From the NCBI GenBank assembly GCA_913009635.1, contig CAJVXI010000004.1:1-49969 (forward strand): a stretch of DNA of 49,969 bases, in the 5' to 3' direction. A program made the translations under genes and the position numbers. Below are positions 1-49,969 of the stretch, in pieces. The stretch comes from an uncultured bacterium. GTDB taxonomy: Bacteria > Patescibacteriota > Minisyncoccia > UBA6257 > UBA9933. Below the pieces are notes generated by a model that was given only the letters and a program-made list of their open reading frames with translations, did no database searches and was not told where the DNA came from. The number at the start of each line of letters is the position of its first letter. Position 1 is the first letter of the stretch.

Positions 1-220
1 ATATAGGAACCTGAAATGCACCTAAACTATCGGTGTATGAATTAGTATTTCCAATAGTATCAATTAAAAACAGGGCAACTGAATCAATAGGTAATTGGCT
101 AACGGAATCGACAACTAAACCTTCTATTGCTGAGGTTCCTTCATCGTCAGTAGTAGTTCCTTCGCAACCCCAAAATGACACAACACTAAAAAGTATTACT
201 AATAATAAAATCTGCTTCAT
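1..220 (-). CDS. putative lipoprotein, N-terminal part (runs off the left edge)
   Basis: The reading frame starts with ATG at 218-220 on the minus strand and stays open to position 1. A consensus Shine-Dalgarno AGGAGGTG lies five bases before the ATG, which fixes the start. The first residues are MKQILLLVILFSVVSFWGC: a short basic start, a hydrophobic stretch and a Cys at about residue 19, consistent with a lipoprotein signal, though WGC is not a textbook lipobox. After the Cys comes an acidic linker and then a segment (GLVVDSVSQLPIDSVALFL) resembling a carboxypeptidase-regulatory-like beta-sandwich repeat of secreted Bacteroidetes-type proteins. The function cannot be named. The strong SD and the composition set it apart from the genes right of 3.2 kb. 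Confidence 0.6.
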   Translation of the reverse strand, partial: MKQILLLVILFSVVSFWGCEGTTTDDEGTSAIEGLVVDSVSQLPIDSVALFLIDTIGNTNSYTDSLGAFQVPI

Positions 221-422
221 TTTTTCACCTCCTTTCAAAACGTTGTAAGTTATAGACTGTTTATTCTTTTTCTTGTGTAATAGATAATATAATAATTTGA
301 GAATGTCAATTACTCAATTACATTGATACTTAAAGAAATTTCTTTTTTAAAACCTAACAGATATTATTCCTTGTGTCTTGCCCTGATTCACCGCAGGTAA
401 ATTGTGAACTGACAGAAAAAGA

Positions 423-447
423 GGCGGAACTACTAAAGAGTTCCGCC
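423..447 (-). terminator. Rho-independent terminator of the rib-nusB operon
   Basis: A perfect 9-bp inverted repeat (GGCGGAACT / AGTTCCGCC) with a 7-nt loop lies about 55 bp after the nusB stop. Read on the minus strand it is followed by TCTTTTTCTG, a good U-run, so it ends transcripts coming from ribE-ribBA-ribH-nusB. The rest of the 221-500 spacer holds nothing else I recognise. Confidence 0.8.
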
Positions 448-500
448 CTACAATAAAATCGGACAAAGAAATAGGCTAGAATAAAATCAATTATGACACA

Positions 501-926
501 TTACTCTTGCGTCGGCTGGTTCTGTTTTTTGACAAAATTATCTAAGATGCCGTTGATGAATTTTGATGATTTATTTGTAGAAAATTCTTTGGCAAGTTCG
601 ATAGCCTCGTTTAAAACAACTTTCACAGGAACATCTATGAAAACAGAAAGTTCTGTCATTGCCATCCGCATAATGACTTTATCAATAAAAGCAATTCGTT
701 CAATTTTCCAATTTTCAGCAAGTGCTGCAATATGTTCGTCAGCCCATTGGATTTTTCCAATTACTTCATGCAAAAGTTCTAATGCAAATTTACGATGCTT
801 CTCTTTGAGACCTTCTTTATTAGCGATAGCATCAAAAGCGTCATCTAATTCCTGCTCAGCATGTTCAGTGGCATACAGAGTCTGCAGTACCACAATACGA
901 GCTAAATGTCTTGGAGCTTCTGACAT
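501..926 (-). CDS. nusB: transcription antitermination factor NusB
   Basis: A 141-aa all-helical protein of normal NusB length. It starts SEAPRHLARIVVLQTLYATE, with the basic N-terminus and the R-x-x-x-x-x-L-Q-x-L-Y pattern of the RNA-binding helix, and ends in the typical LNEAIELAKEFSTNKSSKF block. NusB pairs with NusE (S10) on boxA RNA to keep RNA polymerase in an antitermination state on rRNA operons. Its ATG shares one base with the ribH stop (TAATG), so the two are translationally coupled. ribH-nusB adjacency is very common in bacteria and supports both calls. It is the last gene before the terminator at 423-447. Confidence 0.9.
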   Translation of the reverse strand: MSEAPRHLARIVVLQTLYATEHAEQELDDAFDAIANKEGLKEKHRKFALELLHEVIGKIQWADEHIAALAENWKIERIAFIDKVIMRMAMTELSVFIDVPVKVVLNEAIELAKEFSTNKSSKFINGILDNFVKKQNQPTQE

Positions 927-1399
927 TATACACCTAACGATTCATAGAGATTTATCATTTCAATAGCAGCTGCGGCGGCATCCCAGCCCTTGTTGCCTGC
1001 TTTTGTGCCGGCACGTTCGATAGCCTGTTCGATGGTATCGGTTGTGACGATTCCATAAATAACCGGTTTACCTGAGTCGATGCCGATTTTTGCAATTCCT
1101 TTAGCAGACTCTGCTGAGATATAATCAAAATGAGGAGTGGCTCCCCGTATGATTGCCCCAAGACAGATAACAGCATCGTTATCTTTTTTCTCAGCAAGTT
1201 TTGCTGCAACATAGGGAATTTCGAATGCCCCCGGTACATAAGCAACAGAGATTTGGGCTTCATCGGCACCATGCCGTTTTAGACAATCAATAGCACCATC
1301 TAAAAGTTTGTCTGTTAAGAAATTATTAAAACGGCTGACAACCAATGCAAACCGTTTTCCTTTGGCATCAAGATGCCCTTCGTATTTTGTCATTGACAT
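926..1399 (-). CDS. ribH: 6,7-dimethyl-8-ribityllumazine synthase
   Basis: A 157-aa lumazine synthase. It condenses 5-amino-6-ribitylaminouracil with 3,4-dihydroxy-2-butanone 4-phosphate, the penultimate step of riboflavin synthesis. Visible landmarks are SRFN near residue 22, GAFEIP near 57, [14 protein letters not shown] with the conserved His near 89, and [14 protein letters not shown] near the C-terminus. Length and motifs are normal. It lies 15 bp after ribBA and overlaps nusB by one base. Confidence 0.95.
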
Positions 1400-1414
1400 A
1401 TTATATACTCCAAT

Positions 1415-2644
1415 CTATTTCAAATTAAGCATGTGACCAAGTTTATCCCGTTTTGTCTCCAAGTAAAAATAGTTGGATTCATTTGGGGTTATTTCAAGCG
1501 GTACTCTCTCGGTTACTTCAAGCCCGTAACCTTTGAGTCCTATAATCTTTTTCGGATTATTTGTAATCAATCGAATTGAAGACAATCCTAAATCGGCAAG
1601 TATTTGAGCCCCGATACCGTAATCGCGTAAATCAGCATCAAAGCCAAGCTCTTCATTTGCCTCGACAGTATCTCTTCCCTGTTCCTGTAATTTATAGGCA
1701 AGCAGTTTGTTGGCAAGTCCTATACCCCGCCCTTCCTGACGCATATATAAAACAACGCCTTCGCCTGCTTCTTCGACCATCTGCATTGATTTTTGTAGTT
1801 GTTTACCGCAGTCACAACGACAGGAGCCAAAGACATCACCGGTCAAACACATTGAGTGAACTCGTACGAGAACATTTTTCTTACCGACAACATCACCTTT
1901 GACAAGAGCTAAATGATGATGGTCATCAATTTCGGATTTATATAAATGCAGTTGAAACTTGCCGTCATCAGTCGGCATATCGACATCGGTTACTTTTTCT
2001 ACAAAACGTTCAGTTTTATATCTGTATGCAATCAAATCTTTGACCGTAATAATTTTGAGGTTATGCTTCTCAGCGAATTCGAGCAGACGAGGAACTCGTT
2101 TCATAGAGCCATCATCATCCATGATTTCACACATGACACCACTCCGTTTGAGACCGGCAAGCATTGGAAGGTCAGATGATGCTTCGGTGTGCCCGGCACG
2201 AGTTAAGACACCACCTTTGAGTGCTTTGATTGGAAAGATATGCCCCGGACGACCTAGAGCTTCAGGAGTGGCGGCATCATCAACTAAAGTTTGAATAGTG
2301 ATAGCTCTGTCAGAAGCAGAGATACCGGTTGTGGTACCTTTTAGAGCATCAACAGAGACTGTAAATCGGGTCCCCAACCGAGCGGTATTATCAGCAACCA
2401 TTGGATGTAATTTAAGTTGTTTTATACGCTCTTCAGTAAGAGAGACACAAATTAAGCCTCGCCCGTGTGTTGCAAAAAAGTTAATTGCTTCGGGGGTTAC
2501 TTTTTCTGATGCCATAATAAGATCGCCTTCGTTTTCGCGATCTTCATCATCGACAACAACAATAAATTCTCCTGCTTTGATAGCTTCAATTGCTTCAGGA
2601 ATCCTGTTAAATAATCTATTTTTGCGTTCCATGGTGTTTACCAT
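1415..2644 (-). CDS. ribBA: bifunctional DHBP synthase / GTP cyclohydrolase II
   Basis: A 409-aa fusion. The N-terminal RibB half (to about residue 205) carries DDEDRENEGDLIMA, the acidic metal/substrate loop, and HTEASSDLPMLAG; it makes 3,4-dihydroxy-2-butanone 4-phosphate from ribulose 5-phosphate. The C-terminal RibA half has the zinc Cys cluster in GDVFGSCRCDCG and the GTP-binding RQEGRGIGLANK; it opens the GTP imidazole ring. It therefore supplies both branches of the pathway. The ATG at 2644 overlaps the end of ribE by 7 bp; a second in-frame ATG at 2632 (MERKNRLF) is an equally plausible start because neither has a clear SD. Confidence 0.93.
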   Translation of the reverse strand: MVNTMERKNRLFNRIPEAIEAIKAGEFIVVVDDEDRENEGDLIMASEKVTPEAINFFATHGRGLICVSLTEERIKQLKLHPMVADNTARLGTRFTVSVDALKGTTTGISASDRAITIQTLVDDAATPEALGRPGHIFPIKALKGGVLTRAGHTEASSDLPMLAGLKRSGVMCEIMDDDGSMKRVPRLLEFAEKHNLKIITVKDLIAYRYKTERFVEKVTDVDMPTDDGKFQLHLYKSEIDDHHHLALVKGDVVGKKNVLVRVHSMCLTGDVFGSCRCDCGKQLQKSMQMVEEAGEGVVLYMRQEGRGIGLANKLLAYKLQEQGRDTVEANEELGFDADLRDYGIGAQILADLGLSSIRLITNNPKKIIGLKGYGLEVTERVPLEITPNESNYFYLETKRDKLGHMLNLK

Positions 2645-3215
2645 CCGCTTTCTATAAGTTTATCTATGGTTAAAGATTTTTTTTCATTTTTATGCATTGC
2701 TTTTGCGATATATTTTCCAATCATATCAAATTCGAGATTGACAAAATCGTTTTGTTTTAATTTTGAGAGAGTAGTTTTTTGCTCGGTATGCGGAATTATA
2801 TTCACAGATAGATTCCCACTTGACACTTTATTGATTGTCAGCGAAACACCGTTGACGGCTATAGAACCTTTTTCGATAATCAAATTGTCAAAGTTAGAAT
2901 CGTAAGCAATATATATCTCAAGTGAGTTTCCAACCGGTGATATTGATTTTATTTGTCCACGACAATCGATATGACCGGAAACCATGTGTCCGCCCATACG
3001 TCCGCCAAGTTTCATAGCACGTTCTAAATTTATTTGCTGACCGGTTTTATATTGTGAAATAATAGTTCGTTCCGATGTTTCTTTAGATACTTCAACGGTA
3101 AATGAGTTTTTATCAAAAGAGATGACAGTCAGACAGGCACCGTCGCAAGCAATCGATTCTCCAAGTTCTAATTCTGTATGAGAAAAATCTGAATGAATAC
3201 GGTACTTCTCAATTA
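2638..3215 (-). pseudogene. ribE: riboflavin synthase alpha chain, 5' end missing at a sequence junction
   Basis: The frame encodes nearly all of riboflavin synthase (two lumazines to riboflavin plus pyrimidine): EKYRIHSDFSH, LGESIACDGACLTV, the repeat-linking KLGGRMGGHMVSGHID, then IAVNGVSLTI and NIIPHTE in the second barrel. The family starts almost always with MFTG(I/V). Here, going upstream from IEKY, the codons read ATA ATA and then a TAA stop, with no ATG, GTG or TTG, so about five conserved residues are absent. The first in-frame ATG (3015) would discard most of the first barrel. Homology to the family ends at about 3215, where CPR-like spacer begins, so the gene is cut by the junction. 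Any ribD or FMN riboswitch upstream is lost too. Confidence 0.8.
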
Positions 3216-3369
3216 TTATTTATTTGTAATAATTAGTGTTAATTACTGGTTTGATTTTTAGGACACTACTTACTACAGTGTGGGGTTGTGGTTTCGGGTC
3301 TCTATTTGTTACCTGCCAAAAAGAAAAAAAGGACGAATCTGTCATTTTCCACTTTGATATTTACATTTT
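3216..3369. other. spacer at the junction, with a CPR-type intergenic repeat arm
   Basis: No gene is visible. The right part (about 3339-3375, GTCATTTTCCACTTTGATAT and on) nearly matches the spacer before holB at about 25449-25485, which places this stretch in the CPR genome. The left part (3216-3330) matches nothing else in the window that I could see. Confidence 0.5.
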
Positions 3370-5274
3370 CTATAGTTTGTATATAAATATCGACATTCCG
3401 GCTCTGGCGTCTGGCTTATATGGATCGCGAATTTGTTTAAGCCATCGATATTCATCTTCTGGATTTCGTTGAAAGTCGGAATGCGTTTTTCCTAAAGCTA
3501 CCTGAAGGTTATTGATGGAAATTGCTAGCCAATTAATTCCTTTATTTTTAGGATTGCCTTTAGCTGACCACCACGTTTGAGTTTGGTCTCCTAAATAATA
3601 TTTAGGGCTGCCGCCTCCGAAATAGTCAACAGCTATTTTTTCGTTTGGCGATAAATTTTCTTCTGTAAATTTCTTAAGTCGTTTCAAATCCTGGCCCCAG
3701 TCATAATTAGAATCAACAACGTATTGATAGCCATTTTCAGTACCGCCGCCAAATTGATTAAAATAAGAAAGATAATGAGGTGAAGCAAATAAAGCTTCCA
3801 TTAAATACCAAATTATTAGAATAATAATAACAACACTTTTAAAAGAGGTTTTTATAAAATCAAAAGCAACATTAGCAATTCGTTTCCAAAAACTTTCACT
3901 TTCAATTGTTTTTGAGCTTATCCATTTTTTTAGCGCGCCAGTAGAAAGAATATAAATAAATGGCATAGTTGGCAGAATATGGCGAATGCCGATATTTAAT
4001 GGGCTTTTAATGCTGTAAAGCCAATAAAAAATCACAAAAACGAGCATTGAAAATTCGGCAAAATGTGTGCCAAGGTAATCCGTAAAAATTTTGAATTTTG
4101 TCCGCCAGCTGGCGGATTGAATTTTGAATTTTTTTATAATACTCCAACTACCCAAAATTAATGCCAATCCGATTAAAATTAGAGAAGGAATTGGCTCTTT
4201 TAGTGCAAATACAACAGGGAAATAATTCCACCAACCTCTAGCTGATACTTCACCCAAGAAATAAGCAGTATTTCCTCCGCTTGAGCGTTGAATGACCATT
4301 AAAACACCAAGTAAGTATTGGCCCGCTGGTCGTAAAACTTTATTGCCAGCCATATAAATATTAATTTCTGCTAAGCATCTTAATGAGTTGCATGTTTCAA
4401 TAGTTGGATCTGTTCCACCGGCAAAAGAAGTTAAGATGAATTCAGTGTCAGAAACTTGTTTCTCAATAGGATAATTAAATGTGAATATAAAATAAACCGC
4501 ATAAACCAAAACATAACCAATAATAAAAACAGAAATCAACCAACCAATGTATTTAAAAATACGTAATATAATATTTTTTCGTTCAAGATTAATTTTCCAT
4601 ATAAAGAAAACAATTATCAAGAAAATAAAGAATGGTATTAAAAGAACAGCTGAAAATTTCATTAACTGGGCAATGCCAAAAGCTAAACCAGCCCAAATTA
4701 AATGTTTTCGTGACGGAGAAAAAAGAAATTTAATAAAATAATAAGTAGCTAAAAATATTCCCAAGGCAGCGCCAATATCAGTGGTTACGTAGTGGCCGTG
4801 AGTAAGCACGGTTGGAGAAAAAGAAAACAGGAAAGTCGGTAATAATGCCCACCGTCGGCCAATTAATTCTTGAGCCCAAATATATATAAAGATAACCAGT
4901 ATAATGGTTAAAAGCATGGGGCCGAGCCGCGCCCAATTAATAATTTTATCAGCATCGTTTCCGAGTTCGTAAAGAAATTGTGTTCCAGCTGTCCATTGGC
5001 CATTAACGTCTTGCTGCCAAGACGTTTTATTAATAGGAAATTCTGTATCTAAAAAAAGTAATGGGATAGCAGAGATTGCCTTAATTAATGGTGGGTGTTC
5101 TGGATTAAGACGATAATCAAGATAGCGAACATAACTGTATCCAGACGGAATATGCGCTAATTCGTCCATTGTTGCTGATTCTTTGAGTGAAGAGTTAAGC
5201 ATTAGTCCAAAACAAGACAAAGCCATTAATATTACTAAGCTCCACTGAATCCAAGATGAAGAAATTTTATTCAT
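3370..5274 (-). CDS. GT39/PMT-type integral membrane glycosyltransferase
   Basis: A 634-aa multi-pass membrane protein. Near residue 36 it has MDELAHIPSGYSY and then RLNPEHPPL, the luminal acidic motif and P-x-H-P-P-L pattern of dolichyl/undecaprenyl-phosphate-sugar transferases (PMT_2, ArnT-like). About ten hydrophobic segments follow, then a soluble C-terminal part with DWGQDLKRL. It probably moves a sugar from a lipid carrier to a surface protein or glycan; donor and acceptor are unknown. The start is supported by TATAAT seven bases before the ATG, implying a leaderless mRNA. A palindromic repeat (TCCGCCAGCTGGCGGA at about 4098) is read in frame as QSASWRTKF in a cytoplasmic loop, flanked by near-identical AT-rich runs. 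Divergent from the PilX-like gene at 5310. Confidence 0.75.
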   Translation of the reverse strand: MNKISSSWIQWSLVILMALSCFGLMLNSSLKESATMDELAHIPSGYSYVRYLDYRLNPEHPPLIKAISAIPLLFLDTEFPINKTSWQQDVNGQWTAGTQFLYELGNDADKIINWARLGPMLLTIILVIFIYIWAQELIGRRWALLPTFLFSFSPTVLTHGHYVTTDIGAALGIFLATYYFIKFLFSPSRKHLIWAGLAFGIAQLMKFSAVLLIPFFIFLIIVFFIWKINLERKNIILRIFKYIGWLISVFIIGYVLVYAVYFIFTFNYPIEKQVSDTEFILTSFAGGTDPTIETCNSLRCLAEINIYMAGNKVLRPAGQYLLGVLMVIQRSSGGNTAYFLGEVSARGWWNYFPVVFALKEPIPSLILIGLALILGSWSIIKKFKIQSASWRTKFKIFTDYLGTHFAEFSMLVFVIFYWLYSIKSPLNIGIRHILPTMPFIYILSTGALKKWISSKTIESESFWKRIANVAFDFIKTSFKSVVIIILIIWYLMEALFASPHYLSYFNQFGGGTENGYQYVVDSNYDWGQDLKRLKKFTEENLSPNEKIAVDYFGGGSPKYYLGDQTQTWWSAKGNPKNKGINWLAISINNLQVALGKTHSDFQRNPEDEYRWLKQIRDPYKPDARAGMSIFIYKL

Positions 5275-5309
5275 TGAATTTATTATAACAATAATCTACA
5301 ATTAATATA
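5275..5309. promoter_or_regulatory. divergent leaderless promoters
   Basis: In 35 bp there are two -10 boxes facing away from each other. TATAAT on the minus strand lies 7 nt from the ATG of the GT39 gene, and TACAAT on the plus strand lies 7 nt from the ATG at 5310. That spacing puts both transcription starts on or next to the start codon. Confidence 0.6.
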
Positions 5310-5729
5310 ATGATAAAATCTTTGGAAAATCTAAGGGGTCAGGTAATGCTTCTGACAACCGTAGTTTTAAGTGGAACATTTCTGGTGGTTTCTGGAATGG
5401 TTGGTTTTTTGATGGTTTATAAAATAAGGCAGTCAACAGATATGACTAATTCTACTAAGGCGATTTTAGCCGCTGATAGCGGTATTGAATGGGAACTTTA
5501 TAGATGTTTTAAATGTTATTCAGCTGAAATTTGTGATTCGGATTGTCCGGCGCCTTATAGCCCTCCTTCTTATTCAGGACCTCAAATGGCTAATAATTCT
5601 ATTGCAACTACCACTGTTATTTTTAACGCTAGCGGTACGGCGGAATCAATTAAGTCCATTGGAAAATCGGGAAATACAGCCAGAGCTTTTCAAATGATGC
5701 TTAAAGGGGCAACTTCAACTTTGCCTTAA
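5310..5729 (+). CDS. PilX-like type IV pilus accessory protein (putative)
   Basis: A 139-aa protein. A short polar start (MIKSLENLRGQ) is followed by a 25-28 residue hydrophobic segment (about 12-39) and then TKAILAADSGIEWELY, which resembles the AADAGIE signature of PilX/pilus-assembly N-terminal domains. Four Cys follow (RCFKCYSAEICDSDC), which could form disulfides outside the cell. No clear prepilin peptidase site precedes the hydrophobic part. It is separated from ligA by 10 bp and is probably co-transcribed with it. The family assignment rests on the N-terminus only. Confidence 0.5.
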   Translation: MIKSLENLRGQVMLLTTVVLSGTFLVVSGMVGFLMVYKIRQSTDMTNSTKAILAADSGIEWELYRCFKCYSAEICDSDCPAPYSPPSYSGPQMANNSIATTTVIFNASGTAESIKSIGKSGNTARAFQMMLKGATSTLP

Positions 5730-5739
5730 ACTTAAATAA

Positions 5740-7908
<2,169 letters not shown>

Positions 7909-7953
7909 TTTTTAATAATTTTAATTTCAATAAGTTTAATTTTAATAAGGCAG

Positions 7954-7995
7954 AGAATATTAACATTGCAAGACGACCGCATTAAATGTTAATAT
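7954..7995. repeat. 42-bp palindromic element, copy 1, overlapping the promoter of the PaaX/Cas2-like gene
   Basis: Perfect 11-bp arms ATATTAACATT (7957-7967) and AATGTTAATAT (7985-7995) enclose a 17-bp centre GCAAGACGACCGCATTA. The last six bases, TAATAT, sit 7 nt before the ATG at 8003 and serve well as the -10 box of a leaderless mRNA, with TTGCAA 18 bp upstream as a weak -35. A protein bound to the palindrome would cover the promoter, so it is a candidate operator for autoregulation. An almost identical copy lies after the gene. Confidence 0.8.
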
Positions 7996-8002
7996 ATAAA
8001 TT

Positions 8003-8512
8003 ATGAGTTTAGTTGAGGAAATATTAACAATTTTAACAGATTATTCTGGAGGTTATAAATTGATGCGCAGAAGAATGATGGGGTATACCGGCCCTATTTA
8101 TTCAAGTATAAAAAGAGATTGCCGAGAAATTAACGACACTTCTTTAAGAAGCACTTTTTCACGCCTTAAAAAACAGGGACTGATAGATAATAATAATGGA
8201 ACTTGGAAGATTAAAAATAAGGGAAGGGAATATTTAAAAAACATAGTAGTTTCAAGAGTGCCTCATTTTGGTCATCTTAAAAATAAAGATAGTAAAAAAG
8301 AAATGATAATCATTTTTGATATTCCTGAAAACAGGCGTGGCCAAAGGAATTGGCTGCGTGCCGAATTGATCGCTTTAGATTTTGCTATTTTACAAAAAAG
8401 CGTTTGGCTTGGCCCTTCTCCTTTGCCTAAGGAGTTTATAAAATATTTAAATAATATTAATATTCTTCAATATTTGAAATTTTTTAAGGCTACCGAGAAA
8501 GAGATAGTTTAA
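8003..8512 (+). CDS. PaaX-like regulator with Cas2-type C-terminal domain
   Basis: A 169-aa protein. Residues about 1-80 look like a winged helix (SLRSTFSRLKKQGLIDNNNG, the recognition helix and wing). The C-terminal half starts EMIIIFDIPENRRGQRNWLR and continues to LQKSVWLGPSPLP, the ferredoxin-like fold shared by PaaX repressors and Cas2, with the first-strand Asp present (FDIPE). Such proteins in CPR genomes are often labelled Cas2, but no cas1, other cas gene or CRISPR array is in the window, and the added DNA-binding domain points to a transcription regulator. It stands alone between two 42-bp palindromes. The start follows the -10 by 7 nt. Confidence 0.65.
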   Translation: MSLVEEILTILTDYSGGYKLMRRRMMGYTGPIYSSIKRDCREINDTSLRSTFSRLKKQGLIDNNNGTWKIKNKGREYLKNIVVSRVPHFGHLKNKDSKKEMIIIFDIPENRRGQRNWLRAELIALDFAILQKSVWLGPSPLPKEFIKYLNNINILQYLKFFKATEKEIV

Positions 8513-8548
8513 TAATTTAATACAAAGTAGATTTGTCGTAATATTTAT

Positions 8549-8590
8549 AGAATATTAACATTACAAGACGACCGCATTAAATGTTAATAT
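8549..8590. repeat. 42-bp palindromic element, copy 2, downstream of the PaaX/Cas2-like gene
   Basis: Identical to the copy at 7954-7995 except for one base in the centre (ACAAGACGACCGCATTA). It begins 36 bp after the stop codon and ends 38 bp before gatC, in the same orientation as copy 1. It could be a second operator affecting gatC or the right end of a small mobile cassette. Confidence 0.8.
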
Positions 8591-8628
8591 TAAAGGTTTT
8601 TTTATTATTTATGTGTTAAAATTAAATT

Positions 8629-9015
8629 ATGGCAAAAATTGACAAAGAAATTCTAAAACACTTAGCGGAATTAGCAAGAATAGAAATAGAAGAAAAAGAC
8701 GAAGAAAAATTATTAAAGGACTTACAGGAAATCATTGATTATTTTAAAGAATTGAAGGGGGTGAATATTGAAAATGTCGAGTCAATGACTGGTGGTAGTA
8801 TTTTTTTATCAAATATTTTTCGCGATGACGACTTGATGCAGATTAACGCAGATGACACGCAGATAAACGCAGATACTCATAGGCGGATAAATGTAGATAA
8901 AAAAGATAAAAAAATCAGCGAAAATCTGCGTAAAAATCAGCGTAGATCTGCGTTAGTGGAGTCGTTTCCTGAAGAAGAAGACGGATTTTTGAAAATACCG
9001 CCAGTGTTTAAATAG
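8629..9015 (+). CDS. gatC: Asp-tRNA(Asn)/Glu-tRNA(Gln) amidotransferase subunit C
   Basis: GatC wraps around GatA and stabilises the GatCAB complex that amidates Glu-tRNA(Gln) and Asp-tRNA(Asn). The N-terminus (IDKEILKHLAELARIEI) and the C-terminus (FPEEEDGFLKIPPVF) are typical. At 128 aa it is about 30 residues longer than usual. The extra part (about residues 70-110) is a palindromic repeat read as QINADDTQINADTHRRIN and on. The ATG follows TAAAAT by 6 nt, supporting a leaderless start. gatA follows; gatB is not in this window. Confidence 0.9.
   Translation: MAKIDKEILKHLAELARIEIEEKDEEKLLKDLQEIIDYFKELKGVNIENVESMTGGSIFLSNIFRDDDLMQINADDTQINADTHRRINVDKKDKKISENLRKNQRRSALVESFPEEEDGFLKIPPVFK
8836..8960 (+). 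repeat. CGCAGAT-type palindromic repeat inserted in gatC
   Basis: The left part repeats ACGCAGAT units about every 10-11 bp (GCAGATTAACGCAGATGACA and on). The right part carries the inverse, ATCTGCG/ATCAGCG units, so the whole can fold into a long imperfect hairpin. Relatives occur in tpiA, the hydrolase at 40178, secA and, in an ACGGACTAATAC variant, twice in gatA. Confidence 0.75.
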
Positions 9016-9086
9016 TGTTTAGTCACTAGTGATTAGCCATTAGAGAATTTTTACTAGTGGCTAGTAGCTAGTGGCTAGTGGCTAGT
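9016..9086. repeat. 7-bp-period repeat hairpin (CTAGTGG/ACTAGTG type)
   Basis: The gatC-gatA spacer is made of heptamers: AGTCACT-AGTGATT-AGCCATT on the left, then ACTAGTGGCTAGTAGCTAGT on the right, ending at the gatA ATG. The two halves are partly complementary. A related array closes gatA at 10635-10663. Confidence 0.7.
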
Positions 9087-10649
9087 ATGGATTTACAAAG
9101 CTTAACAATAAAAAAATTTCATAATAGTTTAATTAAGAAAGAATTTTCTGTTGCCGAAGCAGTTGGGGAGTTTTTTGATTATATTAGCGAGAAAAATGGC
9201 GATATAAACGCTTATCTTCACTTAACAAAGAATTTGGCTTTATCGCAAGCAAGTGTTGTTGATGCGGATTTGGCTGCTGGAAAGGAATTAAATATTTTGG
9301 CTGGCGTACCTTTGGCGATTAAAGATAATATACTAATAGAAGGAGAGTCAACTACAGCGGCCTCAAAAATATTACAAAACTACCGAGCCAGTTATGATGC
9401 TACGGTAATTAAGAAATTAAAATCCAAGAAAGCTGTTTTTCTCGGGAAAACTAATTTGGACGAGTTTGCGATGGGTTCTTCCGGTGAAAATTCTGCTTTT
9501 GGCGTGACTAGGAATCCGCATGATTTAGAACGAGTGCCTGGAGGTACTTCTAGCGGTTCTGTTGCTGCGGTGGCAGCTGGCATGGCTGTAGCTGCTTTAG
9601 GTTCAGATACAGGAGGTTCTATAAGGCAGCCGGCAAGTTTTTGCGGGGTTGTTGGTTTAAAGCCGACTTACGGAAGCGTATCCCGTTACGGATTGATAGC
9701 TTTTGCGTCAAGTTTGGATCAGATCGGCCCTGTTGCAAAAACCGTTGAAGACGCGGAAATTTTATTTAATGCCATAAAGGGAAAAGATTCTTTTGATTCC
9801 ACTTCAGTTGATGTGCATCCTCCAACTCGCGGTTTGAAGATTGAAGACATAAAAAAAATAACTATAGGATTGCCAGAAGAGTATTTTACCGAAAGTTTAA
9901 ATAAGGAAGTTGCAGATGGAGTTAATAAGGCAATAGAGAATTTAAAGAATTTAGGAGTTAAATTTAAAAAAATCAATTTGCCAAATACTAAACACGCGCT
10001 TTCCTGTTATTATATTATTATGCCGGCTGAAGCAAGCGCTAATCTTGCACGATATGACGGCATCCGCTACGCACGGACTAATACTGACTATACACAGACC
10101 AATACAGACAGTCTGCATAAGTCCGCGTTCAGTCAGCGCAAGTCCGCGCTGGAGGATATTTATTTTAAAACTCGAGGAGGTGGGTTTGGAAAAGAAGTAA
10201 AAAGAAGAATTATTCTTGGAACTTTTGTTTTGTCATCCGGCTACTATGACGCTTATTATACTAAAGCCCAAAAAGTTAGGCGTTTAATTAAAGAGGACTT
10301 TGATAGGGCATTTGATCAGTCAGTTGGCGGAATTGATGTGATTTTAGCTCCAACAGCGCCAACCCCCGCGTTTAAAATCGGTGAAAAAGTTGATGATCCG
10401 CTTTCAATGTATTTGTCTGATATTTTTACTATTCCAGTGAATTTAGCTGGTTTGCCCGCGATCTCTATTCCAACACGGACTAATACGGAATATACACAGA
10501 CTAATACAGAAGATAGTCCGCATAAGTCCGCGTCCAGTCCGCGTAAGTCCGCATCTTTGCCGGTGGGGTTTCAATTAATTGGCAAGCATTTTCACGAAAT
10601 TGATATATTGGAAATAGGTAAACAATACGAATTAGCCACTAGCCGCTAG
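9087..10649 (+). CDS. gatA: Glu-tRNA(Gln)/Asp-tRNA(Asn) amidotransferase subunit A with two repeat insertions
   Basis: The amidase subunit of GatCAB. The Ser-cisSer-Lys triad of the amidase signature family is visible: Lys at about 79 (PLAIKDNI), the Gly/Ser-rich loop VPGGTSSGSVAA near 150-160 and Ser 178 in SDTGGSIRQPAS. A GTG at 9078 is also in frame, but it lies inside the heptamer repeat and the ATG at 9087 (MDLQSLTIKK) fits the family. At 520 aa it is about 30-40 residues over length; two insertions (about 327-355 and 461-490) are copies of one palindromic repeat, read as TNTDYTQTNTD... and TNTEYTQTNTE.... The last residues (ELATSR) are encoded by another heptamer array, so the native C-terminus was replaced. 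Confidence 0.95.
   Translation: MDLQSLTIKKFHNSLIKKEFSVAEAVGEFFDYISEKNGDINAYLHLTKNLALSQASVVDADLAAGKELNILAGVPLAIKDNILIEGESTTAASKILQNYRASYDATVIKKLKSKKAVFLGKTNLDEFAMGSSGENSAFGVTRNPHDLERVPGGTSSGSVAAVAAGMAVAALGSDTGGSIRQPASFCGVVGLKPTYGSVSRYGLIAFASSLDQIGPVAKTVEDAEILFNAIKGKDSFDSTSVDVHPPTRGLKIEDIKKITIGLPEEYFTESLNKEVADGVNKAIENLKNLGVKFKKINLPNTKHALSCYYIIMPAEASANLARYDGIRYARTNTDYTQTNTDSLHKSAFSQRKSALEDIYFKTRGGGFGKEVKRRIILGTFVLSSGYYDAYYTKAQKVRRLIKEDFDRAFDQSVGGIDVILAPTAPTPAFKIGEKVDDPLSMYLSDIFTIPVNLAGLPAISIPTRTNTEYTQTNTEDSPHKSASSPRKSASLPVGFQLIGKHFHEIDILEIGKQYELATSR
10066..10152 (+). repeat. palindromic repeat in gatA, copy 1
   Basis: Starts CACGGACTAATACTGAC and ends with CGCAAGTCCGCGC-like units that are the approximate inverse. 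It shares most of its sequence with 10468-10557 in the same gene and is read in the same frame (TDYTQTNTDSLHKSAF...). Confidence 0.8.
10468..10557 (+). repeat. palindromic repeat in gatA, copy 2
   Basis: Starts ACACGGACTAATACGGA and ends AGTCCGCGTAAGTCCGCA. Encodes TEYTQTNTEDSPHKSASS and on. Near-duplicate of the copy 400 bp upstream. Confidence 0.8.
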
Positions 10650-10665
10650 TGGTTAGCCACTAGTT

Positions 10666-10989
10666 ATGAAAATTTTCAAAAAACTAAAAACGTTTTTTTG
10701 GACTAATCACGCAAAAGCGAAGATGAGGTTTTATGGATTATCAGAGCAACGCGTGAAACGAGTAATCCATACGCCAAAAAGAATAGAGCAGGGAATCGCG
10801 CCAAAAACCGTTGCTATGCTTCAAACAGCTGGCAGTAAAAAACATCCTTATGAAATTTGGGTAATGATTCAGGACAAGAAAGATAAACGTAAAATTATTT
10901 CTACTTGGAAATACCCAGGCATAACCAAGGCAGGTGAACCATTACCAGAGGGGATTTTAATGGAAATGCAAGACGCTGATTTATGCTGA
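10666..10989 (+). CDS. conserved CPR hypothetical protein, 107 aa
   Basis: Begins MKIFKKLKTFFWTNHAKAKM with an H-A-x-x-K-M-x-x-Y-G-L-S pattern, then RVIHTPKRIEQGIAPKT and KKIISTWKYPG-like strands. The layout resembles small RelE/DUF4258-like proteins (HAxxR-M...), but I cannot assign a function or show an antitoxin partner next to it. It starts 16 bp after gatA inside a heptamer repeat and may be co-transcribed with gatCA. Confidence 0.55.
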   Translation: MKIFKKLKTFFWTNHAKAKMRFYGLSEQRVKRVIHTPKRIEQGIAPKTVAMLQTAGSKKHPYEIWVMIQDKKDKRKIISTWKYPGITKAGEPLPEGILMEMQDADLC

Positions 10990-11012
10990 TATTTAGATAG
11001 ATTACCACGGGG

Positions 11013-11041
11013 TTGACATTTCCATATGAATATGATATATT
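11013..11041 (+). promoter_or_regulatory. sigma70-type promoter of the 65-aa ORF
   Basis: Perfect -35 TTGACA (11013-11018), 17-bp spacer, TATATT (11036-11041). The leader to the ATG at 11098 is about 50 nt, unlike the leaderless genes around it. Confidence 0.75.
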
Positions 11042-11097
11042 ATTATTGTTCTTTAAAAGATTTAATATAAACTTTAACTCACCATAAAGGGGGAGCG

Positions 11098-11295
11098 ATG
11101 AGAAAGATTTTTAGTCAATGTCAGGGAATAATTCGGAGACAGAGGAAGATGGAAAAGCTAATTGATGAAAAAGATTTTATTGGGGCATTTGGGATTCGTC
11201 CTAGACAAACTCCAATAGAACTCCGAAAAGAAAATGTTTTTTTTCAGCCGTCTGGAATTTCTCTGAATGGAAGTCGCGTCTGGACTTTTGGTTAG
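11098..11295 (+). CDS. small basic protein of unknown function, 65 aa
   Basis: Own promoter (11013), an SD-like GGGGGAG six to seven bases before the ATG, and its own terminator, so it is a complete monocistronic unit. The N-terminal half is Arg/Lys-rich (MRKIFSQCQGIIRRQRKMEK); the rest (IGAFGIRPRQTPIEL) shows no family I recognise. It could be a real small protein or the coding part of a regulatory RNA. Confidence 0.5.
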   Translation: MRKIFSQCQGIIRRQRKMEKLIDEKDFIGAFGIRPRQTPIELRKENVFFQPSGISLNGSRVWTFG

Positions 11296-11314
11296 TTCAC
11301 CCCAGCTGGGGTAT

Positions 11315-11359
11315 AAAAAGCCCGAGGGTTATTATACATAACTTTTCCCTTGGGCTTTT
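11315..11359 (+). terminator. Rho-independent terminator
   Basis: Stem AAAAGCCCGAGGG / CCCTTGGGCTTTT with an 18-nt loop, ending in a T-run. A perfect CCCCAGCTGGGG palindrome sits just before it (11300-11311). Confidence 0.8.
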
Positions 11360-11366
11360 AAATTTG

Positions 11367-11395
11367 TTGACAGAAAAAGTGATGTGTGTTATTTT
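11367..11395 (+). promoter_or_regulatory. sigma70-type promoter of the DapB-like gene
   Basis: TTGACA (11367-11372), 17-bp spacer, TATTTT (11390-11395). It starts only 8 bp after the preceding terminator. Confidence 0.75.
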
Positions 11396-11453
11396 GTAAA
11401 AAGTGCTGGATTTTGTATCCTATTAAAAATAATTTTAAATAAGGAGGAAAAAG

Positions 11454-12113
11454 ATGAGAATTGTTATAGTCGGAAACGGTAAAATGGCAGAAATACTTGG
11501 AGATTGCTGCCGTAAAAAGAAAATTCCGTTTATAGGTTTTCATAGCGAAAACTATACAGAAAAAGATGATTTAGTTGTGCATTTTGGCAGTGGACGTCAA
11601 TTACCCGAGGCACTGGAATGGTGCAATAGACATAATGTGCCTTTAATTCAAGGTTCAACTGGGCAGCAATTACCTAGTAAGGTGTCTATTCTGGTAGTAA
11701 ATGCACCAAATCTGGCACTACCAATAGTTAAACTTCTCAGTATTATGCCGACTATCGCTGATACTGATACATTAGCAGAAATGAAGATAGGGATAATTGA
11801 ATCCCATCAGGCAAGTAAAAAAAGTGTGCCAGGAACAGCTAAAGTAATGGCTGAAATATTTGGAATTTCAGAAACAGAAATTATATCAATTAGAGACAGA
11901 GAAAAACAACTACAGTTGGGTGTGCCTGAAGAATATCTTGATGGGCACGGTTATCACTGGATTACCTTGGAAGGAGGTGGTGTCACCATCGAATTGTCCA
12001 CCAAGGTTAATGGACGGGAAGCATATGCTTATGGAGCAATATCTCTTGCCAAGAAATTATTACTTCACAGGGATGATTTAAAGAACCGAGTGTATCAACT
12101 TAGTGAGATGTAG
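11454..12113 (+). CDS. dihydrodipicolinate-reductase-like protein
   Basis: A 219-aa protein with the DapB layout. The Rossmann start is MRIVIVGNGKMAEIL; GSTG is near residue 65; ESHQASKKSVPGTA corresponds to the E-x-H-H-x-x-K-x-D-x-P-S-G-T-A catalytic block, with the first His and the Lys kept and the second His replaced by Gln. DapB reduces dihydrodipicolinate to tetrahydrodipicolinate for lysine and meso-DAP. At roughly 30-50 residues short and with no other lysine-pathway gene nearby, a role in DAP synthesis is plausible but unproven. An SD AAGGAGG lies 7 nt before the ATG, and promoter and terminator are its own. Confidence 0.7.
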   Translation: MRIVIVGNGKMAEILGDCCRKKKIPFIGFHSENYTEKDDLVVHFGSGRQLPEALEWCNRHNVPLIQGSTGQQLPSKVSILVVNAPNLALPIVKLLSIMPTIADTDTLAEMKIGIIESHQASKKSVPGTAKVMAEIFGISETEIISIRDREKQLQLGVPEEYLDGHGYHWITLEGGGVTIELSTKVNGREAYAYGAISLAKKLLLHRDDLKNRVYQLSEM

Positions 12114-12131
12114 AAGTTAATTTAAAGCGAA

Positions 12132-12157
12132 AAGGGTCGTGTTAAAACACGGCCCTT
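12132..12157 (+). terminator. Rho-independent terminator of the DapB-like gene
   Basis: Stem AAGGGTCGTGTT / AACACGGCCCTT (one G-U pair) followed by ATTTATTTT. Confidence 0.8.
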
Positions 12158-12195
12158 ATTTATTTTGTAAATTTTAGTTATAATTCAGGAATATT

Positions 12196-13206
12196 ATGAA
12201 ATTATCTATTGGTATTGTTGGTTTGCCTAACGTTGGCAAATCAACGCTTTTCAAAATTTTAACCAAACAAGAAGTGAATATTGCTAATTATCCTTTTGCT
12301 ACGATTGATCCGAATGTCGGTGTTGTCGCGGTTCCGGACGAACGACTTCAAAAACTCGCTGCGTTAAGTAATTCAAAAAAAATAATTCCTGCTGTTGTAG
12401 AATTTTATGATATAGCCGGCTTGGTTAAAGGCGCTTGCAAAGGCGAAGGTCTGGGTAATAAATTTTTATCTCATATTAGAGAAGTTAGCGCGATAATTGA
12501 AGTTGTGCGTTGTTTTCCTGCTAATAATATTATTCATATTGAAGAAAAAATTAATCCAGTGAGCGATTTGGAAATCATAAATACAGAACTTATTTTGAAA
12601 GATTTGGAAACAATTGAAAAGGTGATTATTAAACTGGACAGTGATGCAAAAAGCGGAGACAAGAAAAAAATAAAAGATTTAGAAATTGTTAAAAAAATCA
12701 AAAATGAATTAGAAAATAACATATTAGTTTTCAATTTAAGCAAGGAATTAGCATCAGAGCAGATTATAAAAGAGCTAAGTTTATTGACGGCAAAGCAGCA
12801 AATTTATTTATTAAATGGCAACGAAGAAGATGTCAACGAAGAGTTAAAAAATAAGATAAAATCATTAAACGCCGATTATCTGATTGTTGATTTGGCAAAT
12901 TCGGAAAATATTGATGAATTGATAAAAAAAACGTATAAACTTCTCGGATTGATAAGTTTTTTTACCATTGGCGAAGACGAAACACGTGCTTGGATGATTA
13001 AAAAAGGCGAAAAAGCTCCGCAGGCCGCCGGTACAATCCATACGGATTTTGAAAATAAATTTATCAAAGCAGAGGTCATTCATTGCGATAATTTATTAGA
13101 AGCTGGCGGTTGGACTCAGGCGAAAAGCAAAGGATTAATTCGTTTAGAAGGTAAAGATTATATTATGCAGGATGGAGATATAATGGTGGTTAGATACGGA
13201 CAATGA
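12196..13206 (+). CDS. ychF: redox-regulated ATPase YchF (Obg family)
   Basis: A 336-aa P-loop protein, slightly shorter than the usual 363. GLPNVGKST (9-17) is the P-loop, then NYPFATIDPN (switch I), DIAGLVKGACKGEGLG (G3 and the YchF-specific loop), a coiled-coil A domain about 130-190, and the TGS domain with FFTIGEDETRAWMIKKG and VRYGQ at the end. YchF binds ATP rather than GTP and associates with the 70S ribosome. A TATAAT lies 11 nt before the ATG, so the leader is at most a few nt. Confidence 0.95.
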   Translation: MKLSIGIVGLPNVGKSTLFKILTKQEVNIANYPFATIDPNVGVVAVPDERLQKLAALSNSKKIIPAVVEFYDIAGLVKGACKGEGLGNKFLSHIREVSAIIEVVRCFPANNIIHIEEKINPVSDLEIINTELILKDLETIEKVIIKLDSDAKSGDKKKIKDLEIVKKIKNELENNILVFNLSKELASEQIIKELSLLTAKQQIYLLNGNEEDVNEELKNKIKSLNADYLIVDLANSENIDELIKKTYKLLGLISFFTIGEDETRAWMIKKGEKAPQAAGTIHTDFENKFIKAEVIHCDNLLEAGGWTQAKSKGLIRLEGKDYIMQDGDIMVVRYGQ

Positions 13207-13268
13207 TAGTGATGATGACAATAACAAAAACATTGAAATTAATTTTTAATATTCTATAATTAAGAATA

Positions 13269-14657
13269 ATGACTAAAAGAAAAATAAAAATGGTGGATAT
13301 TGTGAAGCCTACGCGATCAGAACATTTGGCAGATTCAACGCGCAAAGCGCATTTTTTAACAAAAGATAAACATAGTAAGGAGCCAAAGAGTGAAAGACAA
13401 GAAAATAAGCTTTTTAAAGAGTTTGGTAAGAAAATTGAATGTTTTGAGAGAGAAGAAGTTAAAGTATTTGGCGAAGAAGACACTCAGCGTAAAAAGAAAT
13501 TTCTATTTTTAAAAGGCCATAAATTAAAAACTTTATTTTGGTTAATTTTGATATTAATTTTAATTAGTGGTGTAGTTTATGGAGCCATCACTTTTTTGCC
13601 GCGGGCAGAAATTAAAATTAGCGCTGAAAAATTTAATTGGGAATATATTGATTCAATAACTGCCAGCAAAAATGTCAGCAGCATCAGTTTAGTGAATAAG
13701 AAAATTCCGGCTGAAGTATTTTCTCAGCTAAAAAATAATAATCTTTTATTCCCAGCCAGTGGTAAGCTGCAAATTGAAAAAAAAGCAACTGGTAAAATTA
13801 TAATTTATAATGCTTATAGTTCTAAGTCTCAAAGATTGATTATTGAGACGCGTTTTTTGGCTCCAGATGGAAAAATTTTTTACTTGACTAAGGGAATTAC
13901 TGTTCCAGGAGCTAAAATTATTGAAGGAAAAGTTGTGTCTTCAAGTATTATTGCGGAAGTGGTTGCTGATAAATCTGGAGAGGAATACAATATTAAACCA
14001 GTTGAATATTTTTCAATTCCCGGCTTTAAGGGTTCCGCAAAGTATCAAGGTTTTTACGCTGAATCAAAAGAATCAATGACAGGCGGTTTTATTGGCGAGG
14101 CAATTGTGCCGACTGACGAAGATATTAAAAAAGCTAAAGAGAAAAATCGACAAATTCTTCAGCAAGCATTTATTTCTTTTATCGACTTGCAAATACCAAA
14201 CGGTTTTAAGATTATTGAGGAAGCTAAGCAATTTAATATTATAAAAGAGACAGTTAATAAAGAAACTGATTCAGTTGGTAATTTTTCAGTTTTTAGCGAG
14301 GCTAAGATTGTAATAGTTGTTTTTCAAGAAAAAGATGCTAAGAATTTAATAGTTGCTTTTGCTAAAGAAGAGCTTGGTCAAGAATTTGAGCCTAAAGAAT
14401 ATCAACTGACTTATGGGATAAGCCGAACTGATTTTGACAGTGGTCGGATGTCGTTTCCAGTTGATTTTCAGGGGGTTTTCTGGCAGCCGATAAATATTGA
14501 TGAATTTCGGGAGTCAGTAAAGAGCAAAAAAGAGGCAGAATTAAGAGGAATGGTTTTTTCCTTGCCTGGAGTAGAAAAGGTAGCGGTCTCTTTTTGGCCT
14601 TTTTGGGTTAAGCAAGTTCCTGATGACATAAAGAGGATAAAAGTGGTAATAGAATGA
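13269..14657 (+). CDS. membrane-anchored protein with baseplate-J-like region
   Basis: A 462-aa protein. The N-terminal about 85 residues are highly charged and cytoplasmic, followed by one transmembrane segment (about 88-112, FWLILILILISGVVYGAITF) and a large outer domain. Within it, TRFLAPDGKIFYLTKGITVP and VVADKSGEEYNI resemble the beta region of baseplate-J/gp47-like proteins, a family common in CPR genomes as single-pass surface proteins with no phage genes nearby. Function unknown, possibly envelope-spanning. It ends with TGA. Confidence 0.5.
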   Translation: MTKRKIKMVDIVKPTRSEHLADSTRKAHFLTKDKHSKEPKSERQENKLFKEFGKKIECFEREEVKVFGEEDTQRKKKFLFLKGHKLKTLFWLILILILISGVVYGAITFLPRAEIKISAEKFNWEYIDSITASKNVSSISLVNKKIPAEVFSQLKNNNLLFPASGKLQIEKKATGKIIIYNAYSSKSQRLIIETRFLAPDGKIFYLTKGITVPGAKIIEGKVVSSSIIAEVVADKSGEEYNIKPVEYFSIPGFKGSAKYQGFYAESKESMTGGFIGEAIVPTDEDIKKAKEKNRQILQQAFISFIDLQIPNGFKIIEEAKQFNIIKETVNKETDSVGNFSVFSEAKIVIVVFQEKDAKNLIVAFAKEELGQEFEPKEYQLTYGISRTDFDSGRMSFPVDFQGVFWQPINIDEFRESVKSKKEAELRGMVFSLPGVEKVAVSFWPFWVKQVPDDIKRIKVVIE

Positions 14658-14747
14658 GTAGAAAATCTTTTTTCGTTTATAGCTTATAAATCTTTTCTCG
14701 TCAGCGGTCTTTGCTCTAGATAAATTATCCTCGCTCACTTCGGGAAT
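14658..14747. repeat. dispersed repeat, copy 1
   Basis: TAGAAAATCTTTT... ending CTCGCTCACTTCGGGAAT. Nearly the same sequence occurs at 22149-22254 after the PEGA gene start. This copy stops exactly where the insertion sequence begins. Confidence 0.75.
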
Positions 14748-15862
14748 TGTCCAGGTTCATATACATATGCACCACCTAGGTCTGTAAAATAATAACGTCT
14801 TTTGTCGGCAATCGACTAGTTTGTCATTTGCGGTAATAGGCCTCGGGAGTCATATAATTCAATGATTCGTGAGGTTTTATTTTATTTCAAACATTCTGCC
14901 ATTCAAGGATTCTTACTTGCATTACCTCCAATATGGAAGAAGCATTGCCTTGTTGATAGAATTCTTTTTCGTCAGCGCTATGCGAGGCTTCCACATAACT
15001 GTTTTGTTTTGGATGTCTAGGATAAATGAAATAATGCGGAATGTTCAATTTTTTGCATAGTTTGTCAAATTCTCCCAGAAATTCGGAACCGTTGTCAGTC
15101 TGTATATTCTTTATTTCAAAATCAAAGTTATTCACGCATTCTTGAATAAAATCAGCTCCATTTCTGGAAGATAAGGAAGAATAAATTCTTAAGACCCTTT
15201 TCTTGCCCAAAACATCAATAGCTGTGAATTGATAAAATTTCTTTCCTCCTGTTATCATAATGTATTTGGTGTCTATTTGAACCATGTCTCCAGGGCAAGA
15301 AACCTTGAATCCACGCGGAAATCTTTTTCTTGGATTCTTGGCCGCTTTTTGCCTTTTTATGGAAATCTTTTTATTGATTAACCTTTTTCTCTTGAGAATT
15401 CTTCCAATGGCGCTTGCTGATGTTTTGAGCTCAGCAGGCAGCAAAACTTGAATCTTGTATTTTGACCAAGCAGGATATTGCTTGCGCAGTTTCACGACCT
15501 CAGAAACAATTTCCCAAGGAACAGCTGGTTGTCTGAAATTATGCGGTCTGCGTGAGCGATCTTCCAATCCTCTTGGCCATTGATTTTTCAATCTCCTTAT
15601 CCACCTTCTTGTTGTTCCTCTGTCTATTCCAAAATGTCTGGTAGTCAGAGAAATATTTTTGCCGCGCGCTTTGTGCCAATCCAATATTTTCAACCTTTGT
15701 TTTGCTCGTCCGCTTATGTTGCCTGCCAGAAAAGCTGAACGAGCGATGGAAGCCGCCCCCGGCAAGATGTGTCCGTATACTGTTATATGCCTCCCCGCAT
15801 ACCTTCCTTTTCCACTCATAGAAAAATCCTCCTAAGTGGAGCATATCATATGAACCAGCCCA
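14748..15862 (-). mobile_element. IS481-type insertion sequence
   Basis: Bounded by imperfect inverted repeats of about 30 bp: left 14751-14780 (GGTTCATATACATATGCACC) and right 15831-15860 (the inverse of GGTTCATATGATATGCTCC). The ends read TG...CA. The single transposase is on the minus strand. No convincing target duplication is visible (AAT on the left, AAC on the right). The left end lies in a dispersed repeat and the right end is 5 bp from the infA -35 box. Confidence 0.8.
14824..15819 (-). pseudogene. IS481-family transposase with an internal UGA stop
   Basis: The frame 15819 to 14887 gives 310 aa: an N-terminal helix-turn-helix (LTTRHFGIDRGTTRRWIRR) and a DDE integrase core with D in VQIDTKY, D in QTDNGSEF and E in SYVEASHSADEKEFY. 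It stops at TGA (14887-14889) after LEWQNV, yet the same frame continues as NKIKPHESLNYMTPEAYYRK and ends at TGA 14824. That is the conserved IS481 C-terminus, in which the position of the stop is normally Trp, so a TGG to TGA change explains it. The catalytic triad is intact; loss of the last 21 residues probably reduces or abolishes activity. Confidence 0.85.
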
Positions 15863-15867
15863 AACTA

Positions 15868-15896
15868 TTGACTTTATAAGTCATTTGGCTTATTAT
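15868..15896 (+). promoter_or_regulatory. promoter of infA / alpha operon
   Basis: TTGACT (15868-15873), 17-bp spacer, TATTAT (15891-15896), then 6 nt to the GTG start codon of infA. The geometry predicts a leaderless mRNA and supports the GTG start. Confidence 0.7.
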
Positions 15897-15902
15897 TTTT
15901 AG

Positions 15903-16139
15903 GTGGCATTTAGAAGAAAATCATTTAATAAAAAACCATTAAAAGACCAAGTTGAGGGGATGGTTGTTGAAGCTTTACCAGGCGCCACTTTTAAGGTTAA
16001 AATGGGTGAAAATAAAGAGATTTTAGCCTATCTTGCCGGGAAAATGAGAATGTATCATATTAAGGTTTTGCCTGGCGATAAAGTTTTAATGGAGCTCAGC
16101 CCTGATGGAAATAGAGGAAGAATAGTTAGAAGATTATAA
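15903..16139 (+). CDS. infA: translation initiation factor IF-1
   Basis: A 78-aa OB-fold protein: VEGMVVEALPGATFKVKM, then ILAYLAGKMRMYHIKVLPGD and LSPDGNRGRIVRRL, all matching IF-1. It binds the A site during initiation. The GTG at 15903 is chosen because it lies 6 nt after the -10 box; there is no SD. The N-terminus (AFRRKSFNKKPLKDQ) is longer and more basic than usual. First gene of the infA-rpmJ-rpsM-rpsK-rpsD-rpoA-rplQ-rplM-rpsI run; the usual upstream neighbours secY-adk-map are absent and an IS takes their place. Confidence 0.92.
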   Translation: MAFRRKSFNKKPLKDQVEGMVVEALPGATFKVKMGENKEILAYLAGKMRMYHIKVLPGDKVLMELSPDGNRGRIVRRL

Positions 16140-16142
16140 GCT

Positions 16143-16201
16143 ATCCGCCATCCGAATTGCTACGAATACGATATTATTCGGATTCATTCGTAGATTCGGA
16201 T
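16143..16201. repeat. ATCCGAAT-type palindromic repeat, copy 1
   Basis: Reads ATCCGAATTGCTACGAATAC, a centre, then ATTCGTAGATTCGGAT, so it is an imperfect palindrome. The inverse form is found at 38826-38899 between galT and the COG2426-type gene. It fills the infA-rpmJ spacer. Confidence 0.7.
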
Positions 16202-16240
16202 GTAATTTTGTAGGTTCGGATTGCTTTAAGCGAAGCGAAT

Positions 16241-16354
16241 ATGAAAGTACGTTCATCGGTTAAAAAAATTTGTAATCATTGTAAAACCGTCCGACGTAAA
16301 GGGCGGATTTATGTGATTTGTAAAATAAAAAAACATAAACAAAGACAAGGATAA
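16241..16354 (+). CDS. rpmJ: 50S ribosomal protein L36
   Basis: A 37-aa protein, [20 protein letters not shown] and on to [11 protein letters not shown]. The zinc ligands C11, C14, C27 and H32 of the C-type L36 are all present. Length and sequence are canonical and it lies between infA and rpsM as in most bacteria. Confidence 0.95.
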
Positions 16355-16452
16355 CGATAAAGATAAAGATGATGACAATAACAGTGACGATGACGATAAC
16401 GACGACAAAATTAAGTGTCATAGTTAAAAGTCATAGTCATTGTTTTTAATAC

Positions 16453-16836
16453 ATGCGATTAGTAGGTATAAATATTCCAGACAATAAGCGTATTGAAATT
16501 GCGTTGACTTATGTTTATGGCATCGGATTGACTTTATCAAAACAGATTTTAAAATCTGTTAAAATTGATTTTAATAAACGAGCTAAAGATTTAGCGCCAG
16601 AAGAAATTAATAGAATTAAAGAATTTATTGAAAAGAATTATAAAATAGAAGGTGAGTTACGTCAGGTTATTAAACAAAATATAGGTCGTCTTAAAGAAAT
16701 TCAATGTTATCGTGGTATTAGACATTTGAAAAGATTGCCGGCAAGGGGACAACGCACTAAGACTAATTCAAGAACAGTAAGAGGAAATGTTAGGCGGACT
16801 GTTTCCAGTGGAAAGAGAAAAACTGAACTTAAGTAA
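16453..16836 (+). CDS. rpsM: 30S ribosomal protein S13
   Basis: A 127-aa S13. It starts MRLVGINIPDNKRIEIALTY with the YGIG helix-two-turn-helix motif, then CYRGIRHLKRLPARGQRTKT, the strongly conserved rRNA-binding tail. S13 sits in the 30S head and contacts the P-site tRNA and L5. The preceding 100 bp is a low-complexity GATGACAATAAC-type stretch without further genes. Confidence 0.95.
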   Translation: MRLVGINIPDNKRIEIALTYVYGIGLTLSKQILKSVKIDFNKRAKDLAPEEINRIKEFIEKNYKIEGELRQVIKQNIGRLKEIQCYRGIRHLKRLPARGQRTKTNSRTVRGNVRRTVSSGKRKTELK

Positions 16837-16846
16837 ATGGCTTGAT

Positions 16847-16999
16847 CTAAATTTTGGAGCCAAAGGCGAACAAAATTTAGTTGTCAAACCTTTACCTCAT
16901 TAGACGAGTTCACCCAATTAGATAAATATCTAATGGGGCAGGGTTCTATATAGCAGGGTGTTCAATGTTGTAGATAAATTTATATCGTTCAACATTGAG
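16847..16999. repeat. composite three-hairpin element, copy A (before rpsK)
   Basis: Three successive inverted repeats: CTAAATTTT / AAAATTTAG (16847-16880), CCCAATTAGATA / TATCTAATGGGG (16913-16938) and TTCAATGTTG / CAACATTGA (16961-16998), with the linker AAACCTTTACC between the first two. The same three modules in the same order occur before mreC (34500-34631) and, in altered form, before murB (42143-42345). It occupies the whole rpsM-rpsK spacer. Confidence 0.75.
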
Positions 17000-17019
17000 A
17001 TTCACTTATAAAATTTGAT

Positions 17020-17478
17020 ATGGGTAAGAAAAAAATTATTCAAAAAACTGAAGAAGAGATTTTAAAGGAGAAAGATAAGCTTGAGGAGGCAATGACAAAA
17101 GCCGCTTCTAAAAGTCGGAAAGAGTCGAAAAAAATAGAAGTCGGTCGGGCTTATATTAACGCGACTTACAACAATACGACTTTAACTATTACTGATATAA
17201 CTGGCAATGTTTTAGCTTGGTCTTCCGCTGGCTCTTTGGGATTTTCTGGGCCCAAAAAAGCAACACCATTTGCCGCTTCAAAAGTAGTAGCTGCTATTAT
17301 TGAGAAGTTAAAGAAATCAAAACCGGACAATTTAGAGATAATTGTTAAGGGCGTTGGCAGTGGTCGGGATTCAGCAGTAAGATCTTTAGCTAACCAGGGT
17401 TTTAATATTTTATCAATTAAAGACGTTACGCCGATTCCACATAACGGTCCTAGACCCAAAAAAGTAAGAAGAGTATAA
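17020..17478 (+). CDS. rpsK: 30S ribosomal protein S11
   Basis: A 152-aa S11. The core is normal: GRAYINATYNNTTLTITDITG, SSAGSLGFSGPKKATPFAA, VKGVGSGRDSAVRSL and the end ITPIPHNGPRPKKVRRV-like (DVTPIPHNGPRPKKVRRV). S11 forms part of the 30S platform by the E site. A Lys/Glu-rich N-terminal extension of about 35 residues (ILKEKDKLEEAMTKAASKSR) precedes the core, as in several CPR ribosomal proteins here. Confidence 0.95.
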   Translation: MGKKKIIQKTEEEILKEKDKLEEAMTKAASKSRKESKKIEVGRAYINATYNNTTLTITDITGNVLAWSSAGSLGFSGPKKATPFAASKVVAAIIEKLKKSKPDNLEIIVKGVGSGRDSAVRSLANQGFNILSIKDVTPIPHNGPRPKKVRRV

Positions 17479-17482
17479 AATT

Positions 17483-18100
17483 ATGCATAAATCAGCAGAA
17501 AAAAAAGAACGTTCTTTAGGAATGAAACTCTTTTTAAAAGGGGAGCGTTGTAATTCGCCAAAATGCGTTATGGTTAGACGTCCACATAAGCCGGGGGTTC
17601 ATGGTAAAGCGAGGCGTCGAATGCTTTCTGAATATGGACAGCAATTATTGGAAAAACAAAGAATTAAAGTTAGTTATGGTTTGAAAGAAGCGCAAATGCG
17701 TAATATTTTTAAAAACGCATTAAGCAAAACTGGCTCAGCGATTGGCGAAATTATTATTAAATCTTTAGAGAGACGTTTTGATAATACGATTTTTCGTTTG
17801 GGATTTGCATCTTCAAGGATTGTTGCTAGACAGTTAATAAATCATGGACATTTTTTTGTTAATGAGAGAAAAGTAAACATTCCATCTTTTAGAGTAAAAA
17901 GTGGTGATATTATTTCAATTAAACCGCAATCAAAAAACCTCTTGATTTTTAAGGATTTGCCTAATATAATTAAAAAATACGAAGCACCAGATTGGTTAGC
18001 AATTGACAAAGAAAAATTAGAGTGCCGTATTATATCATTACCAAAAAACGTAGAAATCCCATTTGATATAAATTTGGTGGTTGATTATTATTCACGATAA
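17483..18100 (+). CDS. rpsD: 30S ribosomal protein S4
   Basis: A 205-aa S4, a primary 16S rRNA-binding protein. RRPHKPGVHGKARRRMLSEYG and the KQRIKVSYGLKE block are typical, and the S4 RNA-binding domain is RRFDNTIFRLGFASSRIVAR followed by LINHGHFFVNERKVNIPS. Cys residues near the N-terminus (ERCNSPKCVMVRRP) leave two ligands of the zinc site. It is 5 bp after rpsK. Confidence 0.95.
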   Translation: MHKSAEKKERSLGMKLFLKGERCNSPKCVMVRRPHKPGVHGKARRRMLSEYGQQLLEKQRIKVSYGLKEAQMRNIFKNALSKTGSAIGEIIIKSLERRFDNTIFRLGFASSRIVARQLINHGHFFVNERKVNIPSFRVKSGDIISIKPQSKNLLIFKDLPNIIKKYEAPDWLAIDKEKLECRIISLPKNVEIPFDINLVVDYYSR

Positions 18101-18213
18101 GCTTTTAGCGTTTAGCTTTTAATTTTTAGTTCATCAATTGGTGTATAACTAAACGCTAAACGCTAAACGCTAAACGCTAAACGCTAAACGCTAACAGCTA
18201 ACAGCTAAATAAA
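18101..18213. repeat. 7-bp-period repeat hairpin (AAACGCT array)
   Basis: About seven tandem AAACGCT heptamers (18149-18193), then two ACAGCTA units. The left part of the same spacer (AGCTTTTAGCGTTTAGCTTTT, 18101-18121) is the inverse, so the spacer can fold into a long hairpin just before rpoA. Confidence 0.85.
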
Positions 18214-19059
18214 ATGGAATATACTCGTTTAAGTGAAACTGTAAAAATTAAAAAGATTTCTGAGACAGAGAATGTCGGTATTTTTGAAATTGAAGGTCTT
18301 TTTGCTGGATATGGCTTAACTATGGGCAATGCTTTGCGCCGAGCTCTTCTTTCTTCATTGCCTGGCGCGGCTATTACGCAAATAAAGATAAAAGGAGTTC
18401 CTCATGAATTTTCATTAATTAACGGAGTAGTAGAGGACTTAATAGAGATTATTTTAAATCTTAAAAAGATACGTTTTAAGTTTTTCGCTGATGAACCGCA
18501 AATTCTTACTCTTAAAGAAAAGGGAGAAAAAAATGTAACAGCTGCTGATATAAAAATTAATTCTCAAGTTGAAGTCGTTAATTTAGAGGCGCCAATCGCT
18601 ACTTTAACAAGTAAAAATGCTGAACTGGATATGGAAATTACTGTTGAAAAAGGACTCGGTTATATGCCGGTTGAAGTTAGAAAATCTGACAAATTGCCAA
18701 TTGGAACAATCGCAATTGATTCTATTTTTACGCCGGTTATAAAAGTTAATTTTATGATTGAAAATATGCGAATTAAAGAAAGAACTGATTATAATCGATT
18801 AAGAATTACAGTGGAAACCGATGGCACTATTTCACCTTCAAATGCTTTACATAAAGCTAGTAATATTTTAAAAGACCACTTTGATAAAGCTTCGGCAATT
18901 GAAGTAAAGGCAATAGAAGAAATTAAGCCAGTTAAAGAAGTTTTCGCTAAAGTCGGGAAAAAGAAAGTCGTCAAACAAAAAGTGGTTAAGAAGGCCGTCC
19001 TTAAAGAGCGAGCCTCGCCTGATGAAATCAGGCGGATAGCTAAAAAGAAAAAGAAATAA
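18214..19059 (+). CDS. rpoA: RNA polymerase alpha subunit lacking a recognisable C-terminal domain
   Basis: A 281-aa protein. Residues 1 to about 230 are the alpha N-terminal domain that dimerises and assembles beta and beta': EGLFAGYGLTMGNALRRALLSSLPGAAI, VPHEFSLINGVVEDLIEI, LEKGLGYMPVE-like and IDSIFTPVIKVN. The domain normally following, the alpha-CTD that binds UP elements and activators, is absent; instead there is a linker and a Lys-rich tail (VGKKKVVKQKVVKKAVLKER) ending RRIAKKKKK. Part of the tail is a palindrome (CGCCTGATGAAATCAGGCGG, about 19016-19035) read as SPDEIRRI. Confidence 0.93.
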   Translation: MEYTRLSETVKIKKISETENVGIFEIEGLFAGYGLTMGNALRRALLSSLPGAAITQIKIKGVPHEFSLINGVVEDLIEIILNLKKIRFKFFADEPQILTLKEKGEKNVTAADIKINSQVEVVNLEAPIATLTSKNAELDMEITVEKGLGYMPVEVRKSDKLPIGTIAIDSIFTPVIKVNFMIENMRIKERTDYNRLRITVETDGTISPSNALHKASNILKDHFDKASAIEVKAIEEIKPVKEVFAKVGKKKVVKQKVVKKAVLKERASPDEIRRIAKKKKK

Positions 19060-19072
19060 AATAATATTTGGT

Positions 19073-19423
19073 ATGCGACATCTTAAAAAAGGTAAAAAGT
19101 TTCATCGGAAAAAAGGGCAAAGAATAGCCCTTTTTAAAAGCTTGGCTAATAATTTAATTTTAAAAGAAAAGATTGAAACCACTGAAACAAAAGCTAAAGA
19201 GATTCGACCAAGAGTAGAAAAATTAATAACTATAGCTAAAAAACAAAGTTTGGCTGCTTTAAGAATTTTATTAGCTCGTTTATCAAAAAGAGCAGCAGAA
19301 AAGCTGTATTATGAAATTACTCCACGTTATAATGAGCGTAAAGGTGGGTATTTAAGAATTATTAAATCAAGTAGAATAAGAAAAAATGATGGAGCAAAAA
19401 TGGCTATGATAAAATTTATATGA
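19073..19423 (+). CDS. rplQ: 50S ribosomal protein L17
   Basis: A 116-aa L17: MRHLKKGKKFHRKKGQRIAL, LANNLILKEKIETTETKAKE and the C-terminal YNERKGGYLRIIKSSRIRKN with GAKMAMIKFI. It lies at the exit-tunnel side of the 50S. The TGA stop overlaps the rplM ATG (ATGA), showing coupling and that UGA is a stop here. Confidence 0.95.
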   Translation: MRHLKKGKKFHRKKGQRIALFKSLANNLILKEKIETTETKAKEIRPRVEKLITIAKKQSLAALRILLARLSKRAAEKLYYEITPRYNERKGGYLRIIKSSRIRKNDGAKMAMIKFI

Positions 19424-19764
19424 AAAACATAACTATTGACGCTAAAAATAAGAAATTAGGAAGACTAGCTTCAAAAATAGCTTTGATTTTGCAAGGAAAA
19501 GATAGCCCAAAATACGAACCACGTCTTGAGGGAGATAATCAAGTTATTATAAAAAATATTGATAAAATAGAGATAAGTGGCAAAAAATTTAAGGATAAAG
19601 TTTATTATCATCATACTACTCAGATTGGACATTTAAAAAAACAAACTCTTCAGCAGATTTGGGAGAAGAATGGTCCAGCTGAAGTTTTACGTCGGGCAGT
19701 GATGGGAATGCTTCCGAAGAATAAATTACAAGCGAAAAGGATTAAGAAATTGGTAATTGAATGA
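19420..19764 (+). CDS. rplM: 50S ribosomal protein L13
   Basis: A 114-aa L13, about 25-30 residues shorter than in E. coli because the N-terminal arm is missing; it begins directly at IDAKNKKLGRLASKIALILQ. YYHHTTQIGHLK and RRAVMGMLPKNKL are typical. L13 binds 23S rRNA early in assembly. L13-S9 follow the alpha operon here, as in many bacteria. Confidence 0.93.
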   Translation: MKNITIDAKNKKLGRLASKIALILQGKDSPKYEPRLEGDNQVIIKNIDKIEISGKKFKDKVYYHHTTQIGHLKKQTLQQIWEKNGPAEVLRRAVMGMLPKNKLQAKRIKKLVIE

Positions 19765-19928
19765 CTAATTACTAATTACTAATTACTAATTACTAATTAC
19801 TAATTACTAATATCTAATGTCTAATAAAAATCTAAATGTCCAATGCCCAATATTTAAAATTAGTCATTAGAAATTTAAACATTAGAAATTGATTAGAAAT
19901 TAGAAATTAGAAATTTTTTAAATATTGT
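19765..19928. repeat. 7-bp-period repeat hairpin (TAATTAC / TTAGAAA arrays)
   Basis: Six tandem TAATTAC heptamers are followed after a centre by ATTAGAAA-type heptamers that are their approximate inverse. No gene is present in the 164-bp rplM-rpsI spacer. Confidence 0.85.
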
Positions 19929-20384
19929 ATGGTTAAGAAAATTACTAAAGTTAAAAAAACAGCAAAATCAAAAAAGACATCAGTTCCAGAGAAAAGGGAG
20001 CGTTATTTTGAGGCAGTTGGCCGTATGAAAACAGCCACAGCTCGAGTGCGGCTTTATACTAAAAATTCAGAATTTATAATCAATGAAAAGAAATTAGATA
20101 AATATTTTCCCGTTTTGCGTTTTCAAAAAAATGCATTTTCGCCTTTGGAAAAAATGAAAATCTCAGATAAGTTAGGAGTTAGTGTAAAAGTAAAAGGCAG
20201 TGGTTTGTCGGCTCAAGCTGGCGCTATACGTCATGGTATCAGTCGAGCGTTAGTTAAATTTAATCCCGAATTTAAAAAAAGATTACGTAAAGCAGGTTAT
20301 CTTACTCGTGATTCTCGAATGGTAGAACGTAAAAAGCCAGGATTGAAAAAGGCAAGACGCGCACCTCAATGGAAGAAGCGATAG
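19929..20384 (+). CDS. rpsI: 30S ribosomal protein S9
   Basis: A 151-aa S9. A basic N-terminal extension of about 30 residues precedes YFEAVGRMKTATARVRLYTK; then VKGSGLSAQAGAIRHGISRAL and the C-terminal GLKKARRAPQWKKR, whose final Lys-Arg reaches the P-site tRNA. Last gene of the ribosomal run. Confidence 0.95.
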   Translation: MVKKITKVKKTAKSKKTSVPEKRERYFEAVGRMKTATARVRLYTKNSEFIINEKKLDKYFPVLRFQKNAFSPLEKMKISDKLGVSVKVKGSGLSAQAGAIRHGISRALVKFNPEFKKRLRKAGYLTRDSRMVERKKPGLKKARRAPQWKKR

Positions 20385-20414
20385 TTGAAAATTAGAAATT
20401 AGAAATTTTATCTT

Positions 20415-20855
20415 ATGACTTCTAATAGATTTGTTATTATTCTTTTAATATTAATTTTTTTTCTTCACACTGTTGCTATAATTAATTTTTGGTACTGGAC
20501 TTTTTGGTGGTTTGATATAGTGATGCATTTTTTGGGCGGTTTTTGGGTAGCTTCGCTATTTTTTAACTTAAACTCAAAATTGAATTTTTTGCCGAATAAT
20601 TTAACAATTAACAATTCAATAATTAAGAATTTAACAATTATTGTTTTATCTTTAGGTTTTGTGGCTTTGATAGCTGTTTTATGGGAATTTTTTGAATTCT
20701 TTTATGATGTTTTTATTTCTGTTAAGGGATATCCTTGGGTTGCTCAGCAAGGCATGTCTGATACAATGACAGATTTATTTCTTGGCTTTCTTGGCGGATT
20801 TGTTGCGACAATAATTATTTTAAAGAAGAAATTAATAAGGAGTTATTCTGGATAA
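20415..20855 (+). CDS. YjdF/DUF2238-like integral membrane protein
   Basis: A 146-aa protein with four to five hydrophobic segments. WFDIVMHFLGGFWVA, VLWEFFEFFYDV and DTMTDLFLGFLGGFVA show the acidic-in-membrane motifs of the YjdF (DUF2238) family, whose function is unknown. One loop (about residues 58-76, NNLTINNSIIKNLTII) is encoded by AACAATT-type heptamers. The end overlaps the convergent PEGA gene by 41 bp. Confidence 0.6.
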   Translation: MTSNRFVIILLILIFFLHTVAIINFWYWTFWWFDIVMHFLGGFWVASLFFNLNSKLNFLPNNLTINNSIIKNLTIIVLSLGFVALIAVLWEFFEFFYDVFISVKGYPWVAQQGMSDTMTDLFLGFLGGFVATIIILKKKLIRSYSG

Positions 20856-22143
20856 AGTAAATTAAATCATTTTTGTTGTCGTAGAAAAACGGCAATGATT
20901 CATCAGCAATAATATATTGATTTAAAGGTAAACGATCATCAATTTCAATAAAATCAAGTCGACTGTTGTAATTAACGAAAATATGGCTTGAATCTTGGTA
21001 CCAAATAATTTCTTTAATTTCTGTTTTATTATTTAGGTCTAATCGGATAATATCGCCGGTTTTTTTATTTACTCCTTGTCGCCAATCTTCAAAAAAATAA
21101 ATATTAATTTTACCGTCTTTATCAAGAAACGCGATTTTTTTATCATCAGGAGAAAAGGAAAAAGTTTTGGCTGAATGGGCTATTTGGTTTAATTTTTGAT
21201 TAGAGAGATTGAAGATATAAATATCATTAAAATTATCGAGAATAGCAATTCTATTTCCAGAATTATCAGCCTTAATTTTTATAATTTCAGCATCTTTTTC
21301 AATTGCCAAAGGTTCTTGGTTAAGGACATCTTCTGTTTTAAGGATTAAATTATAAGAGAAGAGTGTGTAATTCCTAGTTTCTAGTTCCTGATTACTAGTT
21401 CCTGCTGCGTAATAAATACTGGAATTTCCAACAGTCCAGGCAGTAAGTGGTGAGTTTGTTGAATCCATTAACTTTTTATTAATAACAGTGTCTAATGTTA
21501 AACGGTTGGTATCTAAAATTTGCAGGCCGTTTTCATCTTCAATAATAAGTTTATTTGGCTCAAAAGGATGAAAAACGATACTGTATATTTCAGGAGCAAG
21601 CGCATAGAGTTGGCTTAAAGTAGAAAAAACAGCGTTAACGTTAAGAGCTGTTGATAAATTGTTTAAATCGTAAAGGTAGTGCGTTTCTTTATCTTTAAGA
21701 ATTATTTTGTTGCCGTCTTTGCTCAAAGCGATAAATTTATTACCTTTGACTTTCTTTGAATTATCCAAGGGCAATTTTTTGATTTCTTGCGGTATTAAAA
21801 TTACGTTTATTAATTCATTTACCATAGATGATTCAATAAGAAGATTTTTATAGTAAGGGAAATAGCCGTCTTTTTTGAGTTTAATTTCATAGAGTTCTGG
21901 CGGAAGATTTGGAATTAAGGTGCCTTTTTGAATTAACCCAGTACGATTTTTAAAGTATATATTATCTATTTGTATAAGAGCGTCTTTTGGTTCTGTTTCA
22001 ATGTAAATCGCTCCAGTTTTTTTAAGGTGAAAACTTCCAGGATTAAATCGCCATCCACTAGAATACAAAATAGCCCCGGTGCCAGCCAGTATAAAAATAA
22101 GAAGTAAGCTATAAAATAATAAGCGGCGAGTTTTAAGAGTCAT
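20815..22143 (-). CDS. PEGA-domain membrane protein with propeller-like C-terminal part
   Basis: I choose the ATG at 22143 (MTLKTRRLLFYSLLLIF). A start 48 bp further upstream is possible but lies in the dispersed repeat. The 442-aa protein has one N-terminal transmembrane segment and a PEGA domain (IYIETEPKDALIQIDN ... ELYEIKLKKDGYFPYYKNL). Then come about 300 residues of WD/TolB-like beta repeats (KIILKDKETHYLYDL, KTFSFSPDDKKIAFLDKDG). It is a surface or periplasm-like binding protein of unknown ligand. A heptamer array (TTCCTAG type, 21370-21405) is read in frame as TSNQELETRNYTL. Confidence 0.65.
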   Translation of the reverse strand: MTLKTRRLLFYSLLLIFILAGTGAILYSSGWRFNPGSFHLKKTGAIYIETEPKDALIQIDNIYFKNRTGLIQKGTLIPNLPPELYEIKLKKDGYFPYYKNLLIESSMVNELINVILIPQEIKKLPLDNSKKVKGNKFIALSKDGNKIILKDKETHYLYDLNNLSTALNVNAVFSTLSQLYALAPEIYSIVFHPFEPNKLIIEDENGLQILDTNRLTLDTVINKKLMDSTNSPLTAWTVGNSSIYYAAGTSNQELETRNYTLFSYNLILKTEDVLNQEPLAIEKDAEIIKIKADNSGNRIAILDNFNDIYIFNLSNQKLNQIAHSAKTFSFSPDDKKIAFLDKDGKINIYFFEDWRQGVNKKTGDIIRLDLNNKTEIKEIIWYQDSSHIFVNYNSRLDFIEIDDRLPLNQYIIADESLPFFYDNKNDLIYFIQNNSLLISSLK

Positions 22144-22148
22144 GCTAA

Positions 22149-22440
22149 TAGAAAATCTTTTCTTGTTCGTAAACTCATAAATCTTTCTCATTCATAAATC
22201 TTTTCTCGCCAGCGGTCTTTGCGCTAGATAAATTATCCTCGCTCACTTCGGGAATCCTTCCGGAATTCCCCTCGGTCAGTTCCGGCTTTCCTCTTGTTCG
22301 TTTCGGTAATTTATTACTATCTCTCTCAACATACTGGCTACGAAAAGATTTATTCGTGATTCATTTACGAAAAGATTTATTAGTATATTTACTCACTGCG
22401 AAAAGATTTTTGTATTTTTAGTTTATTATAAACCCAAAAA
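22149..22440. repeat. dispersed repeat copy 2 and CGAAAAGATTTATT units
   Basis: 22149-22254 matches 14658-14747, including CTCGCTCACTTCGGGAAT. The rest contains several CGAAAAGATTTATT-type units and palindromic CCTTCCGGAATTCC. I see no gene; the PEGA promoter should lie here. Confidence 0.65.
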
Positions 22441-22485
22441 GCTTATTATCAATAGCAGGAGGTGGGGGAGGTTGATGTAAAAAAT

Positions 22486-22513
22486 AAGGCCGATAAATTA
22501 AATTATCGGCCTT
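22486..22513. terminator. bidirectional Rho-independent terminator
   Basis: Perfect 11-bp stem AAGGCCGATAA / TTATCGGCCTT, with T-runs on both sides. It ends the Cys-rich gene on the minus strand. On the plus strand it is preceded by AGGAGGTGGGGGAGGTTG followed at once by ATG TAA, a Shine-Dalgarno-like site with a start-stop pair. Confidence 0.75.
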
Positions 22514-22527
22514 TTTAGTATTACAGA

Positions 22528-22728
22528 TTAACACAGAGGATTATCGTTAGTCTTTCTAGCACACTTTTTGCATCCTTCGGTTTTGCGGATGGAGCATATA
22601 CAACTTTTCATTTCCCAGCATGGGTTAATAAAAAAATTGGGATAGTCATCGGCATGCTCCTTTGCGAAATACACAGGGCAAGAATTTGATAATGGGCAAA
22701 CATTTTTTTTATCAAGCAGATTAGGCAT
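22528..22728 (-). CDS. Cys-rich small protein, 66 aa
   Basis: Nine cysteines in 66 residues: NVC, NSCPVYF, INPCWEMKSCICSIRK, GCKKCAR and a C-terminal Cys. The spacing suggests metal or Fe-S binding; no family is recognised. It has its own promoter, an AGGAGA Shine-Dalgarno site 8 nt before the ATG and its own terminator, one of the SD-led cassettes of this genome. Confidence 0.6.
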   Translation of the reverse strand: MPNLLDKKNVCPLSNSCPVYFAKEHADDYPNFFINPCWEMKSCICSIRKTEGCKKCARKTNDNPLC

Positions 22729-22795
22729 GTTATATCTCCTATTAAATTTTTAAAAGGTTATTTTTACTAAATTAAACCTCATTAAATCTAAACAA

Positions 22796-22824
22796 AGATT
22801 AGCATTTTCTATCATAAATGTCAA
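22796..22824 (-). promoter_or_regulatory. sigma70-type promoter of the Cys-rich gene
   Basis: On the minus strand TTGACA (22819-22824), 17-bp spacer, TAATCT (22796-22801). The leader is about 60 nt. Confidence 0.7.
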
Positions 22825-22867
22825 TTGATTTGTAAAATATAGCTTAAAATAGTAAATTTAAGATAAG

Positions 22868-24193
22868 ATGAATAATTATATTATCAACGGTGGGAAAAAG
22901 CTAAGAGGAACAGCGGTGATTAATCCATCAAAGAATTCAGCAGTGGCTATTCTTATTGCTTCGCTTATAAATACAAAAAAGACCACCATACTCAATCTTC
23001 CTAAGATTGAAGAGGTTTATAGAATAATAGAGGTTATGGAGAGCATTGGCGTTAAGACGAAGTGGAAAGGAAAAGCTTTTGATATAATTCCGCCCTCGGC
23101 CAGAGCCCTCCAGGCAAGACCTAAAAAATTTAATCTTAATAAAATAAACGTAAAAGCTGCTATTAAAACACGTAGTATTGTATTGCTTATAGGCGTTTTA
23201 GCGCATAAATTTCATTCTTTTAGTTTGCCTATGTCTGGCGGGTGTAAACTTGGAAAAAGAACAATAATGCCGCACATTTACGCCTTGGAGAATTTTGGAA
23301 TTAAAATAAATATATTCTGTAATAAATTAAATATAAGTTGTAAAAAACTTCATTCTGCCGATGAAATTGTAATGTATGAATCAGGGGACACTGCTACTAT
23401 AAATACGATTTTAACCGCCTCATTAGTGCCTGGAAGAACTGTTATAAAATTTGCTTCATCAAATTATCAAGTTCAGGATTTGTGTTATTTTTTAAAAAAA
23501 TTAGGAGTGCGAATTGACGGCATTGGAACAACTACTCTAATAATTTTAGGTAAAAGAAAGCTATCTAAGGAAATTAAGTATTATTTAACTGAAGATCCGA
23601 TTGAATCCATGCTTTTTATTGCTGTGGCAGCTGTTACTAATTCATCAATTATAATAAAAAGGTGCCCTATAGAATTTTTGGAAATTGAGCTTCTGAAGTT
23701 GAAAAAAATGTGCTTTAGGTTTAAGATACTAAGGAGATATAAAGCAAGAAATGGGCATAGTAGGTTGGTTGATATTGGGACTTTTTCGTCCAATTTAACA
23801 GCTCCAATTGAAAAGCTTTATGGAAGGCCATTTCCAGGTCTAAATATAGATAATCTGCCTTTTTTTGTTCCTATTGCTACTCAAGCGAAGGGGCAGACAT
23901 TGATTCACGACTGGGTTTATGAAAATCGGGCTATTTATTACACTGAGTTGAATCGTCTAGGAGCAAATATAAAGCTCGCTGATTCTCATAGAGTTTTTAT
24001 AGATGGCCCAACTAAATTGAAAGGAGCAGAAATTATGTGTCCACCGGCGCTTCGTCCTTCAGCCATTATTTTAGTGGCTATGCTGGCAGCAAAAGGAAAG
24101 TCAATTCTTAAAAATACTTATGCCATTGAGAGAGGATACGAGGATTTATGCGGGAGATTGAGAGAGTTAGGGGCAGATATAGTTAAAAAATGA
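22868..24193 (+). CDS. murA: UDP-N-acetylglucosamine 1-carboxyvinyltransferase
   Basis: A 441-aa MurA, which transfers enolpyruvate from PEP to UDP-GlcNAc, the first committed step of peptidoglycan synthesis. The N-terminus shows the K-N pair (NPSKNSAVAI), and the catalytic Cys lies in LPMSGGCKLGKR (about residue 126), so a Cys-type, fosfomycin-target enzyme is expected. The EPSP-synthase inverted-barrel repeats and the end YERGYEDLCGRLRELGADI are typical. The neighbours mreB and, further on, murB, MreCD and PBP2 show a functioning cell-wall pathway. Confidence 0.93.
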   Translation: MNNYIINGGKKLRGTAVINPSKNSAVAILIASLINTKKTTILNLPKIEEVYRIIEVMESIGVKTKWKGKAFDIIPPSARALQARPKKFNLNKINVKAAIKTRSIVLLIGVLAHKFHSFSLPMSGGCKLGKRTIMPHIYALENFGIKINIFCNKLNISCKKLHSADEIVMYESGDTATINTILTASLVPGRTVIKFASSNYQVQDLCYFLKKLGVRIDGIGTTTLIILGKRKLSKEIKYYLTEDPIESMLFIAVAAVTNSSIIIKRCPIEFLEIELLKLKKMCFRFKILRRYKARNGHSRLVDIGTFSSNLTAPIEKLYGRPFPGLNIDNLPFFVPIATQAKGQTLIHDWVYENRAIYYTELNRLGANIKLADSHRVFIDGPTKLKGAEIMCPPALRPSAIILVAMLAAKGKSILKNTYAIERGYEDLCGRLRELGADIVKK

Positions 24194-24351
24194 TTAATGT
24201 TTAATATCTAACTAAATTTCAAATTTCAAGCATCAAATTTCAAATAAGCACCAAATTCTAAATTCAAAACGCGTTTCGGTCATTGAGATTTCGGTCATTG
24301 GAATTTATTTGTAATTTGGGATTTGTAATTTGGAATTTTATAAATTTATAT
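24194..24351. repeat. 7-bp-period repeat hairpin before mreB paralogue 1
   Basis: CAAATTT-CAAGCAT-CAAATTT heptamers on the left and AATTTGG-GATTTGT-AATTTGG heptamers on the right are approximate inverses. Two copies of TTTCGGTCATTG lie in the centre. No gene. Confidence 0.8.
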
Positions 24352-25359
24352 ATGTTTACTCGTAAAATAGGTATAGATTTAGGAACTGCTAACACGGTCG
24401 TTTTTATACCGGGACGCGGTTTTATTATTAATGAACCAACAATTGTTTCCTTAAATGTTCCGGACAATACAGTTTTAGCAGTTGGTAAAGAAGCAAAGGA
24501 TATGATTGGCAGAACTCCAGCTGATATAGTTGCTTATCAACCACTAAAAGATGGCGTTATTGCTGATTATTATATTACTAAGGCAATGCTTAAGTATTTT
24601 ATAAGCAAAGCAATTGGTCAATTCAATCTTTTTAAGCCAGATGTGGTTATTTCTGTTCCAGCTGGTATTACACAAACAGAACGCCGTGCCGTAGATAATG
24701 CTGCTAGTGAAGCCGGAGCAAAGAAAACTTATGTGGTAAGAGAGCCGATTTTAGCCGCTTTGGGTGCTGGTATTTCAATTAATTCCCATTCTGGAAATAT
24801 GATTATTAATATCGGCGGCGGAACATTTGAAACAGCGGTAATTTCTTTGGGTGGCATTGTTTCTTGGACAAGCTTAAGAGTTGCCGGCAATAAATTTGAC
24901 CAGGCAATTATTGATTATATTAAAAAGAAATATTCTCTTTCGATCGGCGAACGGACCGCGGAATTGATAAAAATTGAAGCTGGCTCTGCTTTGCCGACTA
25001 GAATAAAATTAAATTTCCAAGTGAGAGGAAGGGATTTAGTTGGCGGTTTACCGAAAGATATAACGATTAGCTCAAATGAAGTTGCCGAGGCGCTCAATCC
25101 TCATTTAATGGACATGGCTGCTTCAGTTCAGAATGTGTTTAATGAAACACCGCCAGAATTAGTTGCAGATGTTATGTCAAAAGGAATTATTATTTCTGGT
25201 GGCGGAGCTCAATTACGTCATATTGATGAATTTTTTAAAAGAATATTGGGGGTGCCTGCTTATATAGCTGAAAATCCGCTTTTTTGCGTTGCTAATGGTA
25301 CTGGATTAATTTTAAACCATTTGGATGTTTATAAGAGAACGTTACTTAATAAAAGATAA
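24352..25359 (+). CDS. MreB-like actin homologue, divergent paralogue 1
   Basis: I start at the ATG 24352 (MFTRKIGIDLGTANTVVFIP); an upstream in-frame ATG at 24283 lies in repeat DNA. The 335-aa protein keeps the actin-fold phosphate-1 loop (GIDLGTANT), the Glu of VREPILAALGAG and the adenosine motif (ISGGGAQLRHID). In the phosphate-2 loop, usually DIGGGTT, it reads INIGGGTFE: the Asp is replaced by Asn. The other MreB in the window (33452) has the normal loop. It may be a slow or non-hydrolysing partner filament. It lies between murA and holB and not with mreCD. Confidence 0.85.
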   Translation: MFTRKIGIDLGTANTVVFIPGRGFIINEPTIVSLNVPDNTVLAVGKEAKDMIGRTPADIVAYQPLKDGVIADYYITKAMLKYFISKAIGQFNLFKPDVVISVPAGITQTERRAVDNAASEAGAKKTYVVREPILAALGAGISINSHSGNMIINIGGGTFETAVISLGGIVSWTSLRVAGNKFDQAIIDYIKKKYSLSIGERTAELIKIEAGSALPTRIKLNFQVRGRDLVGGLPKDITISSNEVAEALNPHLMDMAASVQNVFNETPPELVADVMSKGIIISGGGAQLRHIDEFFKRILGVPAYIAENPLFCVANGTGLILNHLDVYKRTLLNKR

Positions 25360-25496
25360 TTCAAAATGTAAAAATCAAAAATCAAAATGACAAATCAAAA
25401 TGTTAAAATTGTTTCCGTTCGTTCTAATCCATTTTGAAATTTTACACTGTCATTTTCCATTTTGATATTTACATTTTATATTTATTCAACGTAAGT
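25360..25496. repeat. inverted repeat spacer before holB
   Basis: AAAATGTAAAAATCAAAAAT and on (heptamer AAAAATC) at the left and TGTCATTTTCCATTTTGATA and on at the right are inverse to each other. The right arm recurs at about 3339-3375. Confidence 0.75.
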
Positions 25497-26363
25497 ATGA
25501 TTGGTCACGAAGATTTAATTGAAGATTTCAAAAAATTAGCAAACAAAGAGCGATTATCTCACGCTTATTTATTTTTTGGCGAACCGCAAGTAGGAAAATT
25601 TCTTTTTTCTCAGCATTTAGCTAATTTTTTAGAGAATAAATTATTTGAACTGCCAATTTCCTTTTTAAATGAAACATTTTTTATTTCTCCGGTTGATGGC
25701 ACAATTGGAATTGACGCTGTTCGTTCGTTAAAGCGTTTTTTGTATCAAAAGCCGGTAATTTCAAAATGGCGAATAGCAATTATTAGAGATGCGGAGAATT
25801 TAACTAACGAGGCTCAAAACGCTGTTTTGAAAATTTTAGAAGAACCGCCTGTTCAATCTTTAATTATTTTTATTGCTGATAATTATGACAATCTTTCTTC
25901 TACAATTCTTTCTCGTTTTCAGAAAATTTATTTTTCAAGAGTTTCATCTGGTGAGATAGAGAAATTTTTAATAAAGAAATATAAAATTAATCAAGATAAA
26001 GCAAAGAAAATAATAGTTGAATCTTTTGGTCGACCCGGACGCGCAATTGATTTGTTTGAAAATAAAAATCTGGGAAATATTAGAAAAATGGCCAAAGAAT
26101 TCCTGCGCATTGATAATTTAAGAGTGAGAAGGCGTTTTATTAAAGAAAAATTCATTAACAAATCTTCTACATATACGCATGTAGGGGGTAAAGAAGATAA
26201 ATTTGACGATTATATAATAGATAAATTTTTTGAGTTTTTAATTATTGAGCTTTGCAAGGACCGAATTAAGAATCTTAACGGGCTTCAAGAAATTTTTAAA
26301 AGATTAACTTTAATAAAACAGTTTAATGTTAATAAGAAATTACAAATAAGTGCTTTATATTAA
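25497..26363 (+). CDS. holB: DNA polymerase III delta' subunit
   Basis: I start at ATG 25497 (MIGHEDLIEDFKKLANKERL), since the longer frame is repeat-derived. The 288-aa protein is AAA+ of the clamp-loader type: SHAYLFFGEPQVGKFLFSQ is the P-loop region (GEPQVGKF, degenerate as in delta'), AENLTNEAQNAVLKILEEPP the Walker B/sensor region and LSSTILSRFQKIYF the SRC-like motif with Cys replaced by Phe. No zinc-binding Cys block is visible. It helps load the beta clamp. Confidence 0.88.
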   Translation: MIGHEDLIEDFKKLANKERLSHAYLFFGEPQVGKFLFSQHLANFLENKLFELPISFLNETFFISPVDGTIGIDAVRSLKRFLYQKPVISKWRIAIIRDAENLTNEAQNAVLKILEEPPVQSLIIFIADNYDNLSSTILSRFQKIYFSRVSSGEIEKFLIKKYKINQDKAKKIIVESFGRPGRAIDLFENKNLGNIRKMAKEFLRIDNLRVRRRFIKEKFINKSSTYTHVGGKEDKFDDYIIDKFFEFLIIELCKDRIKNLNGLQEIFKRLTLIKQFNVNKKLQISALY

Positions 26364-27434
26364 ATGAACAAAACAGGTGATGCCATAGCTATAATATTGA
26401 TTTGGGGAGGATTAATATATATGTTATTTAATTTTCTCCCAGATATTAATTTTTCTAAGAACTCTTTAGCTTCAACTTTTTCAGTTTTAGATTTTTCTAA
26501 TGATAATTATCAAGAGGGAATAATTACCATTTCTGAAGATAAAGAAAATTTTCAATCCGCAGCTTTTTATTTTAATAAACCCGTGGATATTTTTGATATT
26601 AAAGTTTCAGCGATTGATTCTAATTTGCTTTTTGCCGGCTCTGACAAGGGATTATTCATTAGCCGTAACAACGGGTCGGATTGGTACGCTTTTTCTGATT
26701 TAGAGAAGAAAATATATTCCGCAAAAGTTTATAAGATTTTAACGGGCGTAAACTCGGATGAAAAAAGCGAAATATTTGTTTCTGTTTTTAAGAATGGAAA
26801 AGGGATGATTTATAGAACTTTTGACAATTTTTTCTCATTGGAAAAGATTTTTGAAATTAATAATGAGGCGATTTATGACTTTGATATTTTAAATGGTTTT
26901 TTGTATCTCGGCTTATCAGACGGCAGAATTTTAGCTTATTCTATAAACAAGAAAGAATTTCGAGTTTTAAATAATTTAAGTTCACTAATTATTGATTTAG
27001 ACGTTAAAAGGAATGGACAATTGATTTATGTTGCTTTAAAATCGGGCGGTTTTTTAGTAAGTCAGGATGGAGGTAAAAATTTTATTCGTCAAAAATATTT
27101 AGATAGATACAAGGGAACCAACAAGATTAAAATGTTTTTTGTTGATTTATTGAATAATTCAACAATTTATGCCGCTACTCAGTCTGGCTTAATTTGTTCT
27201 TATGATTTTGGTAATAGCTGGAAAGCATTTAAGTCAATTCCATTGGAAAAATCAATGACAAGCGCGCTAGACATTGATAATAAAGGAAAAATTTATGTGG
27301 CTTCAGACAGTAAAATTTACAGTAGTTGTGATTCTGGCTCTAATTGGAAGATTTTAGATCCGCAAATAGGCAAAAGAGAGGTGTCAATAATAATATTAAA
27401 TAATGATAAAATTATTATAGGAACAAGGCATTAA
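26364..27434 (+). CDS. membrane-anchored BNR/Asp-box beta-propeller protein
   Basis: Starts directly after the holB stop (TAA ATG). It has 356 aa with an N-terminal hydrophobic anchor (IAIILIWGGLIYMLFNFLP) and then repeats with Asp boxes (S-x-D-x-G-x-x-W/F): SRNNGSDWYAF, SQDGGKNFI, SYDFGNSWKAF, SCDSGSNWKIL. This is the fold of sialidases and Ycf48-like assembly factors. No catalytic residues can be assigned, so a binding or scaffolding role outside the membrane is most likely. Confidence 0.65.
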   Translation: MNKTGDAIAIILIWGGLIYMLFNFLPDINFSKNSLASTFSVLDFSNDNYQEGIITISEDKENFQSAAFYFNKPVDIFDIKVSAIDSNLLFAGSDKGLFISRNNGSDWYAFSDLEKKIYSAKVYKILTGVNSDEKSEIFVSVFKNGKGMIYRTFDNFFSLEKIFEINNEAIYDFDILNGFLYLGLSDGRILAYSINKKEFRVLNNLSSLIIDLDVKRNGQLIYVALKSGGFLVSQDGGKNFIRQKYLDRYKGTNKIKMFFVDLLNNSTIYAATQSGLICSYDFGNSWKAFKSIPLEKSMTSALDIDNKGKIYVASDSKIYSSCDSGSNWKILDPQIGKREVSIIILNNDKIIIGTRH

Positions 27435-27570
27435 ATTTCTAATTTCTAATTTCTAATTTCTAATTTCTAATTACTAATTTCTAATCAATTTTTAATGTTC
27501 TAATGTTTAAAAATTAAAGAATTAGAAATTCATTCAAAATTCAAGATTAATAATTAAAAATTTATCATAC
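27435..27570. repeat. 7-bp-period repeat hairpin (TTTCTAA array) before frr
   Basis: At least six TTTCTAA heptamers, then after a centre the inverse AATTAGAAAT and AAAATTCAAG-type units. No gene. Confidence 0.85.
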
Positions 27571-28119
27571 ATGGATATTATAAAAGATTTAGAATTTCAT
27601 ATGAATAAGGCCATAGAATATTTTATGGAGCAGCTTTCTGGAATTCGTGGCGGTCGGCCGACACCAAAATTAATAGAAGATATTTCAGTTGATTATCTTG
27701 AGCAGAAATTATCTATTAAGCAATTAGGTTCGATCAGCGTTATTCCACCAAGGGAAATTCAGATATCTGTATGGGATAAACAATGTCTTGCTAATATTGT
27801 TAAGGCGATTGAGTCGTCAAATCTAAATATTAGCGCCAATATTGAGGGTAATTTAATAAGGATAAATTTGCCGCCTTTATCACAAGAGCGCAGGTTAGAA
27901 TTGGTTAAAGTAGTAAAAAAAGAAGCCGAGGAAACGAAAATAAAAATTCGCTCTTCTCGTGACGAAACCAATAAAAAAATTAATCATCAGCTCGAGCAAG
28001 ATGAAATCAATAAAGATGACAAGTTTAGATTAAAAGAAAAGGTTCAGAAATTAGTTGATGAAAAAAATAAGGAAATTGAGACGGCATTAGGAAACAAGGT
28101 TAAGGAGATAGAAGATTAG
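27571..28119 (+). CDS. frr: ribosome recycling factor
   Basis: A 182-aa RRF of normal length. GIRGGRPTPKLIEDISVDYL is the conserved N-terminal helix and turn (with the usual R-x-G-R pattern), then LGSISVIPPREIQISVWD, INLPPLSQERRLELVK and the C-terminal helix DDKFRLKEKVQKLVDEKNKE. With EF-G it splits post-termination ribosomes. rseP-like follows after 6 bp. Confidence 0.96.
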   Translation: MDIIKDLEFHMNKAIEYFMEQLSGIRGGRPTPKLIEDISVDYLEQKLSIKQLGSISVIPPREIQISVWDKQCLANIVKAIESSNLNISANIEGNLIRINLPPLSQERRLELVKVVKKEAEETKIKIRSSRDETNKKINHQLEQDEINKDDKFRLKEKVQKLVDEKNKEIETALGNKVKEIED

Positions 28120-28125
28120 AAAAAT

Positions 28126-29172
28126 ATGCTTATAGGAATTATATCGGTAATAATTTTTCTTTCAATTTTGATTTTAGTCCATGAATTGGGGCATTTTTTG
28201 GCGGCTAAAAAATTTGGTTTATTGGTTGAAGAATTTGGTTTTGGTTTGCCGCCACGGATTTGGAGCAAAAAGATAGGGGACACAATTTATAGTATAAATG
28301 CTCTGCCTATCGGTGGGTTTGTAAAAATATTCGGAGAAGATGGGATAGATTCGGAAAATTCAGATTCATCTGTAGATTCAGGACGTGGAAAAAGAAATTT
28401 TAAATTTCTTCCTATGTGGCAGCGCGGATTAATTCTTTCCGCAGGCGTTTTGATGAATTTTGTTCTTGGTTGGTTTATAATTTCTATTGTTTTTTTCGTT
28501 GGTCTTCCTCAGGCGATATTTATTACAGAAGTTGTTCCTGATAGCCCCGCTGCCGAGATTGGTTTAATAGTTGGAGATAAAATAACTAATTTTTTAAAAT
28601 TAGATGAATTTATTGAATATGTTAATGATAATAAAGGGAAGGAAATTGGTTTGGAAATTGAGCGTCTAGGCAAGGTGTTTAGTGTTCAAGCGGTGCCGAG
28701 AATAAACCCTCCAAAAGGACAAGGCGCTTTGGGTGTTGCTTTAGTTGAAGGAGGTTCGCCTAAAATGGGTCTGTTTAGCAGTTTTTATGAAGGATTTAAA
28801 TCTTCAATTGGAATTATTGAAAGTATTGCCGTAGCTATCTTCGGCTTGATTAAATCAGCCGTTGTTGGCGAGGCGACTATGGAGTCCGTTGCCGGACCTG
28901 TGGGAATCGTAAAGATTACCGCGCAAGCAGGTAGTTTGGGATTTATTTATTTGCTTCAGCTTCTGGCTTTAATTTCTTTAAATTTGGCGGTTATTAATAT
29001 AATTCCTTTTCCGGCTTTAGACGGAGGGCGTTTGCTGTTTTTGGCAATTGAAAAAATTAAGGGTTCACCGCTTAATCCAAAATTTGAAAGATTCGCTAAC
29101 GCCGGCGGAATGGCTTTATTATTGCTTTTGATGCTTTTAATAACCATAAAAGACATTTCCAGATTTTTTTAG
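28126..29172 (+). CDS. rseP: site-2 intramembrane metalloprotease, RseP/RasP-like
   Basis: A 348-aa M50 family protease. HELGH at residues 19-23 in the first membrane helix gives the zinc ligands and catalytic Glu, and FPALDGGRLLFL near residue 300 gives the third ligand. A PDZ domain lies in between (VVPDSPAAEIGLIVGDKI). Four membrane segments are visible. It probably cleaves anti-sigma factors or signal-peptide remnants; no anti-sigma gene is in the window. Confidence 0.9.
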   Translation: MLIGIISVIIFLSILILVHELGHFLAAKKFGLLVEEFGFGLPPRIWSKKIGDTIYSINALPIGGFVKIFGEDGIDSENSDSSVDSGRGKRNFKFLPMWQRGLILSAGVLMNFVLGWFIISIVFFVGLPQAIFITEVVPDSPAAEIGLIVGDKITNFLKLDEFIEYVNDNKGKEIGLEIERLGKVFSVQAVPRINPPKGQGALGVALVEGGSPKMGLFSSFYEGFKSSIGIIESIAVAIFGLIKSAVVGEATMESVAGPVGIVKITAQAGSLGFIYLLQLLALISLNLAVINIIPFPALDGGRLLFLAIEKIKGSPLNPKFERFANAGGMALLLLLMLLITIKDISRFF

Positions 29173-29180
29173 AATTCTTA

Positions 29181-29209
29181 TTGACAGGATAGCTGGGTTA
29201 TGTTATTCT
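29181..29209 (+). promoter_or_regulatory. sigma70-type promoter of the GlcG/HbpS-like gene
   Basis: TTGACA (29181-29186), 17-bp spacer, TATTCT (29204-29209), about 62 nt of leader. Confidence 0.75.
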
Positions 29210-29277
29210 ATTTTTAGTTGTTTGAATAATTGAATAAGTAATGTTTTATAAAAATTTAACAGAAAGGAGGTTGTGTA

Positions 29278-29727
29278 ATGCGTACATTAAAAACTTTAAC
29301 TTTGGACGAAGCACAGCAAATAATTCATCACATTAACAACGAAGCAACACATGATAATGGTGCTCCTGTATCTATTGCCGTGGTGGGTGTTGACGGAGAG
29401 CTTACTGCTTTTGCCGCGATGGATGACGTTATGCCAGCTAGCCGTCAGATTGCCGTAAATAAGGCAAAAACTGCGATTGCCGGCAGAAGAGACACGCTTT
29501 ACTGGGAAATAAAAAAAGAGAAATTTCCGGCATTTGATGGCAGAGACTTTACAGATGTTAATTTTACATGTTTTGCTGGAGGTGTAGTAATATTAAAGAA
29601 CAACAGCTTTGTAGGAGCAATCGGGGTCAGCGGTAGAAAATCTAAAAGAGAAATAGAGAGTGGACGTTCTCAAGATCACGAGTTGGCAGTCAATGCTTGT
29701 ACTAGTTTTGAGCATGGAGAGTTGTAG
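29278..29727 (+). CDS. GlcG/HbpS-like (DUF336) protein
   Basis: A 149-aa protein matching the GlcG/HbpS fold: TLDEAQQIIHHINNEA, PVSIAVVGVDGELTAFAAMD, MPASRQIAVNKAKTAIAGRR, then FAGGVVILKNNSFVGAIGVSG near the C-terminus. Relatives bind haem or corrinoids or are small-molecule binding companions; the precise role here is unknown. It has a full Shine-Dalgarno AAAGGAGG, its own promoter and terminator, so it forms an isolated cassette with a leader. Confidence 0.8.
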   Translation: MRTLKTLTLDEAQQIIHHINNEATHDNGAPVSIAVVGVDGELTAFAAMDDVMPASRQIAVNKAKTAIAGRRDTLYWEIKKEKFPAFDGRDFTDVNFTCFAGGVVILKNNSFVGAIGVSGRKSKREIESGRSQDHELAVNACTSFEHGEL

Positions 29728-29757
29728 TAACTTCAGTAAAAGAATTTTATAAAATAT

Positions 29758-29787
29758 AAGGGCTTGGTTAATTACCAGCCCTTTTTT
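29758..29787 (+). terminator. Rho-independent terminator of the GlcG/HbpS-like gene
   Basis: AAGGGCTTGGT / ACCAGCCCTT (one bulged T) with a 5-nt loop and a TTTTTTA tail. Confidence 0.8.
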
Positions 29788-29807
29788 ATTTTATGTGATT
29801 TTTGAGA

Positions 29808-29836
29808 TTGAGGTACTGGTTAAAATATGCTATACT
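29808..29836 (+). promoter_or_regulatory. promoter of a candidate small RNA / NYN leader
   Basis: TTGAGG (29808-29813), 17-bp spacer, TATACT (29831-29836) with an extended TGC just before it. Confidence 0.6.
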
Positions 29837-29842
29837 TATAGT

Positions 29843-29932
29843 AATTAAATAATAAAGAACGGGGCGTGGCCCTGACTTTAAAAAATTTATTGTGAATTTT
29901 AACAAGCCGGGGAATTTTTCCGCGGTTTTTTT
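29843..29932 (+). ncRNA. candidate small RNA or attenuated leader before the NYN gene
   Basis: About 90 nt between the promoter at 29808-29836 and a terminator-like hairpin (AAGCCGGGGAA / TTCCGCGGTT, one G-G mismatch, seven T). Inside are GGGGC-GTG-GCCCT and AAAATT / AATTTT hairpins. It ends 12 bp before the NYN ATG. It resembles no riboswitch I know. It may be an independent RNA or a regulator of the next gene by attenuation. Confidence 0.45.
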
Positions 29933-29944
29933 GTGAAATTAAAT

Positions 29945-30523
29945 ATGTTTAATAAAAAAATAAAAGAAGTAAAAAACAGGAGCATTTATGTATTTATAGA
30001 CGCATCTAATGTTTGGAATGCCGTAAAGTCGGTAAAGAAATTTATTGAATATAAAAAGCTTAAAAATTATTTTAAAAACGAATTAAATGCTAATAAAGTT
30101 GAAATTTTTTATTATGATGCTTATCCGAAAGACGGTACAAGAGATTATAGTATAGATGAGAAACATAAATTTTACACATATCTTAAAAAGGGGCTTGGTT
30201 TTACCGTGAGAAAAAAAGAATTGAAAAGAATCTCTATTATTAGCGAAAATAGAGAATCGGTTATAGAAAAAGGAAATATGGATGTAGAACTGACAATTGA
30301 TGCCATTCATAATATAAATAAATACGACGTAGCTGTTTTATTTAGCGGCGATGCTGATTTTTTGGCGTTGGTAAATTATTTAAAAAATAGCGGTAAGAAA
30401 GTTTATATTTTTTCATCAAAAGATAATATTTCTCATGAATTAAAAACAGGAGGAAGCGGTTATTTTGATTTGAAAAACATAGATGAATTTTGGGGTAAAG
30501 ATTTAAAATATCGTATAAAATAA
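29945..30523 (+). CDS. NYN-domain (LabA/PIN-like) ribonuclease candidate
   Basis: I start at ATG 29945 (MFNKKIKEVKNRSIYVFID), with a GTG at 29933 also in frame. The 192-aa protein has the NYN acidic pocket: YVFIDASNVWNA (Asp 1), KGNMDVELTIDA (second Asp) and VLFSGDADFLALVNYLKNSG (S-G-D-x-D-F). This metal-dependent fold cuts RNA in many relatives. A hairpin on the minus strand lies just after the stop. Confidence 0.8.
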   Translation: MFNKKIKEVKNRSIYVFIDASNVWNAVKSVKKFIEYKKLKNYFKNELNANKVEIFYYDAYPKDGTRDYSIDEKHKFYTYLKKGLGFTVRKKELKRISIISENRESVIEKGNMDVELTIDAIHNINKYDVAVLFSGDADFLALVNYLKNSGKKVYIFSSKDNISHELKTGGSGYFDLKNIDEFWGKDLKYRIK

Positions 30524-30593
30524 AAACACCCTCAACTAAGAGGGTGTCCCTAGGATGTATAACCCTTACGGTTCTATGCCAGAACCGAAAGAC
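30515..30593 (-). ncRNA. candidate orphan small RNA
   Basis: On the minus strand a good promoter (TTGACA 30622-30627, 16-bp spacer, TATAGT 30600-30605) is followed by about 75 nt with two hairpins: CGGTTCT / AGAACCG (30570-30587), then the terminator ACACCCTC / GAGGGTGT (30526-30547) followed by TTTTTATTTT. No coding frame with a start site fits. It is convergent with the NYN gene and ends inside its 3' untranslated part. No known RNA family recognised. Confidence 0.55.
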
Positions 30594-30731
30594 ATTATTA
30601 CTATAATCTATCGTCAAGTTTTGTCAACTGTGGACAATCAAAAAGTCGAGGAAATGATTGTTTTTCTATTGAAATAATCACCCAACAAAAAATTAGACAA
30701 ATAGTTCGATAAACTCATTATAAATAAATTT

Positions 30732-31385
30732 ATGAATTTATTACTCACATCAGCGGGGATAACGAACGAAGCTATAAAAACGGTTTTTTCAGAGCTTGCG
30801 CCAAAAAAGCTTTCTGAATGTATCGTTGCTTTTATTCCAACTGCGGCGAATATGGAAGAGGATAAAAGCTGGATGGAAGAAGATATTGAAAATTTCAGAA
30901 AGGCGGGAGTAAAAGAAGTTGTAATGGTTGATATAGAAAATCTTAAAAAAGATGAATGGCTTCCAAAACTTAAATTATCTGACGTTATTTGTTTTGGCGG
31001 CGGTAATACATATCATCTGCTTAATTGGGTTCGCAAGTCAGGACTTGTTGATGAATTAAAAGAATTATTAGAAACGCGGTTATACATTGGTATTAGCGCG
31101 GGGAGTATAATTTCTGGGCCAGATGTTTCGTATAGCGAAGATATTTTTCCGGAAGAAGAAAAAGGTGAATTAACGGATTTATCAGGATTGAATTATGTTC
31201 CTTTTATAAGAGTTGTACCTCACTATCTATCATCGTTATTTTCAAATAAAAAAGATGAGGATATTCTAGAGATTTCAAAAAAGTTAAATTATCCTATTTA
31301 TGCTATAGACGACAATACAGCAATAGCAATAAAAGACGGCAAAGAAAAAATAATTTCTGAAGGCAAATGGAAAAAATATAATTAG
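30732..31385 (+). CDS. peptidase S51 (dipeptidase E-like)
   Basis: A 217-aa protein. GGGNTYHLL near residue 95 and YIGISAGSIISG near 118, with the nucleophile Ser in the G-x-S-A-G elbow, are the hallmarks of peptidase E/cyanophycinase-like S51 enzymes, and RVVPHYLSS gives the His. Dipeptidase E splits Asp-X dipeptides. Likely a cytoplasmic peptide-salvage enzyme. Confidence 0.87.
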   Translation: MNLLLTSAGITNEAIKTVFSELAPKKLSECIVAFIPTAANMEEDKSWMEEDIENFRKAGVKEVVMVDIENLKKDEWLPKLKLSDVICFGGGNTYHLLNWVRKSGLVDELKELLETRLYIGISAGSIISGPDVSYSEDIFPEEEKGELTDLSGLNYVPFIRVVPHYLSSLFSNKKDEDILEISKKLNYPIYAIDDNTAIAIKDGKEKIISEGKWKKYN

Positions 31386-31404
31386 AAATTAGAAAAGTAA
31401 ATTT

Positions 31405-31950
31405 ATGGAATTGAAAAAGAGGAAAAATATGATAAATAATTTTGACGATAAAAACGATATTTTTAAAATTAGCTCTGAAATAAGAGAAGCTACGTTAGAT
31501 GATGTGGCAGATATTCAAGCTTTAACTAAAAAACTTTTTGTGCATGAAATTAGTGAGGGATATAGTGATAATTTGGATTCCAACTGGAGTTTTAGCGAAG
31601 AAGGAAAAAAGGAAATTCAAGAAAGAATTACTTCAAAGAAAAGTAGTTGTGGCTTTGTATTTATGATTGATAATCAAATAGTGGGTTATTTGATTGGTAG
31701 GATATTAGAAGAAGAAACTGGCAGGGCTGAATTAAAATATGCCGATTTAGAGTATATGTTTGTGGATGATAAATATAGAGGGAGAAGTATTGGCGAAAAA
31801 TTAGTTAAAAAATTTAAAAACTGGGTTAAGTCAAAGGGTTTAAAAATTATCAAGACAAATGTTTCATACAAAAATAAGGGGGCTATTAGTTTTTATACAA
31901 AAATGGGCTTAATTCCGGCAGATGTTACAATGAAAATGACAGTTGAATAA
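31405..31950 (+). CDS. GNAT-family N-acetyltransferase
   Basis: Up to 181 aa. Two starts are possible: ATG 31405 and ATG 31429; the second has GAGGAAAAAT before it. The GNAT core is clear: IREATLDDVADIQALTKKLF, then LEYMFVDDKYRGRSIGEKLVKK, the acetyl-CoA-binding R-G-x-x-I-G loop, and NVSYKNKGAISFYTKMGLIP. The substrate is unknown. Confidence 0.85.
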   Translation: MELKKRKNMINNFDDKNDIFKISSEIREATLDDVADIQALTKKLFVHEISEGYSDNLDSNWSFSEEGKKEIQERITSKKSSCGFVFMIDNQIVGYLIGRILEEETGRAELKYADLEYMFVDDKYRGRSIGEKLVKKFKNWVKSKGLKIIKTNVSYKNKGAISFYTKMGLIPADVTMKMTVE

Positions 31951-31977
31951 ATTTTGATTCATTTAAAATAGAAGTCG

Positions 31978-32012
31978 CAAGTACTCCCACGCGTGGAAGT
32001 GCCTGTTTTTTT
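31978..32012 (+). terminator. Rho-independent terminator after the GNAT gene
   Basis: CAAGTACTCCCACG / CGTGGAAGTGCCTG with a few mismatches, followed by seven T. Confidence 0.65.
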
Positions 32013-32032
32013 ATAAACCAAAATCCCGGTTT

Positions 32033-32115
32033 AAATCCCTAAATTAATGAAAAAGAGTTAATTCTGGGATTTAATAAATAAACGGCTCACACGGCGTGTG
32101 AGCCGTTTATTTATT
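32033..32115. repeat. two tandem hairpins before proS
   Basis: AAATCCCTAAATTAA / TTAATTCTGGGATTT (32033-32072), then a perfect 20-bp inverted repeat centred on GGC (32073-32115; arms AATAAATAAACGGCTCACAC and inverse). The second has the AT-rich flanks of a bidirectional terminator. Confidence 0.75.
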
Positions 32116-32124
32116 AAGGATTTT

Positions 32125-32153
32125 TTGACTAAGAGGGTTTTTTTGGCTACAAT
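32125..32153 (+). promoter_or_regulatory. leaderless promoter of proS
   Basis: TTGACT (32125-32130), 17-bp spacer, TACAAT (32148-32153), 7 nt before the ATG at 32161. This places the transcription start at or next to the start codon. Confidence 0.75.
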
Positions 32154-32160
32154 ATAAATA

Positions 32161-33381
32161 ATGTTTCAGTCTCAACTCTTTACTAAAACACAAAAAGAAG
32201 CTCCAAAAGACGAAGAAGCAATTAACGCCAAACTTCTTATTAGGGGCGGTTTTGTAGATAAGTTAATGGCCGGGGTCTATACCTTTTTACCCCTTGGTCT
32301 TATTGTTTTAAAAAAGATTGAAAATATTATACGAGATGAAATGATAAAAGCTGGAGGGCAAGAAATTTTGATGCCTACGCTTCATCCTAAACGTATTTGG
32401 GAATCTACGGGAAGGTGGGAAATGATGGATGATTTATATAAATTAAAAGATAAAAGCGGGAAAGATTTTGCGCTTGGCTCCACTCATGAAGAAGTTATTA
32501 CGCCTTTGATGAAAAAATTTATTATTTCTTATAATGATTTGCCAAAATATGTGTTTCAGATTCAAAATAAATTTAGGGATGAACCTCGCGCTAAATCCGG
32601 ATTATTAAGAACCAGAGAGTTTATAATGAAGGATTTATATTCTTTTCATTCCAATGAGAAGGATATGGAGGATTATTATGATGAAATGAAGGTTCATTAT
32701 AAAAACATTTTTGATGCCTGCGGAATTGGCAGAGAAACATTCATTACATTTGCCTCTGGCGGCAGTTTTTCAAAGTATTCTCATGAATTTCAGACGATAA
32801 CTGAAGCTGGAGAAGATAAAATTTTTCTTTGCGAAAAATGTAAAATTGCGGTAAATAGTGAAATTATTGATAATCAGAATTCTTGTCCAGAATGCGGCAA
32901 CAAGGATTTAATTGAGAAAAAAGCGATTGAAGTAGGTAATATTTTTAAATTAAAAACAAAATTTTCGGATTCTTTTGAGTTAAAATTTACAGATAAAGAT
33001 GGTTTAGATAAAGACATTATTATGGGATGCTACGGAATTGGTCCTGCGCGCGTAATGGGCGCTATAATAGAAGTTCATCATGATGAAAACGGTATTATTT
33101 GGCCGAAAAACATAGCTCCATTTCAGGTTCATTTGCTAAGCTTGGGAAAAAACAAGAAATCAGAAAAGGTTTACAATAGCTTGAAAAAACAAGGAATAGA
33201 GGTACTATATGATGACAGAGATGATTCCAGTGCTGGCGAGAAATTTACTGAGGCGGATTTAATCGGTATTCCATACAGAGCCGTAATCAGCGAGAAAACA
33301 GGGGATAAGATTGAGATAAAGAAACGATGCCAGAAAGATATAAAATTAATTAATGAAAAAGAGTTAATAAAAATGTTATAA
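32161..33381 (+). CDS. proS: prolyl-tRNA synthetase lacking the editing insertion, with a zinc-ribbon-like patch
   Basis: A 406-aa class II synthetase. Motif 1 region AGVYTFLPLGLIVLKKIENI, motif 2 FRDEPRAKSGLLRTREFIMK and motif 3 CYGIGPARVMGAI are present, followed by the anticodon-binding domain (VHLLSLGKNKKSEK). Bacterial ProRS is usually about 570 aa with the INS editing domain between motifs 2 and 3. Here that gap is only about 80 residues and contains CEKCKIAV ... CPECGN (about residues 224-245), a CxxC-x(n)-CxxC zinc ribbon. Ala-tRNA(Pro) editing in cis is therefore absent. Confidence 0.92.
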   Translation: MFQSQLFTKTQKEAPKDEEAINAKLLIRGGFVDKLMAGVYTFLPLGLIVLKKIENIIRDEMIKAGGQEILMPTLHPKRIWESTGRWEMMDDLYKLKDKSGKDFALGSTHEEVITPLMKKFIISYNDLPKYVFQIQNKFRDEPRAKSGLLRTREFIMKDLYSFHSNEKDMEDYYDEMKVHYKNIFDACGIGRETFITFASGGSFSKYSHEFQTITEAGEDKIFLCEKCKIAVNSEIIDNQNSCPECGNKDLIEKKAIEVGNIFKLKTKFSDSFELKFTDKDGLDKDIIMGCYGIGPARVMGAIIEVHHDENGIIWPKNIAPFQVHLLSLGKNKKSEKVYNSLKKQGIEVLYDDRDDSSAGEKFTEADLIGIPYRAVISEKTGDKIEIKKRCQKDIKLINEKELIKML

Positions 33382-33451
33382 ACGATGCAATGTTATAATG
33401 TTGTATTGTTTCAACTACAGCAACTACAACAAATAAAACATTACAACTTCT

Positions 33452-34492
33452 ATGATTTGGGATTATATAACAAAAGACATTGGTATAGATTTAGGTACGG
33501 CCAATTCATTGGTTTATCTTAAGGGTGAGGGGATTGTTGTCAATGAGCCGTCAATTGCCGCGGTTAATAATAAAACAGGAAAAGTTTTGGCAATTGGCGA
33601 AGAAGCAAAGAAAATGTTGGGTCGGACTCCTGCCCACATAACAGTAATTAGGCCTTTAATTAACGGCGTAATTTCTGATTTTGATATGACTCACGAAATG
33701 CTTAGGCATTTTTTTAAAAAAATAACCAGCAATAGAATCTTTAATTATTATCGTTCTGTTATTGGCATACCAAGTAATTTAACTGAAGTAGAAAGAAAAT
33801 CAGTTGAAGACGCGGTGGTAACAGCTGGAGCGGCTAAAGCGTATTTAATTGAAGAGCCGGTAGCGGCGGCTATTGGAGCTAGATTGCCGATTAATGAACC
33901 AACAGCTAATATGATTATTGATATTGGCGGTGGAACTACTGATATTGCTATTATTTCAATGGGAGGCACGGTGACGTCAAAAAGCTTAAAGATTGCCGGC
34001 GATAAGTTTAATGATGATATTATTAAATTTATTCGTGATGAATTTAAGTTGGCTATTGGCGAGCCGACTGCCGAAGAATTAAAAACTACTATTGGTTCAG
34101 CAACTCCTATTGACGAAAAATTAGAATTAACAATTCGTGGTCGCGATATGGCCACCGGACTTCCTCGGGAAATAACGGTTAAAGGCAGCCAAATAAGGTC
34201 AGCAATTAATCGTTCCGTGGGTTTAATAATTGAAGCGATAAAAGAGACAATTGAGATTGCGCCGCCGGAATTAACTGGCGATATTTTAAAAAGAGGCATT
34301 TATTTATGTGGAGGAGGCAGTTTACTGAGGGGAATTGATCAATTAATTGAGAAAGAGATTTCTGTTGCGGCAACTGTTGTTGATGACCCGTTAACTTGCG
34401 TGGTTAGGGGAACTGGTATTGCTGCTGAAAATATTTCTGAATATCATCAAATTTTTACAACTGCTTTGAAACCAATAGATATAAATATTTAA
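33452..34492 (+). CDS. mreB: rod-shape determining actin homologue MreB
   Basis: A 346-aa MreB with intact ATPase motifs: GIDLGTANSLVYLKGEG, IEEPVAAAIGARLP, IIDIGGGTTDIAIIS and YLCGGGSLLRGID. It forms membrane-bound filaments that guide lateral wall synthesis. First gene of mreB-mreC-mreD-PBP2. Compare the divergent paralogue at 24352. Confidence 0.95.
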   Translation: MIWDYITKDIGIDLGTANSLVYLKGEGIVVNEPSIAAVNNKTGKVLAIGEEAKKMLGRTPAHITVIRPLINGVISDFDMTHEMLRHFFKKITSNRIFNYYRSVIGIPSNLTEVERKSVEDAVVTAGAAKAYLIEEPVAAAIGARLPINEPTANMIIDIGGGTTDIAIISMGGTVTSKSLKIAGDKFNDDIIKFIRDEFKLAIGEPTAEELKTTIGSATPIDEKLELTIRGRDMATGLPREITVKGSQIRSAINRSVGLIIEAIKETIEIAPPELTGDILKRGIYLCGGGSLLRGIDQLIEKEISVAATVVDDPLTCVVRGTGIAAENISEYHQIFTTALKPIDINI

Positions 34493-34499
34493 AGGGCTT

Positions 34500-34631
34500 G
34501 GTATAAATTTTCAAGACGAAGTCGCAGAAAATTTATATACCAAACCTTTACCCCGTTAGATAGAGCGCTAAAGCGCTCATCTAATGGGGTGCTCAATGTT
34601 GTAATTAAATTTATTTCGTTCAGCATTGAGC
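34500..34631. repeat. composite three-hairpin element, copy B (before mreC)
   Basis: GGTATAAATTTTC / GAAAATTTATATACC (34500-34541), the linker AAACCTTTACC, CCCCGTTAGATAGAGCGCT / AGCGCTCATCTAATGGGG (34551-34589) and GCTCAATGTTG / CAGCATTGAGC (34591-34631). Same modules and order as before rpsK. Confidence 0.8.
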
Positions 34632-34659
34632 TTCATTCATAAATTTAAACAACATTGGC

Positions 34660-35355
34660 ATGCGCAAAGGCATTTTAATTGGCTTAATAGTTGCTTTAAT
34701 TTTTATCGTTTTCTTCACGGATTTTTTTATTAAAAAAGATTTTATTAATAAACCGATTGATCTTATTCGGTCTTTTTTTACTAGAATAGATATCTATCAG
34801 GAAAATTTGTTGTTAAAACAGAGAGTTGAGAGCTTAAAAGCGGAAATAGACAAGTATCAAGTATCAAGTATCAAGTATCAAGTATCTAACGAAGAATATT
34901 TGCCGGCCAAAGTTTTTTCCACTTATCCGTTTAATGTTAATAATGTACTTACTTTAAATGTTGGAAAGAGCCGTGGGATAGAAAATGGAATGAATGTGAC
35001 TGTAGGCGAAAATATTTTACTTGGTCAAATTATTGAAGTATTTGAAAATAAAAGTATTGTTCAAACAATATTTGACCCTCAGTGGCAATTGTCAATTAGG
35101 ATTGGCAAAGATCAAATTGACGGACTTTTGGTAGGCGGTATTGAGCCGAAAATCATTCTTTTTGAGAAAAATATGCCTCTACAGGTTGGCGATGTGGTTT
35201 ATTCGGCTGGTTCGGATTTTCTTTACGGTATGAAAATTGGTGAAATCGCCGATATTCAGCAAGGTAACGGAGATGTTTTTAAGGAAGCGAACTTAAAAAT
35301 ACCTTACAGTATTAATGATTTAAAAGAGGTTTATATAAGAATTTCTAATTATTAA
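34660..35355 (+). CDS. mreC: rod-shape determining protein MreC
   Basis: A 231-aa protein with an N-terminal membrane segment (ILIGLIVALIFIVFFTDFFI), a coiled coil (QENLLLKQRVESLKAEID) and the beta-barrel domain (LTLNVGKSRGIENGMNVTVG, VGDVVYSAGSDFLYGMKIG). MreC links MreB to the PBP2 elongation complex. Five tandem CAAGTAT heptamers (34853-34888) are read in frame as [12 protein letters not shown] at the coiled-coil end. Confidence 0.9.
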   Translation: MRKGILIGLIVALIFIVFFTDFFIKKDFINKPIDLIRSFFTRIDIYQENLLLKQRVESLKAEIDKYQVSSIKYQVSNEEYLPAKVFSTYPFNVNNVLTLNVGKSRGIENGMNVTVGENILLGQIIEVFENKSIVQTIFDPQWQLSIRIGKDQIDGLLVGGIEPKIILFEKNMPLQVGDVVYSAGSDFLYGMKIGEIADIQQGNGDVFKEANLKIPYSINDLKEVYIRISNY

Positions 35356-35361
35356 TAATTA

Positions 35362-35808
35362 ATGTTTAAGAAAATTTCAATTCTTTTTTTTACCGTTGTT
35401 TGTCTCACTTTTCTTCAGACAATTAATTTTGCTATTTTTAGCGTTAAGCCAAATTTGGCTTTGGTGGCGATTATTATCGTTGCTTTTTTTATTGCGAATA
35501 TTTGGGAAGTTTTTTTATTGGTGATTTTATCGGCTTTAATTTTAAAATTTAGCCCTGGATTTAGCGGAGAGATTTTAATCTTTTCTTTAATTACTTTTAC
35601 CGCAATTGTAATTAGGAAATATCTTCCCTGGCATTTAATAATAAATATACTTTTTTTAATTATTGTTGCTACTGTATTCTTTTATATTTTTTCAGCCCCA
35701 GGCTTAATTATTTCAATTATTTTCTTGAAAGAGTTGGTTTATAATATAATTATCGGATTTCTTATTTTTATAGTTTTACATCACATTATTGGAGTCCGAC
35801 TCCAATAA
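35362..35808 (+). CDS. mreD: MreD-like membrane protein
   Basis: A 148-aa protein with about five hydrophobic helices and few charged residues; the pattern FLQTINFAIFSVKPNLALVA resembles MreD. Its position between mreC and the PBP2 gene, 6 bp after mreC, is the main support. Confidence 0.75.
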   Translation: MFKKISILFFTVVCLTFLQTINFAIFSVKPNLALVAIIIVAFFIANIWEVFLLVILSALILKFSPGFSGEILIFSLITFTAIVIRKYLPWHLIINILFLIIVATVFFYIFSAPGLIISIIFLKELVYNIIIGFLIFIVLHHIIGVRLQ

Positions 35809-35841
35809 TTTATAGATTTCGGAAATTTATAATATTTAATA

Positions 35842-37728
35842 ATGAAGAAAAAAGAATTATTTTTAGAAGAAGCCGTGCTTGATGATTTAGCGCAGGATTT
35901 AGATGTGCTTGAATTACCGCTTTCTAGGAGGGCTTTTAAATTAGTTGGTTTGGCAATTATTATCGTCATCGTTATTGTCATTGTTAGGGTTTTTTACCTA
36001 GGAGTTTGGCAAGGAGATTTTTATAAGAGCCGAGCTCAAATTAATACTAATCAGATAATTCCTCTTCGAGCTGAACGTGGGATAATTTTTGACCGATTTA
36101 ATAAGCCTTTTGTCGAGAATTTACCGGTTTTTCGACTAAGTTTAATGGTTGTTGAATTGTTAAAAAGTCAGAAAGAGCGGGAGCAAACTCTAAAAATTCT
36201 TAATGATATTATTGGATTGCCTCTGGGGAAAATAGACAGTTTAATTAGGGAAGTTAATTTAGAAAAACAGAATTCTATTACTTTAGCTAAAAATTTAACA
36301 ATTGAGCAGGTAATTAAATTAAAAAATTTAAATCTTAAATCTATTAGAATTGAAGAAAATTTTGAGCGTCAATATTATAATCCAAAAATTAATGCTCATT
36401 TTCTTGGTTATACTGGGATTGTCAGTAAGAATGATTTATATAATAATCCGGAATTTTCAATAAACGATATTCTTGGAAAAGTTGGATTAGAAAGTTATTA
36501 TGACAAGGAATTACGCGGTAAAGATGGACAAAGAGCAAGTTTCCGAGACGCTAAAGGAAAAATTATTGATGAAAAACTTTTAACTGAACCGATTGCTGGG
36601 GTTAATCTTTATTTAACAATTGATGCTGAATTCCAATCATATTTTTACCAACGCTTAAAACAGGGTTTATCTGTTTTGGGCCGCTGGTCTGGTGTAGGAA
36701 TTGCTCTTAATCCTCAAAATGGAGAAATTTTGGCGTTAGTTAGTTTGCCAAGTTTTGATGCTAATAACGATTTAAGCGAGTTTCTTTCTGACCCAAATAA
36801 ACCATTTTTTAATAGAGCTATTAGCGGAGTTTATGCTCCGGGTTCAACTATTAAACCATTAGTTGCTTTGGCAGCATTAGAAGAAGATGTTATTACTCCA
36901 ACTCAGACAATTTTCTCTCCTGGATTTTTGGAAATTCCGAATCCTTATCATCCAGAACAACCAAGCCGTTTTCTTGATTGGAAAGCGCATGGTTGGGTAA
37001 ATTTATATTCAGCTATTGCTCGTTCCAGTAATGTTTATTTTTATACTATTGGCGGAGGTTTGCCAAATAATGAATTTAGGGGCATTGGTATCGAAAAATT
37101 AAAAGAATATTGGGAAAAGTTTGGTTTTGGCGAGAAAACCGGGATTGATTTACCGGGAGAAAATCAGGGTTTTTTGCCTGATCCAGAAGAAAAAGAGCAA
37201 AGAACGGGAGAGATTTGGCGAGTGGGCGATACTTATAATGTCAGTATTGGCCAAGGAGACCTTTTAGTTACACCACTTCAATTAATAAATTATATTGCTA
37301 TGATTGCCAATAATGGGAAAATTTTTCGTCCGTTTATTGTAAAAAAAGTTATTTCCGAAGACGGCGTGATTGAAAAGATTCAGCCATACGTTCTTAAAAA
37401 TTATACCGAGTTTGCTGAGCATATTAAAGAAGTTCAAAAAGGAATGATTGATGTTGTTAAAAAATCTTATGGTACTGCTAATTTTTTAAGCGATTTACCG
37501 ATAAGTGTGGCAGCTAAAACCGGTACGGCTCAAATACAAGGCAATACAAAGATTAACGCTTTATTTGTTGGATATTTGCCCGCTGAAGCTTTAATGAAAA
37601 TGGGCGCGTCATTGGATAAACAAATAGCAATTTTAGTTTTAATTGAAAATGCGCGTGAAGACAGATTAAACGTTACTCCAATAGCCAAAGATGTTTTCGA
37701 GTGGTATTATTATAATAGACTTAAATAA
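35842..37728 (+). CDS. mrdA: penicillin-binding protein 2 (elongation transpeptidase)
   Basis: A 628-aa class B PBP. One N-terminal membrane helix (about 36-52), a dimerisation domain (LRAERGIIFDRFNKPFVENL), then the transpeptidase with SxxK in YAPGSTIKPLVAL (about Ser 334), SxN in ARSSNVYFYTIGG and KTG in VAAKTGTAQI. It cross-links peptidoglycan during side-wall growth with MreBCD and RodA; rodA is not in the window. Confidence 0.93.
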   Translation: MKKKELFLEEAVLDDLAQDLDVLELPLSRRAFKLVGLAIIIVIVIVIVRVFYLGVWQGDFYKSRAQINTNQIIPLRAERGIIFDRFNKPFVENLPVFRLSLMVVELLKSQKEREQTLKILNDIIGLPLGKIDSLIREVNLEKQNSITLAKNLTIEQVIKLKNLNLKSIRIEENFERQYYNPKINAHFLGYTGIVSKNDLYNNPEFSINDILGKVGLESYYDKELRGKDGQRASFRDAKGKIIDEKLLTEPIAGVNLYLTIDAEFQSYFYQRLKQGLSVLGRWSGVGIALNPQNGEILALVSLPSFDANNDLSEFLSDPNKPFFNRAISGVYAPGSTIKPLVALAALEEDVITPTQTIFSPGFLEIPNPYHPEQPSRFLDWKAHGWVNLYSAIARSSNVYFYTIGGGLPNNEFRGIGIEKLKEYWEKFGFGEKTGIDLPGENQGFLPDPEEKEQRTGEIWRVGDTYNVSIGQGDLLVTPLQLINYIAMIANNGKIFRPFIVKKVISEDGVIEKIQPYVLKNYTEFAEHIKEVQKGMIDVVKKSYGTANFLSDLPISVAAKTGTAQIQGNTKINALFVGYLPAEALMKMGASLDKQIAILVLIENAREDRLNVTPIAKDVFEWYYYNRLK

Positions 37729-37808
37729 ATCATAAAGCATGGAACATGAAGCATAAATTATAGAGCAAGATATTTATAAAATGTTTCATGTTTCATGTTT
37801 CATATTTC
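37729..37808. repeat. 7-bp-period repeat hairpin (TTTCATG array) before galT
   Basis: Left part has CATGGAACATGAAGCATAAA units; the right part has TTTCATG-TTTCATA-TTTCATG heptamers, the inverse. The array runs into the first codons of the longest galT frame. Confidence 0.8.
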
Positions 37809-38843
37809 ATGCTTCATAATTCAGAATTAAGAAAAGACATAGTTTCCGGCGATTGGATTGTTATTTCACCACAGCGAGCTAAACGCCCGCACGATTTAAT
37901 TAGAAAACCACAGAAAAGAAAAAAAGCGCCAATAAAGGGGTGCCCCTTTGAGGATCCGCAAAAAACAACTCATGGAGAACCAATTTTGGCTTATCCAAAT
38001 AAAAAAAATTGGCAAGTTCAGATTGTGCAGAATAAATATCCAGTTTTTGTTCCTTGGAAAAACTCAAACGTTGGCGTTCATGTCTGTGCCAGCGCATTTC
38101 AAAAAGGTCCGTATTGGGTTGTAGATGGCAGAGGTTATCATGATTTGGTAATTACTAGGGACCATTATAAAAATTTTGCCCATCTTTCAAAACATCAAGC
38201 AGTAATGGTTCTTAAGATAATGCAGGATAGATATAAAATGTTTTTGAATGACTCTTGTTTGGCTTATACTTCAATTTTTCATAATTGGGGGCCTAAAGCC
38301 GGAGCCTCAATTTATCACCCTCATTATCAAATAATTACTCTCCCAGTGGTGCCGCCTGATGTTCAGCATTCGCTTAAAGGTTCAGCTCAATATTTTCAGC
38401 GTTATAAAAAATGTGTTCATTGCGTAATGATTGACTGGGAAAAGAAAAGCCGTTCCCGAATTATCTATGAGAATAAGGGAGCAATTGTTTTTATTCCTTT
38501 TGTTTCCCGTGAGCCATTTGAATTAAGAATATTTCCAAAGAAGCATTCTTCTTTTTTTGAAGATGCTACTAAAGAAAATTTGAAATGGGTAGTTGACGCA
38601 TTACAGAAAGTTTTAATTTTAATCGAAAAACGTTTAAATGATATTGATTATAATTTTTTTATTCATACATCTCCGCTTCGTAATAAAAATAAATATTATC
38701 ATTATCATTGGCATATTGAGGTTTTGCCGAAAATTAGCGTTTCTGCTGGCTTTGAATTGGGGACAGGCATTGAAATTACGGTAATTGATCCGGACGTGGC
38801 GGCTAAAATATTAAAACAATCCCAATCCACGAATTCATCCTAA
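37809..38843 (+). CDS. galT: galactose-1-phosphate uridylyltransferase family protein
   Basis: Start taken at ATG 37809 (MLHNSELRKDIVSGDWIVIS); the frame opens at 37788 in repeat DNA. The 344-aa protein has the GalT HIT-like core: SIYHPHYQIITLP (H-x-H nucleophile motif), RKDIVSGDWIVISPQRAKRP at the N-terminus, and Cys residues (GCPFEDP, KKCVHC) that could hold the structural metal. It transfers UMP between UDP-glucose and galactose 1-phosphate. No galK/galE nearby, so the sugar could differ. Confidence 0.85.
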   Translation: MLHNSELRKDIVSGDWIVISPQRAKRPHDLIRKPQKRKKAPIKGCPFEDPQKTTHGEPILAYPNKKNWQVQIVQNKYPVFVPWKNSNVGVHVCASAFQKGPYWVVDGRGYHDLVITRDHYKNFAHLSKHQAVMVLKIMQDRYKMFLNDSCLAYTSIFHNWGPKAGASIYHPHYQIITLPVVPPDVQHSLKGSAQYFQRYKKCVHCVMIDWEKKSRSRIIYENKGAIVFIPFVSREPFELRIFPKKHSSFFEDATKENLKWVVDALQKVLILIEKRLNDIDYNFFIHTSPLRNKNKYYHYHWHIEVLPKISVSAGFELGTGIEITVIDPDVAAKILKQSQSTNSS

Positions 38844-38899
38844 TCTACGAATGAATACGAATAATATTATATTCGTAGCAATTCGGATTAATTCGGATG
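38826..38899. repeat. ATCCGAAT-type palindromic repeat, copy 2
   Basis: CACGAATTCATCCTAATCTA, ACGAATGAATACGAATA ... ATTCGTAGCAATTCGGAT, the inverse orientation of 16143-16201. It starts inside the last galT codons (SQSTNSS), so it also supplies the GalT C-terminus. Confidence 0.7.
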
Positions 38900-38912
38900 T
38901 TGGATAACAAAA

Positions 38913-39371
38913 ATGAGCAGTGAATTATTAACAATTTTAATGTCAGCGTCGCCAGTTTTAGAGTTGCGCGGAGCCATTCCAACGGCTATTTTCCTTTGGG
39001 ATTTTTCAGCTTCAAAAGTTTATTTCTTAAGTGTTTTTGGAAATTTTTTGCCGATTATACCGCTTTTATTTTTTTGGAAATATATTTCAGCTCGCTTGTC
39101 TCATAGAATTTATTTTTTTAACAAGTTTTTTGCATGGCTTTTTGAGAAAACCAGAAAGCGGCACAATCATCATTTTGAAATTTGGAAGGGATTGGCATTG
39201 ATACTTTTTGTTGCCATACCTTTGCCATTTACCGGAGCATGGAGTGGAACAGTGGCAGCTTTTATTTTTGGAATTCCTATTTGGAAAGCGATTTTAATGA
39301 TAGGAACAGGTATTTTAATATCCGGTTTAATCGTTTTATTAATTTCAATAACTGGCTTATCTTTAGTATGA
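38913..39371 (+). CDS. small-multidrug-export family (COG2426) membrane protein
   Basis: A 152-aa membrane protein with SPVLELRGAIPTAIFLW and AIPLPFTGAWSGTVAAFIFGI, the two signature blocks of the Sm_multidrug_ex/COG2426 family. Four hydrophobic helices. Real substrates are unknown. It ends in TGA overlapping the tpiA start (ATGA). Confidence 0.8.
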   Translation: MSSELLTILMSASPVLELRGAIPTAIFLWDFSASKVYFLSVFGNFLPIIPLLFFWKYISARLSHRIYFFNKFFAWLFEKTRKRHNHHFEIWKGLALILFVAIPLPFTGAWSGTVAAFIFGIPIWKAILMIGTGILISGLIVLLISITGLSLV

Positions 39372-40162
39372 AAAAAATTATAATATTCAATTGGAAAATG
39401 AATCCAAGTTCGCTCAAGGAAGCAGAACGGCTTTTTACTCAGACGCAGATTTGCGCAGATAAGAGGCAGATTAACGCAGATATAATTATTGCGCCGCCGT
39501 TCGTTTATTTAGAGCCGTTGTTAAAATCCTTAAATTCTAAATCCTATATTCTAAATTTTAAATTATGCGCGCAGGATGTTTTTTGGTCCGCCAGCCGGCG
39601 GACGCCAGCTGGCGGAGGTGCTTATACAGGAGAAATTTCAGCGAAAATGTTGAAAAATCTTGGAGTGGAATATGTAATAATTGGTCATTCTGAGCGTCGA
39701 AAATATTTTGGCGAAACTGATGAAATTATAAATAAAAAAATTAAAGCCGTATTTAAAACTGGATTAAAAGTAGTGCTTTGCGTTGGAGAGAATTTAAAAA
39801 TTCGTAAAAAAGGCAAAAAAACCATAGAGATATTTATTAAAAATCAACTTCAAAAAGATTTAAAAGGTATTAAAAATTTGAAATTAAAAATTAAAAATTT
39901 GGTAGTGGCTTACGAGCCTGTTTGGGCAATTGGTGCTGGCCATTCTGATACCTCACAAGACGCATTGGAAATAATAAAATTCATTAAAAGAACCCTATAT
40001 TCTAAATTCTATATTCTAAATTCTCGTGTATTATATGGAGGTTCGGTTGATTCTAAAAATATTAAAGATTTCATACAACACAAAGAAATAGACGGTGTTT
40101 TAGTCGGCGGAGCGAGTTTAAGGAAGAATGAAATTATTCGTATATTCGCGCAAATTCGTTAA
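39368..40162 (+). CDS. tpiA: triosephosphate isomerase with repeat insertions
   Basis: Start at ATG 39368 (MKKIIIFNWKMNPSSLKEAE). The 264-aa TIM barrel has Lys in NWKMN, His in YVIIGHSERRKYF, Glu in VAYEPVWAIGAG and the phosphate loops YGGSV and DGVLVGGAS, so it should be active. Three repeat-derived segments are in frame: TQTQICADKRQINAD (CGCAGAT family), SASRRTPAGGGA (a CCGCCAGCCGGCGGACGCC palindrome at the loop before AYTGEIS), and two heptamer stretches (ATATTCTAAATTCT type) at about 39530 and 40004. Confidence 0.93.
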   Translation: MKKIIIFNWKMNPSSLKEAERLFTQTQICADKRQINADIIIAPPFVYLEPLLKSLNSKSYILNFKLCAQDVFWSASRRTPAGGGAYTGEISAKMLKNLGVEYVIIGHSERRKYFGETDEIINKKIKAVFKTGLKVVLCVGENLKIRKKGKKTIEIFIKNQLQKDLKGIKNLKLKIKNLVVAYEPVWAIGAGHSDTSQDALEIIKFIKRTLYSKFYILNSRVLYGGSVDSKNIKDFIQHKEIDGVLVGGASLRKNEIIRIFAQIR

Positions 40163-40177
40163 TTCGTGAACACTTTT

Positions 40178-41008
40178 ATGAAATTGAAAAAAAATACTAT
40201 TAGCGCTATAATTCTTTTAGTTGGTTTAGTGGTTATTATTAGTTTATCTGGTTTAAGCTTTGTTATACCTAATATAACTCAGACAGACGCAGATAAAACG
40301 CAGATAGACGCAGATAATACCAGCGAGAATCTGCGAGAATTTACATTGGAAAAGATGAATAATTTTTTTCTTACAACAAAAGATAATATAAAAATCGCTA
40401 CTAATTTATATTCAGTAGAAAATCCAATTGCTTGGGTTATTTTTGTTCATATGATGCCATCAACTAAAGAATCATGGCATGACTTGGCAATTAAATTACA
40501 GGGTTTAGGGTATGAAAGCTTGGCAGTTGATTTAAGGGGACACGGAGAATCTGATGGAGGACCTGATAGTTTTCTTAATTTTTCCAATAAAGAACATCAA
40601 AAAAGTATTATGGATTTAGAAACCGCAGTTGAATATTTAAAAATTAGGGGAGCAACTCCGGAAAAAATTAATTTTATTGGCGCTTCAATCGGAGCTAATT
40701 TATCACTTCAGTATATTAGCGAAAACAATGAATTTAAAACAGCCATCTTGCTATCGCCCGGATTAAATTATAAAGAAATTAAAACAGAATCAATGGTTAT
40801 AAAATTAAAGGACGGACAGAAAGTTTTATTTGTCAGCAGTCGTGATGATGGTCTTAATACCGAACATAATCAAAAACTTTTTGATTTAACATCAGCGGAA
40901 ATAAAAAAAGATTTGATTATTTATAAAAACGCCGGTCATGGAACAGATATGTTTGGCAAAGAGGAACCGGATCTTGAGAGCGTGATTATTCAGTTTTTGA
41001 AGTTATAA
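40178..41008 (+). CDS. alpha/beta hydrolase, secreted or membrane-anchored
   Basis: ATG 40178 is preferred over the in-frame GTG at 40166. The 276-aa protein has an N-terminal hydrophobic segment (TISAIILLVGLVVIISLSG), then a CGCAGAT-family repeat read as TQTDADKTQIDADN, then the hydrolase: HMMPSTKESW, DLRGHGESDG, nucleophile elbow FIGASIGANLS, Asp in SSRDDGLN and His in NAGHGTDMFG. Lysophospholipase/esterase-like; substrate unknown. Confidence 0.8.
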   Translation: MKLKKNTISAIILLVGLVVIISLSGLSFVIPNITQTDADKTQIDADNTSENLREFTLEKMNNFFLTTKDNIKIATNLYSVENPIAWVIFVHMMPSTKESWHDLAIKLQGLGYESLAVDLRGHGESDGGPDSFLNFSNKEHQKSIMDLETAVEYLKIRGATPEKINFIGASIGANLSLQYISENNEFKTAILLSPGLNYKEIKTESMVIKLKDGQKVLFVSSRDDGLNTEHNQKLFDLTSAEIKKDLIIYKNAGHGTDMFGKEEPDLESVIIQFLKL

Positions 41009-41269
41009 AAAATTTTCGTATGATTCGCATCGCGCCTGACTTCGCCTTCGACGACCTGCCCGCTTCGCGTTGCGAAGCAAGACGGGCGGGAGTCGATGGC
41101 GGGCGGGTAATTAGTTCGTATTTTTAGCATTATGTCTAAGCGGCTTGAGTATAATGCGAACCTAACTGCCCGCCATTGTCTTTATTTTTAATTTTACTCT
41201 GGATGCAGTTTTTTAATGAATTAATGTTTTTGATTATCAATCAAGGAATAGGCGTTGGCAGGCGGGTGA
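41009..41269. repeat. GC-rich palindromic repeats between the hydrolase and GtrA genes
   Basis: 41025-41108 is markedly GC-rich: CCCGCTTCGCGTTGCGAAGC and the inverse-type GACGGGCGGGAGTCGATGGC. CCCGCC units recur near 41167 and 41259. Similar GCCCGCTAAAGCTTCAGCGG motifs lie at 47117. No gene seen. Confidence 0.6.
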
Positions 41270-41305
41270 ATGTATGCGAATTATGCGAACAAGAAAAATA
41301 CAATA

Positions 41306-41944
41306 ATGACACAAAATCAAATTATTATAAAAAAATCCGATATCATTAATGCTTTAATTATCGGTGAAGCTGCAGCTTGGTTAATGTGGCTAATTGGCAA
41401 AAATCTTATTTCAGAAAATTCAATAATTGTTAGTTTAGACGCCTATTTGAATTATTTGCCAATAGTTTTCCCATTGCTTTGTGTGGCTGGTTTATATGGC
41501 GCTTTTTTAATAAGCAGGTTTATTCCAATAATTCACCAAATAGGGAAGTTCGTTTTGGTTGGCGGATTGAATTTTTTAATTGACATGGGCGTCTTGAATT
41601 TCTTGGTTTTTTATACTGGAATCTCAGCTGGTTTGGAGCAATCATTTTTTAAGGGAATAGCTTTTTTAGTTGCAGTTATTAATAGTTATTTTTGGAACAA
41701 ATTTTGGACTTTTAAGAGAAAAACCAAAGAAAAAGTTGGAAAAGAATTTTTTCAGTTTATCGTAGTTAGTTTTATTGGTTTATTTATTAATCTTGGCATT
41801 GATTATATACTGGTAAATCAAATAACGCCTTTAGCTGATTTACCTCTAAGAACGTGGGCTCAGTTTAGCGCTATGTTAGCGGCTATTGCAGCGCTTTTTT
41901 GGAATTTTATTGGCTATAAATTTATTGTTTTTGATAAAAAATAG
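41306..41944 (+). CDS. GtrA-like membrane protein
   Basis: Start taken at ATG 41306 (MTQNQIIIKKSD). The 212-aa protein: an N-terminal pair of helices, then the four-helix GtrA domain (GKFVLVGGLNFLIDMGVLNF, INSYFWNKFWTFKRK, FIGLFINLGIDYIL, AALFWNFIGYKFIVF). GtrA proteins help move lipid-linked sugars across the membrane, which fits with the GT39 transferase at the other end of the window. Confidence 0.85.
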   Translation: MTQNQIIIKKSDIINALIIGEAAAWLMWLIGKNLISENSIIVSLDAYLNYLPIVFPLLCVAGLYGAFLISRFIPIIHQIGKFVLVGGLNFLIDMGVLNFLVFYTGISAGLEQSFFKGIAFLVAVINSYFWNKFWTFKRKTKEKVGKEFFQFIVVSFIGLFINLGIDYILVNQITPLADLPLRTWAQFSAMLAAIAALFWNFIGYKFIVFDKK

Positions 41945-41993
41945 GATTGGGGTTGACTCTCCACACAAAAATACAAAATTTATGTGGGGGGGG

Positions 41994-42022
41994 TTGACAT
42001 TTTTATATTAATGATTTATACT
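41994..42022 (+). promoter_or_regulatory. strong sigma70-type promoter of an orphan small RNA
   Basis: TTGACA (41994-41999), 17-bp spacer, TATACT (42017-42022). Confidence 0.8.
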
Positions 42023-42028
42023 TCTAAT

Positions 42029-42127
42029 AATAGATGAGTATCGAGTAATCCTTGGCGATGATATCGACTGGGGATTGCCCACAATTCGTTTGGCCGAGCA
42101 CTCAATTCGTTGAGTGTTCGGTTTTTG
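42029..42127 (+). ncRNA. orphan small RNA, about 100 nt
   Basis: A near-consensus promoter is followed by about 100 nt and an excellent terminator: CCGAGCACTCAA / TTGAGTGTTCGG with a TTCG tetraloop (42094-42121) and TTTTTG. The body folds into a stem GTAATCC / GGATTGC enclosing CGAT-GAT-ATCG. No Shine-Dalgarno-led frame fits, so a non-coding RNA is the best reading. It matches no class I know by eye (not 6S, tmRNA, SRP or RNase P). Confidence 0.7.
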
Positions 42128-42142
42128 TTTTATTGGCTTTGT

Positions 42143-42345
42143 CTGAAATTTTGAGCCAGGGGCGAAGAAATTTTAGTAACAAAACAATAACCCCGTTAGA
42201 TAGTCTCGTTAGATAGAGCTCTGCTTTATTAGATATTTATCTAACGGGGGGGGTGAACTCATCTAATGGGACGCTCATCTAATGGGGTGCTCAATTTAAT
42301 AATAAAGTTTTACTTCACTTTGTTTGCAAAACTTTAATTAAATTG
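42143..42345. repeat. composite three-hairpin element, variant copy C (before murB)
   Basis: CTGAAATTTT / AAATTTTAG (42143-42176), CCCCGTTAGATA / TATCTAACGGGG (42191-42249) with nested and repeated CATCTAATGGG units (42260-42289), then CAATTTAATAATAAAGTTTT / AAAACTTTAATTAAATTG (42292-42345). The order matches copies A and B, with the third hairpin replaced and the second expanded. Confidence 0.7.
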
Positions 42346-42356
42346 ACATAATAAAT

Positions 42357-42421
42357 ATGGAGCCGTAAAGTGAGCACTCATCTATTACAAACAGAATTGG
42401 AGGTTACCGCTTGCGGCTCCA
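42357..42421. other. hairpin before murB
   Basis: GGAGCCGTAAAG / CTTGCGGCTCC flank a 40-nt centre. A TTGACA lies at 42343-42348. It could be a leader structure for murB; the remaining 55 bp to the ATG are AT-rich and hold nothing else. Confidence 0.45.
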
Positions 42422-42478
42422 TTGGTGGTAAAAATTTAAAACTAAAAAACTTAAACACTAAAACACTAAATAATATTA

Positions 42479-43441
42479 ATGTTTCAGCGTAATATTTCTC
42501 TTAGTAAATATAGTAGTTATAAAATTGGCGGACCGGCAAAATATTTTTTTAAAGCAAAAAATATAGAAGACATTATAAAGGCGATTAAGAAATGGCGGGG
42601 ATTTGCCTCGTATAGAAACAAAGCTTCTTGTACGGGGCTTTTTATTTTGGGAGGCGGCACCAATATTCTATTTGATGATGATGGGTTTAACGGATTGGTT
42701 ATAAAGCCGGATATTAAATTTATTAAACAAGATGGGAATACTCTTATGGTTGGCGCTGGCACTCCACTTACACAATTACTTAATTATTCAATAATTAAAA
42801 ACTTGAGTGGTTTTGAATGGGCTGCCGGTATTCCGGGGACGGTTGGCGGCGCAGTTAGATGTAATGCGGGGGCTTTTGGCGGAGAAATGAAAGACGTGAT
42901 TGTAGAAGTTTATATTCTGGATATTTCAAAATCTAAACCAAGAATTAAAAAAAGAAGCCGATCCGCCTGTTGTTTTGGTTATCGTTCAAGTATTTTTAAA
43001 AAACAACCATTTGGCAAAACAGGAGAAATTATTACTTACGTAGTTCTTAAATTAAAAGATGGAAATAGAAAATCAATAAAGAAGATTATTAAAAGAAATA
43101 TTGATTATCGTCAAAAACATCATCCATTAGAATATCCAAGTGCAGGAAGTATTTTTGAAAATACTGACGTTAAGAAATTAAATAAAAATTTGAAAAAAAG
43201 ATTTATTTCAGTTATTAAAAGTGATCCTTTTCCAGTAATTCCAGCCGCTTATTTGATTTCAAAAGCCGGTTTAAGAGGAATTTCTTATGGTGGTGCTATG
43301 ATTTCTTTAAAGCATCCAAATTTTATTGTTAATGTTTCCAATGCTACGGCACATGACGTTAAAAATCTGATTAAATTAGTGAAAAAAGAGGTTTATAAGG
43401 AATTTAAAATTAAATTAAAGGAAGAAATAGTAGTATTTTAA
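42479..43441 (+). CDS. murB: UDP-N-acetylenolpyruvoylglucosamine reductase
   Basis: A 320-aa MurB that reduces the MurA product to UDP-MurNAc using FAD/NADPH. SSYKIGGPAKYFFKAKNIED, LGGGTNILFDDDGFNG, AGIPGTVGGAVRCNAGAFGG and the catalytic Ser in EYPSAGSIFEN are present, with the C-terminal Glu in KEEIVVF. It lacks the extra Tyr loop of E. coli-like type I enzymes, so it is probably type II. A palindrome (GCCTCGTA / TACGGGGC, about 42606-42642) is read in frame as ASYRNKASCTG. Confidence 0.94.
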   Translation: MFQRNISLSKYSSYKIGGPAKYFFKAKNIEDIIKAIKKWRGFASYRNKASCTGLFILGGGTNILFDDDGFNGLVIKPDIKFIKQDGNTLMVGAGTPLTQLLNYSIIKNLSGFEWAAGIPGTVGGAVRCNAGAFGGEMKDVIVEVYILDISKSKPRIKKRSRSACCFGYRSSIFKKQPFGKTGEIITYVVLKLKDGNRKSIKKIIKRNIDYRQKHHPLEYPSAGSIFENTDVKKLNKNLKKRFISVIKSDPFPVIPAAYLISKAGLRGISYGGAMISLKHPNFIVNVSNATAHDVKNLIKLVKKEVYKEFKIKLKEEIVVF

Positions 43442-43521
43442 AAAATAAGATGTTTTTAATAAATAATTTTAAATTTTAATTGTCATTTTAAATTTTTAAC
43501 TTTAAATTTTATATTTTTGAG

Positions 43522-43530
43522 TTATCCACA
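43522..43530 (+). other. single perfect DnaA-box-like site
   Basis: TTATCCACA in a very AT-rich 120-bp spacer between murB and the histone-like gene. One box is not enough to call an origin. Confidence 0.35.
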
Positions 43531-43682
43531 GTTTACATTTATTTTAATTGTTATAAAATTAATAATAAGAACATAAAAATAATAAAAAGTTATTGTGGTT
43601 GAGTGGTCGACAATCACGCTTAACATAAAATAATTCTTTACCTGCAATATTAAGTTTAACGAAGTATTGCGGGAATGCTAAA

Positions 43683-43805
43683 ATGGCAAAGAAAAGAAAA
43701 AAAGCAGCTAAAAAGAAAGTAGCTAAGAAGAAAGTAACCAAGAGAAAAGTAACAAAGAAGAGAAAGACCACGAAAAAGAAAGCAACAAAGAAGAAGAAAA
43801 GATAA
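43683..43805 (+). CDS. 40-aa histone H1-like Lys/Arg-rich protein
   Basis: MAKKRKKAAKKKVAKKKVTK and on to KKKKR: over 60% Lys/Arg with Ala, Val, Thr in a K-K-x pattern, as in chlamydial Hc1 and other H1-like C-terminal tails. It should bind nucleic acid without a fixed fold. It has a roughly 120-nt leader with a GCAATA / TATTGC hairpin and its own terminator. Codon use (AAG and AAA mixed) and regulatory signals argue for a real gene. Confidence 0.75.
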   Translation: MAKKRKKAAKKKVAKKKVTKRKVTKKRKTTKKKATKKKKR

Positions 43806-43817
43806 ATTTCTTTTTAC

Positions 43818-43855
43818 CCCGCTAGGTATATGTTTGTTATCTAGCGGGTTTTTTA
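43818..43855 (+). terminator. Rho-independent terminator of the histone-like gene
   Basis: CCCGCTAG / CTAGCGGG with a 15-nt loop and TTTTTTATT. Confidence 0.8.
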
Positions 43856-43912
43856 TTGGTTTTGTAGCGGGTTTTATTAGATTTCTTTAATCTAATGGGG
43901 TATAATTATGGT

Positions 43913-44332
43913 ATGAAAATAATCATTAAGGCAACAAAATTGGAGTTAACACCGGCAATTTATGAATACATTAAAGAAAAGATTGGCTCACTTAACCGTT
44001 TTGTTAAAAGATTTGAAGTAATTGAAAAAAGTTCTAAAGGAAAACAAGTTTCTCGCGTGGAGGGCAAGCTTCTTGCGGGGCGATTCAAAAACGAAATTAA
44101 AATTGAAATTGAGATAGCTCGGCCAACAAAGCATCATAAACACGGTAATGTTTTTTGCGCTGAAGCAAATATGTATCTGCCGGGTAAAGTTTTAAGAGCT
44201 GAACACTCTGATTGGGATATTAGGATTGCAATTAATAATATCAAGAATAAACTTCAGCAGGAGATAAAGAAGTATAATACAAAACAAGTAATTTCGCGTA
44301 GAAGTGGAGTTGGGCTGCATGGGAAAAAATAA
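43913..44332 (+). CDS. hpf: ribosome hibernation factor HPF/RaiA family
   Basis: Start at ATG 43913, 6 nt after TATAAT (43901-43906), a leaderless arrangement. The 139-aa protein has the S30AE fold: MKIIIKATKLELTPAIYEYI, RFVKRFEVIEK, ARPTKHHKHGNVFCAEANMY, LPGKVLRAEHSDWDIRIAIN. It binds the 30S decoding centre in resting cells. It lacks the long-HPF dimerisation domain. Residues about 43-60 (SSKGKQVSRVEGKLLAGRF) are an extra loop not usual in the family. Confidence 0.88.
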   Translation: MKIIIKATKLELTPAIYEYIKEKIGSLNRFVKRFEVIEKSSKGKQVSRVEGKLLAGRFKNEIKIEIEIARPTKHHKHGNVFCAEANMYLPGKVLRAEHSDWDIRIAINNIKNKLQQEIKKYNTKQVISRRSGVGLHGKK

Positions 44333-44453
44333 TTTTATAGTAAACAGTAATCAGTAAACAGTAACTAGGAATAAAAATAATTTATTACTCAAGTCCTAAT
44401 TACTAGTTCCTAGTTGCTTTGTGTATTTAATAATAGATATCAATTATTGCAAT
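44333..44453. repeat. 7-bp-period repeat hairpin (AGTAAAC / TAGTTCC arrays) before secA
   Basis: AGTAAAC-AGTAATC-AGTAAAC-AGTAACT-AGG on the left; TTACTAG-TTCCTAG-TTGC on the right as approximate inverse. Confidence 0.8.
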
Positions 44454-47090
44454 ATGTTCAATTTTTTCAAAAATATTTCCAAAAAACAATCTTTTACGCC
44501 TCTTATAGAGGCGATTAATAGTTTTGAGTCAGCTTTAGAAAAATTAACTGACAATGAATTAAATATTAAAAGCAAAGAATTAAAAAAAACCGTTTCCTCG
44601 ACGGATAATTTTAATCTTGATGATTTACTTCCAGAGGCCTTTGCTTTGGTGCGTGAAGTCGCTAAACGAACGCTTAATCAACGTCATTTTAATGTTCAAT
44701 TAATAGGGGGTATTGTTCTTCATCAGGGAAATATTGCTGAGATGATTACTGGAGAGGGAAAAACTTTGGCTGCTACCGCGCCGGCTTATTTAAATGCTTT
44801 AACAGGAAAAGGCGTTCATATTATTACGGTAAATGATTATTTAGCTCGACGTGACACGGTTTGGATGGGACAAATTTACAGAGCGCTTGGACTTTCTATT
44901 GCTTGTCTTACCCACCAAGATGCTTATTTATACGACACTGAATATAAAGCTGAAGAAATCGAAGATAAAGACAAGGAACGTGATACTTTAGGCGGTTTTA
45001 AGGTTGTTCAGGATTTTTTAAAGCCAATTAGCCGCCAAGATGCCTATCAGGCTGATATTCTTTATGGAACCAATCATGAGTTTGGCTTTGATTTGCTTCG
45101 TGATAATTTATCTTATCGTTTAGAAGACCAGTTTCAGAGCAAAAAGCATGCTTATGTGATTATTGACGAAGTTGACAGTATTTTGATTGACGAAGCCAGA
45201 ACGCCATTAATTATCGCGGTGCCGGATAAAGAATCAAGTGATTATTATCGACTTTTTACGCGAGTTGTTGAGCGGCTTAAAAAAGAAGAAGATTATTTGG
45301 TTGATGAAAAAATGAAATCAGTCAGTATTACTGACAAGGGGATTGATAAAGTTGAGAGCATTCTTAATCTTGAAAATTTTTACGGACCGGAAAATTTCCG
45401 TTTAGTGCATTATTTAGAAGAATCATTGCGAGCTAAAGCACTATTTTATCTTGATAAGAATTATATGGTAAAAAATAACGAGGTTGTTATTGTTGATGAA
45501 TTTACTGGTCGGCTGATGCAAGGGCGCAGGTATTCAGGCGGACTTCACCAGGCAATTGAGGCGAAAGAAGGAGTTGCAATTAAACAGGAGTCCAAGACAT
45601 TTGCTCAAATTACTATTCAGAATTATTTTCGTTTATATGAAAAAATTGCCGGAATGACAGGTACGGCTCAAACATCGGCTGAAGAATTTCATAAAGTTTA
45701 TAATTTAGAAGTTGTAAGTATTCCGCCCAATAAACCAATGATTAGGCAGGATTTTCCTGATTTGATTTATAAAAATCTTGAATCAAAATACAGGGCAGTA
45801 ATTGAAGAAATTAAAGAACGGCACTCAACTGGACAGCCAATTTTAGTTGGAACCGCTTCAATCGAGAAAAACGAAATTTTATCTGACTTATTAAAGCAAG
45901 TTGGTATTCCTTATGAAATGTTAAATGCTAAAAATCATGAAAGGGAAGGCGCGATTATTGCTCAAGCAGGAAAATCAGGAGCTGTTACTATTGCCACTAA
46001 TATGGCGGGCAGAGGAGTAGATATTGTTTTAGGGGGCAATCCAACTGATCCGTTGGAAGCTCAAAAAATAAAAGAAATTGGAGGACTTCATATTATTGGC
46101 ACTGAACGGCATGAGGCGCGGCGAATTGACAATCAGCTGCGCGGAAGAAGCGGTCGACAGGGGGATGCCGGTTCTTCAAGATTCTTTTTGTCGTTAGAAG
46201 ATGATTTGCTTCGAATTTTTGGCGGTGATAAATTAAAATCTTTTATGGAAAGATTTAAATTGCCAGATGACCAGCCGATTGAATCAAAATTGGTTTCAAG
46301 AGTTGTTAATGAAGCTCAGAAAAAAATTGAAGGATTAAATTTTGACACCCGGAAACATCTTTTGGATTTTGACGATGTTTTAAATAAGCAAAGAACAGCT
46401 GTTTATTCTCGTCGGCAAGCTATCTTAGAAACGCAAATTGACGAAGACGCAAAGTTGCCTAGTAGTGCTGGTCAGCGAAAATCAGCGTTAAAAGAGATTC
46501 TTAAAGAAATGGTTTTTAATGCTTTTGAACGGATTAAAAATCAGGCGCAAGCTCCCAATAAAGAAGAATTAAAAAAGATATTAATTGAAGTTGGTTTATT
46601 GGAAAATAAATCTTCCATAGAGATTGATTCTTCTCAAATTAAAAATGTTATTGAAAACAAGATTGAAAATCTTCTTAAGAATTCTCATGAGCAAATCAAA
46701 GTAAAAATCTTGGGAGTTTTAGATATGCTTTGGATGGGGCATTTGGAAAATATGGAGGCACTATCAGAATCAGTTCGGCTTAGGGCTTATGGACAGCATG
46801 ATCCTTTGGTGGAATATCGGCAAGAAGGACATCGTTTATTCAAGGACTTATTTATTAATTTTGAAGGATGGGTATTTGGCAATATTTTTAAAACGCAAAT
46901 GGGCGCAGATAAGAACACGGATAAACACGGAATCAGCATAAATCAGCGTACAAATCAGCCTGAATCAGCGTTAAGAAAGAAAATAGGTCGCAATGACCCT
47001 TGTTATTGCGGAGCGATTAATCCAGCAACAGGTAAAGCATATAAGTACAAAAAATGCGGCTTAATAAATGCGTCCTATCATAAAAAATAA
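44454..47090 (+). CDS. secA: preprotein translocase ATPase SecA
   Basis: Start at ATG 44454 (MFNFFKNISKKQSF); the frame is open from a GTG at 44421. The 878-aa motor has Walker A MITGEGKTLAA (about 98-108), DEVDSILIDEARTPL, TNMAGRGVDIVLGG and GRSGRQGDAGSSRFFLSLED. It drives Sec export, including the pilin-like and anchored proteins here. Two repeat-derived insertions are in frame: residues about 659-677 (ETQIDEDAKLPSSAGQRKSA) and about 815-840 (ADKNTDKHGISINQRTNQPE). The C-terminal metal-binding tail is CYCG-x14-C without the final Cys-His pair (KKCGLINASYHKK). Confidence 0.95.
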   Translation: MFNFFKNISKKQSFTPLIEAINSFESALEKLTDNELNIKSKELKKTVSSTDNFNLDDLLPEAFALVREVAKRTLNQRHFNVQLIGGIVLHQGNIAEMITGEGKTLAATAPAYLNALTGKGVHIITVNDYLARRDTVWMGQIYRALGLSIACLTHQDAYLYDTEYKAEEIEDKDKERDTLGGFKVVQDFLKPISRQDAYQADILYGTNHEFGFDLLRDNLSYRLEDQFQSKKHAYVIIDEVDSILIDEARTPLIIAVPDKESSDYYRLFTRVVERLKKEEDYLVDEKMKSVSITDKGIDKVESILNLENFYGPENFRLVHYLEESLRAKALFYLDKNYMVKNNEVVIVDEFTGRLMQGRRYSGGLHQAIEAKEGVAIKQESKTFAQITIQNYFRLYEKIAGMTGTAQTSAEEFHKVYNLEVVSIPPNKPMIRQDFPDLIYKNLESKYRAVIEEIKERHSTGQPILVGTASIEKNEILSDLLKQVGIPYEMLNAKNHEREGAIIAQAGKSGAVTIATNMAGRGVDIVLGGNPTDPLEAQKIKEIGGLHIIGTERHEARRIDNQLRGRSGRQGDAGSSRFFLSLEDDLLRIFGGDKLKSFMERFKLPDDQPIESKLVSRVVNEAQKKIEGLNFDTRKHLLDFDDVLNKQRTAVYSRRQAILETQIDEDAKLPSSAGQRKSALKEILKEMVFNAFERIKNQAQAPNKEELKKILIEVGLLENKSSIEIDSSQIKNVIENKIENLLKNSHEQIKVKILGVLDMLWMGHLENMEALSESVRLRAYGQHDPLVEYRQEGHRLFKDLFINFEGWVFGNIFKTQMGADKNTDKHGISINQRTNQPESALRKKIGRNDPCYCGAINPATGKAYKYKKCGLINASYHKK

Positions 47091-47331
47091 AGCGAAGTTC
47101 GCTAAAGCTTTCTTGCCCGCTAAAGCTTCAGCGGAGGCGGGAGCGGAGGCGGATAGTTCAGGCAAGAAATTTAAAAAATGCCACGGAGCATAAGGACAAT
47201 CTAATCTATTGAAACTTAGCTTTGATAGATTACGATAGATTGTTTTTTTGGTAGATTAAAACCCTATTGAAGTTGAACTTTGATAGGTTTTTTTAATAGC
47301 GTTTATAGAAAATTAATTAAAGAGAATTTTT
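47091..47331. repeat. GC-rich repeat and two hairpin terminators after secA
   Basis: 47095-47165 is GC-rich (CCCGCTAAAGCTTCAGCGG, GGAGGCGGGAGCGGAGGCGG). Then come ACAATCTA / TAGATTGT with seven T, and AACCCTATTGAAGTT / ACTTTGATAGGTT with seven T, both oriented to end plus-strand (secA) transcripts. No gene. Confidence 0.7.
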
Positions 47332-48714
47332 TTATCGTCGTGTCCAATATGGAATACAGTATGGGTTGGCGCAGTGGATAACTTTGAGGTCGTAGTTGGT
47401 GTAATCATAATAACTAATAATCGGCAAACCATCAGTGCCAATAGTAATGGAGGTGTACCATCCTACGTCTCCTGCTGAATCCAACGTAACAGGCGTATCA
47501 GAAGCAGAACAATTAGTAGTAGTGCAGTGGACTATTTTGAGGTCGAAGTTGGTGCCATCATAATAACTAATTATCGGCAAGCCATCAGTTCCGATAATAA
47601 TGGAGGTGTGCTCTCCTACGTCTCCTGCTGAATCCAACGTAACAGGCGTATCAGAAGCAGAACAATTAGTAGTAGTGCAGTGGACTATTTTGAGGTCGTG
47701 GTTGGTGACATCCCAATAACTAATAATCGGCAAACCATCAGTGCCAATAGTAATTGAAGTGTTCCGTCCCACAGTCCCTGCTGAATCCAACGTAACAGGC
47801 GTATCAGAAGCAGAACAATTAGTAGTAGTGCAGTGGACTATTTTGAGGTCGAAGTTGGTGACATCCCAATAACTAATAATCGGCAAACCGTCAGTGCCAA
47901 TTGTGATTGATGCGAACCATCCCACACTCCCTGTTGAATCTACTGTGGTAATTACATTATCTTTCGGTATGCTTGAATGCCAACTTCCTTGTTGCAAGGT
48001 ATTGCCGATAGTGATACCTCCTCCTTCAATTGAAAGAGATGATATTGGCGTTGAAGTTCCAATTCCGACTTTACCGGTATCATAATAAATATCGTCTCCG
48101 CTTTGCGTCCATGGACTAGTTCCTCCGCCAGTTGGCCATGAAGTTTTACAGTCAGTGCCAATACAAACCTGGGAACAAACTCCGGAAACATCACAACGAG
48201 TATCCAAATCCGCCCAACTTCCGGCCGTATAACCCCTAAAAACACTGCTGGCAGTATTATAATAAATTGAACCGTTTTGGCCTCCTGAGTCAACGGTTGA
48301 AGTTCCTGTATTTAACAAACCTCCAATACTGACATTGCCGTATTGGTCAATCAAAAAAGGAGAAACATCGTCGCTACCGTCATCATCAATCCTGAATAAA
48401 TCATTTGTTGAAGTACTGACAAGATGCAGAACCGCCAAAGGACTTACAGTCCCAATTCCAATATTACCGGCATTAGAAACAAATAAATTATCAGTACCAA
48501 CTAATAATTCTCCAGCAAGGAAAAGATCCTGCCAACGAGTGTTTGATATTCCTATATCATAAGTGCTGTCAGCTCCCGGCAGAATATTGTCATCAAAAGT
48601 GGAGGCGTTGGCTCCCGCTATTATACCGGCTGCTACTCCTACGACAACAACACACGCAAGAAGCTCTGCAAGAGAGAAACCTTTTTTTGAATTAATATTT
48701 TTTAAGTTTTTCAT
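47332..48714 (-). CDS. type IV pilin-like surface protein with four 51-residue repeats
   Basis: A 460-aa protein. The N-terminus KKGFSLAELLACVVVVGVAAG is a class III-type prepilin signal (cut after Gly, Glu at +5). It is followed by about 170 residues with GNIGIGTVSPLAVLHL and KVGIGTSTPISSLSIEG, motifs typical of phage tail-fibre/trimeric stalk regions, then four repeats of 51 aa (153 bp). Each has IGTDGLPIISYxD, TNxDLKxxHC and a second Cys six residues later, a likely disulfide. It ends CIPYWTRR, like the upstream paralogue. It is probably an adhesive pilus tip or cell-surface binding protein. Confidence 0.8.
   Translation of the reverse strand: MKNLKNINSKKGFSLAELLACVVVVGVAAGIIAGANASTFDDNILPGADSTYDIGISNTRWQDLFLAGELLVGTDNLFVSNAGNIGIGTVSPLAVLHLVSTSTNDLFRIDDDGSDDVSPFLIDQYGNVSIGGLLNTGTSTVDSGGQNGSIYYNTASSVFRGYTAGSWADLDTRCDVSGVCSQVCIGTDCKTSWPTGGGTSPWTQSGDDIYYDTGKVGIGTSTPISSLSIEGGGITIGNTLQQGSWHSSIPKDNVITTVDSTGSVGWFASITIGTDGLPIISYWDVTNFDLKIVHCTTTNCSASDTPVTLDSAGTVGRNTSITIGTDGLPIISYWDVTNHDLKIVHCTTTNCSASDTPVTLDSAGDVGEHTSIIIGTDGLPIISYYDGTNFDLKIVHCTTTNCSASDTPVTLDSAGDVGWYTSITIGTDGLPIISYYDYTNYDLKVIHCANPYCIPYWTRR
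47333..47945 (-). repeat. 153-bp tandem coding repeats
   Basis: Four units; the middle ones are almost identical over long stretches. GGCAARCCATCAGT recurs every 153 bp (for example 47423 and 47576). Confidence 0.85.
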
Positions 48715-48715
48715 A

Positions 48716-48756
48716 ATAAATTACAATCTATCGAAGTTGAACTTCGATAGATTTTT
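48716..48756. terminator. hairpin between the two pilin-like genes
   Basis: AATCTATCGAAGTT / AACTTCGATAGATT with TTTTTT on the plus strand. On the minus strand A-runs precede it and no U-run follows, so it may act as a leader hairpin for the downstream gene. Confidence 0.6.
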
Positions 48757-49969
48757 TATCGTCGTGTCCAATATGGAATACAGTATGGGTTGGCGCAGTG
48801 GATAACTTTGAGGTCGGCATCATTATTATCAAAATAACTAATTATAGGCAATCCGTCGGTTCCAATAATGATACTTCCTTCTTCTGCCGCAGTTATTATA
48901 ATAGGAGTGTTATAAGAAGAACAACTCGTATTTGCGCAATGAATAACTTTAAGGTTGTAATTGTCAGCATCCCAATAACTAATTATTGGTAGTCCATCAG
49001 TTCCAATAGCGATGGAGGTGTATAATCCCACATCTCCTGTTGAATCTACTGTGGTAAGAGTAGAAGAAGAACAACTAATATTAGAGCAATGAGCAACTTT
49101 GAGGTTGTTTTTAGTGGCATTATCATAATAACTAATTATCGGCAAGCCGTCAGTGCCAATAGTGATAGAGGTATATTCTCCTAGAATTCCCCCTGAATCC
49201 ATCGTAGTAATCGTATTACTGCCAGTATTGGAACAATCTATTTCACTGCAGTGGACTATTTTGAGATCATAGCTGGGAGTATAGTAATAACTAATTATTG
49301 GCAATCCATCAGTTCCGATTGCGATGGAGGTGTATCTTCCCCCTGAATCCATCGTAGTAATCGTATTACTGCCAGTATTAGAACAATCTATTTCACTGCA
49401 GTGGACTACTTTGAGGTCGTCGTTGGTGAGATCATAGTAACTAATTATTGGCAGCCCATCAGTTCCGATTGTGATGGAAGTGTAACTTCCTACATTTCCT
49501 GTTGAATCTATTGTAGTAAGCGTGGCAGAAGAACAGCTTACATCTGAACAATGAGCAACTTTGAGATTGTAGTTAGTAAAATCAAGATAACTAATTATTG
49601 GTAACCCATCAGTACCGATAGCTATAGAGTTTAATTGCCCCACATCTCCTATTGAATCTAATATAATAGGCGCGTCAAAAGTAGAGCAGTTAGTATTTGC
49701 GCAATGAATAGTTTTGAGGTCGTTATTGGTAGTATTATAATAACTGATTATTGGCAATCCATCAGTTCCGATTATAACAGAAGAGCTGTACCCTGTAATT
49801 CCTCCAGAATCTAGTGTTGTAATTATATTATCTTTCGGTATTCTTGAATGCCAACTTCCTTGTTGCAAGGTATTGCCGATAGTGATACCTCCTCCTTCAA
49901 TTGAAAGAGATGATATTGGCGTTGAAGTTCCAATTCCGACTTTACCGGTATCATAATAAATATCGTCTC
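48756..49969 (-). CDS. second pilin-like repeat protein, C-terminal part (runs off the right edge)
   Basis: The frame is open past the window end. The apparent start at 49868 is a TTG inside the conserved LQQGSWHS block and is not real. Seven repeats of about 46-53 aa are visible: GTDGLPIISY, then DLKxxHC and a second Cys, more diverged from one another than in the downstream paralogue. The segment at 49846-49969 is identical to about 47976-48099, and both proteins end VIHCANPYCIPYWTRR. Seven units of four-strand size would suit one seven-bladed propeller, which is inference only. Confidence 0.8.
   Translation of the reverse strand, partial: DDIYYDTGKVGIGTSTPISSLSIEGGGITIGNTLQQGSWHSRIPKDNIITTLDSGGITGYSSSVIIGTDGLPIISYYNTTNNDLKTIHCANTNCSTFDAPIILDSIGDVGQLNSIAIGTDGLPIISYLDFTNYNLKVAHCSDVSCSSATLTTIDSTGNVGSYTSITIGTDGLPIISYYDLTNDDLKVVHCSEIDCSNTGSNTITTMDSGGRYTSIAIGTDGLPIISYYYTPSYDLKIVHCSEIDCSNTGSNTITTMDSGGILGEYTSITIGTDGLPIISYYDNATKNNLKVAHCSNISCSSSTLTTVDSTGDVGLYTSIAIGTDGLPIISYWDADNYNLKVIHCANTSCSSYNTPIIITAAEEGSIIIGTDGLPIISYFDNNDADLKVIHCANPYCIPYWTRR

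Follow-up and report, generated by a model that had tools for sequence, protein, structure and literature searches.

Matching palindromes bracket PaaX_M/Cas2-like genes in an order of Parcubacteria and suggest autoregulated site-gene-site cassettes

The window, by which we mean the whole 49,969-nucleotide stretch of DNA that was analyzed, contains a short gene between ligA and gatC that is bracketed by two 42-bp palindromes. The features of this locus are the following.

5740-7908, forward strand: ligA, the upstream neighbor
7954-7995, forward strand: upstream palindrome (copy 1), a candidate operator over the gene's own promoter, with the dyad element CGACCG at 7974-7979
7966-7994, forward strand: candidate promoter TTGCAA-17-TTAATA within copy 1, from a reading of the sequence and family-wide enrichment
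8003-8512, forward strand: gene for a PaaX_M/Cas2-like DNA-binding protein of 169 amino acids
8549-8590, forward strand: downstream palindrome (copy 2), a putative second cognate site that may serve in looping, as a roadblock or as a cassette end
8629-9015, forward strand: gatC, the downstream neighbor, with its ATG at 8629

Copies 1 and 2 are identical at 41 of 42 positions, have the same orientation and are separated by 595 bp, confirming the positions and the single base difference given in an earlier note on this DNA. That note assigned perfect 11-bp arms to each copy, which is correct for copy 1, but the arms of copy 2 are 12 bp long; 17 bp lie between the arms. Copy 2 ends 38 bp ahead of the gatC ATG, as had been noted. 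By reading the sequence of copy 1, we identified a candidate sigma70-like promoter (TTGCAA at 7966-7971, a 17-bp spacer and TTAATA at 7989-7994), in agreement with the earlier placement of the gene's -10 box in this copy. As the ATG of the gene (8003) lies just past this candidate promoter, the window mRNA may be leaderless. The 17-bp center had previously been described as conserved with no evident structural reason; it contains CGACCG, which fits a CGAYCG dyad that we found throughout the family (see below). Separately, a repeat family is inserted in frame within several conserved genes, including gatC (8835-8960), gatA (10060-10160 and 10470-10560) and, at L009, pheS and pheT; its DNA reads like ...TNTDYTQTNTDSLHKSA... 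or AGTCCGCG....

The window protein matched the PaaX_M family (PF20803) with 58.7 bits against a cut-off of 24 (E=6e-16). It scored below the cut-offs of the PaaX HTH model (PF07848, E=0.12), the PaaX equivalog model (TIGR02277, 25.3 bits vs 264.55) and both Cas2 models (PF09827, 17.2 vs 23.8 bits; TIGR01573, 16.7 vs 24.5 bits). An AlphaFold2 model predicts a winged helix plus a Cas2-like domain, with N-terminal helices and wing strands in which residues 45-83 are confident and the first 40 residues have low pLDDT. The top fold matches in the PDB were Rv0674, Cas2 proteins and E. coli PaaX, none of them under E=0.001. The invariant or nearly invariant residues of the family (G74, D106, S133, L55, P108, R115, R119, L122, Q131 and V134) are those of the PaaX_M fold, and they include neither a conserved His or Tyr nor any known transposase motif. 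Likeness to Cas2 is found in the C-terminal ferredoxin-like domain, where the first-strand aspartate D106 is conserved, and in the fold matches to Cas2 structures. In contrast to Cas2, the Cas2-like domain of the cassette protein is fused to a predicted winged helix, and the protein falls below the Cas2 family cut-offs, and inspection near the window locus revealed no adjoining cas gene.

We surveyed the PaaX_M genes of this Parcubacteria order. Genes of this family were present in 51 of 81 sampled genomes, at 0-6 copies per genome, and about 110 were recovered in total. Among these 110 genes, 91 had a palindrome upstream, 96 had one downstream and 85 had both. The match between the upstream and downstream sites exceeded the 99% null for 76 of 108 genes, and 80 of the 84 scorable pairs matched at 70% or more of half-site positions. 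Median half-site identity was 94% for true pairs and 44% for mismatched ones, of which ~2% reached the 70% level, and none of 95 ORFs distant from a cassette showed upstream/downstream similarity at the cassette level. Together, the frequency of matches in true and mismatched pairs and the result for distant ORFs exclude chance as the source of the pairing. About a quarter of the loci lacked a detectable pair. Matched pairs were also found at 22 of 58 further loci on GTDB contigs of other Parcubacteria. Contig scans were run with a clade alignment (A3) in place of a broad alignment (A2) whose diversity was too high for this use.

The genome that contains the window encodes three other PaaX_M genes, each of which lies within a separate palindrome pair that has different arms and a CGATCG center; CGACCG in the window copies is a match to the same CGAYCG dyad. 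The motif pattern of the window palindrome was found in this genome only among 200 relatives, indicating that the arms are gene-specific rather than that the architecture is rare. The earlier note had asked whether the 42-bp element always flanks this gene family: the architecture does recur, but the exact 42-mer belongs to the window gene, and the other PaaX_M genes have arms of their own. We conclude that the bracketed architecture is confirmed and is general beyond the window gene. In addition, two neighboring gene families with no match in Pfam recur next to PaaX genes at 14-17 loci, with their 5' ends always toward the cassette (for example, L067:2509-3202 and L112:2964-4299, numbered in the direction of the PaaX gene).

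Counted from the dyad toward the outside, half-sites begin mostly with Y-C-G at +1 to +3, with G at +3 in 79 of 80 cases. Next come positions that vary, then A/T at +8 to +11, and finally an outer stretch of specific sequence that extends to ~+20. Identity between half-sites correlated with identity between proteins (Mantel r=0.36, p<5e-4), and the five pairs of proteins with >70% identity averaged 89% half-site identity. This co-variation of arms and protein makes binding of the arms by the protein probable, and it is the pattern that would arise if each palindrome were read by the protein whose gene it brackets. Integron attC, dif and loxP sites were rejected as candidates, as their arm and spacer lengths do not fit and the arms vary by cassette.

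To assess promoter overlap, we used the downstream copy as a built-in control, since its palindrome is nearly the same as that of the upstream copy. A TATAAT-like hexamer on the gene strand between +5 and +39 of the center was present in 63 of 78 upstream copies, compared with 36 of 78 downstream copies and 45-47 of 78 for the opposite strands. Given this -10 enrichment over the control, the upstream copy is a good candidate operator for autorepression. Across the same 78 loci the downstream copies showed no promoter enrichment, so the earlier suggestion of spill-over control of gatCA is unsupported as a general rule. The spacing between the two copies showed no helical phase, and as the downstream copy is also not linked to a promoter, looping between the copies is unsupported and is put forward here as a proposal.

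In E. coli, PaaX binds TGATTC-N27-GAATCA, a span of 39 bp, and by blocking RNA polymerase it represses Px, the promoter of its own gene (PMC9493321). The proteins described here are like E. coli PaaX (PDB 8a39; PMC9493321) in the PaaX_M central domain, a predicted winged helix and a long dyad of similar span, and the overlap of the upstream copy with the candidate promoter suggests a function that resembles PaaX autorepression. They differ from it in the CGAYCG center of the site, in arms that change from gene to gene and in the presence of a second site after the gene. Moreover, the window protein stops after the Cas2-like domain with no C-terminal effector domain, and its neighbors are ligA and gatC, with no link to paa genes.

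To account for the brackets, the matching of the pairs, the co-variation with the protein, the promoter overlap and the empty, lone, full and inverted states described below, we infer binding, repression, looping and recombination as causes. The explanation that we favor, and consider probable, is a site-gene-site cassette of an autoregulated PaaX-type protein in which two sites bracket the gene and the compact unit flips, is lost and has moved. A protein with a winged helix and a Cas2-like dimer domain would bind, as a dimer or a pair of dimers, a dyad of ~34-42 bp with a CGAYCG center and protein-specific arms. Binding at the upstream site, which spans the candidate -35/-10 region, would lead to self-repression, as it does for E. 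coli PaaX at Px. The downstream site would also be bound with high affinity, and it may plausibly serve in looping or act as a roadblock. Since near-identical palindromes are both direct and inverted repeats, recombination between them could either invert the gene or excise it, with a single palindrome left behind. The unit would also have reached new intergenic gaps.

Comparison of the same gaps among relatives revealed several states of the cassette. ligA is directly followed by gatC, without a cassette, in six relatives (G022, G024, G027, G031, G035 and G043), the ligA-gatC junction is occupied by a cassette in G000, and a cassette follows ligA in G004 and G012. The gap between xerC and tRNA-Leu(TAG) contains a cassette in G000, G003, G004, G007 and G023, an inverted one in G011, a lone palindrome in G013 and G035, and neither cassette nor palindrome in eight other genomes that keep tRNA-Leu(TAG) near xerC. 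The gap after trxB, a gene named from its sequence, holds a cassette in G003, G009, G011 and G018, an inverted one in G059 and a lone palindrome in G005 and G030; this gap was assigned mainly by trxB, and its other neighbor was confirmed in only a few genomes. Cassettes found in the same gap can encode proteins of low or undetected similarity, belonging to different subfamilies. These patterns fit a unit that has been gained, flipped and lost, and flips and single-palindrome remnants would be expected from recombination between near-identical palindromes with no special enzyme.

Previously, it had been proposed that this arrangement reflects either autoregulation or a minimal mobile cassette with the palindromes as its ends. 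Our analysis lends partial support to both ideas, which are not mutually exclusive: the -10 enrichment at upstream copies and the co-variation of arms and protein support the former, and the finding of empty, lone-palindrome, full and inverted states within the same gaps supports the latter. As a separate observation, a frequent place for the cassette is between the single xerC-like recombinase gene, at its 3' end, and tRNA-Leu(TAG) (L017, L076, L087, L095, L105, L107 and L108), and in G020 and G021 PaaX genes are likewise found a few kb or less from xerC.

Palindromes also occur away from the gene. The window contains no third copy, as stated in the earlier note, but elsewhere in the 713-kb genome we found two further copies of the window palindrome, one with 2 mismatches upstream of an ABC transporter (C14:12426) and one in the aroB-gyrB gap (C2:6300; genes named from ORF reading). 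A search by query, which may give an incomplete list, placed about ten lone sites of four types in this genome, and four species of a sister genus have roughly 2-10 each. The earlier note held that many unlinked copies would count against a tie to this gene family; the lone copies are few, and the linkage is strong, although not absolute. Lone sites are mostly intact palindromes, often just beyond stop codons or terminators, and by a rough ORF call they fall in 17 co-directional, 7 convergent and 1 divergent gaps, approximately the background distribution. Promoter and non-promoter gaps alike contain them, a pattern that plain repression does not explain. Some of their positions are common to sister species, with symmetric sequence change, and other sites are present in one sister species and absent from another without clean junctions.

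Several individual loci are recorded here in their own right. In G021, a nucleotidase-like gene that is not PaaX (L212:640-1620) has a palindrome of the same type on each side, ~714 bp apart, and both palindromes are absent from around the nucleotidase-like gene of G020 (L226). One lone palindrome is present as a tandem duplication with a unit of 59 bp (L160:1495-1600; G000 C2:36598-36692), and two lone types lie 30-90 bp apart in one gap at L002/L008 (G000 C14:12426 and 12514) and at L209:1547-1654 (G021). Some lone types match no PaaX_M gene found in their own genome, as if the gene had been lost (L203:1485-1530 in G020; L375 in G005, where the palindrome lies 33-72 bp after trxB). A repeat at the identical ~140-bp contig ends of L046 and L047 was rejected as a candidate, as both records carry 'scaffold_141' in their titles and the shared end is probably an assembly-graph effect.

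A different explanation, which we regard as unlikely, is that the cassette is an active minimal mobile element with the palindromes as its ends, recognized and mobilized by the PaaX/Cas2-like protein, with or without help from a host factor, as a RAYT may act between REPs. Autoregulation would then come from the end that carries the promoter, and lone palindromes would be transposed or excised ends. A single gene of 500-700 bp with matching ends, distributed patchily at 0-6 copies per genome and with different subfamilies in the same gap, has the appearance of such an element, but the (nearly) invariant residues are those of the PaaX_M fold and contain no conserved His or Tyr or known transposase motif. 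Empty sites exist in relatives, as for an insertion sequence, yet there is no target-site duplication, in that direct repeats outside the pair showed no excess over shuffled pairs. The lone site of G013 corresponds to the core of a palindrome from a cassette at another place in that genome, and its flanks are unrelated, as would be expected of a mobile end, whereas lone copies are few and clean excision junctions were not seen. A 91%-identical cassette sits beside different upstream neighbors in G033 and G073, but homology continues for ~50 bp beyond the palindrome. In addition, we found no phage, plasmid or virus relatives, including in IMG/VR.

The layout of the cassette is the same as that of RAYTs (PMC2817692): a small single gene resembling a transposable element lies between two matching palindromes that are also found alone between genes. 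The architecture thus resembles that of RAYT genes between REPs without membership of that family, as RAYTs have the catalytic residues of IS200/IS605-type tyrosine transposases and the cassette protein has no HUH/Tyr motif. REPs are also present in high copy, compared here with ~ten lone sites, of four types, over 713 kb, and the upstream palindrome of the cassette overlaps a candidate promoter. It seems doubtful to us that the cassette is a new kind of minimal mobile element, in which a single PaaX/Cas2-like protein, itself not a known recombinase, would recognize palindromic ends that are at the same time its operator, and would both spread the cassette and leave lone ends behind in Parcubacteria genomes.

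Less probable still is that the palindromes are chromosome-organizing or insulating sites, like matS or REP/BIME, that are read by PaaX-like proteins, and that the gene happens to keep two of them. The ~ten mostly intact lone sites here and the roughly 2-10 in each of four sister-genus species, often beyond terminators or between convergent genes, could be taken in this way, but the sites are few and of several types per genome. Likewise, some positions are common to sister species with symmetric sequence change, but presence or absence at others differs between these species, and the upstream copy overlaps a candidate promoter. It is very improbable that the palindromes are instead RNA or single-stranded DNA hairpins, such as terminators on both sides of the gene, with no protein binding, since the near-perfect palindromes, the better folding of the window copies than of shuffled sequences (z about -2 to -3) and one lone type that lies between convergent genes with A and T tracts like a two-way terminator are set against a largely unpaired 17-bp center in the window copies and against the CGAYCG center, the invariant G at +3, the A/T block at +8 to +11 and the protein co-variation, which favor a protein-bound duplex.

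In the open-licence papers that we searched on PaaX with palindromes, Cas2-like domains or Patescibacteria, the arrangement is undescribed, and no role for the PaaX_M genes of this order was found. The bracket links every protein with its probable DNA site, and it thereby supplies dozens of ready protein-site pairs for binding tests from organisms that cannot be cultured. It also allows one to ask by experiment whether these genes encode a regulator that controls itself or a mobile element with a Cas2-like fold at its core. Cas2 is an integrase subunit in CRISPR adaptation. If the mobile-element explanation were true, the cassettes would bear on the relation of Cas2 to DNA-binding PaaX proteins.
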